The notes beneath the pieces were generated by a model that saw only the letters and a program-made list of their open reading frames with translations, was not told where the DNA came from and did no database searches. Positions 1 to 64,000 of a stretch of 64,000 bases of DNA are shown one piece after another. A program made the translations under genes and the position numbers. The first letter of the stretch is position 1. Each line of letters starts with the position of its first letter. Where the stretch lies: IMG/VR virus record IMGVR_UViG_3300043446_000435, positions 21,441-85,440 of that record; one strand, 5' to 3'. Origin of the DNA: a virus.

Positions 1-219
1 CGTCATGGATATCGCGCTCCCGCTCCGCGACACTATGTTGCTCCGCGTCCGCGCCATAATAACTGGGTACCGTATGCGTTGGGTGGTCTCGCGCTGGGTG
101 CTCTAGGTGCTGGCACATACTATTACAATCGTCCGGCTATCTGCTGGAACGAACCAGTCTACGAATACGATAGATATGGCAGACGCTATATCTTAGGCTA
201 CGAAAAAATCTGTGAATGA
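1..219 (+). CDS. 3' end of small Arg/Pro/Tyr-rich membrane protein (partial)
   Basis: An open frame runs from the window edge to TGA at 217-219 and encodes the last 72 residues of a protein whose start lies outside. The visible part begins with an Arg/Pro/Tyr/His-rich stretch. It then has a Gly/Ala/Leu segment (about residues 27-37) that could cross or enter a membrane, and a tyrosine-rich tail with two cysteines. The composition resembles the lipoprotein at 522-752, so both may be envelope proteins of the same kind. No family is recognised. Confidence 0.6.
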   Translation, partial: RHGYRAPAPRHYVAPRPRHNNWVPYALGGLALGALGAGTYYYNRPAICWNEPVYEYDRYGRRYILGYEKICE

Positions 220-240
220 CCCTTGACAATGGAGCCGAAT

Positions 241-525
241 GTGACTAAGATAGTATATAATGCTTGCTTCGGTGGGTTTGGTCTTTCCGATCAAGCGATG
301 GCACGATATCATGAACTTGGCGGAACGGCAAAAAGCCGTTACGACATCCAACGCAGTGATCCTGCGCTTGTGCAAGTCGTAGAAGAATTGGGTGACGAAG
401 CAAACACGCGATTTTCTGATTTGCGTATCACAGATCTCCCTGCGGGGACTAAATACCGTATCGACGAATACGATGGAAATGAATCCGTCTGTACCATCGA
501 CGACTATGAATGGAGTGTAGCATGA
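241..525 (+). CDS. conserved phage protein of the CFGGFGLS type
   Basis: A 94-residue acidic protein. The N-terminal motif NACFGGFGLS followed by a helix is shared by many small uncharacterised phage proteins; its function is unknown. I chose the GTG at 241 because GGAG lies six bases upstream. The frame is also open from TTG at 223 and ATG at 229, but neither has a Shine-Dalgarno. The TTG is part of a TTGACA box whose 17-bp-spaced partner is only TAAGAT. The stop overlaps the ATG of the next gene (ATGA), so the two are probably co-translated. Confidence 0.7.
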   Translation: MTKIVYNACFGGFGLSDQAMARYHELGGTAKSRYDIQRSDPALVQVVEELGDEANTRFSDLRITDLPAGTKYRIDEYDGNESVCTIDDYEWSVA

Positions 526-752
526 AACGAATTATGGCAGTCTCAGTTCTCGCGCTTGGTCTCGCAGGCTGCAACGCGACTGTGTATGATACTGGCTATC
601 GTCGCCCTTATCCGGTGATTGATCTTCAGACTCCAGTCTATGCTGCACCACGACCGGTTGTCGTCGAGCGACGTCCACGTTGTGCTACGGTCTGGGACCG
701 CACACCTTACGGTTACGTCGAGCGTCGTATCTGCGGAAATCACATTCCGTAA
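522..752 (+). CDS. small phage lipoprotein
   Basis: A 76-residue protein with a short basic start, a hydrophobic stretch and the lipobox LAGC at about residues 13-16. This predicts cleavage by signal peptidase II and lipidation of Cys16. The mature part is short and rich in Tyr, Pro, Arg and Val, with two further cysteines that could form a disulfide. ATG 522 overlaps the previous stop and follows GGAG. A phage lipoprotein of this size could act in superinfection exclusion or lysis, but nothing in the sequence decides between them. Confidence 0.7.
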   Translation: MKRIMAVSVLALGLAGCNATVYDTGYRRPYPVIDLQTPVYAAPRPVVVERRPRCATVWDRTPYGYVERRICGNHIP

Positions 753-776
753 GTCGCGCGGACCGATTCTACCTCT

Positions 777-853
777 GGACTCTTAGCTCAGTAGGTTAGA
801 GCAGCGGTCTTTTAAACCGAAGGTCCTGGGTTCGAGTCCCAGAGAGTCCACCA
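777..853 (+). tRNA. tRNA-Lys(TTT)
   Basis: Complete cloverleaf with acceptor GGACTCT/AGAGTCC, anticodon loop CTTTTAA, T-loop TTCGAGT and encoded CCA. It is the first gene of the tRNA island and reads AAA/AAG. Pair 27-43 is a mismatch; everything else is canonical. Confidence 0.93.
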
Positions 854-858
854 ATTTC

Positions 859-932
859 CCTCCGATAGCTCAAAGGTAGAGCACACGACTGATAATCGTG
901 CGACCAAGGATCGTTACCTTGTCGGAGGACCA
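859..932 (+). tRNA. tRNA-Ile(GAT)
   Basis: Acceptor CCTCCGA/TCGGAGG, anticodon loop CTGATAA and encoded CCA. The T-loop is ATCGTTA instead of the usual TTCRANY, so position 54 is A. It lies 5 bp after tRNA-Lys and is probably part of the same precursor. Confidence 0.85.
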
Positions 933-937
933 ATTTA

Positions 938-1015
938 CCCGTGTTAGTGTAGCGAGCAAACATACCCGCCTTTCAAGCGTGGAGATCATGGGTTTGAATC
1001 CCATACACGGGACCA
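938..1015 (+). tRNA. tRNA-Glu(TTC)
   Basis: Acceptor CCCGTGT/ACACGGG, anticodon loop CTTTCAA, T-loop TTTGAAT and encoded CCA. One anticodon-stem pair (28-42) is mismatched. It is the last of the first three-tRNA group, before a promoter and a structured spacer. Confidence 0.85.
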
Positions 1016-1025
1016 AAAAAATGAG

Positions 1026-1054
1026 TTGACAACCATGTACCAACGTGGTATGAT
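1026..1054 (+). promoter_or_regulatory. sigma-70-type promoter inside the tRNA island
   Basis: TTGACA (1026-1031), a 17-bp spacer and TATGAT (1049-1054). It is the only strong promoter within the island. It would drive the structured RNA at 1090-1350 and the tRNAs downstream. It has the same architecture as the other early promoters of this window. Confidence 0.8.
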
Positions 1055-1089
1055 ACTAAATATGCTGATTCGCTGTTTGACAATCTAAT

Positions 1090-1350
1090 CTGGTAGGAAC
1101 AATCGAAAGGTTGTTTCTTCATGGAGGCATCTAGGTGCTTCTTTGTAGAAACAACTGATTAGGTGTGGTGTTATGGAAAATCTCAGTGTTCCTGGGTAAG
1201 CGCACAGTCTATGGGTCCTCTGTCTGCAGGCACGGCCAATGCTGAGTTGTAACTGAAATAGGAGTCATGACCTGAAATAAGGTTACAGATTAAAGCGAAC
1301 GGTATGGCGGTCTATCCATATCCATAACATAACATCACTCCTAATCAGTT
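1090..1350 (+). ncRNA. structured RNA of unknown family between tRNA-Glu and tRNA-Pro
   Basis: No ORF is credible here, but base pairing is dense. 1095-1104 and 1109-1118 form a 10-bp hairpin capped by a GAAA tetraloop. 1124-1129 pairs with 1136-1141. 1153-1174 pairs with 1329-1350 in a 22-position helix with one T-T mismatch and one wobble. Inside this long helix three arms can form: 1182-1190 with 1238-1246, 1249-1253 with 1282-1286, and 1301-1307 with 1316-1322. This gives a multi-branched junction ending 1 bp before tRNA-Pro. It does not match RNase P, SRP or 6S RNA signatures that I know. It could be a stable phage RNA comparable in position to the unexplained stable RNAs of the T4 tRNA cluster. 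Confidence 0.7.
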
Positions 1351-1351
1351 A

Positions 1352-1428
<77 letters not shown>

Positions 1429-1517
1429 ATTAGGCGCAGGGGCGTAGGTATTGAAAGAGATACATAGAGCTCTGCTGAAAAGAAGATCGACGGACGTATC
1501 TTCTCCTAAACATATTT

Positions 1518-1592
1518 GCGGGGTTAGCTCAGCGGAAGAGCGGCTGCTTTACACGCAGCGGGTCGGGAGTTCGATCCTCTCACCCCGCACCA
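1518..1592 (+). tRNA. tRNA-Val(TAC)
   Basis: Acceptor GCGGGGT/ACCCCGC, anticodon loop TTTACAC, T-loop TTCGATC and encoded CCA. All stems pair. Confidence 0.93.
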
Positions 1593-1623
1593 GTTGCCAG
1601 CAGCAGATTCCGGTAGTCTGCTG

Positions 1624-1696
1624 TGTCGTTGGTCTAATAGGATACGATTTCCTGCACGTGCGGGAAGACGTGGGTTCGAATCCCACACGACAGGCA
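1624..1696 (+). tRNA. aberrant tRNA-like element, identity unclear
   Basis: An acceptor-like pairing TGTCGT/ACGACA and a perfect T arm (GTGGG TTCGAAT CCCAC) mark it as tRNA-derived. The anticodon arm TTCCTGC-ACGT-GCGGGAA folds as a 7-bp stem with a 4-base loop. No reading places a T33 before a sensible anticodon in a 7-base loop. The D arm lacks a normal GG loop, and the 3' end reads GGCA rather than NCCA. A perfect 7-bp hairpin (1601-1607 with 1617-1623) abuts its 5' end. It may be a decayed tRNA or a tRNA-like RNA with another role. Confidence 0.6.
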
Positions 1697-1706
1697 TATC
1701 ATTCAT

Positions 1707-1782
1707 GGACTGTTAGCTCAGTTGGTAGAGCGAGTGACTCTTAATCACCAGGTCGGGGGTTCGAATCCCTCACAGTCTACCA
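1707..1782 (+). tRNA. tRNA-Lys(CTT)
   Basis: Acceptor GGACTGT/ACAGTCT with a G-T first pair, anticodon loop CTCTTAA, T-loop TTCGAAT and encoded CCA. It is a second lysine isoacceptor, reading AAG. Confidence 0.9.
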
Positions 1783-1798
1783 TATATAGAAAGTTCAT

Positions 1799-1874
1799 TT
1801 CGCGATAGCTCAGATGGTAGAGCAGCTGACTGTTAATCAGCGGGTCCCTGGTTCGAGCCCAGGTCGCGGAGCCA
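1799..1874 (+). tRNA. tRNA-Asn(GTT)
   Basis: Acceptor TTCGCGA/TCGCGGA, anticodon loop CTGTTAA, T-loop TTCGAGC, G73 and encoded CCA. Confidence 0.92.
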
Positions 1875-2044
1875 ATTCGTGCGCCGTATGAAACAAGAAT
1901 AAAGAAAGCATGGTTAGTCATTGCTGGAGATTATTCGGGAAGACTTACGCCCTCTGGTGTTGATAGACTGTCAACATTCGCAGGTCTGAGGGGAGCTGTG
2001 ACCGAGCAGCAGGGAAGGGTAGGACATACCCATCGGCGAAATTT
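1875..2044 (+). ncRNA. structured spacer between tRNA-Asn and tRNA-Ser
   Basis: 170 bp with no credible ORF. Perfect short helices are 1950-1954 with 1988-1992 (enclosing TGTTGA 1958-1963 with TCAACA 1971-1976) and 2017-2021 with 2027-2031. Pairing is weaker than in the other spacers. It could be an independent RNA or simply a processed precursor segment. Confidence 0.4.
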
Positions 2045-2128
2045 GGAGGATGCGGTTGCTGGGCAACAACTGGTCTTGAAAACCGGCGCACCGAAAGGTT
2101 GATGGTTCGATTCCTTCATCCTCCGCCA
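2045..2128 (+). tRNA. tRNA-Ser(TGA)
   Basis: Acceptor GGAGGAT/ATCCTCC, anticodon loop CTTGAAA, G73 and encoded CCA. It has an extended variable region as expected for serine, although the variable arm is short. Confidence 0.88.
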
Positions 2129-2133
2129 TTCTT

Positions 2134-2209
2134 GGGGGTATAGCTCAGTTGGGAGAGCGTCTGCTTTGCAAGCAGAATGTCGGCGGTTCGATTCCGTCTA
2201 CCTCCACCA
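2134..2209 (+). tRNA. tRNA-Ala(TGC)
   Basis: Acceptor GGGGGTA/TACCTCC, anticodon loop TTTGCAA, T-loop TTCGATT and encoded CCA. The G3-T70 wobble pair that marks alanine tRNAs is present. Confidence 0.95.
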
Positions 2210-2341
2210 AGACGGTTGGACGCGGTAAATAGTCCCGCGAGGAGCCACGGTTAGCTCCTCATCTAACACATGGAGCTTGCCTAGAGGGGAAACGTGGAGC
2301 TGTAAGATCCACTTCGAAGGCGTTTCCCCTCATTCAGTTTC
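2210..2341 (+). ncRNA. structured RNA candidate between tRNA-Ala and tRNA-Thr
   Basis: The 132-bp spacer is almost fully accounted for by perfect helices. CGCGG 2221-2225 pairs with CCGCG 2235-2239. GAGGAGC 2239-2245 pairs with GCTCCTC 2254-2260. An 11-bp helix, 2284-2294 with 2321-2331, encloses GTGGA 2294-2298 with TCCAC 2308-2312. There is no ORF and no terminator T-run. Such strong pairing is more than random and suggests a stable RNA excised from the tRNA precursor. Confidence 0.6.
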
Positions 2342-2417
<76 letters not shown>

Positions 2418-2423
2418 TTTTAT

Positions 2424-2498
2424 GTCGGGGTGGAGCAGTAGTAGCTCGCTTGGCTCATAACCAAGAGGTCGGAGGTGCGATTCCTTCCCCCGCAACCA
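2424..2498 (+). tRNA. tRNA-Met(CAT), initiator-like
   Basis: Anticodon loop CTCATAA. Initiator features are visible. There is no Watson-Crick pair at 1-72 (G-A) nor at 2-71. An A11-T24 pair lies in the D stem GAGC/GCTC. The GGGGTGGAGCAG run is typical of bacterial fMet tRNAs. The anticodon stem has two of the three G-C pairs next to the loop (TGG/CCA). The T-loop is TGCGATT, with G at position 55. It is probably a phage initiator tRNA. Confidence 0.8.
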
Positions 2499-2721
2499 AT
2501 TCACAGGAGATGGGAACCTGTGCGTCACCAATCGTGTAATCGCGCGCTGCTGCCACGATTGGATATAGTGACTAGCCACTGAGGTCTAGAAGAGCAGCCG
2601 TCTTTTCCCGATACAACCTGTCACGCGAAAAGGTGACGCTGGATGGCAGTAACCAGCGGATTTCGATGTGTTATAAAACGGCTAATAGTAAGATGACACA
2701 GTAGCCATTTCATAACACATT
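2499..2721 (+). ncRNA. structured RNA candidate between tRNA-fMet and tRNA-Asp
   Basis: A 223-bp gene-free spacer with several perfect inverted repeats. These are CACAGG 2502-2507 with CCTGTG 2517-2522, a 9-bp pair 2528-2536 with 2554-2562, GTCAC 2620-2624 with GTGAC 2633-2637, and CGCTGG 2637-2642 with CCAGCG 2653-2658. A two-part helix pairs 2666-2674 with 2712-2720 and 2680-2684 with 2702-2706, separated by a symmetric internal loop. The last helix ends 1 bp before tRNA-Asp, much as the 1153-1350 helix ends just before tRNA-Pro. Confidence 0.6.
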
Positions 2722-2797
2722 GGCTTCGTAGCTCAGTTGGGAGAGCGCCGGCCTGTCACGCCGGAGGTCGCGGGATCGAGACCCGTCGAAGTCGCCA
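2722..2797 (+). tRNA. tRNA-Asp(GTC)
   Basis: Acceptor GGCTTCG/CGAAGTC, anticodon loop CTGTCAC, G73 and encoded CCA. The T-loop ATCGAGA has A54. Confidence 0.9.
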
Positions 2798-2798
2798 T

Positions 2799-2874
2799 TG
2801 GGGATTAGTTCAGTTGGTAGAACGCCAGACTCTGAATCTGGATGTCCGAGGTTCGAGTCCTTGATCCCCAGCCA
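2799..2874 (+). tRNA. tRNA-Gln(CTG)
   Basis: Acceptor TGGGGAT/ATCCCCA with the weak T1-A72 pair and G73 typical of glutamine, anticodon loop CTCTGAA and encoded CCA. A second glutamine tRNA (TTG) is at 34674. Confidence 0.93.
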
Positions 2875-2876
2875 AT

Positions 2877-2951
2877 GTTCCCTGAGCAAGACGGTAATGC
2901 GCGGGACTGCAAATCCTTGAGAATCCAGTTCGACTCTGGAAGGGAACTCCA
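2877..2951 (+). tRNA. tRNA-Cys(GCA)
   Basis: Acceptor GTTCCCT/AGGGAAC, anticodon loop CTGCAAA, T73 (the cysteine discriminator) and encoded CCA. Confidence 0.92.
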
Positions 2952-2956
2952 AGTTT

Positions 2957-3033
2957 GGTCGGGTAGCTCAACCGAATAGAGCATCGGTCTACGAAACCGA
3001 AGGTTGAAGGTTTGACTCCTTCCCCGATCGCCA
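2957..3033 (+). tRNA. tRNA-Arg(ACG)
   Basis: Acceptor GGTCGGG/CCCGATC, anticodon loop CTACGAA and encoded CCA. Reading CGN beyond CGT would need host TadA to convert A34 to inosine. Confidence 0.92.
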
Positions 3034-3039
3034 TATTAT

Positions 3040-3114
3040 GCGGAGGTAGCTCAGTGGTAGAGCTTCTCGTTGCCAACGAGACGGTCGTGGGTTCGAATCC
3101 CATTCTCCGCTCCA
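3040..3114 (+). tRNA. tRNA-Gly(GCC)
   Basis: Acceptor GCGGAGG/TCTCCGC, anticodon loop TTGCCAA, T73 and encoded CCA. Confidence 0.93.
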
Positions 3115-3115
3115 T

Positions 3116-3192
3116 GCCCTATTAGCCCAACTGGTAGAGGTGTCGGTCTTAGAAACCGAAGGTTGTAAGTTCGAATCTTACATAGGGCACCA
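3116..3192 (+). tRNA. tRNA with TAG anticodon (Leu) but a short variable loop
   Basis: Acceptor GCCCTAT/ATAGGGC, anticodon loop CTTAGAA, A73 and encoded CCA. The anticodon reads CTA (leucine). The variable loop is only about five bases, however, whereas bacterial leucine tRNAs carry a long variable arm. The anticodon arm and variable loop closely resemble the tRNA-Lys at 777. It is the only leucine-anticodon tRNA in the window. Its charging identity is uncertain. Confidence 0.8.
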
Positions 3193-3197
3193 GTTTC

Positions 3198-3273
3198 GTC
3201 GGAATAGCTCAGATGGTAGAGCAGTGGTCTCATACGCCGCGCGTCGCAAGTTCGATCCTTGCTTCCGACACCA
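3198..3273 (+). tRNA. tRNA-Met/Ile2(CAT), elongator type
   Basis: Acceptor GTCGGAA/TTCCGAC with a normal 1-72 pair, anticodon loop CTCATAC, A73 and encoded CCA. It is either elongator methionine or, if C34 is converted to lysidine, the ATA-reading isoleucine tRNA. The sequence alone does not decide. Confidence 0.88.
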
Positions 3274-3277
3274 ATAT

Positions 3278-3347
3278 GCTACAGTCGGTGTTGTTGGGAA
3301 ACACAGATCGACAAGACTAGGACGCCGTTCGAATCGGAGCTGTAGCA
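3278..3347 (+). tRNA. degenerate tRNA-like element lacking a normal anticodon arm
   Basis: Acceptor GCTACAG/CTGTAGC pairs perfectly. A D arm (GTGT/ACAC with loop TGTTGG) and a T arm (loop TTCGAAT) are present. Only 18 bases separate the D and T stems, too few for an anticodon arm plus variable loop, and the 3' end reads ACTT rather than ACCA. It shares the D-arm run GTGTTGTTGG and the run AAGACTAGG with tRNA-His at 4003, so it may be a deleted duplicate of that gene. Confidence 0.6.
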
Positions 3348-3364
3348 CTTCATAAATAAGATCA

Positions 3365-4012
3365 ATGAAAACGATTGCGTTGTTCAATCATCATCCCGAA
3401 TGCTCAGATCAATCGTGTCTAGGCATAACAAACGCATTATCCCCGAAATATCGTGTTAAGTGGTTTGGTCTTCGTGACGATTTAGATATGGTGCTAAATG
3501 AAGTGGATGGAATTATTTTCCCTGGCGGCATTGGTGACAGTGACAGTTATCACGATTTCTTTACACGCACTAAAGCTAACAAGATCGCAGCGTTTCTTGC
3601 TCGAGGCGGTAGGTATCTCGGCATTTGCATGGGTGCTTATTGGGCTGGCTCTCGATATTTTGATTTCCTTGATGGAGTAGATGCAGTCCAATATATAAAG
3701 CGACCAACGACTGAGATACGTCGAAGCTACGGCACAGTTGCAAACGTCGAATGGTTGGGTCAATCAGAAAAGATGTTTTTCTATGATGGGTGCACATTCG
3801 TCGGAAACGGAAACTATGATACGATTGCTAAGTATGCTAACGATGAGCCAATGGCTATCATACAAGGCAACATTGGTTTGATTGGTGCTCATCCAGAAAG
3901 CGAACTGCTGTGGTATGAAAAACCATATTGTCCATACATAAGAAAAGATTGGCACGATGGTCGTCATCACGATCTTCTGCTTGGATTTGTAGATAGACTT
4001 TTCCTAACTTAG
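3365..4012 (+). CDS. glutamine-amidotransferase-like protein (BPL_N/class I GATase fold)
   Basis: 215 residues. The fold signatures are an early beta strand (MKTIALFNHH), FPGGIGDSDSY at about residue 52 and GGRYLGICMGAYWAG at about residues 80-94. Cys87 sits at the nucleophile elbow as in class I amidotransferases and the N-terminal domain of some biotin-protein ligases. A later GAHPESE motif supplies the expected His-x-Glu. It probably hydrolyses or transfers an amide or peptide group; the substrate is unknown. It is embedded in the tRNA island. A near-consensus late promoter (CATAAATA, 3351-3358) precedes it. Its last 10 bases overlap tRNA-His. Confidence 0.75.
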   Translation: MKTIALFNHHPECSDQSCLGITNALSPKYRVKWFGLRDDLDMVLNEVDGIIFPGGIGDSDSYHDFFTRTKANKIAAFLARGGRYLGICMGAYWAGSRYFDFLDGVDAVQYIKRPTTEIRRSYGTVANVEWLGQSEKMFFYDGCTFVGNGNYDTIAKYANDEPMAIIQGNIGLIGAHPESELLWYEKPYCPYIRKDWHDGRHHDLLLGFVDRLFLT

Positions 4013-4078
4013 TGTTGTTGGTCAGCACGGATGATTGTGGATCATCAAGACTAGGTTCGAATCCTAGAGTTAGGACCA
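4003..4078 (+). tRNA. tRNA-His(GTG), alphaproteobacterial type
   Basis: Acceptor CCTAACT/AGTTAGG, anticodon loop TTGTGGA, A73 and encoded CCA. There is no G-1 opposite C73. The C1-G72, A73 arrangement is the unusual form known from a clade of alphaproteobacteria with a matching HisRS. The 5' end overlaps the stop codon of the preceding CDS (4010-4012). Confidence 0.92.
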
Positions 4079-4079
4079 T

Positions 4080-4170
4080 AGGAGGGCTGCAGAGACGGTG
4101 GTTCTGCGACGGACTGTAAATCCGTTCCTTATAGGTAACATTGGGGGTTCGAATCCCTCCCCTCCTACCA
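4080..4170 (+). tRNA. tRNA-Tyr(GTA)
   Basis: Acceptor AGGAGGG/CCCTCCT, anticodon loop CTGTAAA, a long variable arm as expected for tyrosine, and encoded CCA. It starts 1 bp after tRNA-His. Confidence 0.93.
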
Positions 4171-4191
4171 TATATAATCATGAGGTGTCAA

Positions 4192-4431
4192 ATGGAAAAA
4201 CGAGCAAAACGTCTCCTTCAAAAAGAACGCCACATTGAACGCCAGAAACGTATCCTAAAAGATATTAGCATCTGGAAAGAAACAATCGACCAGCCACATC
4301 GTTTACATAAGACACACGCACTCAACTGCGGTAAGCCTACTTGTGTTTGGTGTATGAATCCTCGCAAAGCATTTGGGTCAAAGACAATGCAGGAGCGTAG
4401 ATTCGAAGCAGTTGGCGTCGACGAAGAATAG
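4192..4431 (+). CDS. small basic zinc-ribbon-like phage protein
   Basis: 79 residues, strongly basic N-terminal helix (about residues 1-30). It is followed by HKTHALNCGKPTCVWCMNPRK, in which three cysteines and nearby histidines could bind zinc. Proteins with this C-terminal pattern are common, uncharacterised phage gene products. ATG 4192 follows GAGG; the in-frame ATG at 4180 has no ribosome site. The stop codon directly abuts tRNA-Phe. Confidence 0.75.
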   Translation: MEKRAKRLLQKERHIERQKRILKDISIWKETIDQPHRLHKTHALNCGKPTCVWCMNPRKAFGSKTMQERRFEAVGVDEE

Positions 4432-4507
4432 GCTTCGGTAGCTCAGTTGGTAGAGCATTGGTCTGAAGAACCAAGTGTCGGCGGTTCGATCCCGTCCTGA
4501 AGCACCA
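4432..4507 (+). tRNA. tRNA-Phe(GAA)
   Basis: Acceptor GCTTCGG/CTGAAGC, anticodon loop CTGAAGA, T-loop TTCGATC and encoded CCA. It begins immediately after the stop codon of the small zinc-ribbon gene. Confidence 0.93.
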
Positions 4508-4512
4508 CTTAC

Positions 4513-4602
4513 GGAAGGTTGGCTGAGTGGTCGAAAGCAGCGGTTTGCTAAATCGTCCTACCTTTATCGGTAGCATAGGTTCGAATCCTATACCTTCCGC
4601 CA
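4513..4602 (+). tRNA. tRNA-Ser(GCT)
   Basis: Acceptor GGAAGGT/ACCTTCC, anticodon loop TTGCTAA, a long variable arm, G73 and encoded CCA. It is the last tRNA of the island; a late promoter starts at the next base. Confidence 0.93.
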
Positions 4603-4610
4603 TATAAATA
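4603..4610 (+). promoter_or_regulatory. T4-type late promoter
   Basis: Exact TATAAATA, the -10 element recognised by T4-type gp55 sigma with gp33 and the clamp. It lies 27 bp before the ATG of the gene at 4638, so the TRAP-like and autotransporter-like genes are probably late. Confidence 0.8.
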
Positions 4611-4637
4611 GGAGTAGAATCCACTAGGAGAACTTCT

Positions 4638-5657
4638 ATGTCAGAATTTCCAATTAAAATCCGTTGGCTTATTGCGCATGATCCAGAGTATCTGTTCATC
4701 CGAACAGCTCAAGCATTTGCAGCAGAAGTCGACAGAGTTCTTCCTGGTCAGTTCGACTTCGAAATCTTAACTCCTGGATACTATAACAAGAAGTATGGAG
4801 ACATTCCAGAACTGGGATGGGCTCCTGCTCGCGTTCCTGGAGTTGAGCTAGAACCAGCTGAAGGAACTGTAATCGTTCCTTGGGATGAAGATGTAAGTCG
4901 CATTTCTCGTGCATGGATGAAAGCTATGGATGATGGCAAGATCCACATGAGTCAGACTCAGATCACAGTCATCGGTGGATTCTATCGTCCATTCCACACT
5001 CTCGATCTTCCGTTCCTATTCAATGGTCACGAACACGTTTCTCGCGTTCTTGACGGAAAAATTGGCGATGAGCTCTGTGAAGAACTGAGCAAGAACACAC
5101 AAGCTCGTGGTCTTGGATTTACATACTCTGGTGGCTATCGTATCGTAGGTTCAAACGAACCAATCGAAAGCCTAGAAGATCTGAACGAGATGGACATCAC
5201 GACAGTTCCTTCGACGAGTAAGTTCTTTAGTGTTCTTGCTGAAAACGCTAAGACTCGTGACTCACAGACTCAAGAAGAAATGATCGATTCGATTAAAAAA
5301 GGTAACGCGATCGAAACGACATATCTCAGATTCAAAGGCAAGAACATCCTTAAGACAAATCACAGCATGTTCATGACGACGATTCTGATTAGCAACAAGC
5401 TATTCGATTCGCTGACTCCTGAACAACAGAAAGTGTTCCGTCGTGCGGCTAAGGAAGTTGCAAAGTTAGAACGTAAGTGGTCGGTTGATGATGCCGAGCA
5501 GTATGAAGTAAATGCTAAAGAAAACGGAATTACGATCAAAGAAGTAAGTAAAGAAGAAAAGATTAAGATGTTCGACGCTGCTGTTCCACAGTATCGTCTT
5601 GCGAATAAGCTGTTCCCAGGTTCTAGAGAACTGGTAGCCAAAATCAAAACTAGCTAA
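4638..5657 (+). CDS. TRAP transporter solute-binding protein (DctP family) homologue
   Basis: 339 residues, the usual length of DctP-family periplasmic solute-binding proteins. The order of features fits: an early QAFAAEVDRVLPGQF segment, FHTLDLPFLFNG near residue 130, GLGFTYSGGYRIVGS at about 173, and LTPEQQKVFRRAAKEVAKLE near the C-terminus. No signal peptide is visible, so unlike host members it would stay in the cytoplasm or be packaged in the virion. It follows a late promoter. Its role is unknown; binding a small carboxylate or acting as a structural lectin-like domain are possibilities. Confidence 0.75.
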   Translation: MSEFPIKIRWLIAHDPEYLFIRTAQAFAAEVDRVLPGQFDFEILTPGYYNKKYGDIPELGWAPARVPGVELEPAEGTVIVPWDEDVSRISRAWMKAMDDGKIHMSQTQITVIGGFYRPFHTLDLPFLFNGHEHVSRVLDGKIGDELCEELSKNTQARGLGFTYSGGYRIVGSNEPIESLEDLNEMDITTVPSTSKFFSVLAENAKTRDSQTQEEMIDSIKKGNAIETTYLRFKGKNILKTNHSMFMTTILISNKLFDSLTPEQQKVFRRAAKEVAKLERKWSVDDAEQYEVNAKENGITIKEVSKEEKIKMFDAAVPQYRLANKLFPGSRELVAKIKTS

Positions 5658-5721
5658 TTGCTCTGATTGACTTCGCTATGATGTTGATGAAATAAAGTTC
5701 GTCTACACATAGGGAGGTCAA

Positions 5722-7557
5722 ATGAAAAAGATTCTAGCTGCTCTGGCGGCTCTGTTTGCGTTTGCAGAAATATCACTCGCACAAGATTACTCACTGAGCG
5801 CCAGCGGTTGGACTAATGGTCCTGCTGGCACAACGACCGCCACAGGAACACAAAACATCCAAGCTGGACCTAATGCTTGGGCGATTAGCCCATACACAGG
5901 TTCCACGATGGTTGGTCTAACACCAACATCTCCGACAGCAACTTATAGCAACATGACGTCTGCACTTGGTATGAGCGCAGCGTCTGTATCTGCTTTGTCT
6001 GCTGAGATCGCTGCACAGAATCCGCAAGGCGGCGGTAATATCACGAACGCAGCTTGGATCTACAAAGATTTCCCACTCGCAGCTGCTACGAAGTTCTCAA
6101 TGTATTGGGTCTATACGTCAACAGACTATGTTCCGTTCAACGATGGATCTATCACGACTTTCGTGAACACAGGTAACGCAGCAGCACTTGGTAAGATCAA
6201 CAACGTTCTTACACAATACATTCTGCTCGGTGCGACAAATCCAGGCACAGGTAACTATTCAACTGGCTCATACGGTTCGACTGGTTGGCAGATCGTCAAT
6301 TACGAAGCAGTAGATGCCGGAACGTATCGTCTTGGCTTCGCTTCATTCAATCAGGGTGACACTGCACTTTCTCCAGTTCTGTATGTGAATGATGGTCTAG
6401 GAACAGTAACAAAGAATGGGCAGACGTTTGGTGCTGTTGCTCCTAACGATCCAAACATGCCTACTGTGAATCCAACTCCGTCTGCTCCAACAGTTGTAAG
6501 CACAACGCCAACAAATCCAGTTGTCACTTCCTCAACGACATACGGAACGCCAACAACTGCTAATCTCGTGACTGTAGGAAGCACAAACACAGGATCTCTG
6601 TTCAATGTAACAAAGACAACAACTCCTGTAACTGCTACGCCATACACGATCACGACTGTGTCTACTCCAAAGGTCATTCAGACGTGGAGTGACAACACAA
6701 CTACGACGATCACTGATCCAAACAATCCTGCGACTACAACGACGCAGAACGGAACAGCTTATCAGACAGGAGCATCATCTTCTGATACGAAGTCTGTTTC
6801 GTCAGCTGGATCAAAGAACGCGATCAAATATACAAACATGAATCTGTTCCTTACAGATCCGCTCGCACACAATGATGGTGTATGGGCTGCTCCTATGGGT
6901 AGCAAAGGCGGAAAGTTTTCTGCTGGCGGTGGAGCTATGGGTTATCAGAATACAGTTGACGGAAACACATACGGATTTGCATTTAGCTATACTGAAGGAA
7001 CGTCGAAGGATACAGGATCGAAGACTGTGTCAGATTCTACAGCAGCTAACGCATACATCCTGAGCCGTCAGCCATATCTGTGGTTCAAAGCGAACGTTGG
7101 ATATAGCTCAAGCAATCATCAGACAAATGTTGCGATTCCTGAGTTCAATCTAGCGAACAACTCAAAGATTCGTCAGAACAATGTCTATGGTGACATTGGT
7201 GTTTATTCGCCAGTGACGTTTGCTGGATTCCGCCCACTTGCTGGCGTTCTGTTCAACACATGGAGCATCAACGGAAGCGAAACTGGTTCACCACTGCTTT
7301 CAAGTGTTCCTCCTAATGGTAGTGCTTCGAAAGCAAGCCCATACGTTGGCGCTCGTTACGAAGTAGGCAAGAAAACAGCTATCGAGACTAAGATCGTGAC
7401 GAACACAGAACAGAAAACGATTATAAGTAATAAGGTCACTGTCGCCGAAGAAATCTTTGATGGCGTGGCTGTAACTGCGACGTTAGGGTTTGACAAAGGC
7501 GTAGAACAGAAGTATAATAATGTTTATGGTCTAGTAGGATTAAAGTGGACGTTCTAA
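5722..7557 (+). CDS. secreted autotransporter-like outer-membrane beta-barrel protein
   Basis: 611 residues starting after GGGAGG. Residues 1-20 form a clear Sec signal peptide (MKKI, Ala/Leu core, cleavage near ISLA-QD). Residues about 230-370 are a Thr/Pro/Val-rich low-complexity linker. The C-terminal 230 residues alternate polar and hydrophobic residues and end in GLVGLKWTF, with the terminal Phe that marks outer-membrane barrels for BAM. This architecture is that of a classical autotransporter. Expressed late by a phage, it might modify the cell surface, block superinfection or aid release. Confidence 0.75.
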   Translation: MKKILAALAALFAFAEISLAQDYSLSASGWTNGPAGTTTATGTQNIQAGPNAWAISPYTGSTMVGLTPTSPTATYSNMTSALGMSAASVSALSAEIAAQNPQGGGNITNAAWIYKDFPLAAATKFSMYWVYTSTDYVPFNDGSITTFVNTGNAAALGKINNVLTQYILLGATNPGTGNYSTGSYGSTGWQIVNYEAVDAGTYRLGFASFNQGDTALSPVLYVNDGLGTVTKNGQTFGAVAPNDPNMPTVNPTPSAPTVVSTTPTNPVVTSSTTYGTPTTANLVTVGSTNTGSLFNVTKTTTPVTATPYTITTVSTPKVIQTWSDNTTTTITDPNNPATTTTQNGTAYQTGASSSDTKSVSSAGSKNAIKYTNMNLFLTDPLAHNDGVWAAPMGSKGGKFSAGGGAMGYQNTVDGNTYGFAFSYTEGTSKDTGSKTVSDSTAANAYILSRQPYLWFKANVGYSSSNHQTNVAIPEFNLANNSKIRQNNVYGDIGVYSPVTFAGFRPLAGVLFNTWSINGSETGSPLLSSVPPNGSASKASPYVGARYEVGKKTAIETKIVTNTEQKTIISNKVTVAEEIFDGVAVTATLGFDKGVEQKYNNVYGLVGLKWTF

Positions 7558-7959
7558 ATGCTTGAATGTTTAATCATAGGCGACAGCATTGGGGTCGGAG
7601 TAAGCCAATTCCGACCTGAATGCAAAGCATATGTTCAGTCTGGTATAACTAGCTCAGGCTGGATACAGAAATGGGGTGAGAAGCCAGAAGATGCAAAGAT
7701 AGTAATCATTAGTCTTGGTGCCAATGATTACAGCGTGGATACAATGACACATATCAAACGTATCCGCAAGAATATCGAAGCACAAAGAGTTATCTGGCTT
7801 CTACCTCGAGCTGATAGAGTACCAATCGCAGTAAACGCAGTCTACGAAGTTGCTAGACAGTATAATGATGTTATTCTAGATAGACCTAAAGATGTTAGTC
7901 CCGATGGGATTCATCCGACTGCTAAGGGATATAAAGAGTTAGCGGATAAGACAAGATAG
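7558..7959 (+). CDS. SGNH/GDSL hydrolase
   Basis: 133 residues, compact. Block I GDSIGVG (Ser10 nucleophile), block III SLGANDY (Asn) and block V DGIHPTAKGY (Asp-x-x-His) are all present, so the enzyme should be active as an esterase or deacetylase. The ATG immediately follows the TAA of the autotransporter-like gene, which suggests a functional pair. Possible substrates are O-acetyl groups of host surface polysaccharide. It ends three bases before tRNA-Trp. Confidence 0.85.
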   Translation: MLECLIIGDSIGVGVSQFRPECKAYVQSGITSSGWIQKWGEKPEDAKIVIISLGANDYSVDTMTHIKRIRKNIEAQRVIWLLPRADRVPIAVNAVYEVARQYNDVILDRPKDVSPDGIHPTAKGYKELADKTR

Positions 7960-7962
7960 TAT

Positions 7963-8036
7963 ATCGGTGAAGTGTTACGGTAGCACATCGGTCTCCAAAA
8001 CCGAGGGCGTGGGTTCGACTCCTACCACCGGTGCCA
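7963..8036 (+). tRNA. tRNA-Trp(CCA)
   Basis: Acceptor ATCGGTG/CACCGGT, anticodon loop CTCCAAA, T-loop TTCGACT, G73 and encoded CCA. It lies outside the main island. Most of it overlaps, antisense, the 3' end of the minus-strand gene 7975-8979. Confidence 0.92.
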
Positions 8037-8979
8037 TCTTAAATCCGCCTTCAGGAATCAGCTTCTTCACGATTTCTTCAACAGAAAGAATTTCGTTGAT
8101 GTGCTGAATTCCCTGACCAATGAACAAATGACCACCTGTTCCCGTGACTCCAGCTTCTAATCCTCTAGAGTTGTTATCGTTGTCCCACTCTTCAATTTCT
8201 TGGAATACGATTCCGTTCTGCGGGAGACCGTTCGTAACAATATGAACGATTTCTTTGTCAGCCAAAACTCTAGCTTTGCTTTCTATGTTGATCTTGCATT
8301 CCTTTGACATAGCAAACACAGTTCCTAATCCCACCGCAGTTGCGCCACAATTAAGAGCTTCTTGAATATCTCTAGAAGTAGCAATACCACCACTGGCTAT
8401 GATATCTACTTCAGGATACAGGAATTTGGCTTTACTGATTAGCTTGTAGATGTTAGGCGTCGAGTAGTGAACCATACCAGCTCCCTTATTCGACTTGACG
8501 ATAATCGCGTCGATGATTCTATGCTTAATCATCTTCTGCGCAACTTCTTCGACAGGAACAAACAAACACTTAACAAAAATCTTGACGCCTTTGTTCTTTA
8601 GCTTTATGACATACTCAAGATACGTTTCTAGCTTGAAGCTGTTTTCTTTGCTACCGCCGTAATAAGGAACGATCTCAATATGACGAAGACCAAACATTTC
8701 TACCAGTTCAGAAATCTGCTCGAAGTGAGTCATCAGAAAAAAATCTGTCATGCTCAAAAGAACTCGACAACTTCCTGTTTCTTTCATTAGAAGCAACATA
8801 TCACTACGAAACTTATCGTAGTAAAAAATCTTACCCCAGCTATGACTATAAGATGACATAACTAGGCTAGGAAAACATCCAGCTTTACTAACTGCAATTG
8901 CAAGGTGAATATCTGAAGTCCTATTCATAGGCAAACAGATAATTGGATGTTCAGAATCAACAATATCCCTATGGCTCAT
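7975..8979 (-). CDS. nitronate monooxygenase-like FMN enzyme
   Basis: 334 residues from the ATG at 8979 (the frame is open to 9066, but family homology begins at MSHRDIV). The FMN-binding TIM-barrel signature IIASGGIATSRDIQEALNCG followed by AVGLGTVF matches nitronate monooxygenases (2-nitropropane dioxygenase family). An internal KSNKGAGMVHY segment sits where the GxxAGGH loop normally lies, without the catalytic His context of classic members, so the substrate is uncertain. It is the only minus-strand gene in the left 40 kb. The last 20 codons run antisense through tRNA-Trp. No clear ribosome site is seen. Confidence 0.75.
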   Translation of the reverse strand: MSHRDIVDSEHPIICLPMNRTSDIHLAIAVSKAGCFPSLVMSSYSHSWGKIFYYDKFRSDMLLLMKETGSCRVLLSMTDFFLMTHFEQISELVEMFGLRHIEIVPYYGGSKENSFKLETYLEYVIKLKNKGVKIFVKCLFVPVEEVAQKMIKHRIIDAIIVKSNKGAGMVHYSTPNIYKLISKAKFLYPEVDIIASGGIATSRDIQEALNCGATAVGLGTVFAMSKECKINIESKARVLADKEIVHIVTNGLPQNGIVFQEIEEWDNDNNSRGLEAGVTGTGGHLFIGQGIQHINEILSVEEIVKKLIPEGGFKMAPVVGVEPTPSVLETDVLP

Positions 8980-8998
8980 ACAACTATATAGCAATGAT

Positions 8999-9475
8999 AT
9001 GATTAAGAATATGAACATCGACGAAGTCCGCGAATTCATTCGTAACACATCTGACAATACCTGCATTTACATTGGTGCGGATAGCGAACGATATTGCGGC
9101 AAAGACAATCTGTGGTATGCCGACTACACTCTTGCTGTTGTGATTCACTATGAAGGATCAAAAGGCTGTAAGGTGTTCGGACGCATGGAAACAGAACGCG
9201 ACTTTGATCAGCGCATGGATCGCCCAGCGTTTCGTCTGATGAACGAAGTGTATAAAGTCGCGCAGCTGTATATGGATCTGGCTGAAGCGATTGGAGACCG
9301 CCATGCTGAAGTCCATCTTGATATTAACCCTGACATTATCCACGGTTCTAGCTGTGTTGTTCAGCAGGCGGTCGGCTACATTAGGGGAACGTGCAACGTG
9401 GTGCCTCGTGTCAAGCCTGATGCTTTTGCCGCTTCTTATGCTGCTGATAGGCTGAAGGAGATTCTAGCTGCGTAA
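8999..9475 (+). CDS. RNase H-like nuclease, DUF458/YkuK type
   Basis: 158 residues. The pattern YIGADSER, then a strand with ADYTLAVVIHY, then VHLDIN carries acidic residues in the places of an RNase H fold. It resembles the predicted RNase H-like DUF458 (YkuK) family. The target is unknown. It is divergent from the nitronate monooxygenase-like gene with only 19 bp between the two starts. The AAGGAG near its 3' end appears to serve the next gene, whose start lies within this one. Confidence 0.65.
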   Translation: MIKNMNIDEVREFIRNTSDNTCIYIGADSERYCGKDNLWYADYTLAVVIHYEGSKGCKVFGRMETERDFDQRMDRPAFRLMNEVYKVAQLYMDLAEAIGDRHAEVHLDINPDIIHGSSCVVQQAVGYIRGTCNVVPRVKPDAFAASYAADRLKEILAA

Positions 9476-10991
9476 GCGAGTCCTACTGTTTTCCAACTTC
9501 TATGATGGGTTCCTAAAGAACGCATCTTCCATGAGACTTGGAAATGAACTGCGAAAAGATGGATTTGAAGTAAAGCAGATCCATCACTTTGTCAAGTTCA
9601 GCGACGACGAACTTCGACTTATCATCGAAGATTTCTGTAAAGATCAAGACGCCGTTGTATGTATTAGCACATCGTTTCTGTCTGAAGAAGAGAATCGTAA
9701 CGAAAACGAAAATCCTACCTGGGGCTACGACGATGACGGAACAGACGTATTCCTTAAGATACTGTTCGTTTGTTTGGCTGCTAAGGTAGAATTCAAAGCC
9801 AAAGTTATGATTGGTGGCTGGATCATCGATCGCAGAAAGTTTCTAGATATAAACAGAAAGAAAGACTGGAAACTTCACTATCTTGAGAAGTATGTTGATT
9901 ACTTCGTTGAAGGAATGGGTGCCAGTGCTATCAAGAAACTATTCAACAACGAACCACAGAAAATCATAACGAATAAGCTAGTTCTAAGTGATGATATCTT
10001 AGACTATTCAGACGTTTCAACTGCTCCTACCAAAGACGACTACATCAATCCAAAAGAAGCTCTATACTTTGAGATCGCATCCGGCTGTATCTTTAGTTGT
10101 CACTTCTGCAACTTCGGATCGCTAGGTAAAAAGAAACATGAGTATATGCGTTCTTACGATAGCTTGAAGAACGAGATCGTAAGCAACTACGAAAACTTCG
10201 GAACTCGCATTTATCACGTCACAGATAACATCGTAAATGACTACCAAGAAAAGCTGAAAATGCTTATCAAGATTCGTAACGAAACTGGTATCGACTTGAA
10301 GTGGACTGGATACGTTCGACTCGACACGATCAAGACGAAAGAGCAGGCTGATCTGCTTTTAGAATCTGGTATGGTGGGTGCTCTTATGGGCATCGAATCA
10401 TTCAATCCATCGACAGGTAGATATATCGGTAAGATGACTGACGGTAAGCGTCTGATCGAAACGCTGCAACTATGCAGAGAATCGTGGAAAGACAATGTTA
10501 TTATTTCCAGCACATTCATTGCAGGTTTGCCCACAGAAACATATGAAACACTAGGTGAGACTTTCGAGTTTCTGATTTCCGATGAAGGATATTATCTTAT
10601 CGACACATTTCGATTCAACAAGTTTCATGTGACGAAAGAGTTCGACGATAAGAACGACATCAACAGAGCGCGCAATTCGCCGTTCAAAGACTACGTTATG
10701 ACTTCTGGTTCTTACTTCGGCACTGATTGGACTAGTCTCTGGACTAACTCTAAGGACATCGAAAAGCTGGTCATGAAGTTCAATAACATGATCCATCGTA
10801 AGACGATCGTAAACTCACAGAACATTGCCCAAATCTGTAATCTTGGCTACGAGCCAGAAGAAGTCGTAAAGATGGGCAGACTGGGCATAAAGAAGTATGA
10901 AGTGCAGTTTGATACCAAGACGGATCAGCTAATCAAGGAATATAAAGAAAAAGTCTTGGCAGACATAAAAGCCTTGACAACCGTAGATTGA
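9468..10991 (+). CDS. B12-binding-like radical SAM enzyme, probable CTG start
   Basis: 507 residues from CTG at 9468. The radical SAM cluster motif is GCIFSCHFCNFG (CxxxCxxC) near residue 200, followed by the expected barrel. The N-terminal 190 residues resemble a cobalamin-binding-type Rossmann domain. The frame is open from 9468, and codons before the first ATG (9531) encode RVLLFSNFYDGF, a typical first strand of that domain. AAGGAG lies seven bases before CTG 9468, while ATG 9531 has no ribosome site. Reaction unknown; methylation or another radical modification of a metabolite, glycan or nucleotide is possible. Confidence 0.8.
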   Translation: MRKRVLLFSNFYDGFLKNASSMRLGNELRKDGFEVKQIHHFVKFSDDELRLIIEDFCKDQDAVVCISTSFLSEEENRNENENPTWGYDDDGTDVFLKILFVCLAAKVEFKAKVMIGGWIIDRRKFLDINRKKDWKLHYLEKYVDYFVEGMGASAIKKLFNNEPQKIITNKLVLSDDILDYSDVSTAPTKDDYINPKEALYFEIASGCIFSCHFCNFGSLGKKKHEYMRSYDSLKNEIVSNYENFGTRIYHVTDNIVNDYQEKLKMLIKIRNETGIDLKWTGYVRLDTIKTKEQADLLLESGMVGALMGIESFNPSTGRYIGKMTDGKRLIETLQLCRESWKDNVIISSTFIAGLPTETYETLGETFEFLISDEGYYLIDTFRFNKFHVTKEFDDKNDINRARNSPFKDYVMTSGSYFGTDWTSLWTNSKDIEKLVMKFNNMIHRKTIVNSQNIAQICNLGYEPEEVVKMGRLGIKKYEVQFDTKTDQLIKEYKEKVLADIKALTTVD

Positions 10992-11002
10992 TAGCATATA
11001 AT
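10974..11002 (+). promoter_or_regulatory. sigma-70-type promoter
   Basis: TTGACA 10974-10979, 17-bp spacer, TATAAT 10997-11002. Both boxes are perfect consensus. It overlaps the end of the radical SAM gene and drives the gene at 11029. Confidence 0.9.
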
Positions 11003-11028
11003 GAATACTGTGATGAGGGGTCAATATC

Positions 11029-11424
11029 ATGCCTATCTTGCCAATCTACTACAACACAACCAACTTCCGTAAACGTAAAGCTCGTAAGCCAACTCAGGCT
11101 ATGATCGAGTCACAACGACTGACCAACGAGCTGCTTGAGAAAGTAGGTTACTTCAAGCCACGCACTACTCAGTCCAAGAAGTTTTCCTACTCACTTGCTG
11201 TAGAGTCTAATGCTGCTCCGCTCTCTAATACAATTCCTGGTGGCGCTGCTGCTAAACGCGATATTCGCACTGATCATAAGTGGAAGCGAGATCGTGAAGA
11301 AAAGCCAGAAACGATTGAAGCAATTGAAAAGAAAGCTATGCGGGTAGCACCTGCCTACAATAAAGGTGCTGTGCAATATATTACCGATGAAACTGATGCT
11401 AAGTATCTTGGGAGAAAGATATGA
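11029..11424 (+). CDS. conserved hypothetical phage protein
   Basis: 131 residues, basic and hydrophilic, with no membrane segment. The N-terminus PILPIYYNTTNFRKRKARKPT and the TDHKWKRDREEK segment resemble conserved proteins of T4-like phages of alphaproteobacteria and cyanobacteria, without assigned function. GAGGGG precedes the ATG. It overlaps the next gene by 4 bp. Confidence 0.7.
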   Translation: MPILPIYYNTTNFRKRKARKPTQAMIESQRLTNELLEKVGYFKPRTTQSKKFSYSLAVESNAAPLSNTIPGGAAAKRDIRTDHKWKRDREEKPETIEAIEKKAMRVAPAYNKGAVQYITDETDAKYLGRKI

Positions 11425-11675
11425 TCTGGTCTAAACCTGAATTGGCTGAAATGTTGCGTTCTAGTGTTCTTGAGGTATCGTTCACTAAGAAAGATGGCTC
11501 AGGGCGTGTTATGAACTGCACGTTGCAGGAAAAGTATCTGCCACCGCTTATGGAAGATACGGAAGTCGCTACCAAGGATAATCCAAATGTGCTTGCTGTT
11601 TGGGATATAGATAATAGTGGATGGCGTTCATTCCGTATCAATTCTATTGTTGACGTGAGGATTGTAAATGACTAA
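11421..11675 (+). CDS. small SH3-barrel-like phage protein (DUF2693 type)
   Basis: 84 residues. Alternating strands EVSFTKKDGSGRVMNCTL and AVWDIDNSGWRSFRINSIVDV match the small beta-barrel proteins annotated as DUF2693 in T4-like phages. These are thought to be SH3-like, with no known partner. It overlaps both neighbours by a few bases, so the three genes 11029-12666 form one operon. Confidence 0.65.
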   Translation: MIWSKPELAEMLRSSVLEVSFTKKDGSGRVMNCTLQEKYLPPLMEDTEVATKDNPNVLAVWDIDNSGWRSFRINSIVDVRIVND

Positions 11676-12666
11676 ACTGAATATCACTGGGTTGAAAGAA
11701 TCATCTCAGTCGCTCGAGCCGAAGGATCTTGATCCTGCTAACAATGGCACATACGAGCATATTGGTTCGCAGGGTGGAACTGAACAGATGGTAGCTGGAC
11801 TGCGTCAGCGTCTGCCAGCAGATCTGCTTGATAAGTTCAATATCATCTGCTCGCGCGTGCGTGACGAAAATATCAGCAAGACTAAGAAAAACATTCTGTG
11901 GTTGCACGATACCTGGGATGATCCAGAGTCGCAGCATCTGAGGGATAAGAAATCGCTAGAGCGTTTTGAGAAGTTGATTTTCGTGTCGAACTATCAGCAG
12001 TCGACATATAACATTGGGCTCGACGTTCCCTACGACAAGGGTATCGTGATGCAGAATGCAATCGTTCCTATTGAGCAGCATCAAAAGCCAAAGGGCACGA
12101 TCAACATTATCTATCATACGACACCACATCGTGGGCTTGAAATTCTTATTCCTGTCTGTGAGTTTCTTGCTAATCGTGGTTTAGATTTTCATCTCGACGT
12201 TTACTCGTCATTTGGTATCTACGGTTGGCCGCAGCGCGATCTACCTTATCAGTCAATGTTCGAGAAGATCAAGAATCATCCCAACATGACTTATCATGGA
12301 TGGCAGCCGAACTCTGTCATTCGCGAAGCTCTGAAGAAAGCTCACATCTATGCGTATCCGAGCATCTGGCCAGAGACTTCAGGTATCTCAGTCATCGAAG
12401 CTATGAGCGCTGGTTGTAATGTGATTTGTCCTTCATTGGCTGCATTGCCTGAGACTTGTGCGAACTTCGCAGTCATGTATGGCTGGACTGAAAACAATAA
12501 CAAACACGCCAATCAGTTTGCTGGTCTGCTGAATATGGTGATCGAGCAATACTGGGCAGAGTTCAATCAGGAACGACTCAAGTTCCAAAAAGCCTATTTC
12601 GACACCTTCTATAATTGGGATATGCGAGCCCGCCAATGGGAAGATCTGTTGACTTCGATGGCTTGA
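11668..12666 (+). CDS. GT4-type glycosyltransferase
   Basis: 332 residues. An N-terminal GGTEQMVAGL motif and the C-terminal YPSIWPETSGISVIEAMSAGC, with two glutamates seven residues apart, are the donor-binding hallmark of retaining GT-B family 4 enzymes. It probably transfers a hexose from a nucleotide sugar to a phage or host glycan, or to modified DNA. The stop codon TGA is nested in the -35 box of the next promoter. Confidence 0.85.
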   Translation: MTKLNITGLKESSQSLEPKDLDPANNGTYEHIGSQGGTEQMVAGLRQRLPADLLDKFNIICSRVRDENISKTKKNILWLHDTWDDPESQHLRDKKSLERFEKLIFVSNYQQSTYNIGLDVPYDKGIVMQNAIVPIEQHQKPKGTINIIYHTTPHRGLEILIPVCEFLANRGLDFHLDVYSSFGIYGWPQRDLPYQSMFEKIKNHPNMTYHGWQPNSVIREALKKAHIYAYPSIWPETSGISVIEAMSAGCNVICPSLAALPETCANFAVMYGWTENNNKHANQFAGLLNMVIEQYWAEFNQERLKFQKAYFDTFYNWDMRARQWEDLLTSMA

Positions 12667-12691
12667 CAACTACCCGCCACTGTGATATACT
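12663..12691 (+). promoter_or_regulatory. sigma-70-type promoter
   Basis: TTGACA 12663-12668, 17-bp spacer, TATACT 12686-12691. The TGA inside TTGACA is the stop codon of the glycosyltransferase. It drives the gene at 12715. Confidence 0.85.
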
Positions 12692-12714
12692 AATCATAGT
12701 GAAAGGAGCAACGT

Positions 12715-13851
12715 ATGGCAAAGAATCTGCTCAAAATTGCGCCAAAGAAAAAGCGCACGATTACGCCACGTGGGCTTGACGCCAAGCATTTTGGTGAAGA
12801 GCCCACTTGGGATGATCAGCAATGGCTTAGTGAAAGTGAACTCCAGTCTCGTTTAGGTAAAGCCTACAACTGGTACAATTATTTCTACGAAGCCAAAGAC
12901 GGTCGCAAGTATCTGCTAGACTATATGGCAGAACAAGACTTTTCCAAATCGGCTCAGAATATGCTCAATCGTATATCTGATGCCAAGCTAAACAGCACCA
13001 TGTGCAACACAGCTCGTATGTTCTCTATGGGCTTGATGCACAGTAGTCTGCGCGATCGTCTTGATACCTACATCGCAAAGCTCGTAGAAGAAGGCGTAGA
13101 GCTGACAAAGAAAGATAAGGCTGCCGCTGCGGCTGTAGCCAATCTTCCTGAGATCACAACTAATCCTGCTGGTGCTCTGATCGCCGACATCGAAGATATG
13201 CTCGACAATGAAGCATCGTTCGACGACTTCTATAAGTGGCTCAAGGGCAAGAACGTCAAGCCTGCGCAAGCTCGCGCGATCGCTGATTACTATACGCCGT
13301 GGGCTGAAGAGCTGGAAGAAGCACAGAAAACCAAGGACGCTGACCTCAAGTATGCGTATCGTCATCTGAGCAAGAAAGAGCTGACTGCACGTATCGCTAC
13401 GATGCGTGGTATTATCAACGACTGCGAATCACTCGTCTCGAACAATCGTAAGTCTGTTGTGCGCAAGCCGCGCAAGACTAAGCCAAAGTCTGCTGACAAG
13501 CTCGTGTCCAAGATGAAGTTCCAGAAGGAATCGAACGAGCTTAAGATCGTATCTATTGATCCAACAAAGATCGTTGGTGCGAAAGAGCTTTGGACGTTCA
13601 ACACTAAATACAACGTCTTGGCTCACTACTGGTCAGAACAAGGTTTGTCCGTTAAGGGCACAACGCTCCAAGGTGTTGATCCTGGGCGTTCTTTCCAGAA
13701 GAAGCTGCGTAAACCAGCAGATGTTCTCCCATCCATCACGGGTAGTACCTCAAAGGCTGCCGAACGTGCATTCGATGCCCTCAAGACGAAAGAAGCTACT
13801 CCCAATGGAAGAATCAATGAGTTCACGATCATCCTCAGGGCAATCAAATAA
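12715..13851 (+). CDS. conserved T4-like phage protein, function unknown
   Basis: 378 residues, highly charged and mostly helical, with a basic central stretch (NNRKSVVRKPRKTKPK, about residues 242-257). The C-terminal part around KIVGAKELWTFNTKYNVLAHYWS is similar to uncharacterised proteins of marine T4-like phages, where the matching gene also sits close to rnh. AAAGGAG precedes the ATG. Nucleic-acid binding is likely from the charge alone. Alternative roles cannot be excluded. Confidence 0.65.
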   Translation: MAKNLLKIAPKKKRTITPRGLDAKHFGEEPTWDDQQWLSESELQSRLGKAYNWYNYFYEAKDGRKYLLDYMAEQDFSKSAQNMLNRISDAKLNSTMCNTARMFSMGLMHSSLRDRLDTYIAKLVEEGVELTKKDKAAAAAVANLPEITTNPAGALIADIEDMLDNEASFDDFYKWLKGKNVKPAQARAIADYYTPWAEELEEAQKTKDADLKYAYRHLSKKELTARIATMRGIINDCESLVSNNRKSVVRKPRKTKPKSADKLVSKMKFQKESNELKIVSIDPTKIVGAKELWTFNTKYNVLAHYWSEQGLSVKGTTLQGVDPGRSFQKKLRKPADVLPSITGSTSKAAERAFDALKTKEATPNGRINEFTIILRAIK

Positions 13852-14179
13852 TAACGTCATTAGATTTCCTAAGGCAAACATCCGTGTCGTTCCGCCTGCA
13901 GAAGATGATGCTGCGCGCGAAGCTACGAAACGTGCATACGTCGATGAAGTCGTCGAAGCCTATGCTGCACACATAGCCAACAAACTGGCGCAGCAAGGCT
14001 TTGACGTATTCAACAAACAGTTCGACAAGCATTATGGCTTTACAGTCGAAGCCTTACGTTCAACATTGCTTATGACGATGGGGCTAAAGCATCCGTTTCA
14101 GGAAGTCGTTGAACACACTGTAAAAAGCCTAGCTGAAATGAACGACAACGATGAAGATGATGATTACGATCCGGCTTGA
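13817..14179 (+). CDS. conserved T4-like hypothetical protein
   Basis: 120 residues. The body NVIRFPKANIRVVPP, then GFDVFNKQFDKHYGFTVEALRS and GLKHPFQEVVEH, then a very acidic tail, resembles short conserved proteins next to rnh in T4-like phages. The frame is open upstream to 13556, but that part shadows the previous gene. ATG 13817 follows GGAAG. It overlaps the previous gene by 35 bp. Its TGA lies inside the next TTGACA box. Confidence 0.65.
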   Translation: MSSRSSSGQSNNNVIRFPKANIRVVPPAEDDAAREATKRAYVDEVVEAYAAHIANKLAQQGFDVFNKQFDKHYGFTVEALRSTLLMTMGLKHPFQEVVEHTVKSLAEMNDNDEDDDYDPA

Positions 14180-14204
14180 CAATCGCGCATGATTGATATA
14201 TGAT
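14176..14204 (+). promoter_or_regulatory. sigma-70-type promoter
   Basis: TTGACA 14176-14181, 17-bp spacer, TATGAT 14199-14204. The -35 box again contains the stop codon of the upstream gene. It drives rnh. Confidence 0.85.
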
Positions 14205-14227
14205 AATATCATGCAATGGAGTAGATT

Positions 14228-15088
14228 ATGATTCTCGTGGATTTTAGCCAAGTCATGATTTCTAACATCATGATGCAACTAGCCAACAACGAAAGTAAAC
14301 TCGACGAAGATATGGTAAGACACATGGTTCTTGCCAGTCTTCGACTATACAAGCGCAAGTTTGGCTCAGAGTATGGCGAACTCGTTATCTGTGCTGACGG
14401 TCCAAATTGTTGGCGCAAAGAAGTATTCCCTCACTACAAGGCTGGCAGACGTAAGGCTCGTGAGAAATCGCAGCATGACTGGTCGACGATCTTCAATGCG
14501 CTGCACAAGATTCGCGATGAGATCGCTGATAATATGCCGTATCCTGTTCTGCGCTTCGAACGTGCGGAAGCTGACGACATCATTGGTGCTCTGTGTCATG
14601 CGTTTGGTCAGCACGGCGTAGTCACAGAAAAGATTCTGATTGTGTCCGGCGACAAAGATTTCGTTCAGTTGCAGAAGTATGATAACGTCAATCAGTATTC
14701 GCCAATCATGAAGAAGTTCGTGACTCCTGACGTTAATCCTGAGCGGTTCAAGCAGTATCACATTCTGCAAGGCGATAGTGGTGACGGTGTGCCTAACTTC
14801 TTGTCGGCTGACGACACATTTGTGTCTGGTAGTCGTCAGAAACCACTCCCTAAGAAAAAGCTCGAAGAGTGGACTCTGCTTCAGCCTGAAGACTACTGTC
14901 AGGGTGAGATGCTTCGCAACTATCATCGCAACAAGATGATGGTTGATCTAGACTGCATCCCAGATTCATTGCAGAACGAGATTGTGTCTAAATACAACGA
15001 GTATGAACGTAATCCTCGTAACAAGATTTTCAACTATTTCGTTCAGCATAAGCTGCGTCAGCTGACAGAAGCTATCTCGGAATTCTAA
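14228..15088 (+). CDS. rnh: T4-type RNase H / 5'-3' exonuclease
   Basis: 286 residues, close to the length of T4 RNase H (305). The early ILVDFS, the ERAEADDIIGALCH motif near residue 110 and SGDKDFVQLQ near 140 supply the metal-binding aspartates. GDSGDGVPNFL matches the helix-three-turn-helix DNA-binding part of FEN-type nucleases. It would remove lagging-strand RNA primers during phage replication. The gene is followed directly (ATG over the stop) by the methyltransferase-like gene. Confidence 0.9.
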   Translation: MILVDFSQVMISNIMMQLANNESKLDEDMVRHMVLASLRLYKRKFGSEYGELVICADGPNCWRKEVFPHYKAGRRKAREKSQHDWSTIFNALHKIRDEIADNMPYPVLRFERAEADDIIGALCHAFGQHGVVTEKILIVSGDKDFVQLQKYDNVNQYSPIMKKFVTPDVNPERFKQYHILQGDSGDGVPNFLSADDTFVSGSRQKPLPKKKLEEWTLLQPEDYCQGEMLRNYHRNKMMVDLDCIPDSLQNEIVSKYNEYERNPRNKIFNYFVQHKLRQLTEAISEF

Positions 15089-15678
15089 TGATAACATGGA
15101 GCAGAAACTACGACGAGTATGTTATCGAGAAGTATGGTAAAGAATATCTTGACGCTATTCGAACGCCAGCTCGATATCAATTTCCAACGAAAGAAGGGAT
15201 GAGATACTTTCCGTATTTCTGCTATCGTTTTAACATCAACTCTGTTATAGACTATGGTGCTGGATACCATCGTATGATGGAAGTTCCGAGCGATGTTTCC
15301 GTGGTCTATTACGATCCTTATATTAAAGACATAAGTAGAAGACCAGAACAATCTGCGGATGCTATCATTCTGTATAATGTTATCAATGGTATTGAGCCAG
15401 ATTTCATTGAAGAATTCCTAGATGACGTTCGTAAACTGTGTAACGAATATGTGTTCTGTGTCTTGAGAACTCCTGGTTTATATGGTACTACGATCGAAAC
15501 GTATCGTGAGAAATTCGTAAAGCGAGGATTCATCATATTCGAAGAACATCTTCAAACTCTAGATGAGTTCTATGAAAAAACTGAAAACAGTAACTTCGAT
15601 GCCCTTTTCAAAAAAAGAGGTGCTCGTATTAAGAATGAAATGTATTTCGCCATACTAAAGAAAGATCCAAACTTCTGA
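15088..15678 (+). CDS. methyltransferase-like Rossmann protein
   Basis: 196 residues. VIDYGAGYHR is a good motif I of class I SAM-dependent methyltransferases, YYDPY a motif II acid, and SADAIILYNVING a motif IV region. No DPPY/NPPY or PC motif of DNA methyltransferases is seen, so a DNA base is not an obvious substrate. It overlaps rnh by one base. A small-molecule or protein substrate is equally possible. Confidence 0.6.
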   Translation: MITWSRNYDEYVIEKYGKEYLDAIRTPARYQFPTKEGMRYFPYFCYRFNINSVIDYGAGYHRMMEVPSDVSVVYYDPYIKDISRRPEQSADAIILYNVINGIEPDFIEEFLDDVRKLCNEYVFCVLRTPGLYGTTIETYREKFVKRGFIIFEEHLQTLDEFYEKTENSNFDALFKKRGARIKNEMYFAILKKDPNF

Positions 15679-15685
15679 GGCTCAA

Positions 15686-15886
15686 ATGACAATACACATG
15701 GCTATCCAAATCCTGCTTACGATTTTTGTTACAGGTACTTGCACATTACTGGCTATCAACTTTATCACAATCGCGAAAGATCAGATTAAGCTGCAGAAGT
15801 GGTTTACTCTGACAGCACGATCATTGTTCGTGTTTCACATGATTGCAATTCCTGCTGCTATTATCAATCTTATCTGGAGTTTCTAA
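15686..15886 (+). CDS. small two-helix membrane protein
   Basis: 66 residues with two hydrophobic helices (about residues 5-27 and 44-64) and a short basic loop between them. GAGG precedes the ATG. The stop overlaps the next start. Inner-membrane location is predicted; no family recognised. Superinfection immunity or lysis-related roles are typical for such phage proteins but unproven here. Confidence 0.6.
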   Translation: MTIHMAIQILLTIFVTGTCTLLAINFITIAKDQIKLQKWFTLTARSLFVFHMIAIPAAIINLIWSF

Positions 15887-16293
15887 TGATCGATCTGAAT
15901 AAGTATGCCGACTTTGTTATGGCTGTTACGAGTAAGGAAAGCCGTGAAGTCGAACAGTTCATCGAACGACTCAAAGAAGTTCATTACGGAAACAGCACTC
16001 TGAATGGTTCTCTTCTCCTGACCGCCATGATCGGTATGACGAGTGAAGCGGGCGAAGCGCAGGAAATCATCAAGAAAGTTCTGTTCCAGGGCAAACCATT
16101 CACAGATGAAACTCGCGCGCACTTGAGCAAAGAACTTGGTGACGTCATTTGGTATTGGGTCAATGCTTGTAATGCTCTTGGTCTGAATCCAAACGAAGTT
16201 GTTCAGCAGAACGTAGAAAAGCTGCAAGCTCGTTATCCAGGCGGAACGTTCAACGCCCACTATTCTGAAAATCGCAGAGAAGGTGATATCTAA
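15886..16293 (+). CDS. mazG: MazG-like nucleotide pyrophosphohydrolase
   Basis: 135 residues. The segment GMTSEAGEAQEIIKKVLFQG, followed by LSKELGDVIWYWVNAC, holds the ExxE and ExxD metal-binding motifs of the all-alpha NTP pyrophosphatase superfamily. Phage MazG proteins of T4-like phages hydrolyse (d)NTPs. The ATG at 15886 overlaps the previous stop; the upstream open frame is a shadow. Confidence 0.88.
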   Translation: MIDLNKYADFVMAVTSKESREVEQFIERLKEVHYGNSTLNGSLLLTAMIGMTSEAGEAQEIIKKVLFQGKPFTDETRAHLSKELGDVIWYWVNACNALGLNPNEVVQQNVEKLQARYPGGTFNAHYSENRREGDI

Positions 16294-16604
16294 TGTCTAA
16301 GCTCGTAATGGTTGATGTTTTGTCATCGTTCCGTATGCGTTATGTCGTTCAGGTGGAAGATGATATTCGTGATGCGCTCGATGAAGTAACATGGCGCGAA
16401 ACTGATGGTTCGTTCAAAGAATTCAGTCAGAAACATATTGATCCTACCGCGATCATTGACTATCGCGAGATTACAGAAGAAGAATATCTCAAGCTCTTTG
16501 ATCAAGACAACGATTATCTTGCTGGCTGGTCTGACGAACAGAAGAAATCTTTTATAAATGTAATTGAGTATAAAGAACACGAGGAGATTGACGATGGCGC
16601 TTGA
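16293..16604 (+). CDS. conserved phage protein, function unknown
   Basis: 103 residues, acidic. SSFRMRYVVQV and EEEYLKLFDQDNDYLAGW resemble small conserved proteins found in diverse T4-like phages without known function. Overlaps both neighbours, so it is part of the mazG operon. Confidence 0.65.
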   Translation: MSKLVMVDVLSSFRMRYVVQVEDDIRDALDEVTWRETDGSFKEFSQKHIDPTAIIDYREITEEEYLKLFDQDNDYLAGWSDEQKKSFINVIEYKEHEEIDDGA

Positions 16605-17175
16605 TACAAACAAATGTATGGCTACGATTGTAGAAAAGATTGAAGCACAAACCACAAAAGAACGACAAGTCGACTTTCTAAAGCTGCATAGTTCTTATGC
16701 TCTTAAGGCTGTTCTCGGCTATGGTATGGATCCAGGCGTGAAGTGGTTGCTTCCAGATGGCGATCCGCCGTATCGTCCACTTTTCGATGCTTCAGACCAG
16801 GAAGGTCGTTTCTATGTCGAATGTAAGAAACTGATTTACTTCGTTGATAGCCCAGAAGGACGTGAAGTAAAGCAATTGAAGCGTGAACAGCTGTTCATTC
16901 AAGTTCTCGAGTCGATTGATGCGCGCGATGCAAAGCTGCTTCTTCGTATGAAAAATCGTCAGATTAAGATTATGCCAGAAGCCATCGCAGAAGCGTTTCC
17001 TAATCTATGGGAAGCATGGGGTCGGAACGTGGCAAAGCCTGTCGCTCCGCTTCCTCCAGTAGTGCAGGAGGTAGAACTTGACGACTCTACGTTTCCGGAA
17101 TATAATGAATCTCAAGTTCCTGTCAAACGTGGGCGCGGTCGTCCGAAAGGTTCTACTAAGAAGGCGGTAGCATGA
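16594..17175 (+). CDS. conserved T4-like protein (DUF6433 type) with AT-hook-like tail
   Basis: 193 residues from ATG 16594 (GAGGAG upstream; the open frame to 16564 is a shadow). The helical body with LKLHSSYALKAVLGYGMDP and WLLPDGDPPYRP is typical of a conserved T4-like family of unknown function. The last 20 residues contain KRGRGRPKGSTKK, matching the RGRP core of AT-hook DNA-binding motifs, which suggests contact with the DNA minor groove. Confidence 0.65.
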   Translation: MALDTNKCMATIVEKIEAQTTKERQVDFLKLHSSYALKAVLGYGMDPGVKWLLPDGDPPYRPLFDASDQEGRFYVECKKLIYFVDSPEGREVKQLKREQLFIQVLESIDARDAKLLLRMKNRQIKIMPEAIAEAFPNLWEAWGRNVAKPVAPLPPVVQEVELDDSTFPEYNESQVPVKRGRGRPKGSTKKAVA

Positions 17176-17750
17176 ATACGGCATTTATCATTGGTAACGG
17201 TACGAGCCGCAAAGGCTTTGATCTTACTCGTCTGAAACAATACGGCACGGTGTTTGGTTGCAATGCGCTTTATCGTGATTTCCCTGATTACTCTCTTCCT
17301 GATTTCCTCGTTAGTATTGATGACGGTATTATTGCAGAAATAGAATCGTCATCATTCCCTTCCAAGCGTTTCATCGTTCCGCCTATCGAAGAACGATGGG
17401 AGCCTGCTGAAGCCAATCCTCGTCGTCCTCGTAGCAACGCTGGTATCAATGCTATGCGTGAAGCGATCAAGATGGGATACAATCAGCTGATTTGTCTTGG
17501 TTTTGATTTCATGGTTCATGATGCGAAACAGTCTGTTTCTAACGTCTATGACGGTACAGATAACTACGGCATGGAAGTTCGTGCGCGAGCGGAGGATAAT
17601 CCTGGGCGTGTGAACTATCTTCAGTGGCTTGTTGCAAGTAATCCTAGCGTAGACTTTATCTTTATCTTCCCAGAAGATGTGACTGTTTCGACACTCATTG
17701 GAAAAAACGTATTCGTGAACTCCTATGAGAATCTCCTAAAGCATACATAG
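17172..17750 (+). CDS. sialyltransferase-like / DUF115-like Rossmann protein
   Basis: 192 residues. FIIGNGTSRKGFDLTRL, then FGCNALYRDF and DFLVSIDD, are reminiscent of the nucleotide-binding half of bacterial sialyltransferase-like and DUF115-like proteins. A C-terminal LICLGFDFMVHD strand follows. The actual reaction is unknown. It directly precedes the TET-like dioxygenase and may belong to the same pathway. Confidence 0.5.
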   Translation: MNTAFIIGNGTSRKGFDLTRLKQYGTVFGCNALYRDFPDYSLPDFLVSIDDGIIAEIESSSFPSKRFIVPPIEERWEPAEANPRRPRSNAGINAMREAIKMGYNQLICLGFDFMVHDAKQSVSNVYDGTDNYGMEVRARAEDNPGRVNYLQWLVASNPSVDFIFIFPEDVTVSTLIGKNVFVNSYENLLKHT

Positions 17751-17769
17751 TAGCAGAAGGAGGATATCC

Positions 17770-19155
17770 ATGGTTAAACAGATTTTTCTCGAACGTTCTG
17801 ATGTAGGTAAGATGGAGCATGTTCTAGGTAAGTTCCTGGATCATGACTGCTACGACATCGTTCTTAATGAAGATACAGATGTCTATGAGCCACTGACTCC
17901 ATTGCAGATTGCTATGGGTGAAACTCATAGTGAAAAGAACATCCTTTGCAAGTTTCGCAAGAATGTGTTCCCTAAAGAAATGACAGACGCAGCCTATGTC
18001 GCGCTTCGTTCTGGCGCTCTTATGTCGGACAATCGCGGGCTTGCTGCTGGTATTGAACGCGACACAGAGTTCCAGAAACTACCAGACGGTCAAGGTTCTC
18101 GTCGTTGGGTTACACAGCGCGAAAAGGCTATCTTGCAGTATATCATGGACGGTAGTCCTAAGTCGATTACTGGTGAAGATAGACTTCTTGAGATCTACGA
18201 AACTACGCCAAACAAACCATTGCAAGGTCGTGGCTCTGGAGCCAACAAAGCTGTAGCTGAAATTGGTGCTGGTGCTATCTGGATCGTTCACAAGACTACA
18301 GAGTTCAACTTCGACGATTGGTTCTTTAGCATTAAAGATCTTGACGCTGACGGACGTAGAGATAAAGCGCAGTATGTTCTTGACGAGTTGATTTCTGCTT
18401 CTACATATGCTAACGGTGTTCGTTCTGGTGTCGGTGGATTCATGGATCGTTATCCACGTATCCCATTCTGTCGTGAAACTGGCTGGAGTGCGAATCATAA
18501 GCATCTATACGAAGATGCTCTTCCATTGTTCCAAGCTGCTGCTAATGTGTTCAAGAACGAGCTTCCTACACGATACATTGGTCAGATGGAAGCTATGGAA
18601 AAGCTAGGATCAGATTGGCAAATTGGTAATACGCCTTACACAACTTTGACGATCAATCGCGACTTCCGCACAGCAGCGCATCGTGACGTTGGTGATCTAT
18701 GTGAGTCATGGGAGTCGCACGAAAACCCACGTGGCTTTTCGAATCTGCTTGTGTTAGATAATGGTAAAGAATATGATGGTTTCTATCTGTGTTTCCCCGA
18801 GTTTCGCGTAGCAGCTAACATTCGTGCTGGTGATATGATTCTCATGAACGCTCATAGAATCCACAGCAACTCACCTTCGTTCAATTACGAAGAAGGGTTC
18901 GAGCGTATGTCAGTCGTGATGTATTTCCGTGAGTCTATGCTTGAGTGTGGCTCTAAGAAATATGAAGAAACTCGTAAGAACTTTGTCTATATGCGCCGTG
19001 ACGATAAAACTCATCCTCTGTGGCATAGTGGATGGAACGGCGTATCGCCTGGAATGTGGGATACTGAAGAGTGGGCGAACTATCTTGGTCACAACGGATT
19101 CCACGAAGAAGCAAATGAGTTGCTACATAAGTTAGGGCTTGAGCCAACACACTAA
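17770..19155 (+). CDS. TET/JBP-like 2-oxoglutarate-Fe(II) dioxygenase
   Basis: 461 residues. The double-stranded beta-helix core carries H304-x-D306 (AAHRDVGD) and H365 (RIHSNSP) as iron ligands, and R379 (FERMSVV) as the 2-oxoglutarate anchor. GFSNLLVL and DGFYLCFPEFRVAANIRAGDMILM are the conserved strands of the TET/JBP family, which oxidises the 5-methyl group of pyrimidines in DNA. Phage members act in cytosine hypermodification. AGGAGG precedes the ATG. Downstream are a nucleotidyltransferase-kinase and a TET-associated-type glycosyltransferase, consistent with oxidation followed by glycosylation. No cytosine-5 methyltransferase is visible in the window. Confidence 0.82.
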   Translation: MVKQIFLERSDVGKMEHVLGKFLDHDCYDIVLNEDTDVYEPLTPLQIAMGETHSEKNILCKFRKNVFPKEMTDAAYVALRSGALMSDNRGLAAGIERDTEFQKLPDGQGSRRWVTQREKAILQYIMDGSPKSITGEDRLLEIYETTPNKPLQGRGSGANKAVAEIGAGAIWIVHKTTEFNFDDWFFSIKDLDADGRRDKAQYVLDELISASTYANGVRSGVGGFMDRYPRIPFCRETGWSANHKHLYEDALPLFQAAANVFKNELPTRYIGQMEAMEKLGSDWQIGNTPYTTLTINRDFRTAAHRDVGDLCESWESHENPRGFSNLLVLDNGKEYDGFYLCFPEFRVAANIRAGDMILMNAHRIHSNSPSFNYEEGFERMSVVMYFRESMLECGSKKYEETRKNFVYMRRDDKTHPLWHSGWNGVSPGMWDTEEWANYLGHNGFHEEANELLHKLGLEPTH

Positions 19156-19169
19156 CATAAGGATTCGTC

Positions 19170-20732
19170 ATGTATTGTGTGATTCCTGCGGCAGGACGCG
19201 GTGTTCGTTTCAACGAACTAGGTAAAAACTATCCTAAATGCGTCCTGCCGTATCAGGACATTCCGATCATTGTTCACAACATTCGTCTTGCGCTCGAGAG
19301 CGGTGCTCGTGAAGTTGCTATCGTGGTTGGACATCAGGCTAACAAGATTCGCGAGATCGTTGGGATGTATTTTCCTGACGATCCGCGCATTCGTTTCGCA
19401 GACTACCAACAGGCTGCTGGAAAAGATGGTCCTGGTGTTTCGATCTATTGTGGTATACCTAACGATATCGGCGAAGAGCCAATTCTAGTTCTGCTTTCAG
19501 ATATCGTTGTTCATAATGTCGTTTGCTTTGCTGACATGAGAACATCTTGGATAACAACACAGAAAGTTCCTGATTGGGAACGCTGGTGTATGGTAGAAAC
19601 GAAAGATGGAACTGTCGTAGAGTTTCATGATAAGCCTCGCGATATGCCTCCGACTAATCTTGCAGTTAGCGGAGTCTATTATTTCACAGATGCGTCTTGG
19701 TTTCGCAGCTGTATGATTGATGCGATTCACGGGACACGTCAAGGCGAAGTTCAAATCTCTTCTGCGATGTCGCGTTACATGAAAAAGAACTCGATCTATA
19801 CGAAGTCAGTCAAGATTGTTGACTTTGGTACTTTGCAGGAGTATCTTGAGAATCGTGGTGTGAAGAACTCGCGTTCGTTCAATACGCTGTTTCCATCTCC
19901 AGACGGCTCGACGATTACCAAAACTTCTGTCGTGCAGCCTGAGAAAATTCATGCTGAAGCGAACTGGTACGACAATCTTCCGACTCCTATCAAAGTGATG
20001 ACGCCACGTATCTTTGACAAAAAGCTGTATGGTGATCGTCCGACTTATACGATGGAACGTGTTGATAGCCCTACTCTGCGTGAGCTTTATCTGTATCTAG
20101 AATCTGATCCTATCTTCTGGGCTGAGATTTACACGAAGCTGTTCCAGCTGACGGATAAGTTCAAGTTCTACTTCAAGCCTGGAAAACCTCAGTTCTTTAA
20201 TCAAGTCGTCAAGAAAACGTTCGACAGATACGATGCGATTCGTGATGGTATTCTAGAAGATGAAGATTACGACTTCATTGATAAGTTTGCTCGTATGGTA
20301 AGAGCAAGCGAGTTTGAAGTTTTCCCCGATTCACTATATCATGGTGATCTTTGCTTCTCAAACATTTTCTATCATCCAGGAAGCAAGCAGATCAAGATGA
20401 TTGATCCTCGTGGCGAAGCGTATGGTAACATTCTGTATGACTTGGCTAAGATTACTCACTCTGCCTACTATCCATACGATTATGTTGATGCCGAGCTGTA
20501 TCTCACCAAAGATGGGCAAACTATCTACTTCGATGCTGGCAAAGAACAAGCCCGCCACGCATATAAGACTCTTTTTGTAGATAAATATGGCGAAGAAACG
20601 TGGCGTCTAACTTTGTTCTTGACAGCTTCGCTTTTTTTGAGTATGATACCTTTACATGATCACAATGAAAGGAATCAGGAGTTATATTATGCCCTCTATC
20701 GTAAGGCGCGCTCAGACGCCGGATTTGTTTGA
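19170..20732 (+). CDS. nucleotidyltransferase fused to an aminoglycoside/choline-kinase-like domain
   Basis: 520 residues in two domains. Residues 1-225 are a sugar-nucleotide transferase: VIPAAGRGVRF, then KNYPKCVLP, are the nucleotide-binding loop and lysine, and LLSDIV the metal site. Residues about 260-520 are a kinase of the APH/choline-kinase fold with HGDLCFSN (391-398) as catalytic loop and IDPRG (411-415) in place of the metal-binding DFG. The fusion resembles LicC/LicA-type activation of a small alcohol or sugar: phosphorylation followed by NDP/CDP transfer. It would make an activated donor for the nearby glycosyltransferase. Confidence 0.8.
   Translation: MYCVIPAAGRGVRFNELGKNYPKCVLPYQDIPIIVHNIRLALESGAREVAIVVGHQANKIREIVGMYFPDDPRIRFADYQQAAGKDGPGVSIYCGIPNDIGEEPILVLLSDIVVHNVVCFADMRTSWITTQKVPDWERWCMVETKDGTVVEFHDKPRDMPPTNLAVSGVYYFTDASWFRSCMIDAIHGTRQGEVQISSAMSRYMKKNSIYTKSVKIVDFGTLQEYLENRGVKNSRSFNTLFPSPDGSTITKTSVVQPEKIHAEANWYDNLPTPIKVMTPRIFDKKLYGDRPTYTMERVDSPTLRELYLYLESDPIFWAEIYTKLFQLTDKFKFYFKPGKPQFFNQVVKKTFDRYDAIRDGILEDEDYDFIDKFARMVRASEFEVFPDSLYHGDLCFSNIFYHPGSKQIKMIDPRGEAYGNILYDLAKITHSAYYPYDYVDAELYLTKDGQTIYFDAGKEQARHAYKTLFVDKYGEETWRLTLFLTASLFLSMIPLHDHNERNQELYYALYRKARSDAGFV
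20619..20647 (+). promoter_or_regulatory. sigma-70-type promoter inside a gene
   Basis: TTGACA 20619-20624, 17-bp spacer containing a T7 run, TATGAT 20642-20647. It lies inside the 3' end of the fusion gene and gives the HAD gene at 20689 its own start. Confidence 0.8.
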
Positions 20733-21081
20733 AAACAGCCTCGTCGTCGACTTGGATCACACGCTCTGCGTTGGTGATCTAGGTATCGAAAGTTCTCTCA
20801 TCCGCTACGCAACTGCAAAACCAATCCCAGAAACTATTCAGAAACTCCGCGAAGCTCACAAGAAAGGATGGTATATCACTATCCTTACTGCGCGTCATAT
20901 GCGTTCTTGTAACAACGATGCAGAGTTTGCTTTCAACAAGCTCGGTCAGGTCACTGCTGACTGGCTGGATCAACACAATGTTCCCTTCGATCAGCTAGTC
21001 TTTGGTAAGCCATATGGTATGTGGTATATCGACGATAAGGCAATGACCTTGGATATGTTCCTCAATGACTTCACCGCTTAA
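20689..21081 (+). CDS. HAD-superfamily phosphatase, capsule/Kdo-type
   Basis: 130 residues from ATG 20689, which has AGGAG seven bases upstream. Motif I VVDLDHTLC (two aspartates), motif II TILTARHM and a C-terminal YIDDKAM carry the complete HAD active site. Small HAD phosphatases of this size occur in capsule and Kdo biosynthesis clusters and remove a sugar phosphate. Given kdsA at 37097 and the sugar-activating fusion upstream, a role in making a modified sugar is a reasonable inference. Confidence 0.75.
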   Translation: MPSIVRRAQTPDLFENSLVVDLDHTLCVGDLGIESSLIRYATAKPIPETIQKLREAHKKGWYITILTARHMRSCNNDAEFAFNKLGQVTADWLDQHNVPFDQLVFGKPYGMWYIDDKAMTLDMFLNDFTA

Positions 21082-21901
21082 GATTATCATCACTACGTTC
21101 ATGCGCGAGCAGCAACAGAGGGCTATCCATCAGATCCCGAAGTCGTTGCACGATCGCGTGTATATGTTCACGCGAGAAGATCGCGTAGAGGAGCTCCGTA
21201 AGCATGTTCCAGACACGATCAATATCATCGGCAATCCTATGGACATTGATGGGATTGCTGATATCCGTCAGCGTTGCATTGATCATCCGCTAGTAGGTAA
21301 AGGTAAGGTCTGGTTCATTGACGATCTAGTCACGTTTGGCTGGCGCAACGAACAGATGAAACAGTTCAACGGAATGGAAGAAACCGAATGGTTGAAAATG
21401 TATCAGATGGTCGAGACGCTGCTCGACGACTATATGCAAGTGGGCTTTTCTGCTCGTGGTGGAAACAATCACGTCGAGGAAGATACGAAAGAAGTCGGGA
21501 GAGCCTACACGACTTACGGGCTTCGCACAGACTTGATGCTGAAAGAGGGAATTCGCTTCGACGGTATGTATCAGCTAAATAAAGAAGTCAAGCTCTACGA
21601 AGATTACTGGATCACACTACGGATGCTGACCAGCGGTTTCAAGAACTGCATCATCTATAAGTATTTCTTCAACTACACCCACAACAACGCGGGCGGTAAC
21701 TCTACGTTCCGAACACTAGAGCTTCAGGAACAAGCCGCCCTCGAACTCAAGAAACATTTCCCACAATTCGTAACAGTAGAAACCAAGGAAGGTGCTTGGG
21801 GTAAGATGGGTATGGAGAATCGTAAAGAAGTTCGTATCCAATGGTTGAAGGCGTATCAAAGTTCTCAGTTTACAAACAATCTCGAAGAGTTCTTCGGATA
21901 A
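21065..21901 (+). CDS. TET-associated-type glycosyltransferase (TAGT-like)
   Basis: 278 residues. The GT-A-like core shows a metal-binding FIDDL (residues 84-88), VGFSARGGNNH (126-136) and a late YEDYWITL (178-185). This pattern is that of the TET-associated glycosyltransferases found beside phage TET enzymes, proposed to glycosylate 5-hydroxymethylcytosine in DNA. It overlaps the HAD gene by 17 bp. With the TET at 17770 only three genes away, function in DNA hypermodification is the leading explanation. A glycan acceptor is the alternative. Confidence 0.7.
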   Translation: MTSPLKIIITTFMREQQQRAIHQIPKSLHDRVYMFTREDRVEELRKHVPDTINIIGNPMDIDGIADIRQRCIDHPLVGKGKVWFIDDLVTFGWRNEQMKQFNGMEETEWLKMYQMVETLLDDYMQVGFSARGGNNHVEEDTKEVGRAYTTYGLRTDLMLKEGIRFDGMYQLNKEVKLYEDYWITLRMLTSGFKNCIIYKYFFNYTHNNAGGNSTFRTLELQEQAALELKKHFPQFVTVETKEGAWGKMGMENRKEVRIQWLKAYQSSQFTNNLEEFFG

Positions 21902-21914
21902 GAAGGGAAAGCAT

Positions 21915-22262
21915 ATGGACTATACTCAATATATCGTCAACATCGCAGTGGTTGCTTCTAGCTGGATGATAGGTATATTTCTTGCACGTTTCGTTCTGCG
22001 TCGTTTCTTTGGTGTAAATCCAGAAGGTCCAGAAATGATGGGTGGTGGCGTAACGACGGATGACGTTCTTGCTATCGACAAAGCAGAAATGCCATACATT
22101 CCTGTTAAGATCACTAAAGAACATGGTATCTACTATGCTTGGTTCACGAACAATGACAAGTTTATCGGACAAGCAGAAAAGGTAGAAGAACTTGAAATGA
22201 TGGCTTATCGTCATCTCATGAAGCTCGTGAATCTTCGTATGGAAATCAAGGTGGATGAGTAA
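21915..22262 (+). CDS. single-span membrane protein
   Basis: 115 residues. A short periplasmic N-terminus, one transmembrane helix (about residues 8-28) followed by RRFF, a Gly/Met linker, then a soluble C-terminal domain of about 65 residues (VKITKEHGIYYAWFTNNDKF). No family recognised. It overlaps the SDR gene by 8 bp. Confidence 0.6.
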   Translation: MDYTQYIVNIAVVASSWMIGIFLARFVLRRFFGVNPEGPEMMGGGVTTDDVLAIDKAEMPYIPVKITKEHGIYYAWFTNNDKFIGQAEKVEELEMMAYRHLMKLVNLRMEIKVDE

Positions 22263-22914
22263 AGTAGCAATTATCACAGGCGCAACTAGCTGGATGGCTC
22301 TTGCGACTCATTACAAGCTGACAGACATGGGCTGGACTACAGTTCTCTGTTCGCATCAAGATATGGATGTTGATAATCCCGAAGCAGTTTATGAATACTT
22401 CGACAAGCAGATCAAGTTCTATGGTCAGATCCACGCGGTAGTCAACATCGCAGGTAAGTCTTTAGAAAAGATGTTTCATGAAACGACTCCAGAAGAATTC
22501 GACGATATCCTCGGCGCAAATTTTAGAGGCGTTATCAATACGACTCGCGCGATCCTTCCGCACTTCATGGAGAACTATGAAGGCAATATCGTAGGCATCG
22601 TTTCTAAAGGAGCATACTGTGGGTTCCCACGAAAAAGCGCATACTCAACCGCAAAAGCAGCAATCAATATCTTCATCAAAAGTATTGCGCAGGAATACGG
22701 CTCATACAACATTCGTGCCAACACTATCTTGCCAGGATACACTAAAAATAAACGTCACTCGAAACCCAACCCGTCTTTCAGTCATGCTTCCCCGCTAGGA
22801 CGTATCACTTATCCAGAAGATGTAGGTAAAGCTGTTGGATTCTTGTTATCTGACGATGCATCGCACATCACTGGTTCGTGCTTGGACATCTCAGGCGGAA
22901 CTGCACTACACTAG
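22255..22914 (+). CDS. short-chain dehydrogenase/reductase (SDR)
   Basis: 219 residues. VAIITGATSWMALATHY is the NAD(P)-binding strand, although the usual GxxxGxG has only part of its glycines. NIAGKS replaces NNAG. YSTAKAA gives the catalytic Tyr-x-x-x-Lys. The C-terminal ITGSCLDISGG is typical. It probably oxidises or reduces a sugar or other alcohol in the modification pathway. The ATG overlaps the previous gene. Confidence 0.8.
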   Translation: MSKVAIITGATSWMALATHYKLTDMGWTTVLCSHQDMDVDNPEAVYEYFDKQIKFYGQIHAVVNIAGKSLEKMFHETTPEEFDDILGANFRGVINTTRAILPHFMENYEGNIVGIVSKGAYCGFPRKSAYSTAKAAINIFIKSIAQEYGSYNIRANTILPGYTKNKRHSKPNPSFSHASPLGRITYPEDVGKAVGFLLSDDASHITGSCLDISGGTALH

Positions 22915-22923
22915 GAGAAAGAA

Positions 22924-23508
22924 ATGAAAGAACGTTATATGAAGCTATGGGCTACGCCTGTCGCTATCTTCAAGCATCCAGACTACAAAGCCCTCAACGC
23001 AGAGCTGATGTCAGCCGAGCAGGTGAAGAAACTTCGTGGTATGAACTTCATGAGCAAGCGAGACGCATGGGATCTTGTTGATGAGATTCCTGCCATGAAA
23101 GAACTGCATCGCTGGAAGCTAGAGTGCGCAGCCAAGTATGCGTCGAAGTGTTTCAACGTAGAATATAAGCCAGACTACTTCTTTCACACGCATGGCTCGA
23201 TCAATTTCCGTGGTAAGGATGAAGAAGCGCCACTTCATACACATCGCCTGACGACTATCGTGACGACATACTATGTGGACGTCTTTGACGACTGCGGCGA
23301 CATTCGACTCATCGATCCGCGCAGCACACTAGGCTGGATCAGTTTGGACAAGAAGGGATACAACCAGTATACCCACAGCCCATCGAACGGCGAGATGATC
23401 ATGTTCCCAGGCTGGGTGACTCATGCCGTGCTACACAACAAGACGGACAGGGAACGAGTGGCGCTTACCGGCAACATTCGGCTCAAGCCCGAGTTCGAGG
23501 TATTCTAA
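22924..23508 (+). CDS. putative 2OG-Fe(II) oxygenase
   Basis: 194 residues. The C-terminal half has PLHTH, then VTTYYVDVFDDCGDIRLIDPR, then GEMIMFPGWVTHAV and a late Arg (TDRERVAL). This is the spacing of the cupin-like 2OG-Fe oxygenases common in T4-like phages of marine and soil bacteria. Substrates of these proteins are not known. AGGAG precedes the ATG. It ends the operon that started with the TET gene. Confidence 0.65.
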   Translation: MKERYMKLWATPVAIFKHPDYKALNAELMSAEQVKKLRGMNFMSKRDAWDLVDEIPAMKELHRWKLECAAKYASKCFNVEYKPDYFFHTHGSINFRGKDEEAPLHTHRLTTIVTTYYVDVFDDCGDIRLIDPRSTLGWISLDKKGYNQYTHSPSNGEMIMFPGWVTHAVLHNKTDRERVALTGNIRLKPEFEVF

Positions 23509-23516
23509 GGGGGCCC

Positions 23517-23545
23517 TTGACAATCGCTCGAGAACCAGCTATGAT
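23517..23545 (+). promoter_or_regulatory. sigma-70-type promoter
   Basis: TTGACA 23517-23522, 17-bp spacer ending CCAGC, TATGAT 23540-23545. First of a set of closely similar promoters ahead of the small early genes. Confidence 0.85.
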
Positions 23546-23570
23546 TAAGAGTTAGCTCGGAGATTGTCAA

Positions 23571-23855
23571 ATGTCTAAAGTAAACGCTCTACTCACGAAG
23601 TATAATCGCCCCAAAGACAAGAAGAAGTTCCGTAAAGTCAAGTTTAGTCCAAATAAAAAATGGGTCGAGTATAGTTTAGATTTGATCGAAGCTAAGTCAA
23701 TGTTGCAAGCAGTTGATTTTGTTACACGTTTCGATTTGTTGAAAGTTGTAAACAAAATCGAAAGTAAGATATACTTCCACGAAAATCATGCTGATTTTGA
23801 CTTACGAACCGCTACAAACGATTTACGTTTAGCACGAAAGCTGTTACGCCTGTAA
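23571..23855 (+). CDS. small basic hypothetical protein
   Basis: 94 residues, Lys-rich N-terminus (PKDKKKFRKVKF) and an amphipathic helical C-terminus. No family recognised. Composition suggests nucleic-acid or host-protein binding. Its stop codon lies inside a perfect 7-bp hairpin (CTGTTAC/GTAACAG, 23841-23858), and a terminator follows. Confidence 0.6.
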   Translation: MSKVNALLTKYNRPKDKKKFRKVKFSPNKKWVEYSLDLIEAKSMLQAVDFVTRFDLLKVVNKIESKIYFHENHADFDLRTATNDLRLARKLLRL

Positions 23856-23878
23856 CAGAAATTGATACAAAAATTATT

Positions 23879-23945
23879 CTCCAGTAATTTCAGTCACTTA
23901 GCTGTCCCGTATCGCTAAGTTATTGGATTTGCTGGAGTTTTTTTT
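23879..23945 (+). terminator. rho-independent terminator with nested hairpin
   Basis: CTCCAG 23879-23884 pairs with CTGGAG 23932-23937 and is followed directly by a run of eight T. Inside the loop ACTTAGC and GCTAAGT form another perfect 7-bp hairpin. It ends the gene 23571-23855 and isolates the next promoter. Confidence 0.8.
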
Positions 23946-23958
23946 GGAGATTTAGCCC

Positions 23959-23987
23959 TTGACAACTAGCTCAAAACGAGCTAGAAT
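23959..23987 (+). promoter_or_regulatory. sigma-70-type promoter with palindromic spacer
   Basis: TTGACA 23959-23964, 17-bp spacer, TAGAAT 23982-23987. The spacer and -10 contain a perfect 7-bp inverted repeat (CTAGCTC aaaac GAGCTAG), which could be an operator. Confidence 0.8.
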
Positions 23988-24015
23988 TAGTATATAAGTT
24001 GGAAAGGAAGCTCAA

Positions 24016-24231
24016 ATGTCGTTCGTTATTAATCCCAATGCAAAGTCTGAAACTCGCAATGCGCTCCAGTCCCTCGTCGATAGCTATATCGCTCAGGGGA
24101 ACTCTGTAGTCGTCTGCCCCACCTACGCGAGCAAGAAACCCAAGACGTTTCGCTCGTCCTACGGAGCTTGGGGACGTGGAGCGAAAGCTGTCACGCTCCG
24201 TAACTCTGGAGTCGCCAAGGGACGCGGATAA
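24016..24231 (+). CDS. small basic hypothetical protein
   Basis: 71 residues, basic, with a Gly/Arg/Lys-rich end (YGAWGRGAKAVTLRN). No family recognised. AAAGGAAG precedes the ATG. It has its own promoter and is followed 6 bp later by the next one, so it is a single-gene transcription unit. Confidence 0.6.
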   Translation: MSFVINPNAKSETRNALQSLVDSYIAQGNSVVVCPTYASKKPKTFRSSYGAWGRGAKAVTLRNSGVAKGRG

Positions 24232-24237
24232 GCGCCC

Positions 24238-24266
24238 TTGACAATCACGATAGCACCAGCTATCAT
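24238..24266 (+). promoter_or_regulatory. sigma-70-type promoter with palindromic spacer
   Basis: TTGACA 24238-24243, 17-bp spacer, TATCAT 24261-24266. A perfect 6-bp inverted repeat (GATAGC acca GCTATC) spans the spacer and -10. Confidence 0.8.
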
Positions 24267-24290
24267 AGCTATATGATGAAAGGAAACAAA

Positions 24291-24485
24291 ATGACTGAAC
24301 GTGAAGAGCTTATTGCTGCGGTTGAGCTTTACGAAATCCTCCTCGGGAACTATGAGCTCCAGCCCGACAACCACTCCTCGAAAGCGCTCAAGGAATTCCT
24401 CCGCGAGTGGCCCAATATCGCGAACTACGATTCCAAGGGTAACTTTATTGGAAACGTTCGTAACGAAAATGGCTGGACGCCATAA
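24291..24485 (+). CDS. small hypothetical protein
   Basis: 64 residues, helical and acidic N-terminus (TEREELIAAVELYEILL) with WPNIANYDSKGNF near the end. ATG 24291 follows AAGGA; the in-frame ATG at 24273 lacks a ribosome site. No family recognised. Confidence 0.55.
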   Translation: MTEREELIAAVELYEILLGNYELQPDNHSSKALKEFLREWPNIANYDSKGNFIGNVRNENGWTP

Positions 24486-24499
24486 TGAAAGGAAAGGCA

Positions 24500-24598
24500 A
24501 TGACCAAAGACAACAAGATTGAATTCGCTCTGTTCGTTATCAATTGGCTGGCAGGATTTGGAATGGGTTTGACTGTTGCTCAGATGTTGGCAAAGTAA
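24500..24598 (+). CDS. 32-residue membrane peptide
   Basis: A short frame MTKDNKIEFALFVINWLAGFGM and onwards, with one hydrophobic helix and a terminal Lys. GAAAGGAAA precedes the ATG at normal distance, and the frame fills the gap between two genes exactly. Too short for homology; a single-span membrane microprotein is likely. Confidence 0.55.
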   Translation: MTKDNKIEFALFVINWLAGFGMGLTVAQMLAK

Positions 24599-24601
24599 CC
24601 C

Positions 24602-24630
24602 TTGACAACTGTGCGCCAACCCGCTAGAAT
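24602..24630 (+). promoter_or_regulatory. sigma-70-type promoter
   Basis: TTGACA 24602-24607, 17-bp spacer ending CCCGC, TAGAAT 24625-24630. Confidence 0.85.
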
Positions 24631-24654
24631 GAATATATGATGAAAGGATGTGAA

Positions 24655-24876
24655 ATGATTACTGAAGCTCAAGTTCTCCGCCTCGCTGCTACGAATACGT
24701 TCCGTCCGTTCGACGATTTCGACTGGAATCAGTGGGCTGGATGTATGACTGACAATCCGATGATCTGCGAAACTGATAAGTTCGTTATGATTATCGACGG
24801 TTCAACTCTTTCCTACGTCACGTATCCTTTCGGAGATCCAGAAGAAGTTGTGTTCCATCTTTGCGAACAGGAATAA
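24655..24876 (+). CDS. small acidic hypothetical protein
   Basis: 73 residues, rich in Asp, Phe and Trp (FDDFDWNQW). The strand-rich C-terminus KFVMIIDGSTLSYVTYPFG suggests a small globular fold. ATG 24655 follows AAAGGA. No family recognised. Confidence 0.55.
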   Translation: MITEAQVLRLAATNTFRPFDDFDWNQWAGCMTDNPMICETDKFVMIIDGSTLSYVTYPFGDPEEVVFHLCEQE

Positions 24877-24881
24877 TGATT

Positions 24882-25406
24882 ATGAGCAAGAATCAATCCA
24901 TGCTTAACGAAATCATCGTTAAGTATTTCCCGAAGTATAAAGGCTCAGACGCGAACGATCTCAACATCGAACGATTGATTGAGAAATGTATCGCCAAAGA
25001 ATCTGGACTGACTTGGGTTGGTGATGACGGTCTTCCGTGGGATTTTGACGAAGATCAGTCTGATGCTAAGACAGGCACTTGTCGCGTCTATCTGACCAAG
25101 AAAGGGTATGACGCATGCTGCGGTGAAATATCTAGCGTCGATTCTAAGATGGGTGACTTGCGTGTCGTTATCTACAACGACTATAAGAACTCATGCGATT
25201 ATTTCCTAATCCCAAACAAAGCAATCAAATCTATCGCTTCTCAGAATTACGGTAAAAACATTAAGAAGATGCGTATTCTGTTTTCATATTCTACGAGAAA
25301 CGACACATACAGTAACGGACTCGAAGTCTTTCGTAAAGATACGTTCAAAGAAATCTGTGATAATCGTATCAAGGCGCGCCGTCAGGCTCGTCTTTGGCAC
25401 AAGTGA
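24882..25406 (+). CDS. hypothetical protein
   Basis: 174 residues. Contains TWVGDDGLPWDFDEDQSD, an acidic loop, and CRVYLTKKGYDACCGE with three cysteines, then a basic C-terminus (IKARRQARLWHK). No confident family. ATG 24882 is nine bases from AGGA, while ATG 24876 is too close. Overall architecture could be an enzyme, but no catalytic motif can be named. Confidence 0.55.
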   Translation: MSKNQSMLNEIIVKYFPKYKGSDANDLNIERLIEKCIAKESGLTWVGDDGLPWDFDEDQSDAKTGTCRVYLTKKGYDACCGEISSVDSKMGDLRVVIYNDYKNSCDYFLIPNKAIKSIASQNYGKNIKKMRILFSYSTRNDTYSNGLEVFRKDTFKEICDNRIKARRQARLWHK

Positions 25407-25417
25407 AAGGAAATGAA

Positions 25418-25615
25418 ATGTCTATCACTGAACTCGAAGATATCGCTACTCGTATCGCTCAACTCGTAACCGACGCAGTTGAACTTGGTAAGCCGCGTCA
25501 TCTGATTCTCGCAGAGTTCGAGGATTTCAGTAACGAGTTGCTCGACGAGCGCGATAATATCGTTGCCCAAATGGAAAGAGAGTTATTCGATGACAGATAC
25601 GTTTCTTCACGCTGA
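25418..25615 (+). CDS. small acidic helical protein
   Basis: 65 residues, predicted all-helical and acidic. AAAGGAAATGAAATG gives a good start. It overlaps the next gene by 26 bp. No family recognised. Confidence 0.55.
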   Translation: MSITELEDIATRIAQLVTDAVELGKPRHLILAEFEDFSNELLDERDNIVAQMERELFDDRYVSSR

Positions 25616-25793
25616 TCCCGAACTACAAAGATTGCAGCTCGTTCAGGAATTGTATAGACGCCTGCACGATGTTCGTCGCGCGAGCGCTGTTCAGATTCCT
25701 GTCGAAGATGAATTTGAACTTGGTATCAACTGTCGTCTAGCCAACGAAGCTGAGTGGCTGGAAGATCTGCTGGATAAGATTGAGAGGAGCTGA
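25590..25793 (+). CDS. small acidic helical protein
   Basis: 67 residues, helical, acidic (LQLVQELYRRLHDVR, then EWLEDLLDKIE). ATG 25590 follows AGAGAG inside the previous gene. The open frame to 25563 is a shadow. Function unknown. Confidence 0.55.
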   Translation: MTDTFLHADPELQRLQLVQELYRRLHDVRRASAVQIPVEDEFELGINCRLANEAEWLEDLLDKIERS

Positions 25794-25795
25794 CT

Positions 25796-26278
25796 ATGCC
25801 TAACTGGTGTTCTAACTCGTTTACCGTATCGCATGAAGATCCTGCGATGATTACCAAGTTCATCGAGTGCGTTCGTGCTGGTAATCTGTTCGAGACGTTC
25901 GTTCCGCTTTCATCTGGCGAGTGGGATTACAGTACCGCTGTCGATGAATGGAGCACGAAATGGGATATCACCGAAGGTGATGCTCAGCTTGGATCGGAAG
26001 ATGGTAAGTCATGCTATGGCTGGTTCGAGACTGCGTGGGGTCCTGGCATCCGCGCATACGAAAAGCTGAGCGAACTTGGTTTCGACGTTGATATCACTTA
26101 TCTTGAGACTGGCATGTGCTTCGCTGGTCGTTTCACGTCTCCTGACGAAGACTATTGTGTCGAATACAACTTCGAAGACGAGAACTGGCGTGATGCTATC
26201 GAAGACGAAGAAGTCCTTGAGATGCTCGAAAGCGAATATGATTCTTGGAAAGAATGGCAAGAAGAGGAAGCTCAGTGA
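25796..26278 (+). CDS. Api92-like protein (ferredoxin-like fold, DUF1281 type)
   Basis: 160 residues. The start MPNWCSNSFTV and a later WFETAWGPGIRAYEKLSELGFDVDITYLE are the typical beginning and core of Api92-like/DUF1281 proteins, common in phages and plasmids. They have a ferredoxin-like domain but no assigned function. GAGGAG precedes the ATG; the acidic C-terminal helix overlaps the next ATG (GTGATG). Confidence 0.8.
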   Translation: MPNWCSNSFTVSHEDPAMITKFIECVRAGNLFETFVPLSSGEWDYSTAVDEWSTKWDITEGDAQLGSEDGKSCYGWFETAWGPGIRAYEKLSELGFDVDITYLETGMCFAGRFTSPDEDYCVEYNFEDENWRDAIEDEEVLEMLESEYDSWKEWQEEEAQ

Positions 26279-26520
26279 TGGCTTACGTTGAAGTTGATCT
26301 CGACGATTTTGACGACGAAGATCTTATCGAAGAACTGAAGTATCGCGGATACTCTATTTCTAAACGTCAAAAAGATTCTTCTTGGAACAGACCTTCGCTT
26401 GCGAATGATGAACTGGATGAAGTTTTATGGAAGCTGCGTGAAGCCTATATACTTGAGGGCGGTGATCATTTTCACGATTCGTTCAAGAAGCTTCTAGCAG
26501 AATACGGATACCATGTATGA
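26278..26520 (+). CDS. small acidic hypothetical protein
   Basis: 80 residues. The first 30 are extremely acidic (VDLDDFDDEDLIEELKYRG), followed by a basic turn and a helical C-terminus. The ATG overlaps the previous TGA. No family recognised. Confidence 0.6.
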   Translation: MAYVEVDLDDFDDEDLIEELKYRGYSISKRQKDSSWNRPSLANDELDEVLWKLREAYILEGGDHFHDSFKKLLAEYGYHV

Positions 26521-26759
26521 CAGAACGCGATCTAATCAAAACAAGATTCCTCGACTTCGTGTTTCAGAACGTCGATTCTTTACGAATTAACAATCCTGAG
26601 ATGAGTGAAGTTGAAGCCGCGAAACTTGTGATGGGTGTTGCGTTCGATACATTGACTAAGACGTGGGGTGACGCATATGGTCCACGTTACATGGCAGAAT
26701 ATTTCTATCGCGTAGCCGATGGATTTGTCGATCAATCTAACAAGGAAAAAGCGAAGTGA
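26517..26759 (+). CDS. small hypothetical protein
   Basis: 80 residues, helical, with LVMGVAFDTLTKTWGDAYGPRYMAEYFYRVADG near the C-terminus. It overlaps the previous and next genes by 4 bp each, so it is translated with the dNMP kinase gene. Function unknown. Confidence 0.6.
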   Translation: MTERDLIKTRFLDFVFQNVDSLRINNPEMSEVEAAKLVMGVAFDTLTKTWGDAYGPRYMAEYFYRVADGFVDQSNKEKAK

Positions 26760-27343
26760 AACTCATTGGATTATGTGGTCTCATCAGTTCTGGCAAAGGA
26801 ACTGTTGCCGATCATCTCATGGAAGAACATGATTATATTGGTGCATCGTTTGCAGAAACGCTGAAAGATGCAGCAGCCTGTATCTTTGGCTGGGATCGCG
26901 ATATGCTTGAAGGCTCAGACTCGCAAGCTCGCGCTGAACGTGAACTGAAAGACGAGTGGTGGAGCGAGCGACTAGGCTTTGATGTGTCGCCGCGATATAT
27001 GCTACAGTTCATGGGAACAGAAGTGATGCGTGGTCATCTGCACTCAGACATCTGGGCTATTGCTACTGAAAAGCGTATCCTAGAAATGTCGCGAGACTAT
27101 CCTTGGGCTAACTTCGTTATCAGCGATGTTCGTTTCCCGAATGAGTTTCAGATGATTCGTCGCCTTGGTGGAGAGATTTGGCATATTCAGCGCGGCGAGC
27201 TTCCCGACTGGTTTGGCAAGAATCCCTCGCATATTCACGCCAGCGAAACTGCGTGGAACAATGAGCGATTTGATGTTACCTTCCACAATGACAAGGATAT
27301 CTCTGGGCTAAAACTAGCCGTTGACAACTATCTCGCGAAGTGA
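26756..27343 (+). CDS. 1: deoxynucleoside monophosphate kinase (T4 gp1-like)
   Basis: 195 residues, starting with GTG. The P-loop is GLISSGKGT at residues 8-16. Later MLQFMGTEVMRGHLHSDIW and VISDVRFPNEF are typical of phage dNMP kinases, which phosphorylate dNMPs, including modified ones, to supply replication. T4 gp1 is somewhat longer (241). It ends with its stop inside the spacer of the next promoter. Confidence 0.85.
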   Translation: MKLIGLCGLISSGKGTVADHLMEEHDYIGASFAETLKDAAACIFGWDRDMLEGSDSQARAERELKDEWWSERLGFDVSPRYMLQFMGTEVMRGHLHSDIWAIATEKRILEMSRDYPWANFVISDVRFPNEFQMIRRLGGEIWHIQRGELPDWFGKNPSHIHASETAWNNERFDVTFHNDKDISGLKLAVDNYLAK

Positions 27344-27349
27344 TATAAT
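27321..27349 (+). promoter_or_regulatory. sigma-70-type promoter
   Basis: TTGACA 27321-27326, 17-bp spacer, TATAAT 27344-27349, both perfect. It overlaps the last codons of the dNMP kinase gene. Confidence 0.9.
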
Positions 27350-27373
27350 AGTATTATATGATGGAGTTTGGCT

Positions 27374-27745
27374 ATGAACGTTGGCGAGAATGTTACTATC
27401 CGTGTGCGCGATGCGCGCAATCCTGCTGTGTTCGCGTCTGGTGTTATTCGCGAGTTCAATGAATACTCAGGCAAGATTTTGCCCAATCCTAAGTGGGTAT
27501 CGTCCGACTCCATCTGTATCTCTACTGGCGATACTCATTTCCCCTTCCGTATCATCGATCGTGAACGTATCGTAGGCTTGGGCGAAGCTGCTCCCGTTGC
27601 TGCTCCGCGAAGCGAGACGTTCATCGTTCAGGGTTCAAAGCCTGGAACGACATATACTGTCACTCGTGATGGTTCTCACTGGAGCTGCACTTGTGTTGGC
27701 TTCGGTTTCCGCAAAGACTGCAAGCACGTCAGGGAGTGCAAGTGA
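27374..27745 (+). CDS. SWIM zinc-finger-like small protein
   Basis: 123 residues. The N-terminal 90 residues look like a small beta barrel. The C-terminus WSCTCVGFGFRKDCKHVRECK follows the CxC...CxH pattern of SWIM zinc fingers, which bind DNA or protein. Start at ATG 27374 after GGAG; an in-frame TTG at 27368 is less likely. It overlaps the next gene. Confidence 0.65.
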   Translation: MNVGENVTIRVRDARNPAVFASGVIREFNEYSGKILPNPKWVSSDSICISTGDTHFPFRIIDRERIVGLGEAAPVAAPRSETFIVQGSKPGTTYTVTRDGSHWSCTCVGFGFRKDCKHVRECK

Positions 27746-28029
27746 TGCCGAGATATTCGTTAATCCGTGACAGCGATGGTGCTGGTGACTCTGGTCCCAT
27801 GTGTCAGATTCTAGACGAAGAAAGCTATCAGCCTATCCCCAACGAAACGTATCCGCGAGTAGGTTGTGGTGTTCGCGTCGGCTCACCGTATGCCCGCACA
27901 TATTCTGCGCAGGATTATTGGCAGACTACTCCCGTCACAGAAATCATTGAGGAGTCTATCAACGATGAAGGATATTGGACTGTGAAGTTCAAGACCAAGA
28001 ACTCGTCTTACACATGGAAGGAATTCTGA
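27745..28029 (+). CDS. hypothetical protein
   Basis: 94 residues, strand-rich (VGCGVRVGSPYARTYSAQDYW, then VKFKTKNSSYTWKEF). It overlaps the previous stop (GTGATG) and the next start (TGATGG). The upstream open frame is a shadow of the SWIM gene. A small beta-barrel regulator or enzyme inhibitor would fit; not recognised. Confidence 0.6.
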   Translation: MPRYSLIRDSDGAGDSGPMCQILDEESYQPIPNETYPRVGCGVRVGSPYARTYSAQDYWQTTPVTEIIEESINDEGYWTVKFKTKNSSYTWKEF

Positions 28030-28238
28030 TGGACACAGTTCGTATTGAAATGATGATATGCAATGCGCAAGGGAGTGTCATACAGAACTGGACTACGATG
28101 CAAGGTAGTATTGAGAACAATCCGCAAATATATGTGCCTAGAGCTACAGCCCTGCAAGATTCACAATCAGGAACGAATTATGCTCGAGTGCGCGTAGTCA
28201 GTGAACAAACCAATCGAATCGTGGATATATTTACATGA
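28029..28238 (+). CDS. small hypothetical protein
   Basis: 69 residues, strand-rich, no charged tails. Translationally coupled to both neighbours by 1-4 bp overlaps. Function unknown. Confidence 0.55.
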   Translation: MDTVRIEMMICNAQGSVIQNWTTMQGSIENNPQIYVPRATALQDSQSGTNYARVRVVSEQTNRIVDIFT

Positions 28239-28717
28239 GTGAAGACATGAAAGATTTCTGGGAAAGCATTGAACGCATTCAGAAAGCGTTCAAAGAAATC
28301 GACGCAGAGCACGCCAAGATGGCAGATGAATGCGATCCAGAACTCAAGCTTGCTGTGACTAAATGGGTGATGAAGCATATCGTCGAGCATGCGCGCGAGG
28401 GAGGCAGCTATCGCTATCTCATCTATGATCGACTAGGCTTTGGTCCAGAAGCATACGCTCCGCTCTGCTCTGATGGTATGACTATCAGCAACGAGTTTGA
28501 TCTTAATACGGTTCCTGACGCTCGCGAAGCACTAGCGGCTGGCGATCACGAAAAGCTGAAGGAAGTATTGAGTTGCTGCGACGAGCCAGGATGCTACAAT
28601 CAAATCAGCGCTGGTTTTCCGACTGACAATGGATATCGTCGCACCTGCGGTGAACACTACAGAATGTATAGCGAAAAACATCAGGAGAGAAAGAATGGCA
28701 ATGCATCTGAGTCTTGA
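28235..28717 (+). CDS. hypothetical protein with C-terminal Cys cluster
   Basis: 160 residues. A helical N-terminal part (about 1-60) is followed by YRYLIYDRLGFGPEAYAPL. At about residues 115-142, CCDEPGCYNQISAGF and a later CGEHYRMY provide four Cys/His in a zinc-ribbon-like spacing. Family not recognised. Confidence 0.6.
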   Translation: MSEDMKDFWESIERIQKAFKEIDAEHAKMADECDPELKLAVTKWVMKHIVEHAREGGSYRYLIYDRLGFGPEAYAPLCSDGMTISNEFDLNTVPDAREALAAGDHEKLKEVLSCCDEPGCYNQISAGFPTDNGYRRTCGEHYRMYSEKHQERKNGNASES

Positions 28718-28934
28718 TATTGATTACGAACTTGCTGATCGGATTACTGTAGCCAATCTAAAAGATTGCTATCAGCGTCTTGGTAATGAAATCAAAGACG
28801 TAAAGGCGATTGAGAACAAAGAAAGATGGCATCTTGAAGATCTTGAGGACTTTAAGAGAAACCGTAAGGCTATCAAAAAGACGCTGAGATATTTCTTGAC
28901 GGCTCAAGAAGCGAAGGAGTTTTTTAATGAGTGA
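28695..28934 (+). CDS. small helical hypothetical protein
   Basis: 79 residues, nearly all helix and charged (KAIENKERWHLEDLEDFKRNRKAIKK). ATG 28695 has AGGAG at good distance inside the previous gene. A coiled-coil is likely. No family recognised. Confidence 0.6.
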   Translation: MAMHLSLDIDYELADRITVANLKDCYQRLGNEIKDVKAIENKERWHLEDLEDFKRNRKAIKKTLRYFLTAQEAKEFFNE

Positions 28935-29550
28935 TGATAAGTTTTTTGTTGTTGATGATGTGCTACCAGCTGCGCAGCACGAAAGACTATATCATTCTCT
29001 GCGAAAGTTGCCGTGGACTTCTGAATGGTCTTCTGCAATCGGTCGACTAGATTTTGCTTGGCATTGGAATCATACGTTCCACGAGTCGCGTCAGAATATG
29101 CCTGCCATGTCAGATGCAGAATATGAAGCGCTGAAAGTTCGATATCCGCTTATCGCTCCTCTGTGGGATAGAGCGAAAGAAATCGTAAAACAAAACATGG
29201 GTAAGTATGATATCCTTCGTTTCTATACCAACTGCAATCCCTATGGAACGAACGCATACATCCACACAGATGATGGCGACTACACCATGATCTATTATCC
29301 TGCGCTGGAATGGAATCCGGAGTGGGAAGGTGGAACTTGTTTCTACAAGAAAGATGAGAATGGAAATCACGACGCGATCAAATATGTTTCGTATAAGCCA
29401 AATCGTCTCGTTCTATTCCCTGCAAAGATTCCTCATCGAGGAATGCCTGTCGATAGGCAATGCACCGCGCCGCGTTATGTTATCGCAATGAAACTGCAAC
29501 GTGACGTTAACGATCCAAGCTATATGCGCGAATACTACAATAGAGGTTGA
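28927..29550 (+). CDS. 2OG-Fe(II) oxygenase, prolyl-4-hydroxylase-like
   Basis: 207 residues. AYIHTDDGDYTMIYY gives His-x-Asp, LVLFPAKIPHRGMPV the distal His, and APRYVIAMKLQ the 2-oxoglutarate-binding Arg. GGTCFY between them is the usual strand. This is the P4H-like oxygenase found in many T4-like phages, with unknown substrate. It overlaps the previous gene by 8 bp. Confidence 0.8.
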   Translation: MSDDKFFVVDDVLPAAQHERLYHSLRKLPWTSEWSSAIGRLDFAWHWNHTFHESRQNMPAMSDAEYEALKVRYPLIAPLWDRAKEIVKQNMGKYDILRFYTNCNPYGTNAYIHTDDGDYTMIYYPALEWNPEWEGGTCFYKKDENGNHDAIKYVSYKPNRLVLFPAKIPHRGMPVDRQCTAPRYVIAMKLQRDVNDPSYMREYYNRG

Positions 29551-29552
29551 TC

Positions 29553-29756
29553 ATGGCTAAGAAAACTACGAATGAAGGATTCAACGTCAGTTATTACTGT
29601 CGCGATAAGAACACCAGCGACGATATCAAGAACGTCTCAATGAGTTGGGATAATCGTTCTATTGACGAAATCCGCGAGAATCTTAACACATGGCTTATTG
29701 CTACTGGATATGGTGATTTGGTGGTTGTGCAGCAGGTGACAAAAGATGCAAAGTGA
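29553..29756 (+). CDS. small hypothetical protein
   Basis: 67 residues. Sequence FNVSYYCRDKNTSDDIKNVSMSWDNRS and DLVVVQQV suggests a beta-rich fold. ATG 29553 after AGAGG. It overlaps the next microgene by 11 bp. Confidence 0.55.
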   Translation: MAKKTTNEGFNVSYYCRDKNTSDDIKNVSMSWDNRSIDEIRENLNTWLIATGYGDLVVVQQVTKDAK

Positions 29757-29853
29757 TCTCGAACTCCTTGTAGAATACGATATGTTCGTAAACGGTTTCG
29801 ATCCCGCTAACAAGGACGACATCATTGCGTATTGGGCTGCACTTCTTCAGTAA
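29746..29853 (+). CDS. 35-residue acidic peptide
   Basis: A short frame MQSDLELLVEYDMFVNGFD, then a short acidic/aromatic remainder to TAA. AGCAGGTGAC lies upstream. It overlaps both neighbours, as do all genes in this stretch. Probably translated, but too short to classify. Confidence 0.45.
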   Translation: MQSDLELLVEYDMFVNGFDPANKDDIIAYWAALLQ

Positions 29854-30004
29854 GTTTTGGCGTCTGTGGGCTAAAGCTCTCGGCAGAAAAGAAGGTATCA
29901 CTGATAAAGAGTCGGATAGGGTTGCCCTTATCCGCACTCTAATCGTGCTATCGTATATCATCACAAACATCTTTATCATAGCAGGCGTGATACGACATTG
30001 GTAA
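29825..30004 (+). CDS. small single-span membrane protein, TTG start
   Basis: 59 residues from TTG 29825, with AAGGA eight bases upstream. A basic N-terminal half (FSKFWRLWAKALGRKEG) is followed by one strongly hydrophobic helix (LIVLSYIITNIFIIAGVI). No family recognised. It overlaps the gene before and the TTG-start gene after. Confidence 0.5.
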   Translation: MRIGLHFFSKFWRLWAKALGRKEGITDKESDRVALIRTLIVLSYIITNIFIIAGVIRHW

Positions 30005-30237
30005 GCAAGAAAGCAGAGTGGTGGTTTGAGTGGGGTTCAACAGCGATCCTCATTGTTGGCGTAGCTCTGACTGCGTGGAACATCTATCCGCTCAACGTCT
30101 GGTTCTCGCTCGCTGGTAACTTTGGCTGGTTCGTAGTGGGTTGGCTTTGGCGTAAGTGGTCACTCTTGACAATTCAGATCATAGTGAGTATAATATATCT
30201 AATGGGTCTAGCACAACACTATGGAGTATGGCTGTGA
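29998..30237 (+). CDS. small multi-span membrane protein, TTG start
   Basis: 79 residues with two or three tryptophan-rich transmembrane helices (about 14-28, 34-50 and 55-75). The only plausible start is TTG 29998, which overlaps the previous stop. Its 3' end contains the promoter for the phosphoesterase gene. Function unknown. Confidence 0.55.
   Translation: MVSKKAEWWFEWGSTAILIVGVALTAWNIYPLNVWFSLAGNFGWFVVGWLWRKWSLLTIQIIVSIIYLMGLAQHYGVWL
30166..30194 (+). promoter_or_regulatory. sigma-70-type promoter
   Basis: TTGACA 30166-30171, 17-bp spacer, TATAAT 30189-30194, perfect consensus, inside the preceding membrane-protein gene. Confidence 0.88.
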
Positions 30238-30914
30238 AAATTGGCATCATGTCAGACCTTCACATGTATAAGACTGTTCTGACTGAAGAGACGCCTTGGG
30301 ATTTCGAGCCAGAGCCCGATGTGTTCTATATCTGCGCTGGTGATATCTGCGAAGATGACGATGCTCGCGCTCGTTTTGTTCAGAAGCACTACGATCATAT
30401 GTTTGCTATCAACGGCAATCACGATTACTATGGCGGATATTTCAGCGACGCTATCTATCACACGCTCACGCGCGAAGTGAATGGTATCAAGATCGCTGGC
30501 GCAACGCTATGGACTGACTTATCAAAGTTTCTCGATTGGGTAATGTATGAGAACGGTCTCATCGACTCTCGATATATCTCAGGAGTGACACATCAGCGTA
30601 TGATGGAAACGCACAACGCACACAAGTATTTCTTGCTCAACAGCGAAGCTGATATCATTGTGTCGCATCACACTCCTTCATATCAATCTGTTCATGAGAA
30701 GTATCGTGGTAGCCCGTTCAATTCATCGTTCTCTAATAACATGGACGAGCAGATCCTTGCTATGAAGAAGCCGCCCAAGCTGTGGATTCACGGACATACT
30801 CACGATGAATTCGATTATATGATCGGCGAGACTCGTGTGATCTGCTGGCCTCGCGGCTACAAGAACGAGCGCGACAACTATTGGAACTACAAACCAAAGA
30901 TCGTGGAGATTTGA
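30234..30914 (+). CDS. calcineurin-like metallophosphoesterase
   Basis: 226 residues from GTG 30234, with GGAG seven bases upstream (ATG 30228 is only one base from it). Motifs in order: IMSDLHM (Asp-x-His), YICAGDICED (Gly-Asp), INGNHDYY (Gly-Asn-His-Asp), IVSHHTP and IHGHTHDEFDY. These form the complete bimetal site. Substrate unknown; a phosphodiester in nucleic acid or a nucleotide is likely. Confidence 0.85.
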   Translation: MKIGIMSDLHMYKTVLTEETPWDFEPEPDVFYICAGDICEDDDARARFVQKHYDHMFAINGNHDYYGGYFSDAIYHTLTREVNGIKIAGATLWTDLSKFLDWVMYENGLIDSRYISGVTHQRMMETHNAHKYFLLNSEADIIVSHHTPSYQSVHEKYRGSPFNSSFSNNMDEQILAMKKPPKLWIHGHTHDEFDYMIGETRVICWPRGYKNERDNYWNYKPKIVEI

Positions 30915-30915
30915 T

Positions 30916-31500
30916 ATGAACAGATTTATCCTTGACAAAGATCCGCAAACTGCCGCAGAGTATCATTGCGACAAACACGTTGTCAAAATGATCCTCGAAG
31001 AATGTCAGATGCTTTGCACTGCGCATCGTATTCTTGACGGCGTAGAAACTTTGGGTAAGTCCAAAACTAATCGTAATGTCAAGCGTTGGATTCTTCCAGA
31101 CGAACGCGAAACAGCTCTGTATCACGCCACTCATGTCAATCATCCTTGCACTCAGTGGTCGATGTTCACAACGAACAATTATACTTGGTCGGTATCATTG
31201 CTGCGTTGTTTGCTTGACGAGTATAAGTTTCGCTACAAGAAAGAGCATAAGTGCGAACAGCTATATCCGCTTCTCCAGCGGCTGCCGCACAATATCAAGT
31301 CTGGTCCGCTGACTCTATTTCCACAGGCTATGCCTGATGAATGTAAGCGCGAGCATCCAGTAGAAGGCTATCGTCAATACTATATAGATCACAAGGCGCG
31401 ATTCGCAAAATGGACGGATCGGCCTGTACCGGAGTGGTTCACTTGTTCATCAAACTCACAAACACATCCGGCGACCACGCCGGAGAAAGTATATGGATAA
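30916..31500 (+). CDS. conserved phage protein, often annotated as pyrimidine-dimer-glycosylase-like
   Basis: 194 residues. AAEYHCDKHVVKMILEECQML and NHPCTQWSMFTTNNYTW are diagnostic of a conserved phage family. It is sometimes labelled pyrimidine dimer DNA glycosylase, although the relation to T4 DenV is remote and function is untested. The ATG follows GGAG. The C-terminus is overlapped by the next gene. Confidence 0.65.
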   Translation: MNRFILDKDPQTAAEYHCDKHVVKMILEECQMLCTAHRILDGVETLGKSKTNRNVKRWILPDERETALYHATHVNHPCTQWSMFTTNNYTWSVSLLRCLLDEYKFRYKKEHKCEQLYPLLQRLPHNIKSGPLTLFPQAMPDECKREHPVEGYRQYYIDHKARFAKWTDRPVPEWFTCSSNSQTHPATTPEKVYG

Positions 31501-31679
31501 ACGTAGATCACATCACAGCAGTCTACGATCACCCTAAAGTTGCTGGTGGCGGGATTACTACGTTCGTTCACGGACGAGTAGGTGCTCCAATCACTTGGGA
31601 AGTCGAAGAGTCTACATCGCAGGTTATGAAACTGATTGAGGAAGCAAATGCAAAGCGTGAAGGTTGTAGCTGTAAGTAA
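31443..31679 (+). CDS. small beta-rich phage protein, TTG start
   Basis: 78 residues. I chose TTG 31443 (GGAG eight bases upstream) so the protein starts MFIKLTNTSGDHAG. The open frame to ATG 31410 lies wholly within the previous gene. SIWINVDHITAVYDH resembles small phage proteins with a strand-turn-strand core. The tail has CSC. Function unknown. Confidence 0.55.
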   Translation: MFIKLTNTSGDHAGESIWINVDHITAVYDHPKVAGGGITTFVHGRVGAPITWEVEESTSQVMKLIEEANAKREGCSCK

Positions 31680-32328
31680 GCCAACGATTAGTGATCCTAT
31701 CACTGGTTACATTGTTGGTACCGATGAGTTCATTGCTTATGTTGCTCGTGTAAGTAATCCATCTAATCAAATGAATACGGAGACGGCTCCTAAGCTGCTT
31801 CGTTATCTCGCTAAGAACGCGCATTGGTCTCCATTCGAAATGGTTTCTATTTGCATGGAAATCGACACGACTCGCGACATCGCTCGACAGATCCTCCGTC
31901 ACCGTTCATTTTCTTTCCAAGAGTTCTCGCAGCGTTATGCTGATCCTACAAAAGATCTTGGGTTCGTTACTCGCGAAGCTCGTCTGCAGGATACTAAGAA
32001 TCGTCAGAATAGCATCGAGACCGAAGACGAACAGCTTCAGCGCGATTGGAATCAGATCCAAAGCAACATGCAGGATATGGCTAGAGGCGCATATAAGTGG
32101 GCTATCGAAAATAATATCGCCAAGGAACAGGCTCGAGCTGTGCTTCCCGAAGGACTAATTCAGTCGCGTATGTATATGAACGGGACGCTTCGTAGCTGGA
32201 TTCACTACTGCGAACTGCGTATGGCAAACGGCACTCAGAAAGAGCATCGTGAGATTGCTACTATGGCATGGAACGAAATCACAAAGATTTTCCCTTCCCT
32301 CGCTGACATTCTGTCAGATACTAAATAA
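31648..32328 (+). CDS. thyX: flavin-dependent thymidylate synthase ThyX
   Basis: 226 residues from ATG 31648 after GAGG. The ThyX signature RHRSFSFQEFSQRY fits RHRx7S exactly. HWSPFEMVS, a later ARAVLPEG and RSWIHYCELRM are further conserved blocks for FAD and dUMP binding. It makes dTMP from dUMP with methylene-tetrahydrofolate. It replaces ThyA in this phage and supplies thymidine for replication. Confidence 0.95.
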   Translation: MQSVKVVAVSKPTISDPITGYIVGTDEFIAYVARVSNPSNQMNTETAPKLLRYLAKNAHWSPFEMVSICMEIDTTRDIARQILRHRSFSFQEFSQRYADPTKDLGFVTREARLQDTKNRQNSIETEDEQLQRDWNQIQSNMQDMARGAYKWAIENNIAKEQARAVLPEGLIQSRMYMNGTLRSWIHYCELRMANGTQKEHREIATMAWNEITKIFPSLADILSDTK

Positions 32329-32336
32329 TAGGTACG

Positions 32337-32570
32337 ATGCCTTCATACACTATTGAAAACACACAGACCGGCGAAGTCACTACCGAGATCATGTCTTGGG
32401 ACTCGCTAGAACAGCATCTCGCAGCAAATCCCCACCTAAAGCAAATCATCGGTGCGCCGCCAATCGTCAGCGGCGTATCGGCTGGACGCAACAAACCTGA
32501 CAGCGGCTTTCGCGATATCCTAAAGACTATCAAGAAACGCCATCCAGGTTCAACTGTCAACACATTCTAA
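32337..32570 (+). CDS. small conserved T4-like protein
   Basis: 77 residues. MPSYTIENTQTGEV, then MSWDSLEQHLAANPHLKQII and SGFRDILKTIKKRHPGS, match small proteins next to phoH/thyX in T4-like phages. They look like FmdB-type regulators without the cysteines. Function unknown. Confidence 0.65.
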   Translation: MPSYTIENTQTGEVTTEIMSWDSLEQHLAANPHLKQIIGAPPIVSGVSAGRNKPDSGFRDILKTIKKRHPGSTVNTF

Positions 32571-32640
32571 GGAGGACCGCACGACACAGAACTCGTTCTA
32601 GTTCGTTATGATTCCCTATAACCATAACATCGGAGCAGAC

Positions 32641-33411
32641 ATGAAGCCTGCAATCATAGACGAAGCATTTCTTGAAGCCGAAGCAAGTAAGTATTTGACG
32701 AGAAAAGAACGAAAACAAAAGAAGAGAGCTAAGGGAACAGGTTATCGACAACCTGTGATTCCGAGCTTGTGTCGTGTATCCCCCAAAACAGCAGCGCAAC
32801 GACTCGTCGTCGAAGCATTCAATTCAGACAAGAATATTATCATGCACGGATGCGCGGGAACTGGTAAGACGTTTCTTGCCGTTTGGTTATCAATGAATTC
32901 CGTGCTAGAAGGTGAAGCACCGCGCCCAATCGTAATCCTACGCAGCGTGGTTCCTACACGCGATATTGGTTTTTTACCAGGATCTGCTAAGGACAAAGCC
33001 GCAGTTTACGAAGCTCCGTATTCGGGAATCGTTTCTGAGATTTGTGATAAGAATTACGACTGGCTCAAGCAAAACGGCTACATTCAATTTGACACAACGT
33101 CATTCCTGCGTGGTATGACATTCCGTGATAACATCATCATCGTTGATGAGTGTCAGAATTTATCCGATCACGAAATCCATACTATCATGACTCGCGTGGG
33201 TGAGGGATGTCGTGTTATTTTCTGTGGCGACTTTACGCAGAAAGACTATATCCGTGAAGGCTCGGGAATGAACAATCTACTCAAGATTGCTAGTGAAATG
33301 CGTTCGTTCGAAATTGTGAAGTTTCATAAGGAGGATGTCGTTCGTTCGGGGTTTGTGCGCGAATATATACTAACACGCACAGAACTTGAAGAACGTGGAA
33401 TGATAACTTGA
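32641..33411 (+). CDS. phoH: PhoH-like ATPase
   Basis: 256 residues from ATG 32641 (CGGAG upstream). Walker A is HGCAGTGKTFLAVW and Walker B is IIIVDECQNL; RPIVILRSVVPTRDIGFLPGS and FCGDFTQKD are further PhoH blocks. An RNA helicase/ATPase-like fold of uncertain role, and a hallmark gene of marine and rhizobial T4-like phages. The stop overlaps the start of the nuclease gene. Confidence 0.92.
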   Translation: MKPAIIDEAFLEAEASKYLTRKERKQKKRAKGTGYRQPVIPSLCRVSPKTAAQRLVVEAFNSDKNIIMHGCAGTGKTFLAVWLSMNSVLEGEAPRPIVILRSVVPTRDIGFLPGSAKDKAAVYEAPYSGIVSEICDKNYDWLKQNGYIQFDTTSFLRGMTFRDNIIIVDECQNLSDHEIHTIMTRVGEGCRVIFCGDFTQKDYIREGSGMNNLLKIASEMRSFEIVKFHKEDVVRSGFVREYILTRTELEERGMIT

Positions 33412-34103
33412 GATTTGATCATAGTCCTTACATAGATTTACCAAGAGCAAAACAAATCAACACACCATCGGGGCGTCGCTATCAGACCCCCGATGGAAAC
33501 GTGTATCCTTCCATCACCACAGTTCTGGGCGATCAGCCGGAGAAGAAGAAAGCCATTGCTGAGTGGCGTGCTCGTGTTGGTGAAGCCGAAGCAAACAAAA
33601 TCAGCTCGCAAGCCGCTCGTCGTGGTACCGATCTCCACAACCTTATGGAAACCTACATTTTAGGAGACGAGATTGATGCAAAGAAAATCATGCCCGCGAC
33701 ACTCGCACGTTTTCGTCCTGTTCAGAAATGTCTGGATGAGAATCTACAACTTGTTTATGCGTCTGAAACACCAATGTTCTCAGACATCCTCCGCATCGCA
33801 GGGACCGCAGACTTAATCTGCGAATGGAATGGCGAAGTGACTGTGATTGATTTTAAGACGGCTGCAAGAATGAAGACAGCCGATATGATTACCGACTACT
33901 TCCTACAAGCCACAGCCTACTCGATCATGTTCGAGGAGCATACTGGTATCGAATGTCATCACTTTGCCATTCTCATGGTTTCTGACGAAGGCGAGTTCCA
34001 AGTATTCTCAGGCAAACGCAATGACTACGTCCGCCAATTGATTCGTGTAAGAGATCAATATGAGTGGAGGAAAAGTCTTGACGAACACAGGCAAACCGCT
34101 TAA
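33408..34103 (+). CDS. RecB/Cas4-like PD-(D/E)XK exonuclease
   Basis: 231 residues, TTG start overlapping the phoH stop. RRGTDLHNLMETYI gives the motif I His. GTADLICEWNGEVTVIDFKTA carries the Asp and the Asp-x-Lys of the catalytic core, and QATAYSIMFEE the motif with Gln and Tyr. There are no iron-sulfur cysteines, so it is nearer to phage exonucleases than to Cas4. A role in recombination or host DNA breakdown is likely. Its stop codon abuts the late promoter of the tmRNA. Confidence 0.8.
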   Translation: MRFDHSPYIDLPRAKQINTPSGRRYQTPDGNVYPSITTVLGDQPEKKKAIAEWRARVGEAEANKISSQAARRGTDLHNLMETYILGDEIDAKKIMPATLARFRPVQKCLDENLQLVYASETPMFSDILRIAGTADLICEWNGEVTVIDFKTAARMKTADMITDYFLQATAYSIMFEEHTGIECHHFAILMVSDEGEFQVFSGKRNDYVRQLIRVRDQYEWRKSLDEHRQTA

Positions 34104-34111
34104 TATAAATA
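34104..34111 (+). promoter_or_regulatory. T4-type late promoter for tmRNA
   Basis: Exact TATAAATA immediately after the stop codon of the nuclease gene and just upstream of the tmRNA acceptor segment. Confidence 0.75.
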
Positions 34112-34116
34112 TCACG

Positions 34117-34430
34117 CTGAGGTCGTTGAGGCGTATGGAATAAGCGTTTCGGACGCGGGTGCGATACCCGCCGCCTCCACCATAAACACAAGCGTCCTGC
34201 GAGAGAGTTGCTTTAGGGTAGGACGACAGGAAATAGAACAGCAACTAATACCTGTTCCACTTGTGTTTATGATGGGGGCGAAATAGGTTCGACGGGATGC
34301 AGTAAAGATGCGAAGAGACCAAAAGCACGTTCTAGATGCAAACGACAATGCACCTGTAGCTATGGCACTCGCTGCCTAAGCATGAGCTCGGGAGGAGCTT
34401 GGAAACAGAATCCTCCCACTTCCCACACAT
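34117..34430 (+). ncRNA. ssrA: circularly permuted (two-piece) tmRNA
   Basis: The acceptor piece comes first: TTTCGGACGCGGG, T-loop TGCGATA, CCCGC, then CGCCTCC-A-CCA ending at 34182. After an intervening segment the coding piece starts at 34274 with GGGGGCG, which pairs with CGCCTCC to rebuild the acceptor stem. It continues with AGGTTCGACGGGAT, the tmRNA consensus. The resume codon GCA at 34338 opens a tag of 13 residues, ANDNAPVAMALAA, ending at TAA 34377-34379. GGGAGGA/TCCTCCC downstream gives the pseudoknot region. Helix P2 can form from 34307-34320 and 34121-34134. The outer ends are approximate. It would rescue stalled ribosomes and tag products for ClpXP. Confidence 0.92.
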
Positions 34431-34441
34431 CGAGGTAGATT

Positions 34442-34669
34442 ATGTCTGATTCTAATGATAAGCGTCTCCGCTACGAAGTTCTTTGCACCGCAATTGGTTT
34501 AGTAGATCAAGAACTCTACTGGCGAAAAGAAAGTGGTGAGACTGTGACTGCTCCTCCTACAGAAACATACATCAACAAAGCTAAAGAGCTGATGACATTC
34601 GTTGATGATATCGCTGATCCAACTGTAAAGACTGTCACTCAGCTTCTGACAGAACACATGGGTAAGTGA
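34442..34669 (+). CDS. small hypothetical protein
   Basis: 75 residues, helical, acidic. GAGG lies upstream of the ATG. It sits between the tmRNA and tRNA-Gln(TTG) and may be co-transcribed from the late promoter. No family recognised. Confidence 0.6.
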   Translation: MSDSNDKRLRYEVLCTAIGLVDQELYWRKESGETVTAPPTETYINKAKELMTFVDDIADPTVKTVTQLLTEHMGK

Positions 34670-34673
34670 TCAT

Positions 34674-34749
34674 TCGGGGTTAGTTCAATCGGTAGAACTG
34701 CGGGTTTTGAGTCCGCGTGTTGGTGGTTCGAGTCCATCACCCCGAACCA
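34674..34749 (+). tRNA. tRNA-Gln(TTG)
   Basis: Acceptor TCGGGGT/ACCCCGA, anticodon loop TTTTGAG, T-loop TTCGAGT, A73 and encoded CCA. The T1-A72 pair suits GlnRS. It lies 30 kb from the main island, close to the tmRNA. Confidence 0.92.
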
Positions 34750-34764
34750 ACTTAGGATTATATC

Positions 34765-34959
34765 ATGCAACGTAGACTTACAATCAGCCCTAAAGAACTC
34801 GAAACTCTTACAGAGTGGATCAAAGATATGGATCCACAACCACACAAAATCTCTTTGTTCAGTGAAAGCACAGGAATCGGCTGCTGCATTCGTGCAGAAA
34901 TCGAGACAGCTGAAGGCGAAGGTGTGTGGAAAGATATCACAGACTATGATAATTGGTGA
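34765..34959 (+). CDS. small hypothetical protein
   Basis: 64 residues; a helical start (LTISPKELETLTEWIKDM) and a strand-rich end with GIGCCIRAEIE. No family recognised; coupled closely to the next gene. Confidence 0.55.
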   Translation: MQRRLTISPKELETLTEWIKDMDPQPHKISLFSESTGIGCCIRAEIETAEGEGVWKDITDYDNW

Positions 34960-34962
34960 CAC

Positions 34963-35553
34963 ATGAAAGTCTATATTGGTCCTTATACAAACTGGGTTGG
35001 TCCTTATCAGATCGCTGATTTCATTTTCTTCTGGGTCAACAAGAACGGGATCTACGCTGATGATCCTCCGATCTTTAGTCGTTGGGACTACAAGCTCCAT
35101 GAAAAGGTTGGCGATTGGCTTGCTGACATCGAATGGCTGAATAAACTATGCAGCTGGATTGAGTCAAAGAAAGAGCGCAAGATCAAGATTCGTATTGACA
35201 AATATGATACTTGGTCACTGGATCATACGCTCGCGCTCATCGTTCATCCGATGCTTGTTCAGCTCCGCGAGTGCAATCACGGCTATTTCACTTCAGATCC
35301 AGACGACGCTCCGCATATTGGTAAGGGTGATGAAGTCGACTTTGGTCATAACGATTCGCTCGCGTATGATCGCTACAAGTGGATTATGGATGAACTGATC
35401 TGGACGTTCGAACAGCTGAAGAACGACAACGACTACGATTTGTTCTATAACAAAGAAACTGGTTGGGATTTCGAAGCTACCAAAGCGCACAATGATCGTA
35501 TTGCGAATGGACTTCGTCTCTTTGGTAAGTATTATCGTTCGCTGTGGGACTAA
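34963..35553 (+). CDS. conserved phage protein
   Basis: 196 residues rich in Trp, Tyr and Asp. KIKIRIDKYDTWSLDHTLALIVHPML is a strongly conserved block in a family of large-phage proteins with no known function. Possibly an enzyme, given the clustered Asp/His, but no motif can be named. Confidence 0.65.
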   Translation: MKVYIGPYTNWVGPYQIADFIFFWVNKNGIYADDPPIFSRWDYKLHEKVGDWLADIEWLNKLCSWIESKKERKIKIRIDKYDTWSLDHTLALIVHPMLVQLRECNHGYFTSDPDDAPHIGKGDEVDFGHNDSLAYDRYKWIMDELIWTFEQLKNDNDYDLFYNKETGWDFEATKAHNDRIANGLRLFGKYYRSLWD

Positions 35554-35555
35554 GA

Positions 35556-36182
35556 ATGAATATCGCTTTTGCTGGATGCAGCTACACGACAGGTACTGAG
35601 TTAGATAATCCAGAAAAAGACAGATGGTCTAAAGTCTTGTGCGACGAGATCGGTGCTACAGAATATAACTTTGGCAAGTCTGGTTCTTCGAACGAAATGA
35701 TCTGTATGTCTGTGTTCGAGGATATTCTGTCTAAGCCAGATATAGATTTCCTGGTTGTTCAGTTTACTTCGTGTCTAAGATTCAGTATGGCAACAGACGA
35801 TCTGATTCTTTCGGTCGGTCCGAATCAACGAGGCAGAAACACTACAGAAGAACTGATCTGTAAGATACTGTATTCGGATGGAGAGTTTGGTAACACGAAT
35901 TGGTATAAACTATTCAGATGGAAAGCTGTTGCTCTACATCATCTACTGAACGAAAGAAACATGAATCATATGTTTTTGTTCATGTTAGATAATGAGTCCA
36001 AGAAAATGAAAAACGATAAAATGGTTCCACAATCGTTTCGAGATCGCAGCCTGTTCATAGGCATGAGGGAATACTGCATACACAATGATCTTAAACTTGG
36101 AGCCAAACGTCATCCATTAGAAAAGGCAAGTTCTGCTCTTGCCAAAGATCTAATCTTACCTAAGATGAAAGAATTACTATGA
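35556..36182 (+). CDS. SGNH-hydrolase-like protein
   Basis: 208 residues from ATG 35556. The start IAFAGCSYTTGTELD is a GDSL-type block I with Cys-Ser, FGKSGSSNE a block II, and a late KRHPLEKAS supplies a His. An Asp-x-x-His block V is not clear, so activity is uncertain. Similar proteins are widespread in T4-like phages. Confidence 0.6.
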   Translation: MNIAFAGCSYTTGTELDNPEKDRWSKVLCDEIGATEYNFGKSGSSNEMICMSVFEDILSKPDIDFLVVQFTSCLRFSMATDDLILSVGPNQRGRNTTEELICKILYSDGEFGNTNWYKLFRWKAVALHHLLNERNMNHMFLFMLDNESKKMKNDKMVPQSFRDRSLFIGMREYCIHNDLKLGAKRHPLEKASSALAKDLILPKMKELL

Positions 36183-36292
36183 TTTGGTTCTTAGTCAAAT
36201 ACTACGCCAGCAGAGTATGGTACAAGATCACATTCCGTGAACATCCAATCGAGAAAGCTCGTAAGCAGGATCCGTTTATCTATGAAGAATAA
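36179..36292 (+). CDS. 37-residue basic peptide
   Basis: A short frame MIWFLVKYYASRVWYKITF and onwards to EE-stop fills the space between the SGNH-like and carbamoyltransferase genes. Its ATG overlaps the previous TGA (ATGA). An aromatic, basic N-terminal helix could attach to membrane. A similar Phe/Tyr/Trp-rich microprotein organisation is common in phages. Confidence 0.5.
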   Translation: MIWFLVKYYASRVWYKITFREHPIEKARKQDPFIYEE

Positions 36293-37133
36293 GTATGTGG
36301 GCTTCACTCAGGGATTCCACACAGAATCCCTTGCCATAATTGATGAAGATGGGAACTGCGAGTTTCATCCTCGCGGCTTTGATCCCTCGATTGTAGATAC
36401 AGATAACATCGCGTTCTTCGAACGTCCATATCTCAAGAAAACGCGACAGCTATTCGCTGGACAATATAAGTCAGCGCTGGCTCCGCTCAATCTAAAGCTC
36501 AAGCCAAAGAAATACTTCGCGCATCATTTGTGTCATGCTGCGAATGCGTTTCAGCAATCCAACTACACGAGCGCAAGAGTTGTTGTAGCAGATTCTATTG
36601 GTGAGTGGGATACAGTTAGCATTTGGGATGCTCACTACGATCATTATGGTTACGCACAATACGAAAAGATCCTTTCATACAAATATCCTTTCAGCGTTGG
36701 TCTTTTCTATAGCTCTATCACACAGCTATGCGGATTCAAGCCAAACGCTGAAGAAGGAAAGTTGATGGAGCTTTCCAAGCTAGGAAAGTTGAGTGAAGAT
36801 CTTAATGATCTCATGTTCAAGCAGCTATACGAAATGAATAATCATCGTGGTTGTTCTGGTATGTATCCTTACTATAGCAAAGAAGATATCGCAGCCGGCG
36901 CACAACACACAATAGAAAAGTTTTTGAGATCCTTCTTCAAGGATTCTAAGAATTGTTGTTTCGCTGGCGGAGTTGCGCTCAACAAATTATTCGTTGACAA
37001 GTTGCAAACTATGCACTATAATATATTCGTACCTGAAAATCCTGGTGATCCTGGCTCTGCGATTGGTGCGGCTGCTTTGCTTTATGGGAGAAAGATATGT
37101 TCTATGAAAACTGTGGAAACGACAAGCCACTAA
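36282..37133 (+). CDS. carbamoyltransferase (Kae1-like domain only)
   Basis: 283 residues from ATG 36282. HHLCHAANAF near residue 81 is the metal-binding His cluster. VVADSIGEWDT and CCFAGGVALNKL are conserved in O-carbamoyltransferases of the NodU/TobZ type. Family members are about 550-600 residues with a second YrdC-like domain that makes carbamoyladenylate. Here only the first domain is present. It could carbamoylate a hydroxyl on sugar or modified DNA base, using a partner for activation. kdsA overlaps its 3' end. Confidence 0.75.
   Translation: MKNKYVGFTQGFHTESLAIIDEDGNCEFHPRGFDPSIVDTDNIAFFERPYLKKTRQLFAGQYKSALAPLNLKLKPKKYFAHHLCHAANAFQQSNYTSARVVVADSIGEWDTVSIWDAHYDHYGYAQYEKILSYKYPFSVGLFYSSITQLCGFKPNAEEGKLMELSKLGKLSEDLNDLMFKQLYEMNNHRGCSGMYPYYSKEDIAAGAQHTIEKFLRSFFKDSKNCCFAGGVALNKLFVDKLQTMHYNIFVPENPGDPGSAIGAAALLYGRKICSMKTVETTSH
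36994..37022 (+). promoter_or_regulatory. sigma-70-type promoter inside the carbamoyltransferase gene
   Basis: TTGACA 36994-36999, 17-bp spacer, TATAAT 37017-37022, perfect. It would give kdsA independent transcription. Confidence 0.75.
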
Positions 37134-37921
37134 GCATTATCGCTGGTCCGTGTGTGTTTGAATCTAAGGATCATGCTGTAGAAACTGCGCTCGCGCTACG
37201 CGAAGCCTGTATCAGAGTCGGGCATAAGTTCGACAGAGAAATCAACTTCATTTATAAGACCTCTTTCGATAAGGCTAATCGAAGCTCTGCTGATAGTTAC
37301 AGAAGTGCAGGATTCGACGAAGCCTTTTACGGAATGGAGGCCGTCCGTGGTCGAGGAATCGAAGTTCTCACGGACGTTCACGATGCGTGGCAATGTGAAC
37401 AGGTGCAAGCTGATATCCTACAGATCCCTGCATTCCTTTGCCGACAGACTGATCTTATTCGCGCAGCAGCAGAAAGTGGTAAGCCTGTGAACGTGAAGAA
37501 AGGTCAGTTCTTATCTCCGTGGGAAATGAAGAACGTTGCTGAGAAGCTGCGGAAGTTTGGCTGTGACAAGTATATGTTCACGGAGCGTGGTACGACGTTT
37601 GGTTATAATAATCTAGTCGTCGATATGCGTTCGCTTGAAGTGATGAAGCAATATACCAAAGCTGTCGTTATGGACTGCACTCACGCAGTGCAGCTCCCAG
37701 GCGGTAATGGCACTAGCTCTGGTGGTCAGCGTCAGTATGTTTCAACTATGGCTCGCGCTGCTGTTGCTGTTGGTGTAGCTGCATTGTTCATGGAAGTTCA
37801 TGAATCGCCAGACAATGCGCCTTCTGATGGTCCGAACATGATTTACCTTGACAGCTTCGAGCAAATGATATATGATTTAATAGAATTGGATTATATCTCA
37901 AAGCGGAGCTTGAGGAGATGA
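37097..37921 (+). CDS. kdsA: 3-deoxy-8-phosphooctulonate synthase KdsA
   Basis: 274 residues, full length for KdsA (about 280). All family blocks are present: IIAGPCVFES, YKTSFDKANRSS, EVLTDVHD, LQIPAFLCRQTDLI, NVKKGQFLSPWEM, TERG-TTFGYNNLVVDMRS and EVHESPDNAPSDGPN. It condenses phosphoenolpyruvate with arabinose-5-phosphate to Kdo-8-phosphate, the first committed step of Kdo synthesis. The next steps need a phosphatase (compare 20689) and an activating nucleotidyltransferase (compare 19170). Confidence 0.95.
   Translation: MFYENCGNDKPLSIIAGPCVFESKDHAVETALALREACIRVGHKFDREINFIYKTSFDKANRSSADSYRSAGFDEAFYGMEAVRGRGIEVLTDVHDAWQCEQVQADILQIPAFLCRQTDLIRAAAESGKPVNVKKGQFLSPWEMKNVAEKLRKFGCDKYMFTERGTTFGYNNLVVDMRSLEVMKQYTKAVVMDCTHAVQLPGGNGTSSGGQRQYVSTMARAAVAVGVAALFMEVHESPDNAPSDGPNMIYLDSFEQMIYDLIELDYISKRSLRR
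37848..37876 (+). promoter_or_regulatory. sigma-70-type promoter at the end of kdsA
   Basis: TTGACA 37848-37853, 17-bp spacer, TATGAT 37871-37876. It precedes the gene at 37918. Confidence 0.8.
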
Positions 37922-38352
37922 ATCGACGTGGTGTTCTTGGTATGCTTGGTCTTGGCGCAGCTGCTGGTCCTGCCGTTGCAAAAGAGGTGATCTATCAAAC
38001 ATCGTATCCATCACCAGGATTATCTACGCCTGCAATCCTATCAACTGCTGCAGATTCACCCATTCCGTGGGATCCAGTCGAAAGTCTTGCGCGAGCAAAA
38101 GCAGAATACGAAATGGTGACTAGTGATCCTTCTGCTTGGATTGCTGATTATATTGCTCGCGAATACGAAGATTATGTAAGCGGATATTCTTCTATTCGTT
38201 TAGATAGCATCGATCCAGATATTCGCAATATGAAGTCAATATCGGAATCAGCAAAGATTCGGATGTGGATCACTCGTAAGGCTCAACGTCGTTATGAAGC
38301 AAACAAAAATAGTCTGTTCATGCGTATTCAAGAATTGTTGAAGGAAGTCTGA
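37918..38352 (+). CDS. protein with twin-arginine-type signal
   Basis: 144 residues. NRRGVLGMLGLGAAAGPAVAKE at residues 2-23 looks like a Tat signal (Arg-Arg, weakly hydrophobic core, AVA cleavage site), although the consensus after RR is imperfect. The mature part is helical, charged, without Cys. Export to the periplasm is possible; a phage protein with a Tat signal is uncommon. Function unknown. Confidence 0.6.
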   Translation: MNRRGVLGMLGLGAAAGPAVAKEVIYQTSYPSPGLSTPAILSTAADSPIPWDPVESLARAKAEYEMVTSDPSAWIADYIAREYEDYVSGYSSIRLDSIDPDIRNMKSISESAKIRMWITRKAQRRYEANKNSLFMRIQELLKEV

Positions 38353-38888
38353 TGGGAAATATCGTAGGTAAGGTTTGGGGTGACACGAGCGTTCTTATTC
38401 AGAATCCGCTTGTTGAGCTTCATAGAATCAATACAAAAGCTGGCTACAAATGTTCGGAGCATAAGCATGCACACAAATGGAACGGATTCTACGTCATCTC
38501 AGGAACCATGGAAATCCATGTTCGAAAAGGTGATTACGATCTCACCGACGTTACTGTTCTCAGAGCAGGTGACTTTACCACTGTTCGTCCTGGCGAGTAT
38601 CATTGGTTCAGCAGCATCACAGATTGCGCTGCGCTAGAACTCTACTATCCAGAGACTTTGTCTGAAGATATCCAGCGCAAGAGCGTTGGTGGTCTTGATA
38701 CTAGTCCTATTTCTATTCATCAGCGGAAACATCAGTATTACGAAAAGTTGAAGGAAACAAAATCTCCTTGCGTTTCTATCTGTAAACTTGATGAAGTGAC
38801 AGGTAAGTGTGTCGGATGCGGTCGCACTATCGAAGAAATCCAGGATGCTGGTCTCCGCGATGTTCCATATGAAGGATATGATAAATGA
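38352..38888 (+). CDS. cupin domain fused to a DUF1289-like zinc motif
   Basis: 178 residues. Residues about 30-105 form a cupin: HKHAHKWNGFYVISGTMEIHV, then RPGEYHWF, give the His/Glu metal site. Residues about 133-165 read SPCVSICKLDEVTGKCVGCGRTIEEI, with four cysteines, as in DUF1289 proteins of proteobacteria. The DUF1289 part suggests gene fusion with host-derived material. The product may be a sugar isomerase-like enzyme or sensor. It overlaps its neighbours by 1-4 bp. Confidence 0.75.
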   Translation: MGNIVGKVWGDTSVLIQNPLVELHRINTKAGYKCSEHKHAHKWNGFYVISGTMEIHVRKGDYDLTDVTVLRAGDFTTVRPGEYHWFSSITDCAALELYYPETLSEDIQRKSVGGLDTSPISIHQRKHQYYEKLKETKSPCVSICKLDEVTGKCVGCGRTIEEIQDAGLRDVPYEGYDK

Positions 38889-39124
38889 CAGATACAGTCG
38901 TTGCTAGTATTATGAGCTCTAATACGTTCATTGCGTTGGTAGAGCAGCGTATCTCCGACAAAGGCATGAGCTATCTTGAAGCCATCACTGACGTCTGTGA
39001 AAAGACTGGGCTTGAGTTTGAGAACGTATCCAAGCTCATGACACCATCTATGCGAAAGCTGCTGCAAGCTGAAGCTATGTCACTCAATATGATTAAACGC
39101 ACTGGATCAAGATTGCCAATCTAA
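38885..39124 (+). CDS. 33: gp33-like late transcription co-activator
   Basis: 79 residues. The helical core FIALVEQRISDKGMSYLEAI, then DVCEKTGLEFENVSKLM, and the C-terminal LQAEAMSLNMIKRTGS match the T4-like late promoter accessory proteins (gp33) of marine phages. These link the late sigma to the sliding clamp. The presence of TATAAATA late promoters in the window supports this call. Confidence 0.7.
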   Translation: MTDTVVASIMSSNTFIALVEQRISDKGMSYLEAITDVCEKTGLEFENVSKLMTPSMRKLLQAEAMSLNMIKRTGSRLPI

Positions 39125-40404
39125 TGACTGCGAATCTTGAAGAATTTGGTGAATTGGTGAAGCAGAGTATGAACATGCCATACGGAAAAACAAACTACAC
39201 AGTTAGAGATCTTATGGACTGGATCAGATCTATCAATCTGACTGATGTTAAAATTGAACATGTGATGTGGGAAGATTGTTTCCTCATTGGAAATATGAAG
39301 AACGGCCAGACATATAAGATTTCGCGATTTCAACTTGAAGATTCTGCGACTCCGAGAATCGAATTCATCAAAGGTATTGCAGCTGTTCTTAATCTAACGC
39401 ATCAAGAAGTTGTTGAGATGATTCGAGTGAACGAAAGGGAAAAAATCATGGCCGATACTTGGAGTAAGGTCTTCGGTAAAGATTATCACACTGCAATCCT
39501 CGATGATGCGTCTGAGTCTGTTTCCGCTGGTCCTATTACAGGCGCAACATATATTGCTCCTGTTCCTGCTAACAGCTGGGTTACTATAGGTAACGGTGGA
39601 AGCGGTGGAGCAGGTGGAGCAGTAGGTGCTTTGAATAATTGGATGCACACTAACTATAATTTAGACGGAACTATCATGCACGATATGCCAGAACTTGAAG
39701 CTGAAGCAGAACAGCAACTTCAAAGAGATCTTATGAGGAATCGTTTGTTCAATAAGCAAGAACGAGAAGAGCTGGAAAAAGTCAAACAGAAAGTCCTTTG
39801 GCATTTCAAGCAGTTTCGTCTCAATGAAGAAATGTCTATCCCATTCAAGTTTAATAAACTGATTATCGCTGGTGGTTGTTTCGCTTCGTTTCTGAACGGC
39901 GAAGAGCCAAGAGACTTTGACGTATTCCTGCTCGAAGATGAGTATAATCGCAAACTCGCTAAGGGTGTTGCAGATAGTTATAAATCAGAAGATCCTATTC
40001 AGATTCCGATCTCAAAGGTTCCAGTCAATCCTCCAGGCGCAAATACGATTGCTGGTTATATCTCGCTGGGTCCGAAGAAAAACGATCGCGTGAGAGTTGG
40101 TAATTCTAACTACATGCAAAACGACAAGATCGAGCAGACTGTGTTCTTTCAAGATAGCAAGTTCCAATACATCACGACTCAGTATAAGACTCGTGAAGAA
40201 CTGATCGGTCACTTCGATTTCAAACATTGCTGCGTGTCGTATAGCTTTGCTACAGATAAGCTCTACATCACACGCGAAGTTTACGATCTCATCAAGTCTA
40301 AGAAACTCGTTCAGAACGGCGACAGAATCCCAGCTGGTTGGCGTTTCGATAAATTCCAAGAGCGCGGCTGGAAACACGAGCCTCTTGACGTAATGTTTCT
40401 CTGA
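39124..40404 (+). CDS. nucleotidyltransferase-fold protein
   Basis: 426 residues. The C-terminal half has KLIIAGGCFASFLNGEEPRDFDVFLLED, the Gly-Gly...Asp-x-Asp core of the polymerase-beta/CCA-adding nucleotidyltransferase superfamily. The N-terminal half is helical, with a Gly-rich linker GNGGSGGAGGAVGALN near residues 158-173. Similar NTase-like proteins occur in T4-like phages next to gene 59. Substrate unknown; tRNA 3' ends are one possibility given the tRNA load. Confidence 0.6.
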   Translation: MTANLEEFGELVKQSMNMPYGKTNYTVRDLMDWIRSINLTDVKIEHVMWEDCFLIGNMKNGQTYKISRFQLEDSATPRIEFIKGIAAVLNLTHQEVVEMIRVNEREKIMADTWSKVFGKDYHTAILDDASESVSAGPITGATYIAPVPANSWVTIGNGGSGGAGGAVGALNNWMHTNYNLDGTIMHDMPELEAEAEQQLQRDLMRNRLFNKQEREELEKVKQKVLWHFKQFRLNEEMSIPFKFNKLIIAGGCFASFLNGEEPRDFDVFLLEDEYNRKLAKGVADSYKSEDPIQIPISKVPVNPPGANTIAGYISLGPKKNDRVRVGNSNYMQNDKIEQTVFFQDSKFQYITTQYKTREELIGHFDFKHCCVSYSFATDKLYITREVYDLIKSKKLVQNGDRIPAGWRFDKFQERGWKHEPLDVMFL

Positions 40405-41000
40405 TGGAAGGGATGAAAGCATACAGTCGCTATCAAGCACTCAAGCTGCACTTTACTAGCGACTATGACTTTGTAAAGTATTCTGGTAAGATCCGCAAGA
40501 TCAGTGAAGAATCGTTCCTGAAGCGCAAAGATCAGTATCTCTTTCGCAAACTGGAACGTAAGTATGACGACGAAGGACTCACAGATTTCTTTGTCGCCAA
40601 CTTTGTCTCCAACGCAGGAGTTCGTTGGGTTGGAGAAATGAATGGTCCTGAGTCTGAGAAGATATATCTTAACTGGCAGAAACGTATGGAAGCTTTTTCA
40701 TACTATCTGAAGCAAGACTTGGAAACCATTCTGGATGAATGCAATAACAGCGTAAGCCGTATTCTACTGGTTGAATCAACACATCCAGTTCTATTGAAGA
40801 TGTATATGGCGGGAAAGATTGCAGCTGAAACTGTTATCGCGTTCGACATAGCCTTTGACGTTCTTGACAAATGGAACAACGAGATTACTGACACGATCGT
40901 ATGGCCAGAGCTATACCTTCAACTCAGTAAGTATCGACCATTCGTTAGAGTCGATAAGTCTGTGATAAAAAAAGTGATGCGTGAAGTGTTTTCGTCTTGA
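40404..41000 (+). CDS. 59: gp59-like DNA helicase loader
   Basis: 198 residues. The beginning MKAYSRYQALKLHFTSDYDFVKYSGK is typical of gp59 proteins of T4-like phages, which bind forked DNA and gp32 and load the gp41 helicase. It directly precedes gene 32, the usual arrangement. It is slightly shorter than T4 gp59 (217). Confidence 0.85.
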   Translation: MEGMKAYSRYQALKLHFTSDYDFVKYSGKIRKISEESFLKRKDQYLFRKLERKYDDEGLTDFFVANFVSNAGVRWVGEMNGPESEKIYLNWQKRMEAFSYYLKQDLETILDECNNSVSRILLVESTHPVLLKMYMAGKIAAETVIAFDIAFDVLDKWNNEITDTIVWPELYLQLSKYRPFVRVDKSVIKKVMREVFSS

Positions 41001-41026
41001 CGACACGCTATATAATACTATATCAT
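40997..41026 (+). promoter_or_regulatory. possible promoter for gene 32
   Basis: TTGACG 40997-41002, 18-bp spacer, TATCAT 41021-41026. The -35 overlaps the stop of gene 59. Weaker than the other promoters but at the right place for the abundant gp32. Confidence 0.5.
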
Positions 41027-41074
41027 GATTAAGTGGATAAGACGTTATACAACACATACAACGGAGACATACAT

Positions 41075-41980
41075 ATGAACGAATCTTTTTCTGCCCTCAA
41101 GCGTCAGCGCAATTCTTCGCTGGAGCGTCTCACCAAAGAAATCAATAAGCTCGCCAACAAGGAACAAGGTTCCAAGGAGGACGATCGTTATTGGCAGCCT
41201 GAAGTTGATAAGGCTGGTAATGGTTACGCTATCATTCGCTTCCTTCCTGCTCCACAGAATGAAGAACTTCCTTGGGTCCGTATCTGGAATCATGGTTTCC
41301 AGGGTCCCGGTGGCTGGTACATTGAGAACTCACTGACGACTCTCAATCAGCCTGATCCTGTTGCTGAAATGAATTCCAAGCTCTGGAATTCTGGCAACGA
41401 CAAGGATAAGGAAATTGCTCGTGCGCGCAAGCGCCGTCTGAGCTACATCGCAAACATCTACGTTGTCAAGGATCCTGCTCATCCTGAGAACGAAGGTAAG
41501 GTATTCCTCTACAAGTTCGGTAAGAAGATCTTTGATAAGATCAACGAAAAGATGAATCCTGAGTTTGACGATGAAAAGCCACTCAATCCTTTTGATCTGT
41601 GGGCTGGTGCTAACTTCAAGCTGAAGATCCGTAAAGTCGAAGGCTATCGCAATTACGATAAGTCTGAGTTCGAAGAGCCGGCTCCGCTGCTCGACGATGA
41701 TGATGACATGGAAGCAGTTTGGAAGTCACAGCATTCTTTGGCAGAACTGGTATCTGCTGATAAGTTCAAGAGCTATGATGAACTGAAGCGTCGTTTGGAA
41801 AAGGTTCTGTCCGAACCAAACGCTCGTAAGTCTGAGGATGACGAAGTCCCTTTTGAGCGTTCAGCTCCGCGTCCGTCTGCGGCTGCTGCTGTTGGTAAGA
41901 CGGCTGCTCCTAAGAAACTCAAGACTGACGATGATGATGACTTGGAGTTCTTCAACAAGCTCGCTGAGGATGACGAATAA
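41075..41980 (+). CDS. 32: gp32-like single-stranded DNA-binding protein lacking the zinc cysteines
   Basis: 301 residues, the same length as T4 gp32. The N-terminal SALKRQRNSSLERLTKEINKL gives the cooperativity (LAST-like) motif, RYWQPEVDKAGNGYAIIRFLPAP the start of the OB core, and the C-terminal 50 residues are very acidic (KTDDDDDLEFFNKLAEDDE) for partner binding. T4 gp32 has a His-Cys3 zinc site; this protein has no cysteine at all. CGGAG precedes the ATG. A strong terminator follows. Confidence 0.92.
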   Translation: MNESFSALKRQRNSSLERLTKEINKLANKEQGSKEDDRYWQPEVDKAGNGYAIIRFLPAPQNEELPWVRIWNHGFQGPGGWYIENSLTTLNQPDPVAEMNSKLWNSGNDKDKEIARARKRRLSYIANIYVVKDPAHPENEGKVFLYKFGKKIFDKINEKMNPEFDDEKPLNPFDLWAGANFKLKIRKVEGYRNYDKSEFEEPAPLLDDDDDMEAVWKSQHSLAELVSADKFKSYDELKRRLEKVLSEPNARKSEDDEVPFERSAPRPSAAAAVGKTAAPKKLKTDDDDDLEFFNKLAEDDE

Positions 41981-42015
41981 TCACAGGGCTTATTCCTTTC
42001 ACCTGTGATTGAACT

Positions 42016-42041
42016 GGGAGAGCTTCGGCTCTCCCTTTTTT
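42016..42041 (+). terminator. rho-independent terminator of gene 32
   Basis: GGGAGAGC-TTCG-GCTCTCCC followed by six T: a perfect 8-bp stem with a UUCG tetraloop. Another perfect 7-bp pair (TCACAGG 41981-41987 with CCTGTGA 42002-42008) precedes it. It separates the convergent gene 32 and the minus-strand virion operon. Confidence 0.95.
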
Positions 42042-44016
42042 ATTGATACTCCATCGTTTGCTTCGCAAGATACTCTTTAATCTTATCGTTCTGCGCATTC
42101 ATTGGTAAGTTTTGTCCAGACATCACACTCGTTTCACCAGGAGTTGAACTACCAATATTCTGTGTTGAAGAGTTACTCATAACGATAGGACCTGCGTCTC
42201 CTGCAGAAGCTTCTGGTGTAGGAGGTGGAGCGGGAGGAGTAGATGGAGCTGGAGGTGCAGCTTCTGGTGTTCCTGTTCCTGATGGCGATCCAGTCATTCC
42301 TTCTGCAGAGCCAGCTGTTGCAGTCGCTGCCGGTGCTGATGGCATAGTCGTGGCTGCAGGAGTTCCTGTCGATTCCCCTCCGCCAGTTGGCGCAGCAGCA
42401 GTAGGAGCTGGCGCAGGAGCAGCAGTAGGCGTACCAGCAGCCGATTCTCCTCCTCCTGTTCCTGCTCCTCCTCCGCTAGGAGCTTTCTCAGGAGTACCGG
42501 CACCCTCAGTACCACCAGAAGGCGCAACTGGAGCTTGTTGCTGCTGTTTCTGCTCGGGTCCACCAGCACCTTCAGTTCCACCACCGGCTGGAGCAGCAGG
42601 CGGAGTAGTTGCAGAGGCTCCTGCATTCTCTGTGATTTGTTTGCCACCACTCTGCACATCTGCGCGCAGTTTTCGTGCCATATTGACTTTTTCTTTTTCG
42701 TCGTCGGTCAAATCATTATAGACATCAATCGTTTTACCATCAGATGTAATAGAAGTAGGAACACCGCCTTCAAGTTGTGCTGTTACGTTTGCTGGATTCA
42801 ATCCGTTCTTAGCAGCAAGACCAGCAATTCTTTTATGTTTTGCTTCTGTTTCGTCAAGTCGATCATCAGCAGCTGCTCCAGCTGTTGGAGCTCCCTGACT
42901 TTCTTTTTGTCCTTCTTGCCATGCAGTCAGTGCTAACTTACCATGGAGAGGATCTGCTGCAATGTTATCAGGAAGTGGGATTCCTTTCTTACCCATTTCC
43001 TTATACATTTCTGCTTTCTTAGCTATCTCAGGATCAATATTGTTTGCTGCTGTAGGTGCTCCTTGTTGGGCAGGAGCTTTTCCTGTCATAGTAGGATTGC
43101 TTGCTGGATCCCTAAGAACCTGTTCTGTGTTATCCCACCAGCGTCCATCCTTGAGAGTAATGATATTACCCTTGATGCTTGCGATAACATTCTTAGCTTC
43201 TGAAGGCATCTTAATGATACCTTCGCGCATGAGGAAATCTGGAGGTGATAATTTCTGACGACTAATATCAGCACCAGCATTAGGTGCATTCGCGTCTGCT
43301 TCTGGTCCTTGAATTACTTCTGCTCGTTTAGCGCCAGATGCAATAGTGCGATCAAAGTTTTCGGCACCAAGCGGATCAGCTTCTTGTGCTTGCTTTCTTT
43401 GATAAGCTAATGCGATAAGAGTTCCTGCAACAGCTGTAACAGGAAGCGCTGCGCTACCCGCAAACGCACGAGCACCTTGCATAACCTTTGGACCATATTT
43501 CTTAGCTAGATCAAACGCATCTTTTGCTGTTTCAGCAAGACTAGCCAAGTCTAACATAGAATCTAAGAATGATTTCTTTTCTTCTGGAGGCGGAGGCGTA
43601 TCTGTTGTAGCAGCACCCTTTTCGCTTTCCTTAACTAGATTCCCAATAGTCGTGGGTTTGTCAGACGCAGGAACAGGTGTAAGCATAATAGAACGTAAGA
43701 AATCCATTCTACTTTGATTAAGTTGTTCGTTCACATCACGGAAACGTCTTGTAATATCACGATTCAGATCGCGCGTATTCTTAATCAAGTTTTCAAATGA
43801 TTTCATAATGTTCTTAGAAAGATCGCGCAGTTTGTTTAGCTCTTTACCGATAATATCAATAGAGCCGATCATAGATCTGAATATGTCTTTGTTCAGGAAG
43901 TCTGACGATACTTGTTCGACATTATCGTTAGCATTAGCAGGCGATTTACCAAAGAACGCACTTACACTTGGGCGTTCAAAAGACTGTCCACCAGTAACGA
44001 GTTTAGAAATAGTCAT
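42040..44016 (-). CDS. virion-associated protein with long Pro/Ala/Gly/Thr-rich tail
   Basis: 658 residues. Residues about 40-120 are a coiled coil (KELNKLRDLSKNIMKSFENL and on). A hydrophobic segment near 185-205 could enter a membrane. The C-terminal 200 residues are low-complexity Ala/Pro/Gly/Thr/Glu with short repeats such as GGGTEGAG. Transcribed last in the baseplate/lysin operon; its ATG overlaps the previous stop. Composition suits a tape-measure-like or extended tail protein. No enzymatic motif is seen. Confidence 0.65.
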   Translation of the reverse strand: MTISKLVTGGQSFERPSVSAFFGKSPANANDNVEQVSSDFLNKDIFRSMIGSIDIIGKELNKLRDLSKNIMKSFENLIKNTRDLNRDITRRFRDVNEQLNQSRMDFLRSIMLTPVPASDKPTTIGNLVKESEKGAATTDTPPPPEEKKSFLDSMLDLASLAETAKDAFDLAKKYGPKVMQGARAFAGSAALPVTAVAGTLIALAYQRKQAQEADPLGAENFDRTIASGAKRAEVIQGPEADANAPNAGADISRQKLSPPDFLMREGIIKMPSEAKNVIASIKGNIITLKDGRWWDNTEQVLRDPASNPTMTGKAPAQQGAPTAANNIDPEIAKKAEMYKEMGKKGIPLPDNIAADPLHGKLALTAWQEGQKESQGAPTAGAAADDRLDETEAKHKRIAGLAAKNGLNPANVTAQLEGGVPTSITSDGKTIDVYNDLTDDEKEKVNMARKLRADVQSGGKQITENAGASATTPPAAPAGGGTEGAGGPEQKQQQQAPVAPSGGTEGAGTPEKAPSGGGAGTGGGESAAGTPTAAPAPAPTAAAPTGGGESTGTPAATTMPSAPAATATAGSAEGMTGSPSGTGTPEAAPPAPSTPPAPPPTPEASAGDAGPIVMSNSSTQNIGSSTPGETSVMSGQNLPMNAQNDKIKEYLAKQTMEYQ

Positions 44017-47000
44017 TAGAATAACCTCAGAGCTTTACCTAGCGCAGCACCAGCTACCATCGCTAGAGGATTAAATCCACCTGGACGGCATTCACAACCG
44101 CTCGGTATGCTGCTTCCTGTTCTTACGAATCGTGTATTGTTAACTGTTTGAGTATTATTTACTATCACTTGCTGAACGCCAGTCGGAGCAGTTCCTTGCT
44201 GAATTGCGCGCTCAGCTGATGCGTTAGCAAGCGCCGCTCCTGCTACTGTTGTTGGAGCTGTGGGAGCATTTGCAACTGCTGTTCCAGGAGCCGGCTCTCC
44301 ACCCGCAGGAGGAGTATAACTGCTTCCTCCAGCCAACTGAATATGTGGTGGATCGCTTGCTCCGAATGGATACGTGATACCATACTTAGCTAGAATGCCT
44401 TGGAAATCTGATCCTACGCCTGGACTAATATCAATCGCTTGTCCGCGACCATGAGCAGATCCGCGTCCAGATCCTGGAACTGTGTATGTTTGTCCCTTAT
44501 AGGTGATCGTAGTTGTTTTCTCAGGAGCAGCAGGAATATGAATTCCAGGCTCTTTAAGAATACGCCCGCGAACCCATAGTTGTGCTTGATATTCGTCACC
44601 GCGATATGCTGAGTTGATACGAACAGGTTTACCATACTCTTTAGCTGCTGCAAATAATCCTTGCAATAGCTTTGGATCAACCTTTGATATGTCAACTTTT
44701 CCAGACTCGAATGTTACGTTCGCTGGCTTTTCTCCGGTCATTTGTGCAGTAGCTGCTTGATTAGCTGCGCCAGCTGCGCTTACTGCTGTTGGAGCTTCTG
44801 CTTTCGTTGGTGTGCCTGCGGCAGCTGCTTCATTAGCAGCTCCAGCTGCTGCAACTGCTGTCGTAGGAGCTCCCGTAGGTCCGTTCTGTCGTGTAACTCT
44901 ACCAGTTCTAAATCCCTCAACCTTTTCCATAGCGTTCAACATAGCAACTCTTTGCTGTGCGTTCAACTGTGATAAAGGCGTAGATGCAGGAACTCCTACA
45001 GCATTTGCTACTGTGTTGACATAGTTCTGTGAGTTATTTTCATTTGGTGGAGCATAGCGATAAATGGCTTGCTGAATATTCATTCCAGCATAACCTCTTC
45101 CCTCAAACAACAGTGCTTCTTTTGCTTTACGTCCAGCATCATACGATGGGAAAATAGCAAAGCGTCCGTCACTTCCCAGAGCACCAAATCTCTTAGCGAA
45201 GTCGCCGTATTGAATATTTCCTGGATTATTATTACGCCAGTTGCGTGCGCCGTCTCGACGTTCTGTCGATCCGTCCGCAAGCTGCACGACATTATATCCA
45301 GCGCCAGCTTCTACCACTTTAACAACTTCGCCTGGAGCTGCGCCAGCTCCTGCCGTTCCTACGTCTGGAGTTGTTTTTTGTGGTGTCCCCGCTGCAATAG
45401 CTCCACCAGCACCAAAGCCTCCTCCTGATGGAGCTGCTTGCGGAGTACCTGCTGCAATAGCTCCTGGAGCACCAAATCCTTCTGTAGGAGCGCCTGGAGC
45501 ACCTGGGAGTGGAGTAGCTCCAGATCTATCTACTGCTACAGATCCACCTTCTCCCTTAGCCATTGAGAAGTGCATTGTGTCTTTTGACGAGCGCCAGTTG
45601 CCGCCCCATCCAAGACCATACTTAGCAGCCATTGCTCCCACATTCGACGGCATATCCGTGACTGTGCGTCCGTCAAATAAATGCGGATTCTGTGATGGAT
45701 TAATATCAATCGCTACACCAAGTGAGTGATAACTCTTTGTTCCCGTTCCTGCGATATTACGATTAGCATATCCACCGATGCTTTTAATCTTATATCCGCT
45801 GTTCTCGAGCTCGTTAACAAATCCTTGGAAATTAGCAGCATAAGGAGCAGCTACGTCAAATGCTTTTCCACCAGGAGTTTTGAGCGTAGTCATCCCTGGA
45901 GTCTTGCTTGGCGTTCCTGCTCCACCTTGTTGCTGTTGCTGCTGCGCTGGAGGAGCTCCTGCTGGAGGAGGAGCAGATGGTTGTTGTTGGAATAGACTGC
46001 CGCCAGCGGCACCCGTTGGTCCTGTACCTGTATCGGGAGCAGTGCCTTGAGTTGAGCGCTTCGTACCGTCATCTAGATTTTCAGTTTGTGGTGTAGGGAT
46101 ATTCTGTTTATTGTCGCCGGCAAATAACTTATACGCACCATATGCAGCTGCTGCGCCGCCAACGGCTCCAACACCAATTCCAGCGGCAACCATTCCAATA
46201 TTTCTTTGTGTTCTTATCTGTCCGATACGCTCAGCACGTTCCTGAACTTTTTGTCCTTGTGCGACTTTCTGTTCATCAGACATCGCAGCAACACGCTGCT
46301 GATAACGTGATGATGTTCTTGGTTTTTTAGCTGGAGCTACTCGTTTCGTAGTAGGAGCAGAACGGGTTACTTTTCCTTTCTTACTCCCAGCAGATTTCTT
46401 AGGAAGAGTTGGTCCTTTCTTTTCGCCACTCGATTTCGTAGGAGCTTTGATGCCAGTCAGCATCTCCATAATCTTTTCTTGAAACTCGTCGTTCTGTTTT
46501 GTTAACGAGTCAAGCAGCATATTATTTTGCGTGGCGAAATTATCTAATACGTTCTGAAACTCAGTAAATGCTACAGGAACACGATTCATCATTGCATTAT
46601 TCGTAGCAATCGTATTCTCTGTGACTTTACCCAGACGTTCGATACGAGTATTGACTTCGCGCTGCTGTTTTTCCGTAATAGCCTTTTCAGTCTTAGCTAG
46701 ATTTGGCTTTATCTTTGTCAGATGTCCTTTGATCGCATCAGCTGTTTCGTTTTTCTGTAACAGCATCTTAGCTATGCGTTCGGGAGCTGGCTGACCATTT
46801 TCGTCAACGATAGCTCCCTCTGGATTGTAATAATACTTGGAATTGCCGATCTTAGCGGCTACGCTCTTAAGACCCTTGCGGCGTTTACGAGTTTTGATTG
46901 GCTTGACTTCAGGAGGATCAGCAGGAGTAGGAGGCTGTTGCGCTAGAGCGTCGGCTGCCGCTTTCTTAGCTTTGTCGCTACCCTTTTCCATAATGATACG

Positions 47001-47030
47001 AAGGATTTCTTCGTCATCTCTATCTGCCAT
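44016..47030 (-). CDS. multi-domain virion lysin with three peptidoglycan-degrading domains
   Basis: 1004 residues. Residues 1-200 are charged and coiled-coil, 278-300 a Gly/Ala transmembrane-like helix, and linkers are Ala/Pro/Gly/Gln-rich. Residues 390-490 form an M15 (VanY/D-Ala-D-Ala carboxypeptidase-like) domain with H435, D442 and H487. Residues 590-710 (NNNPGNIQYG and AIFPSYDAGRKA) resemble phage tail lysozyme-like domains. Residues 770-900 are a second M15-like domain with H860, D867 and H896. It would digest the cell wall during DNA injection. C-terminal GCECRPGG precedes a hydrophobic end. Confidence 0.8.
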   Translation of the reverse strand: MADRDDEEILRIIMEKGSDKAKKAAADALAQQPPTPADPPEVKPIKTRKRRKGLKSVAAKIGNSKYYYNPEGAIVDENGQPAPERIAKMLLQKNETADAIKGHLTKIKPNLAKTEKAITEKQQREVNTRIERLGKVTENTIATNNAMMNRVPVAFTEFQNVLDNFATQNNMLLDSLTKQNDEFQEKIMEMLTGIKAPTKSSGEKKGPTLPKKSAGSKKGKVTRSAPTTKRVAPAKKPRTSSRYQQRVAAMSDEQKVAQGQKVQERAERIGQIRTQRNIGMVAAGIGVGAVGGAAAAYGAYKLFAGDNKQNIPTPQTENLDDGTKRSTQGTAPDTGTGPTGAAGGSLFQQQPSAPPPAGAPPAQQQQQQGGAGTPSKTPGMTTLKTPGGKAFDVAAPYAANFQGFVNELENSGYKIKSIGGYANRNIAGTGTKSYHSLGVAIDINPSQNPHLFDGRTVTDMPSNVGAMAAKYGLGWGGNWRSSKDTMHFSMAKGEGGSVAVDRSGATPLPGAPGAPTEGFGAPGAIAAGTPQAAPSGGGFGAGGAIAAGTPQKTTPDVGTAGAGAAPGEVVKVVEAGAGYNVVQLADGSTERRDGARNWRNNNPGNIQYGDFAKRFGALGSDGRFAIFPSYDAGRKAKEALLFEGRGYAGMNIQQAIYRYAPPNENNSQNYVNTVANAVGVPASTPLSQLNAQQRVAMLNAMEKVEGFRTGRVTRQNGPTGAPTTAVAAAGAANEAAAAGTPTKAEAPTAVSAAGAANQAATAQMTGEKPANVTFESGKVDISKVDPKLLQGLFAAAKEYGKPVRINSAYRGDEYQAQLWVRGRILKEPGIHIPAAPEKTTTITYKGQTYTVPGSGRGSAHGRGQAIDISPGVGSDFQGILAKYGITYPFGASDPPHIQLAGGSSYTPPAGGEPAPGTAVANAPTAPTTVAGAALANASAERAIQQGTAPTGVQQVIVNNTQTVNNTRFVRTGSSIPSGCECRPGGFNPLAMVAGAALGKALRLF

Positions 47031-47213
47031 TTACCGCCTGCGTTTTTCTTGTTCTTCCTTTAGCTTCTCAAGGTGCTCGATGAGCATTTTAACATAGATA
47101 TCCCTCTCCCACGGAATCATACCATCTATGTCACTCAGCGCATATTTGTGGTGCTGCATTAACGAAAAGTTGGTTTGGTAATAATTCGCCAACGTATTAT
47201 GAGAGAGGATCAT
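47031..47213 (-). CDS. small baseplate-hub assembly protein, probable frameshift partner
   Basis: 60 residues from ATG 47213 (MILSHNTLANYYQTNFSLMQ), charged helical end EHLEKLKEEQEKRRR. Its position behind a gp26-type gene is where T4-like phages carry a short hub assembly protein. The start overlaps the gp26 stop (TAATG). The frame is open well into the upstream gene and lies in the -1 frame at a T8 run, so a fused gp26-ORF product could be made. Confidence 0.65.
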   Translation of the reverse strand: MILSHNTLANYYQTNFSLMQHHKYALSDIDGMIPWERDIYVKMLIEHLEKLKEEQEKRRR

Positions 47214-47923
47214 TAAAAAAAATCGGACATTCCCTCTAGTGTAACCGTATCTTCTTGTCCACAACCACGGCACTTATAGCTGAACGTATGCTTGAGCTTT
47301 GGCATCGTAGAAATGAATTCCATGACGCGCATGAACTGCTCATTGTTCAGTGACTCGATAAAGTTGATCGAATCTTCAAGATTATCTGGTTCGTAAATGC
47401 TATCCTCGTCATATACTGACACGATACATTTGGCTAACATCTCAATTTCGTCAGAACCTTCAGATACCATACGAACATCGTTAATCGTAGGATAACGTAG
47501 CTCGAGCCCTAGTTTATCGTCGAGCTTGACTTTATTCGTATGCTTTTCGTCTTTCTGAACCTTGACTCGCTCAAGATTGATTTCTACAGGAGTTACCGCA
47601 TCACACGCGATACCCTGATAGTTTACTCCGCCAGTATGACGATACTCCAGCTTTACGACTTCGCTAATTGACTTGGCACGAATGTTGATAAAGATATATT
47701 CCAAATCAAAATAAGGAATCTTTTCTACATTAAACGTCTCGTCAAGAACGCAAGCTGAGATAACATCTTTCACCGCGTCAATCATGTCGATCGTATCTTC
47801 AGACTGAGCAGCCATCAACAGAGCTTTTTCTTCTTTTACTAAGAACGGGCGAAACGATATACGCTCGCCAGTCGATGGAATGTCTAATGCAAATCGCGGT
47901 GCTGCTAGTTTTGGTAATGCCAT
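47213..47923 (-). CDS. 26: gp26-like baseplate hub protein
   Basis: 236 residues. RFALDIPSTGERISFRPFLVKEEKALLMA is the typical start of T4-like gp26 baseplate hub proteins, and KIPYFDLEYIFINIRAKS is a second conserved block. The C-terminus has CRGCGQEDTVTL, a possible zinc knuckle. The gene ends with GAT TTT TTT TAA, eight T in a row. Confidence 0.8.
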   Translation of the reverse strand: MALPKLAAPRFALDIPSTGERISFRPFLVKEEKALLMAAQSEDTIDMIDAVKDVISACVLDETFNVEKIPYFDLEYIFINIRAKSISEVVKLEYRHTGGVNYQGIACDAVTPVEINLERVKVQKDEKHTNKVKLDDKLGLELRYPTINDVRMVSEGSDEIEMLAKCIVSVYDEDSIYEPDNLEDSINFIESLNNEQFMRVMEFISTMPKLKHTFSYKCRGCGQEDTVTLEGMSDFF

Positions 47924-47939
47924 AATTTACTCCATGCTG

Positions 47940-48623
47940 TTAACGATCAATTTTCTTTCCAGGTAATTCTTTCGTGTAATTATATTCACGAGCTTGTCGA
48001 GCTGTTTCAGCTTGTGTTGAATTTAAGAACGTGCGTTGAGCTTCAATCGCATAACGATATGTCATTTCGACTTGCAATTTGCCATATCCTTCGTCACCCC
48101 ACGACATCTGAATATCGTTGACATTTGATGGATAAGCCTCGCGCAATTTAATGTTATATGTCTCGACGTATTTCCCTTCACCTTTGGTGCCTTTAACTCC
48201 ATCAGTGATAGCGTGAGAATATTGAACGATATCAACTTCTCCCCATGCATCGTCATAGTATAGCGAATCAAATGGGCTATCAAAAACAGCATTATAGTTC
48301 GTGCGCGAGTGACCGATAAAGTGATCTTGCCATTTCATAAAGGCTTCGCGCTCACGCATGTCGCGCGAAAGAATAACGGTAAACGTCACTGGCTGATGCG
48401 AAAAGCGATATGGAATGCGACGAACAGGACCATGATAGTTCTGGTCTAGCGTCTGTAGTGTTCTTCCCGGTAGATTCACAGACTCGATACGAAACGCCAT
48501 ACCATTGCGCATCATAGGAGCTAGAATCAGAGGCGCTTTTAGAATACGAGCTTCAAAGAAACCGGTATGCGCGATACCAGACTGAGCAATTTCCGAGTTG
48601 AATGTGCTAACATTAAATGGCAT
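47940..48623 (-). CDS. tail-tube-fold baseplate protein (gp54/gp19-like)
   Basis: 227 residues. FEARILKAPLILAPMM, then MAFRIESVNLPGRTLQTLD and PVTFTVILSRDMREREAFMKW, belong to the tail-tube fold shared by gp19, gp48 and gp54 of T4-like phages. Since gp48 is at 49731, this is best interpreted as the tail tube initiator gp54 or a tube protein. Strand-rich; no cleavage or enzyme motif. Confidence 0.6.
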   Translation of the reverse strand: MPFNVSTFNSEIAQSGIAHTGFFEARILKAPLILAPMMRNGMAFRIESVNLPGRTLQTLDQNYHGPVRRIPYRFSHQPVTFTVILSRDMREREAFMKWQDHFIGHSRTNYNAVFDSPFDSLYYDDAWGEVDIVQYSHAITDGVKGTKGEGKYVETYNIKLREAYPSNVNDIQMSWGDEGYGKLQVEMTYRYAIEAQRTFLNSTQAETARQAREYNYTKELPGKKIDR

Positions 48624-48625
48624 TT

Positions 48626-49237
48626 TTAGATCCTGTTGCGGCTATCCGCATAAATGCGTGACTTATTAGCTCCCACGAATCTGTCAAGAGGTAAGAATAA
48701 TGCCATTTCCCATTCTGTGGGTTCTATGTAAAAGAAACGTGATTGAACATTTGAGATTAGATATCGCTTGATACATGGCTTAAAGAAACGATAGCGCGAC
48801 GCCTGCTGCAATATCTGATAGGAAATCTTAAGTCTTGTCGTTTCGTCGATTTCCTTAGTCGTCATCGTCTTATACAGCGCATCCATTAGTCGTGCGCGAA
48901 GAGGGAGTGGTAGATAATGTAGATTGATTCCGAGGAATGAACCTCCACTTGCTGCAAAACCACTAGTCTTGCTAGACGCGATAGGGAAAATAAGAGGATA
49001 TCTATCATAATACGGTAATGTCTTTTTGCCCTTTGGATCATACGCGAACAGATACATGCGTCCGAGCAACGGCTTATCTGTTAGTCTCGTGTTATTGCTG
49101 CGCATCATACGCGATGGGTTTGCTGTAATAGTCTTAGCTTGCTTACGGAACCATTCGCGAGACTCACGCTTAACTGATGGCGCAACTCCCGCTTGTGAAC
49201 CTCTTTGTAGAATAGTGTCGAAAACGTATGCGACCAT
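48626..49237 (-). CDS. T4-like head/DNA-end structural protein (gp2-like position)
   Basis: 203 residues. GRMYLFAYDPKGKKTLPYYDRYPLIFPI and FLGINLHYLPLPLRARLMDAL are strong conserved blocks in T4-like phages of marine and soil bacteria. It sits beside gp4, as gene 2 (DNA end protector) does in T4, but I cannot confirm the assignment from sequence. ATG 49237 overlaps the gp4 stop. Confidence 0.6.
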   Translation of the reverse strand: MVAYVFDTILQRGSQAGVAPSVKRESREWFRKQAKTITANPSRMMRSNNTRLTDKPLLGRMYLFAYDPKGKKTLPYYDRYPLIFPIASSKTSGFAASGGSFLGINLHYLPLPLRARLMDALYKTMTTKEIDETTRLKISYQILQQASRYRFFKPCIKRYLISNVQSRFFYIEPTEWEMALFLPLDRFVGANKSRIYADSRNRI

Positions 49238-49683
49238 TATAGACCCAGTTCCTTTTCCGTCAACACGACGAACTCCCAATTACGATCAGCGCAGTATTCT
49301 TTTGCTGCGTGCCACTTAGCACTATTTATTCCAAAAGTCGCTACCTCACGTAGATACTTCTTCGTAGGCTTTGAACCTTTGCCCTTGGGAGTAGGAGGAA
49401 CTGATTGTGAGCGTGGTTTGATTTCAACCATCTTCGTCGTCACTTTCCCTTCTTTATCGCGCATCTTAATAACAAAATCAGGGAAATAGCGATGCCACTT
49501 ACCATCAAGCGGAGACTTATAAGGAATGAATAACTCCTCAGATGCCCACTGAATGATATTGGGATTGCTGTCGATATAGTTCATGAAGCGTAGTTCCCAC
49601 GATGATCTGTAAATGATCTTCGTAGGATCGCCTTTATATTTCTGTGGATTCTTTGGAACGAAACGTCCTGTATAAGGTGCCAT
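49237..49683 (-). CDS. 4: gp4-like head completion protein
   Basis: 148 residues from ATG 49683 with AAGGAG upstream. KIIYRSSWELRFMNYIDSNPNIIQWASEELFIPYKS and HRYFPDFVIK are diagnostic of T4 gp4 (gp50/4/65 head completion). The protein has an endonuclease-like fold with Asp and Glu-x-Lys (VEIKPR). It joins heads to tails. It is the first gene of the minus-strand operon; the region up to 49770 in the same frame is a shadow. Confidence 0.85.
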   Translation of the reverse strand: MAPYTGRFVPKNPQKYKGDPTKIIYRSSWELRFMNYIDSNPNIIQWASEELFIPYKSPLDGKWHRYFPDFVIKMRDKEGKVTTKMVEIKPRSQSVPPTPKGKGSKPTKKYLREVATFGINSAKWHAAKEYCADRNWEFVVLTEKELGL

Positions 49684-49698
49684 GCTCCTTATGTAGGC

Positions 49699-49706
49699 TA
49701 TAAATA
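49699..49706 (+). promoter_or_regulatory. T4-type late promoter of the baseplate operon
   Basis: Exact TATAAATA, 25 bp before the ATG of gp48 and between the divergent gp4 and gp48 genes. Confidence 0.85.
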
Positions 49707-49730
49707 GCTGAACGGGAAAAAGGAATACCA

Positions 49731-50828
49731 ATGCCAGGACCAACAACAGCAGCAGGAACACCAAGACCAAACTCAGCTAGAAATCTGTCAGCACTGCGAA
49801 TGACAAGAGGCGGTGCTGCGGCTGTAGCATTAGGCGCAGCAGCAGGTGTTGGTGGAACATTACTCATGGCTCTTGTAGGTGGTAACAAGATTCCAGATCC
49901 ATTTACTGGAATGGAACCGCTATCATTTCCTAACGATCTAAAACAACTTGGTCATTGGGTTGAGTTCACAGCATATGAAACAAAAGGTCTAGGAACTGAT
50001 CTGCTGCAAAAAGCTAATTTTGGCACAAAGATTAACGGCGGCACAATTAAACTACCGATGCCAGCTAATCTAAGCACAGATTATAATCCAGAATATACAA
50101 ACGGAACGTTGGGTGCCGGCGCATCGGGCGAAGCTCTAAAAGCTGGTGATCGTGCTATCTACGGAAATAACGACGTTCCTGCATTAGCTGCTGCCGGTGG
50201 AGCAATGGCAGCTGCAGCAGCTGGTGGCGCAGCGGGAGCAGCTTCAGGTATAGCTAAGGCGTTTGGTATTGAAGTTCCTCCAGCAGTTTCTGGAGCTGTT
50301 GGCGCAACTCAAGATACAGGCGCGGCTGCTCTTAAAGTTCTAGCAGGTCTAGCACAGAACCCACATAAAGTCGTGCTGTTCACTGGCGTTAATTTCCGCG
50401 AGCATCAGTTCTCATGGCGTCTGTCGCCACGCAATCGTAATGAGTCAAACGCAATTAAATTAATCACTGATATGTTTGCGTATTATGCTCATCCTGAATA
50501 TGTCGCAGGTGCTCTATTCTTCAAGTACCCAGAGTTTTTCCGTATTAAATTCCGCCACCCAGATTATCTGTTTCAGCTGCAACCATCAGTTCTTAAAGAT
50601 ATTCGCGTGAACTATCATGCTCAGGGATATCCAGGATATGTTCGTGATAGAGATGGCGGCGGTCCACCAGCTCCTGCTGAAGTCGAGCTTTCGTTAACAT
50701 TCCAAGAAACAGAAATCATTACAAAGCAGACGCTATACGAACAGCTGTCAGTTAATCTACCTATCGAACGTAGACTTCCTGTTTCTGGCGTATTCCCAAG
50801 CACTCAGCCACCAAACACGGGACGATAA
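49731..50828 (+). CDS. 48: gp48-like baseplate tail tube cap
   Basis: 365 residues. The C-terminal half has NPHKVVLFTGVNFREHQFSWRLSPRN, YYAHPEYVAGALFFKYPEFF and VNYHAQGYPGYV, hallmarks of gp48 of T4-like phages. It caps the baseplate where the tail tube starts. The N-terminal half has Ala/Gly-rich hydrophobic stretches (about 28-50 and 150-180). AAAGGAATACCA lies upstream. Confidence 0.88.
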   Translation: MPGPTTAAGTPRPNSARNLSALRMTRGGAAAVALGAAAGVGGTLLMALVGGNKIPDPFTGMEPLSFPNDLKQLGHWVEFTAYETKGLGTDLLQKANFGTKINGGTIKLPMPANLSTDYNPEYTNGTLGAGASGEALKAGDRAIYGNNDVPALAAAGGAMAAAAAGGAAGAASGIAKAFGIEVPPAVSGAVGATQDTGAAALKVLAGLAQNPHKVVLFTGVNFREHQFSWRLSPRNRNESNAIKLITDMFAYYAHPEYVAGALFFKYPEFFRIKFRHPDYLFQLQPSVLKDIRVNYHAQGYPGYVRDRDGGGPPAPAEVELSLTFQETEIITKQTLYEQLSVNLPIERRLPVSGVFPSTQPPNTGR

Positions 50829-51419
50829 ATGTTTTATTTCAGACCGTTTCCTACGACATCGTATCGTATCCCTGGGCGCAAAGATTATGTTTCTGCGCTG
50901 GATATCACGAAGCGTTTTTCTGTAGCGAACTTTATCAATAATGCTCGCGTCACGTTCGACGAGTATTATGTTCAAGACGGCGAGCGCCCAGATACTGTTG
51001 CATACGATTATTATCAAGACTATACGATGGACTGGCTTATTCTGCTGGTAAATGAAATTCAAGACCCATACTTTGAATGGGTGATGAGCTATGAGCAGTT
51101 CAACGCATATCTCAAAAAGAAATACGGCAGCGTAGAATATACCATGAGCACTGTGCACCACTACGAACAAATCATTCAGCAGCATAAAATCTTAGTTGAT
51201 GGTTTTGATCAGCGAGTTTTGCCAGAGAAAACGCTAGAAGTAGACTACACAACATACGCAAGCCTAACAGCTCCAGAACGTAAATCTGTATCTATATACG
51301 AATATGAAGTAAAGAAAAATGACGATAACCGTCACATCTATTTGCTTGATCCTAATTATCTAGCTATCATCAAAGAACAGCATCCTTATATCTTTAATGC
51401 GAGTGGCAGCCTTAGATGA
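50829..51419 (+). CDS. 53: gp53-like baseplate wedge protein
   Basis: 196 residues, equal to T4 gp53 (196). DITKRFSVANFINNARVTFDEYYVQDGERPDTVAYDYYQD and WLILLVNEIQDPYFEW are the characteristic order of gp53 motifs. It links the wedges to the hub. It starts right after the gp48 stop. Confidence 0.85.
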   Translation: MFYFRPFPTTSYRIPGRKDYVSALDITKRFSVANFINNARVTFDEYYVQDGERPDTVAYDYYQDYTMDWLILLVNEIQDPYFEWVMSYEQFNAYLKKKYGSVEYTMSTVHHYEQIIQQHKILVDGFDQRVLPEKTLEVDYTTYASLTAPERKSVSIYEYEVKKNDDNRHIYLLDPNYLAIIKEQHPYIFNASGSLR

Positions 51420-52669
51420 GTTCAACTGGTAGTATTAAGAACTGCACCGTAGCTGGGCAGGACATTAAGAATATCGTCAATACTCTTGAATACTTCGAGA
51501 GTATCTATTCTCCATGCGCATCATGTAATATCAAGGTCAATGACGCGGCTGGCTTTAATAACGGTCAGGGATTAAAGGGCGGCGAAGACGTCGAATTATC
51601 GTTTGGTGCATCTGAAGGTGATTCTATTCAGATGAAGTTCAAGACGATTAGCGTCGGTGATCGTATGCGCGTGAAGGAAAATCAAGACTTAATGATTATG
51701 ACTTGCGTACCTTCGGAATTCGTAGATAATAATAAGAAAGAAATCGTTAAGGGTTATGTCGGTAAGAAAATATCTGAGATGGTCAAAGAGTGGCACGAAG
51801 AGCTGACAAAAGACTCGACGACGCTCAAAAAAGATCTAGTAACCAATGAAGAAACTGAAGGTAACGCCGCTTATCATGGCACAGGTCGTAGCCCCATTAC
51901 AGCTATTCGTTGGGCTGCAAAAGAAGGTAAAGCTGCAGAAGCAAAAGCATCGAACTATGTGTTCTATCAGGATCGCGATGGATATCATTTCCGCACGGTT
52001 GATAAAATGTTATCTGACGGCGGCGAAGGCGACACGCTCACTTATTCTCATCAGAATACTGGACAGGGCGGCGATCCCAAGAAAGTGATTATCGCGTTCG
52101 ATCAAGCAAAAGACTTTGATAAGATGGCTTCTTCATATAATGGTGCGTCATCAGATCACTGGTATTATTACGATCCTACGACAGGCAAGATCGACGCCAC
52201 GACTAAAGGTAAGCGCGATGGTGCTGGAGATACATCACACACTGGATCAGCGCAAGTAGAACAAAAGCAAAGCGAATCAGCTCGTGGTCAACGATTTAAT
52301 TTCGTAGTTGCGCCGGGACAAAGCGAAAGCAAGTTCCGTGACTCGCGCGATCCAAAGATTAAAGAGCATAAAAGATCGCTGGCTGATCATGCTGCGCAAA
52401 GCTCTGCCGCAATGCAGCTAGATAATCTTGTGATGAATATCCGTGTTCCTGGCGATACGAAATATAAACCAGGAGTGAAAGTTCGCTTAAATATTCCTGC
52501 GAATCAGGAAGAAGGTGAATTGGATAAACGATCTGGTTCATTTTTAGTCACATCAATTCGTCACGTCATATATCGCGATCAAAATGATATGAAATACGAA
52601 TGTGTTCTAGAATGTAAGTCTGACTCACAGAATAAGAATTCAAGCTCAGGTGCTGGAGGTATTACATAA
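51416..52669 (+). CDS. 27: gp27-like baseplate hub protein
   Basis: 417 residues. Beta-rich N-terminus (IKNCTVAGQDIKNIVNTLEYFESIYS), a middle region with YVFYQDRDGYHFRTVDKML and a C-terminal strand set VLECKS fit the gp27/late-gene-D hub fold. Its position between gp53 and the gp5 OB gene supports this. Overlaps both neighbours by 1-4 bp. T4 gp27 is 391 residues. Confidence 0.75.
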   Translation: MSSTGSIKNCTVAGQDIKNIVNTLEYFESIYSPCASCNIKVNDAAGFNNGQGLKGGEDVELSFGASEGDSIQMKFKTISVGDRMRVKENQDLMIMTCVPSEFVDNNKKEIVKGYVGKKISEMVKEWHEELTKDSTTLKKDLVTNEETEGNAAYHGTGRSPITAIRWAAKEGKAAEAKASNYVFYQDRDGYHFRTVDKMLSDGGEGDTLTYSHQNTGQGGDPKKVIIAFDQAKDFDKMASSYNGASSDHWYYYDPTTGKIDATTKGKRDGAGDTSHTGSAQVEQKQSESARGQRFNFVVAPGQSESKFRDSRDPKIKEHKRSLADHAAQSSAAMQLDNLVMNIRVPGDTKYKPGVKVRLNIPANQEEGELDKRSGSFLVTSIRHVIYRDQNDMKYECVLECKSDSQNKNSSSGAGGIT

Positions 52670-53055
52670 TGGCTGATTTTGGCACAGTCATGGGGCAAGA
52701 CGGGCTCAAGTGGTGGGTCGGTGTTGTCGAAGATCGTGGCACAGGTCAGTTCTCTGGTGAAAAAGACGAACTGAAGCTTGGTCGCATTAAAGTGCGTATC
52801 AAGGGGCATCACACAGACGATAAGGGAAAACTTCCTACGAAAGATCTGCCTTGGTGCTATGTGCTTATGCCAACAACATCTGCTGGTATCAGTGGCATCG
52901 GCTCATCTCCATCAGGAATTGTCGAGCAGTCTAAAGTGCTTGGATTCTTTATGGATGGCGACGGAGCGCAAGTTCCTATTGTGTTTGGCGTTTTACCGCA
53001 CATTCAGCAGAAAGAAGAAGCTGGTAAGAACGCACCTGGATCAGGTAGTAAATAA
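52669..53055 (+). CDS. 5: gp5 N-terminal OB domain, stand-alone
   Basis: 128 residues. KLGRIKVRIKGHHTDDKGKLPTKDLPWCYVLMPTTSAG and VLGFFMDGDGAQVPIVFGVLP are the OB-fold part of T4 gp5. T4 gp5 is 575 residues with OB, lysozyme and beta-helix needle in one chain. Here the chain stops after the OB domain. Confidence 0.85.
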   Translation: MADFGTVMGQDGLKWWVGVVEDRGTGQFSGEKDELKLGRIKVRIKGHHTDDKGKLPTKDLPWCYVLMPTTSAGISGIGSSPSGIVEQSKVLGFFMDGDGAQVPIVFGVLPHIQQKEEAGKNAPGSGSK

Positions 53056-53837
53056 TGGCTAAGATTACAGTCAATAAATTATCTACATCAAACACGACAC
53101 CGACTGTAACAGGTAAGGTGACGTTTGATCGTTTTGAGCCAGATGGCAAAACTCCTAAAGAAGCTATCGAGATTATTCTAAACTACAATCCATATTATCT
53201 GTTCGAAGGTAATTTAGGTATTGAAGAAACAGCTATCAAGGGCGAATATACTTGGAAGCTGCATATCGACAGCCCACTATATCCTGGGACATATGACGTA
53301 GAAGCAAATGTGTATCGTGTTTCGAATGATCTTATCATAGCTTCGGACGATACGACAAACGAACTTACGATTCTTGCTCCTCCACCAACATATATCAACG
53401 GCAGATACGTAGTTCCTAAGCCAACGCTCGCACAGAAAGCTGCGACAGTTGCTGCGCTTATGGGAGCTCTAAATAATTTATTCGGTAACAGCGGTGTTGG
53501 TGGACCAAGTGCAGCTGTTCATCCTACTCAGGACGATCAGTCTTCGTCATCGTTAGCCGCACGTGGTTCTGAAGAACGTGAAGAAGATCCTCGTGTTAAA
53601 AGCAAAGATAAAGTCGTAGATCAAGCGCCACTTCCGCCACCTAAACATAACTTTGATTCTACTGATAATAGCTCGGGATCACAGAATGGTGTAGACTGGG
53701 AGCTCGCATCACTGGATAACGCTCGTTCAGAACTGGGTGATGCGGCTAATCTACAAGACGACACGAAGAATATTATCGACGAACAGAATAAAATTCAGGG
53801 AACTGGCGAATTCGCCGTTGGATCAGCGTTTGGATAA
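53055..53837 (+). CDS. baseplate hub protein with Ig-like domain
   Basis: 260 residues. Residues 1-110 look like an Ig-like beta sandwich (TVTGKVTFDRFEPDGKTPKEAIEIILNYN, SPLYPGTYDVEANVY). The rest is disordered and charged (SEEREEDPRVKSKDKVVDQ). It lies exactly where the lysozyme domain of gp5 would be but shows no lysozyme catalytic motif. Probably a structural adaptor of the hub. Confidence 0.65.
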   Translation: MAKITVNKLSTSNTTPTVTGKVTFDRFEPDGKTPKEAIEIILNYNPYYLFEGNLGIEETAIKGEYTWKLHIDSPLYPGTYDVEANVYRVSNDLIIASDDTTNELTILAPPPTYINGRYVVPKPTLAQKAATVAALMGALNNLFGNSGVGGPSAAVHPTQDDQSSSSLAARGSEEREEDPRVKSKDKVVDQAPLPPPKHNFDSTDNSSGSQNGVDWELASLDNARSELGDAANLQDDTKNIIDEQNKIQGTGEFAVGSAFG

Positions 53838-53841
53838 TTGA

Positions 53842-54732
53842 ATGGCAAAGATAGACGAAAAGAAACCTGGTGGTAAGAAATCCCAATATCTTGGGAATCA
53901 CACATACACAACTGAAGCTGGACATAAGTTCGAGTTCGATAACACTCCTGGCGATAGACGTATTCACATCTATCACGCTTCAGGAACGTGCATTGAGATT
54001 CAGGATGATGGTGCCTTTATCTACAAAGCACAAAAGAAAACGCAAGAGTTTCATAACGACGGCAAAGACGAAAAGATCACAGGAAACTTTAATCTTGTTA
54101 TCTCCGGTGATGTGCTAGTTAAAGTTGGCGGTACATATAAGATCGAAGCGAATGAAATCGAATTAGTATCGCACGGCGAAATGCGTTTCAAGTCTGGTGG
54201 TAAACAATTACAGGAAGTTGGCGGTGATCAGCGAGTGCAAGTCAACGGTAAGACATCGCATCGCAGTTCTGGAGATCGTGAAGAAATAAGTGGCGGCAAC
54301 AAAGTCGACACGATTAACGGTGATCTTAATCAAACGATTGGCGGCGAAAGCTCGCAAGTTGTTTCTGGCGATAATGCCGTTCTTACAGGAGGCGAACATC
54401 AACTTGTATCTGCTGGAGGTATGGGATTAGGCGCTGGAGGACAGATGGGTATCGCTTCTTCAGGTATTATGAAACTGCAAACAGAAGAGCAATTCCAAAC
54501 TCGCGCAAAAACAGGAACATTTATACGAGACGAAGACTATGTTGAAGTTAGAAGTTATGGTGCTGCTGGCGGAACTCTCATAATGGCTGATGGATATAAA
54601 GCTGGTATCTTTTCGAAAGATAACGATGTTCGTATTGGTGCTGGTGGTAAATTGCTTGTGGAAACTGATGGTGGATCTAAGATTGATACAGCAGGTCTTA
54701 TTGCTGGTGCTGGCAAATTCTATCCATCATAA
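53842..54732 (+). CDS. gp5 C-terminal beta-helix needle, stand-alone
   Basis: 296 residues. After a DNTPGDRRIHIYHASGTCIEI lead-in, short repeats such as VSGD, IGGE, VGGD and TINGD occur every 7-8 residues. This is the VxGxxxxx pattern of the triple-stranded beta-helix needle of gp5/VgrG spikes. Together with the OB gene it reconstitutes gp5 without lysozyme. Confidence 0.8.
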   Translation: MAKIDEKKPGGKKSQYLGNHTYTTEAGHKFEFDNTPGDRRIHIYHASGTCIEIQDDGAFIYKAQKKTQEFHNDGKDEKITGNFNLVISGDVLVKVGGTYKIEANEIELVSHGEMRFKSGGKQLQEVGGDQRVQVNGKTSHRSSGDREEISGGNKVDTINGDLNQTIGGESSQVVSGDNAVLTGGEHQLVSAGGMGLGAGGQMGIASSGIMKLQTEEQFQTRAKTGTFIRDEDYVEVRSYGAAGGTLIMADGYKAGIFSKDNDVRIGAGGKLLVETDGGSKIDTAGLIAGAGKFYPS

Positions 54733-54746
54733 TAAGGAGAATCAAT

Positions 54747-54821
54747 ATGTCTGATGAAGATAAGAAAGAACAAACATCAAATCCTGGTCCTATTAAACCA
54801 CTACGACCACTTGGAATGTAA
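54747..54821 (+). CDS. 24-residue peptide in the baseplate operon
   Basis: MSDEDKKEQTSNPGPIKPLRPL and two further residues, with AAGGAG at ideal distance. It fills the gap between the spike and the next structural gene. Too short to classify; the good ribosome site argues that it is translated. Confidence 0.5.
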   Translation: MSDEDKKEQTSNPGPIKPLRPLGM

Positions 54822-54826
54822 AGTCT

Positions 54827-56239
54827 ATGGATCAGTTACAGATTGATACTCGACTAAGAATGATGTATCCAAATGTGATTCCTGGTCAGAAGTTCAACTT
54901 CTGCGGGAAACAGTTTACCTATAAAGGTATGGATATGTTATACGATCAGATGGACGCTATGTCACGTGGCGAGTTTGCTGATATCTATCATGTCGGCAAC
55001 GCATCACTTATGATGAACGATCCGCTTGGATATACACTTCCACAATTTCAATTAGACTCTGCTCTTACAGCTGCATTAACAGGAAATGTTGACGGATTCT
55101 TAGCTGGTGCAGCTGGCGCTCTGATGTATAATCAAATTGCAAATATCAGCGACCCATTTTGCGGTAAAAAATATACGACAGACGAAGCGATTAGAGGTGC
55201 TATCAAAGGTGCGCTCGTAGCAGGAGCTGCAAATGCATTAGGTAATATCGCAAGTGGGTTTGTTCCTCCTGGACTTGATGGTCCGGTACAAGCTGTTAAA
55301 GGTGTTATCGGTGGCGTAACGAAACAACTTCCTTTCAAAGCAGCTGGCGCAGCAGATATCGTAAATCAAATTGTAGCAGTTAAGACACTATTGAACGTAG
55401 CAGTTAAAGGTCCAACGGCGCTTATCTTCAAAGCAGTAGGATCTAACTTCGGATTACCTGCGATGGCAGGACTAGCTTCAGCTGCTGCATCTACTGTTAA
55501 TCTACAGTCTGAAACAGCAGCTCTTGCTAAACTAGCATCTAATCCTATCGCATTCGCTGCAAAAGCTGCACAGATGCAACGTCAGTTCCCACTTGTGAAC
55601 ATGAACAAACTCGCAAGTAAGATGCTAACTGGCGCTATCGCAGGAGCGCTTGGAGGAAAAGGATTTAACATCGCATCTATGGTTCCTAACATGGCGCTCG
55701 CTGGTGGACTCATGAAGATGCTTCCGCTTCCTGGTAAAACTCCTGTGTTTGACGCGATTAATCCTATCAAGACAGCGCAGCCACCAAAACCAAAGAAACC
55801 TGTTGAAATGAAAAATCTGTTTGCTGAAGGTGCGGCTGGTGCCGCTATGGCTACAATGAAACAACCGCTTTCTCAGTTCATGGGAATGAAAGCTACGATT
55901 GCACCACAAACGAATATGGTAGCAGACACAGCAGCTAAGACTTCGTATGGCAATAAGCTCGTTGGTAATGCAAACACAGTCAACTGGGGTTCTGGTGGAT
56001 ACGGACGCAATACTCGTTATGAGAACTTAGAAAAGAAACGTATGGAACTATCTGCTAAAGTAGAAAAGCATACAGCCGAACTTCTAGCTTCTGTTGACTA
56101 TAGCAAACTGACAAAGTATAGCTATCCTGATCTGATTAAGAAGCATCCGCGAATTAAGCCAACATCTACTGTTATTGAAGCGTTGGCTATCATTGAGGAG
56201 GATGAAGCAAAGGCAAATACAGCTATTAGTACCGCCTGA
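54827..56239 (+). CDS. structural baseplate-operon protein with Ala/Gly-rich hydrophobic core
   Basis: 470 residues. N-terminal IPGQKFNFCGKQFTYKGMDMLYDQM is a compact Cys-containing start. Residues 80-300 are helical, Ala/Gly-rich and partly membrane-like (GALVAGAANALGNIASG). The C-terminus is charged. No known family. The position next to the spike may indicate a spike-tip, effector or membrane-penetrating component. Confidence 0.6.
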   Translation: MDQLQIDTRLRMMYPNVIPGQKFNFCGKQFTYKGMDMLYDQMDAMSRGEFADIYHVGNASLMMNDPLGYTLPQFQLDSALTAALTGNVDGFLAGAAGALMYNQIANISDPFCGKKYTTDEAIRGAIKGALVAGAANALGNIASGFVPPGLDGPVQAVKGVIGGVTKQLPFKAAGAADIVNQIVAVKTLLNVAVKGPTALIFKAVGSNFGLPAMAGLASAAASTVNLQSETAALAKLASNPIAFAAKAAQMQRQFPLVNMNKLASKMLTGAIAGALGGKGFNIASMVPNMALAGGLMKMLPLPGKTPVFDAINPIKTAQPPKPKKPVEMKNLFAEGAAGAAMATMKQPLSQFMGMKATIAPQTNMVADTAAKTSYGNKLVGNANTVNWGSGGYGRNTRYENLEKKRMELSAKVEKHTAELLASVDYSKLTKYSYPDLIKKHPRIKPTSTVIEALAIIEEDEAKANTAISTA

Positions 56240-56266
56240 ATACACTTCATATTATAATGGTTTGAG

Positions 56267-56287
56267 TGACAGCTGTCAAGGGTTTTT
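56267..56287 (+). terminator. weak possible terminator
   Basis: The palindrome TGACAGCTGTCA followed by AGGG and seven T. The hairpin is short, so termination would be partial. The same core, GACAGCTGTC, recurs at 56335-56344 in the start of the next gene. Confidence 0.35.
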
Positions 56288-56321
56288 TTAGAATAAATAA
56301 GCCTAATAGACTAAAGGAACA

Positions 56322-56744
56322 ATGATGGATAAGAGACAGCTGTCAAACAAACTGAAAAAGGTAACGAACAAAGACTTTGATCTGTCTTTTCGTCGTCATC
56401 CTTCTACCGGCAAGCTGTTGATGAAAAAAGACGACGAAGCCGTTAAGCAGGCGCTTAAGAATCTCGTCTTAACTAATCGTTACGAGCGCCCGTTTCGCCC
56501 AGAGTTTGGCGGAGACGTTCGTCGTCGTCTGTTCGATAACTTCGATGCCATCGACGTTTACGCATACGAAACGCAAATTGAAACAGCTATTGAGAACTAT
56601 GACGCTAGAATAACTCTTGAGCCATACGCAATTCAGATTCAAGAAAAGCGTGATCAGAATGCTCTTAATATCACGATTCGTTTCAAAAACGCATATACTC
56701 TTAACGACGTCGCTCTAGACGTTAATCTCAATAGGGTTCGCTAA
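56322..56744 (+). CDS. 25: gp25-like baseplate wedge protein
   Basis: 140 residues (T4 gp25: 132). FDLSFRRHPSTGKLLMKKDDEAVKQALKNLVLTNRYERPFRPEFGG is the diagnostic gp25/GPW lysozyme-like wedge motif with the conserved Glu-Arg-Pro. AAAGGAAC precedes the first ATG (56322; ATG 56325 is equally possible). An AATAAATAAG sequence (56291-56300) upstream may be a weak late promoter. Confidence 0.92.
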   Translation: MMDKRQLSNKLKKVTNKDFDLSFRRHPSTGKLLMKKDDEAVKQALKNLVLTNRYERPFRPEFGGDVRRRLFDNFDAIDVYAYETQIETAIENYDARITLEPYAIQIQEKRDQNALNITIRFKNAYTLNDVALDVNLNRVR

Positions 56745-58636
56745 TGGCTATTAACACAGATCTTGTTGTTTCCGGATTAGATTTCGATGTGATTCGTGCT
56801 AATCTGCGAAATTATATCGCAACTAAGCCAGAGTTCTCTGATTACGATTTCGCGGACTCTGCGATGGGTACGTTGCTTGATCTACTTGCATACAACACAT
56901 ACTATAATGCTTTCTACGCAAATATGGCTGCAAACGAGAGCTTTATCGACACAGCGCAGCTTTATGATTCTGTTGTATCACACGCTAAGAAACTTGGCTA
57001 TACTCCTACGAGCGCGAGAAGCTCATCTGCAAATGTTCAGATGATCTTTACCCTCAGCACAGCTAACGCAACATTCCGCTCTATTCGTGTTCCTAAGAAT
57101 ACACGATTCACGACTGTTGTTAATGGAACTTCTTACAATTTCGTAACGCCACAGACATATACGATCACAGCCAATTCAACAAATGGATTTGCTGATTACA
57201 TTACGATCGTAGAAGGCACTCCACTCACACATCGTTATGTGTTTAATCGCACATCTAACACTTCATTCGTTCTGCCAAACTATAATGTAGATACAACAAG
57301 TATCACTGTTAGCGTAAACGAAAGCGGAAACAATCAGACATACATTCTTGCCGACGATATCAATGATGTAAGCGCAGACAGTAAGGTATTCTTCGTAGAA
57401 GCAGAACGTGATAAGAAATTCAAAGTTTCATTTGGTGATGGTTACATTGGTAAGCAACCTGCTACATCTTCAGTTGTTACGGTTTCTTATCGTGTATGTA
57501 ATGCTGAAGCACCTAACGGAGCAAACAATTTCACTTTGATTAACGGTACGATCGACGGACAAGGTGGAATCAATGTCGTAAACATCGGGCGTTCGTCAGG
57601 CGGAGCTAGTATCGAAGACATCGAGTCGATTCGTTTCAATGCACCAAGAACATTTGAAACACAAAACCGCACAGTTACAGCCAGAGATTATAATCAGCTT
57701 CTGTTACAACAGAATCCAGATATTTCTGCCATCAGCGTTTGGGGTGGAGAAGAAAACAGCCCACCTATCTACGGTAAAGTATTCATCTGTGCGAAACCAA
57801 AGAACGGCACTACATTCTCACAGAATCGTAAAGCTGAAATCGTAAGCAACATTCGTAAATACAATGTTCAGTCTATTGATATCGAAGTCGTAGATCCAAC
57901 TTATCTGTATATCGTACCATTCTTAAACGTGCGTTACGATTCTAGATTGACTACAAAGACTCCTGGTGAATTAGCGGCAGATGTCGCTAATCGCATTATC
58001 GCGTTCGAGTCTGAGTATCTGTCTCGCTTTGATCGTAGCTTTAGATACTCACGTTTCCTCGACTATGTTGACGGATCAGATAGTTCAATCGTAACAACTG
58101 CTGCTGATATTCGTTTAAGAAAAACGTTCCAGCCATCTACGATTTCTGTCGGCTCTTATACACTCAACTTCAATAATCCTATCCAGCGTTTGGGTGCTGC
58201 TACAACTATCAGTGGAGTATCGCGTCATCCTGGATATGGAAGCTTGACTTCATCGTCATTCACTTATGTTGATAAAAAATCATATCTTGACGATAATGGA
58301 TTTGGTGTTCTAAGAACATACTATCAAGACCCAGCTGGTCGTTTGGGTCGAGTATATACACAATACAGCACAGGAACAGTAGACTACGATAACGGTGTTG
58401 TTCAGATCAATGAGTTCTTACCTTCTGCTATTGAAGGAAACGAAGTATCTGTTATCGTTTCGCCATTGTCGCCAAACATTAAACCTATTCGAAACCAGAT
58501 CCTGCTGATGGCACAAAGTGTCGTCAACATTATCGACGACAATACAGGAAAAACAGTAGCAACTGCATCTAACATCGAAACGATTGGTCAAACTGCTACA
58601 ATCCTTACTCCATCTATCAAGTTGACTAACTTCTAA
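56744..58636 (+). CDS. 6: gp6-like baseplate wedge protein
   Basis: 630 residues (T4 gp6: 660). FDVIRANLRNYIATKPEFSDYDFADSAMGTLLDLLAYNTYYNAFYANMAANESFIDTAQ, in pieces, is the classic N-terminal block, and FETQNRTVTARDYNQLLLQ a second one as in gpJ-type proteins. It forms the iris of the baseplate. The ATG overlaps the gp25 stop. Confidence 0.93.
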   Translation: MAINTDLVVSGLDFDVIRANLRNYIATKPEFSDYDFADSAMGTLLDLLAYNTYYNAFYANMAANESFIDTAQLYDSVVSHAKKLGYTPTSARSSSANVQMIFTLSTANATFRSIRVPKNTRFTTVVNGTSYNFVTPQTYTITANSTNGFADYITIVEGTPLTHRYVFNRTSNTSFVLPNYNVDTTSITVSVNESGNNQTYILADDINDVSADSKVFFVEAERDKKFKVSFGDGYIGKQPATSSVVTVSYRVCNAEAPNGANNFTLINGTIDGQGGINVVNIGRSSGGASIEDIESIRFNAPRTFETQNRTVTARDYNQLLLQQNPDISAISVWGGEENSPPIYGKVFICAKPKNGTTFSQNRKAEIVSNIRKYNVQSIDIEVVDPTYLYIVPFLNVRYDSRLTTKTPGELAADVANRIIAFESEYLSRFDRSFRYSRFLDYVDGSDSSIVTTAADIRLRKTFQPSTISVGSYTLNFNNPIQRLGAATTISGVSRHPGYGSLTSSSFTYVDKKSYLDDNGFGVLRTYYQDPAGRLGRVYTQYSTGTVDYDNGVVQINEFLPSAIEGNEVSVIVSPLSPNIKPIRNQILLMAQSVVNIIDDNTGKTVATASNIETIGQTATILTPSIKLTNF

Positions 58637-61560
58637 TGACAAACATCGTAGGTTCAGAAGAAACGCTAAAGCAAATCTCTTCGCAGATTGAATCTCAGTT
58701 TCCTGGGTTCATTCGCGAAGAAGGTCCGCAGTTTGTCGCATTTCTAAAAGCCTACTTTGAGTATATGGAACAGGAAGGTAATCCTGTTAACGTAGTTCGT
58801 TCACTTAAAGATAATCAAGATATCGACAGAACCGTAGATTCATTTGTGGAATACTTCCGCAAAGAATTTATGATTAACATTCCGTCGAGTGTATTGGCAG
58901 ATAAACGTCTGCTTGCCAAACACATTCGCGAGTTCTATAGATCACGTGGTTCTCAGCAGTCATATCGTTTCTTATTCCGTGCTTTGTTTGGAAAAGAAAT
59001 CGAGTTCTATTATCCAGGCGATGACATCCTTCGTGCGTCTGATGGACGCTGGATTCGTGAAACACGTCTCCGTGTAGCAGCTCCATTCTCTAAGAGCCCG
59101 CGCAGCTTTGAAGGTCAGCAGATTCGCGGCGTTGTGTCTGGTGCAACGGCATACGTTCAAGACATTCTTGGCACTACTGCTCTTGGTCTTGAAGTATATG
59201 ATATCACTGTTCAGAATGTTATCGGAACGTTCCTTGATGGTGAACGTGTCTATAATGTCAATGACGTAAACAACTATGCTACGATCAACTCTCAAGTTGG
59301 TTCTATCATCAACGTAAATCTAAAAGACGGCGGCGCTTATCATAACATCGGTGACAAAGTTAGAATCAGTGGAGGCGGCTCGACTGAAGATGCTATTGGT
59401 TCTATCTCGGAAGTTACCAACAGAGGTGGTGTAACAATCAAGCTCGCTAAGACAGGTTCTGGTTACACGAAAGAAAGCACGCAAGTTATCGTAACTGGCG
59501 GTAGTGGTAAAAACTTTGCGGCTGCGATTGATTCGTGGGATTCTCAGACCATTGGTGGTCTTTCGATCAATACAGACATCATTGGTAATCTTAAAAATGC
59601 TAGACTGAATCAAACATTCTTTGTTCGCAGCGGAGCTAATACAAAAACAGTTAACGCAAAACTCACAGGAACTGTAACTGTTTCGAATACATCAAACACA
59701 GTAACAGGATCTGGTACCAAGTTCCAAGTTCAACTACAAGTTGGCGATCTTGTTCGTGTTTCGGGCGTAGCTAATACACTTCGTGTTCATCTGATCAACA
59801 GCAACACATCATTCGTAACAGCACATACGCCATTTCAAAACAAAAGCAACGCTAACGCATACATTGGTATGGCTGGCGCAAACATTGCGACTGTATTGAG
59901 CAAAGCATTACGATTCAGTTCTACAGATCTATATGCAATCAATGCTATCGCGTTGATTAATCCTGGATATGGCTATGATCTTTCGTTACCTACAGTTCGA
60001 ATCGTAGATACTTTCATTTCTACGCTGAATCTTGCAGATGGATATGGAAACGTATATGGTAACAACGCCGTTGTTGTAGCCAACAATGCACCAGGAACCA
60101 TCAAGAAAATTACAATTGAAACTCCTGGATCAAACTTTGGTCGATACGACGAAGTATCTATTACGAACATCACGCAATCAAATGCGATTGTGTATGATTC
60201 TTACACTGGATCAAACACTTCAGGAAGTGCCCTCACTTCATACACATCACGCCAAAAAACATTTGCTGGTGCAGCTCTACCTATTCCGTCCGGCGTTATC
60301 CAGTTCCCAGGTCGTTATATCGACACGAAAGGTTTCCTGAGCTGGAACAACAAACTACAAGACAACGAATACTATCAAGAATTTTCTTATGTCATTCGCG
60401 TAGATCAGCTTCTAAACAAATATAAAGAAATCGTCAAGTCGCTTCTGCACCCTGCCGGTACAAAGATGTTTGGCGATTATATGATTACGGGTAACATTGC
60501 CGCACCTGTTCAGCAAATTGACGAAGCACCAGTAGTTGCGCGTCGTTCTGTTCGCGAAAGAATCACAGCTCTTGACAACGTCAACTCTTTTGTCTACTAC
60601 GCTAATTCGAACTTCGCAGAATCTGTTTCAGCTGCAACAACTCAGGCTGCTTCATTCCTTGCCAACACATTTGCTGTTGAAACTGCAACAGCTACAACAA
60701 CACAGTCTATGACGTTTATCGCAAATACTTTTGCGACTGAGTCTGTAACTTCTGTTGATACACCAAACGCAACATTCCTTGCTAATACACGTATCACCGA
60801 GTCTGTAACGCCAACCCATTCTCAAGACGTAACATATACAGCCAACACGTTTAGAACTGAAGTTATAACTGCTTCTGCTTCTCACTCAGCCACATTCATC
60901 GCTAATACGTTCGCATCTGAATCTGTAACTTCTGTTGATACGCCAAATGCAACGTTCATTGCTAATACGTTCGCTTCTGAATCTATTACAACTACATCAG
61001 CTGAAAATGCAACTTATGTGGCTAATACGTTCGCGACCGAATCTGTTACAGCGGCTCATACTCAGGATGTTACATACACAGCCAACACATTTGGAATTGA
61101 AGCTGCTACATCTACAACAACACAGAGTGTCACATTTACCGCTAACACGTTTAGAACTGAATCTGTTACAGCAACTGATACTGCCCTTGGTCAGAAATTC
61201 CAACTTATCCCGAATGTTTATGTTAAGGTTCTTAATGCGAACAGCACGATTTCTTCTGTCAGCGGCTACACAGTTGGAACGTATCAGAATGTTCCGATCA
61301 GCGTGTTCGACGATTCCCCAAGACTTGTTCGCACAGGAACAGGAACATCTTACTTCGCAAACGGCGTGTTCAAAGCGAACACCGGCAGCATTCAGGTTGG
61401 CGGAACAGGAACAAATGTTTACATCCTTACCGTTCCAAATTCACCAACACCATCGGATTCGACTTATCAAGTCAATGCGATCTTCTCGAATACGGTCTTT
61501 ACTCTGCGCACGAACTATACACCAACATCAGCAAACGCCCGTATCTGGTTTGGCTCATAA
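58636..61560 (+). CDS. large baseplate wedge protein (gp7 position) with ten 20-residue repeats
   Basis: 974 residues. The first 150 residues (FPGFIREEGPQFVAFLKAYFEYMEQEG, then FYRSRGSQQSYRFLFRALFGKEIEFYYPGDDIL) match a large baseplate protein found between gp6 and gp8 in marine T4-like phages. The middle is beta-rich. Residues 656-855 are ten tandem 20-residue repeats with core ANTFxxESVTxxxTQxxTF. The C-terminal 100 residues form a separate beta domain. The repeat block is likely an extended, length-variable stalk. Confidence 0.75.
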   Translation: MTNIVGSEETLKQISSQIESQFPGFIREEGPQFVAFLKAYFEYMEQEGNPVNVVRSLKDNQDIDRTVDSFVEYFRKEFMINIPSSVLADKRLLAKHIREFYRSRGSQQSYRFLFRALFGKEIEFYYPGDDILRASDGRWIRETRLRVAAPFSKSPRSFEGQQIRGVVSGATAYVQDILGTTALGLEVYDITVQNVIGTFLDGERVYNVNDVNNYATINSQVGSIINVNLKDGGAYHNIGDKVRISGGGSTEDAIGSISEVTNRGGVTIKLAKTGSGYTKESTQVIVTGGSGKNFAAAIDSWDSQTIGGLSINTDIIGNLKNARLNQTFFVRSGANTKTVNAKLTGTVTVSNTSNTVTGSGTKFQVQLQVGDLVRVSGVANTLRVHLINSNTSFVTAHTPFQNKSNANAYIGMAGANIATVLSKALRFSSTDLYAINAIALINPGYGYDLSLPTVRIVDTFISTLNLADGYGNVYGNNAVVVANNAPGTIKKITIETPGSNFGRYDEVSITNITQSNAIVYDSYTGSNTSGSALTSYTSRQKTFAGAALPIPSGVIQFPGRYIDTKGFLSWNNKLQDNEYYQEFSYVIRVDQLLNKYKEIVKSLLHPAGTKMFGDYMITGNIAAPVQQIDEAPVVARRSVRERITALDNVNSFVYYANSNFAESVSAATTQAASFLANTFAVETATATTTQSMTFIANTFATESVTSVDTPNATFLANTRITESVTPTHSQDVTYTANTFRTEVITASASHSATFIANTFASESVTSVDTPNATFIANTFASESITTTSAENATYVANTFATESVTAAHTQDVTYTANTFGIEAATSTTTQSVTFTANTFRTESVTATDTALGQKFQLIPNVYVKVLNANSTISSVSGYTVGTYQNVPISVFDDSPRLVRTGTGTSYFANGVFKANTGSIQVGGTGTNVYILTVPNSPTPSDSTYQVNAIFSNTVFTLRTNYTPTSANARIWFGS
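60601..61200 (+). repeat. ten tandem 60-bp in-frame repeats
   Basis: Units begin at 60601, 60661, 60721 and so on to 61141, each starting GCN-AAY-ACN (Ala-Asn-Thr). The period is exactly 60 bp with no indel. Units 3 and 6 are most alike (ESVTSVDTPNATF), as are units 4 and 8 (HTQDVTYT or HSQDVTYT), which suggests duplication of a multi-unit block. Confidence 0.92.
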
Positions 61561-61567
61561 AAGATCG

Positions 61568-61575
61568 TATAAATA
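61568..61575 (+). promoter_or_regulatory. T4-type late promoter
   Basis: Exact TATAAATA, 15 bp before the ATG of the gene at 61591. Confidence 0.8.
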
Positions 61576-61590
61576 CGCATAGGAGAAACC

Positions 61591-62181
61591 ATGACAGAAG
61601 CAATCAATACATCGACTTTCGCCGATGCTACAGTTACTAGAGGAGCAAGCAATATGGAAGAGGTTAGTCTATCAGGTAAATACGTGGCTCAGTGCTTTGA
61701 CGTCCACGGAAACCTAAAGTGGGAAGAAAAGTTCGACAATCTTGTTACGACACAAGGCAAGAATCATCTTCTCAACACATATCTGGCCAGCAACACATTC
61801 TCAGCAGTCGCTGGTGGTAAGGTGTTCTTGGGTATTATCAGCGCCACGGGTTATTCTGCTGTTGCAGCTGGTGATACGGCCAACTCACATACTGGCTGGA
61901 CAGAGTTCTCTGGATATTCGCAGACAGATCGCGTAAAGCCTTCGTTCGCTGCTGCGTCCAGCGGTTCAAAAGCTACATCGTCAGCTGCTGTATTCTCGAT
62001 CACTTCAGCCAACACTATCAAGGGAACATTCTTGATGGCTAACAACAACACTGGTTCTGCTGGTGCTGCAAAGAAGGGTGGATTCTCCGGCGTTCTTTAC
62101 TCAGCTGGTCTGTTCACAGGTGGCGATAAGACAGTCGCTTCTGGTGACGTTGTTAACATCACTTATACGGCTTCTGCATAA
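61591..62181 (+). CDS. virion structural protein
   Basis: 196 residues. YVAQCFDVHGNLKWEEKFDNLVTTQGKNHLLNTYL is shared with small virion proteins of many phages. These are often located in tail or head decoration, with no known activity. The rest is Ser/Ala/Gly/Thr-rich and beta-structured. It has its own late promoter and AGGAG, suggesting high expression. Confidence 0.7.
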   Translation: MTEAINTSTFADATVTRGASNMEEVSLSGKYVAQCFDVHGNLKWEEKFDNLVTTQGKNHLLNTYLASNTFSAVAGGKVFLGIISATGYSAVAAGDTANSHTGWTEFSGYSQTDRVKPSFAAASSGSKATSSAAVFSITSANTIKGTFLMANNNTGSAGAAKKGGFSGVLYSAGLFTGGDKTVASGDVVNITYTASA

Positions 62182-62183
62182 TA

Positions 62184-64000
62184 ATGACTGTTTTCGTTCC
62201 TCGTCATTTTAGAATTCATAATGCAATTCAGTTTTTCGAATCAGTAAGTGAAGCGGATCCTACTCGCTACTACTTTTACATCGGAAAAAGTTTTGCATTC
62301 GCGAACGCTGTGCCTCTTATTGGCACAGTGAAGCTGACGAGCACGAGTAACACTATTGTTGGACAAGGAACGTATTTCGACAATCCGCGTCAAGTTCAAG
62401 TAGGCGATCGTATTAGTGTGACGGGTCAGTATGCTTCAGGTAACACTGATCCTCATATTATGCGAGTGCATCAAATCTTAAGTGGTCAAACAATGATCGT
62501 TACACCACGACCGGTTATGACTATCACTGCTGGAGCTAACGCATACAATCGTAAATTGTGGTCTGAAAACAGTCCGCCAGTTCCTAACAATAACATTCAG
62601 AACATCTATTATGATATCTGGCGTAATATGATGTCTCTAAAAAGAGTTCAGCAGTCTGACGTATCGCACATCACTACAAGATACGGTTGGGCAAACAATA
62701 CATTTTATTACGAATACGACGACGAAGATGTAGATTTGTATGGTGAACGTTTCTACACATATACTTCTGACAATAACGTCTACAAATGTATTGATAACAA
62801 TCGTGGTGCTAACTCTACTGTTATGCCAACAGGAACTGGTACGTCGCTAATCAATACAGCAGACGGTTATCGTTGGAAATATATGTATACCATTTCTGCT
62901 GGTGAAATTCTTAAGTTCCGCACAGCAGACTACATTCCAGTTAAAACACTAACAGCTGACGATGGATCTGCACAATGGACTGTTCAACAGAACGCTATCA
63001 ACTCTGGTAACGGCGCTATTTTCCACATTAAGATCTATTCTAACGGTCATAATTATCTGCACACAACAAATACATTTACTACTGTTACTAACACGACATG
63101 GATGAGACTAAAGCCGACTGCATCTGGTATTGACGGAACTTATGTTGGTTCTGGTTTGTTTATTAGTGAAGGCGCAGCTGCGGGTCAGTATCGTAAGATC
63201 GTAAAGTATTGGGGTGCAAACAATACGCTCGTTGTGAACGGAGCTTTCAGCACGACGCCAAATACTTCGAGTCGTTATATCATTTCGCCACTTGTGACTA
63301 TTCGTGGTGATTCTGGTGGAACTTCTACATCGCGCGCAGTCGCGTATGTGTCGAATACGTTCTTAGGTCAAGTGCGTAAGATTACGATGATTAACTACGG
63401 TCGTTCATATTCGCAAGCGAACGTATCTATCACGGCTAACGCATCACACGGATTTGGTGCTTCTGCTCGCCCAATCATTCCGCCACTCACAGGTCATGGC
63501 TCTGATCCTGTTGACGAGTTGTATGGCACATCTGTTATGATGAACGTAAGAACTACTGGTTCTGAATCTAATACGTTTACGACAAACAACGATTTCCGTA
63601 TCATTGGTATCGTTGCTGATCCACTACTTGCAAATGGTTCGCCTGCTACTGCGTCTGTGATCGATCAGACAACTCGTGTTGGTGTTGAGCTCGTGAACGG
63701 CGACTTTATCGAAGACGAAATCATCACTGGTACAGTTAGTGGTGCTAAAGCTCGTCTTGTTTACTTCGCGAACACAACTTCGTCAAGAACAGATGGTGTT
63801 CTAAAAGTTATTCGTGTAACAACTAATGGAACTGGTGGTGGCTTTAGAGTCGGAGAACTCGTAAGAGGATCAGAATCTGGTCTTACTGCGAACGTAGTTT
63901 CAGTAACAGCACCTGCTCTAAAACCATACACAGGATTCCTCATATATACTGAAAACAGAGAACCTGTTCTTCGCGATCCTGCTCAGACAGAAGATTATAA
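62184..64000 (+). CDS. 8: gp8-like baseplate wedge protein (partial, 3' end outside)
   Basis: 605 codons are visible and the frame is still open at the window end. FVPRHFRIHNAIQFFESVSEADPTRYYFYIGKS, NIYYDIWRNMMSLKRV and YRWKYMYTISAGEILKF are conserved gp8 blocks; T4 gp8 is 334 residues, so this version is much longer. Later parts are beta-rich with repeated VGELVRGSESG-like strands. It starts 2 bp after the previous stop. Confidence 0.8.
   Translation, partial: MTVFVPRHFRIHNAIQFFESVSEADPTRYYFYIGKSFAFANAVPLIGTVKLTSTSNTIVGQGTYFDNPRQVQVGDRISVTGQYASGNTDPHIMRVHQILSGQTMIVTPRPVMTITAGANAYNRKLWSENSPPVPNNNIQNIYYDIWRNMMSLKRVQQSDVSHITTRYGWANNTFYYEYDDEDVDLYGERFYTYTSDNNVYKCIDNNRGANSTVMPTGTGTSLINTADGYRWKYMYTISAGEILKFRTADYIPVKTLTADDGSAQWTVQQNAINSGNGAIFHIKIYSNGHNYLHTTNTFTTVTNTTWMRLKPTASGIDGTYVGSGLFISEGAAAGQYRKIVKYWGANNTLVVNGAFSTTPNTSSRYIISPLVTIRGDSGGTSTSRAVAYVSNTFLGQVRKITMINYGRSYSQANVSITANASHGFGASARPIIPPLTGHGSDPVDELYGTSVMMNVRTTGSESNTFTTNNDFRIIGIVADPLLANGSPATASVIDQTTRVGVELVNGDFIEDEIITGTVSGAKARLVYFANTTSSRTDGVLKVIRVTTNGTGGGFRVGELVRGSESGLTANVVSVTAPALKPYTGFLIYTENREPVLRDPAQTEDY

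Follow-up and report, generated by a model that had tools for sequence, protein, structure and literature searches.

Probable -1 programmed frameshifting joins gp26 to a gp51-like domain in a T4-like virus known from metagenomes and in many of its relatives

How does a T4-like virus that is known from metagenomes make the short and the long form of its putative tail assembly chaperone? The question is raised by two overlapping reading frames in an 85,440-base IMG/VR virus record, of which a 64,000-nucleotide stretch (the window) was analysed. The minus strand of the window carries a gp26-like gene (47923..47213) that encodes a 236-aa protein ending in EGMSDFF, the short chaperone form (TAC-N), and closes with the codons ATG TCC GAT TTT TTT TAA. 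According to the original prediction, this gene ends in GAT TTT TTT TAA with a run of eight T, the following ORF is open in the -1 frame upstream of its own ATG, and a programmed -1 frameshift may fuse the two. The first two statements are exact. The T8 run lies at 47222..47215 on the minus strand and includes the slippery heptamer T TTT TTT (47216..47222), directly followed by the 0-frame stop codon TAA (47213..47215), both being read from the sequence itself. The -1 frame crosses the run as F F L M I L S H N T L... and forms a 61-codon extension (47031..47216, minus strand) that begins LMILSHNTLANYYQTNFSLMQHHKYALSDIDGMIPWERDIYV..., encodes a gp51-like C-terminal domain (LMILSHNTLANYYQTNF...PWERDIYV...) and stops at 47033..47031. 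Together, gp26 and the extension would make a predicted 297-aa fusion (TAC-NC) with the junction sequence ...GMSDFFLMILSHNTL....

Judging from sequence comparisons, a programmed -1 frameshift very probably fuses gp26 to the gp51-like domain, as had been proposed. Support comes from the conserved relative frame, the codon footprint at the heptamer, the relatives that lack a start codon for the second ORF, a Shine-Dalgarno-like (SD-like) element, downstream RNA structure and the in-frame fusion of T4-type phages.

The identity of the two parts is clear from profile scans. In a Pfam scan, gp26 matches PF12322, T4_baseplate (E=1.2e-57), and in a PHROGs scan it matches phrog_150 (E=3.4e-65, profile positions 5-232 of 282). 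The -1 extension matches phrog_634, “baseplate hub assembly catalyst” (E=7.4e-27), and also the C-terminal part of phrog_150 (profile positions 236-278) in the same kind of scan. The 85-kb record holds one phrog_150 locus, split between two frames, profile positions 3-233 in the first and 226-278 in the -1 frame; no second full-length in-frame gp26-gp51 gene was found within this record, which may be a fragment. The chaperone pair of Vladimirov et al. 2022 is said to be gp26/gp51, and homology of both window parts to the T4-type proteins was tested here: phrog_150 and phrog_634 are shared with gp26 and gp51 of RB32, a close relative of T4.

In T4 and its near relatives, the same families (PF12322, phrog_150, phrog_634) are found as in the window; there, however, the long form is a separate in-frame gene, gp51, whereas in the present phage it would arise by -1 slippage from one locus. 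The gp51 of RB32 (249 aa) matches phrog_150 over positions 13-280 of 282, i.e. it contains the gp26-like part and the C-terminal domain in one frame, and the short gp26 of RB32 matches positions 14-235 only. The two genes of Aeromonas phage 31 are arranged as in RB32, and Pseudotevenvirus leN has them in tandem, the long gene first and the short gp26 directly after it. The PRFect paper also reports that some T4-like phages carry one short gene and one fused long gene instead (PMC10885494). Thus, phages with two genes and phages with a slip site point to two ways of making the short and long forms among T4-like phages, and the wider distribution of the frameshift arrangement suggests that it is the older state.

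Conservation of the junction was followed in two scans, both of which selected loci on conserved gp26 peptides away from the junction. In the first, viral contigs searched with gp26 yielded 74 usable loci, and in the second, an alignment of diverse gp26 proteins yielded 79, with 17 contigs common to both; the pooled loci amount to 136 distinct sequences, mostly metagenomic. The gp51-like domain lies in the -1 frame in all 74 loci of the first scan, as read off the listing, and in all 79 of the second. All 74 loci, again as read off the listing, have a TTT TTN pair at the junction with a T before it; in the second scan, T TTT TTY is found in 75 loci, T TTT TTA in one and G/A TTT TTT TAA in three. 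Relatives without the T run, which would speak against frameshifting, were sought, and among the 136 distinct sequences T TTT TTN is kept at the junction by all but one small lineage of three loci, with T7 preceded by G or A. The distance from the heptamer to the 0-frame stop varies from 0 to 8 codons, and the -1 frame is constant. The same arrangement occurs in isolates, namely in Kyanoviridae, Emdodecavirus, Pootjesviridae, Ceceduovirus, Vibrio phages D486 and EniLVp02, and Desulfovibrio phage 7757; for those isolates that entered the statistics, the junction was located through a search for TTT TT near the end of gp26.

Such runs are rare: each strand of the 64-kb window has a single homopolymer of eight or more T or A, and T TTT TTY is found in frame twice among 19,598 codons, counting ORFs of 100 aa or longer. 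This rarity, together with the conservation of the site in relatives, indicates that the T8 at the end of gp26 is more than chance. The other in-frame T TTT TTY, at 8743 on the minus strand, lies within a 363-aa ORF; the -1 frame there stops almost at once, so it is probably not a fusion site.

Codon choice at the junction is more telling than the run itself. Codon statistics were computed on 41 sequences less than 70% identical, treated as independent in the P values. The Phe pair is preceded by GAT, AGT, TCT, AAT or GCT, a codon ending in T in 41/41 although the residue varies (Asp, Ser, Asn, Ala), and the first Phe is encoded by TTT in all 41 (background 56%, P=7e-11). The last heptamer codon is free, with TTC in 21, TTT in 17, TTG in two and TTA in one of the 41 sequences. 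In the subset of 18 sequences below 50% identity, the two constraints are still significant at about 1e-5 and 1e-6. In 46 gp26 genes examined, in-frame T TTT TTY has 43 matches, which are the 43 junction sites ending in TTY, and none elsewhere. Since the synonymous choice is fixed where slippage needs it and free at the last codon, the footprint is that of a slippery heptamer and not of protein conservation. Conservation of Phe-Phe in the protein alone, as the cause of the T run, is ruled out by these statistics.

On its 5' side, the heptamer is preceded by an SD-like element, GAGGGA (47231..47236, minus strand), about 10 nt upstream; its GAGGG ends about 9-10 nt before the heptamer. The mean anti-SD duplex energy peaks at this place at -6.1 kcal/mol, compared with a background of -0.06 +/- 2.3, and the Glu codon within the element is GAG rather than GAA by 20 to 5 (P=1e-7), whereas the rest of gp26 prefers GAA. 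This element is likely an internal stimulator of -1 slippage.

Downstream, the next 40 codons form a more stable structure than synonymous shuffles do (mean z -2.54 vs -0.58 in gp26 control regions, P=1e-8, 29 diverse loci). In the window, a stem can be drawn whose 5' arm (TCCTCTCTCAT, 47199..47209, minus strand) starts about 6 nt after the heptamer and whose 3' arm (GTGGGAGAGGG, 47102..47112, minus strand) lies inside the PWER codons, enclosing about 86 nt. The arms are paired in 98% of cells in a group of 22 sequences picked for having the stem, against 38-71% in slid controls, and they fall in conserved codons. The stem is stronger than synonymous-codon shuffles (z about -3 to -6), and double-sided changes are seen at three pairs (C-G to T-A in L045, T-A to G-C in L119/L120 and C-G to T-A in L152). 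A long-range stem common to all relatives is unsupported, with at least 9 of 11 pairs formed in only 47 of 106 distinct sequences of the same spacing. Many sequences without it show local hairpins, strong at the same place in L049, L096, L122 and L123. There is about an even chance that the full signal has three parts, i.e. the SD-like element, T TTT TTT and a stem that closes an 86-nt loop and has its arms in the conserved LSH and WER codons, and that other lineages have swapped this stem for local hairpins while keeping the heptamer, the stimulator turning over faster than the slip site.

The second ORF might instead be a separate gene, translated by coupling at the sequence TAATG, with the T run merely reflecting conservation of Phe-Phe. 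An ATG (47211..47213, minus strand) does overlap the gp26 stop codon in the window and in most of its closest relatives, which in the window itself would also permit termination-reinitiation, and a gene of its own for the “baseplate hub assembly catalyst” is annotated in many records. The start codon, however, is not conserved: within 9 codons past the slip point, 22 of the 41 diverse relatives lack an ATG and 13 lack ATG, GTG and TTG alike, and the residues right after the slip point, upstream of the first possible start, are conserved even in relatives without a start codon. The GAGGG, at about 17 nt from the ATG, is too far for normal initiation, and yet it is biased by codon choice; the synonymous codons are fixed exactly at the positions critical for slippage and free at the last one, and T4-type phages possess the in-frame fusion. 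A separate gene is therefore highly improbable. A combination of both routes, in which the fusion is made by frameshifting and some free C-terminal protein starts at the overlapping ATG, accommodates the TAATG of the window alongside the codon-level signs of slippage, and the ATG could be a minor separate start. We consider this unlikely for the window: the ATG is lost in near relatives, which have TAATAG instead (L018, L024, L025, L028-L031, L035, L036), and since it is not conserved among them, a free C-terminal product is unlikely to be needed.

Runs of eight identical bases are error-prone, and a sequencing or assembly error in the homopolymer could make one ORF look like two. Nevertheless, 136 distinct sequences, drawn from many metagenomes, share the arrangement, as do isolate genomes, and the 0-frame stop moves relative to the heptamer while the -1 frame stays constant, which leaves this explanation with a negligible probability.

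Under the favoured reading, programmed -1 frameshifting, most ribosomes would stop at TAA and release the 236-aa gp26 (TAC-N). A minority would pause at T TTT TTT, with help from GAGGG bound to 16S rRNA, a stop codon occupying the A site and the downstream stem, and would slip back one base to read TTA ATG ATC..., producing the 297-aa fusion (TAC-NC) with its gp51-like C-terminal domain. By analogy with lambda G/GT, tail tube subunits may be coated or recruited by the short form, and during tail assembly the long form may tether to the tape measure or hub. From the comparisons, we infer the occurrence of slippage and its efficiency as well as the chaperone function and partners of the two products; the locus would encode a short/long tail assembly chaperone pair of the lambda G/GT type in a T4-like myovirus.

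Gene order and fold bear on the same question. Upstream of gp26 lies a tail-tube-family gene (phrog_45, 47940-48623), and downstream, in the tape measure position, a 1004-aa ORF (44016-47030, minus strand) with one match to a phrog named tape measure. Two domains of the latter ORF are peptidases of the M15/VanY type, and a third is lysozyme-like. Next to it, a 658-aa ORF (42040-44016, minus strand) has a long low-complexity C-terminal region rich in Pro, Ala and Gly and no Pfam match. An AlphaFold2 model of gp26 (pLDDT 86) ranked the HK97 tail assembly chaperone gp13 (2OB9) best among solved structures, at a non-significant level (prob 0.63, E 0.66); 3FGX, which has been described as a tail assembly chaperone (PMC9603447), was also listed (prob 0.47, E 2.9, not significant). 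A sequence search of the PDB with gp26 returned nothing relevant.

The proposed likeness to G/GT holds at the level of arrangement, with overlapping ORFs, the second of which is in the -1 frame and open through the junction, and a conserved slippery heptamer near the end of the first. Frameshifts of lambda G/GT and of similar tail assembly chaperones were reportedly described by Xu, Hendrix and Duda in 2004. As in lambda, a short protein would be accompanied by a rare -1 fusion, and the locus sits between a tail-tube-family gene and a large ORF that may be a tail gene. The slippery sequence of lambda is G GGA AAG, in contrast to T TTT TTT here, and the present virus is a contractile-tailed T4-like one; Pfam and PHROGs scans gave no family match to lambda G or T for the window ORFs. 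The E. coli dnaX signal for -1 frameshifting consists of an SD-like element about 10 nt upstream, the heptamer A AAA AAG and a stem about 6 nt downstream, which is the same three-part layout with the same spacings as at this locus; here, however, the heptamer is T TTT TTT and the stem encloses about 86 nt within the coding sequence of the extension. Another parallel is provided by phage Adele and the tail assembly chaperone loci of Vandenendeviridae and Andersonviridae, where a -1 frameshift is placed at a conserved poly-T and the -1 frame is open over 200 bp (PMC12846349), as in the present case, although the motif is GTTTTT and the phage families are different.

In 2022, Vladimirov, Gautam and Davidson reportedly identified the tail assembly chaperones of T4-like phages (Virology 566:9-15), and a passage of PMC12846349 citing this work refers to poly-T as known -1 slippery sites in the TAC-N genes of these phages. 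The phenomenon is therefore known; in the open literature searched, no papers on gp26/gp51 frameshifting in cyanophages were found. New aspects may be how broad the comparison is, the SD-like element and the downstream stems that alternate. A strong comparative case emerges that many T4-like phages make the chaperone pair by frameshifting and T4 by two genes, the former covering Kyanoviridae, Emdodecavirus, Pootjesviridae, Aeromonas Ceceduovirus, Vibrio phages and many uncultured viruses, and these phages are a clean system in which to study the mutual replacement of frameshifting and gene duplication.

The relatives also supply naturally occurring variants of the slippery signal. The exceptional lineage (L118-L120) has GAG/GAA TTT TTT TAA, i.e. 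T7 after a purine, and tandem slippage on X XXY YYZ is therefore excluded; the P-site tRNA alone could still slip while the A site holds the stop codon. In two Ackermannviridae (L088, 3190-3300; L089, 3260-3320), the gp26 relatives end in GAA ATT TTC ATT TAA, and in Vibrio phage K446 (L090, 3050-3110) in TCA CTT TTC AAG TAA; in all three, the gp51-like domain is still open in the -1 frame, but without a canonical X XXY YYZ heptamer. In the Kuttervirus record, an ATG near the junction is likewise missing.

In the isolate records examined, “gp51” appears as a short gene of its own, in many cases with the start set downstream at the cost of conserved residues, or it is missed. In the Kyanoviridae isolates L081, L097, L095 and L084, it is annotated from a far-downstream internal start or omitted, and the conserved residues after the slip point are lost.
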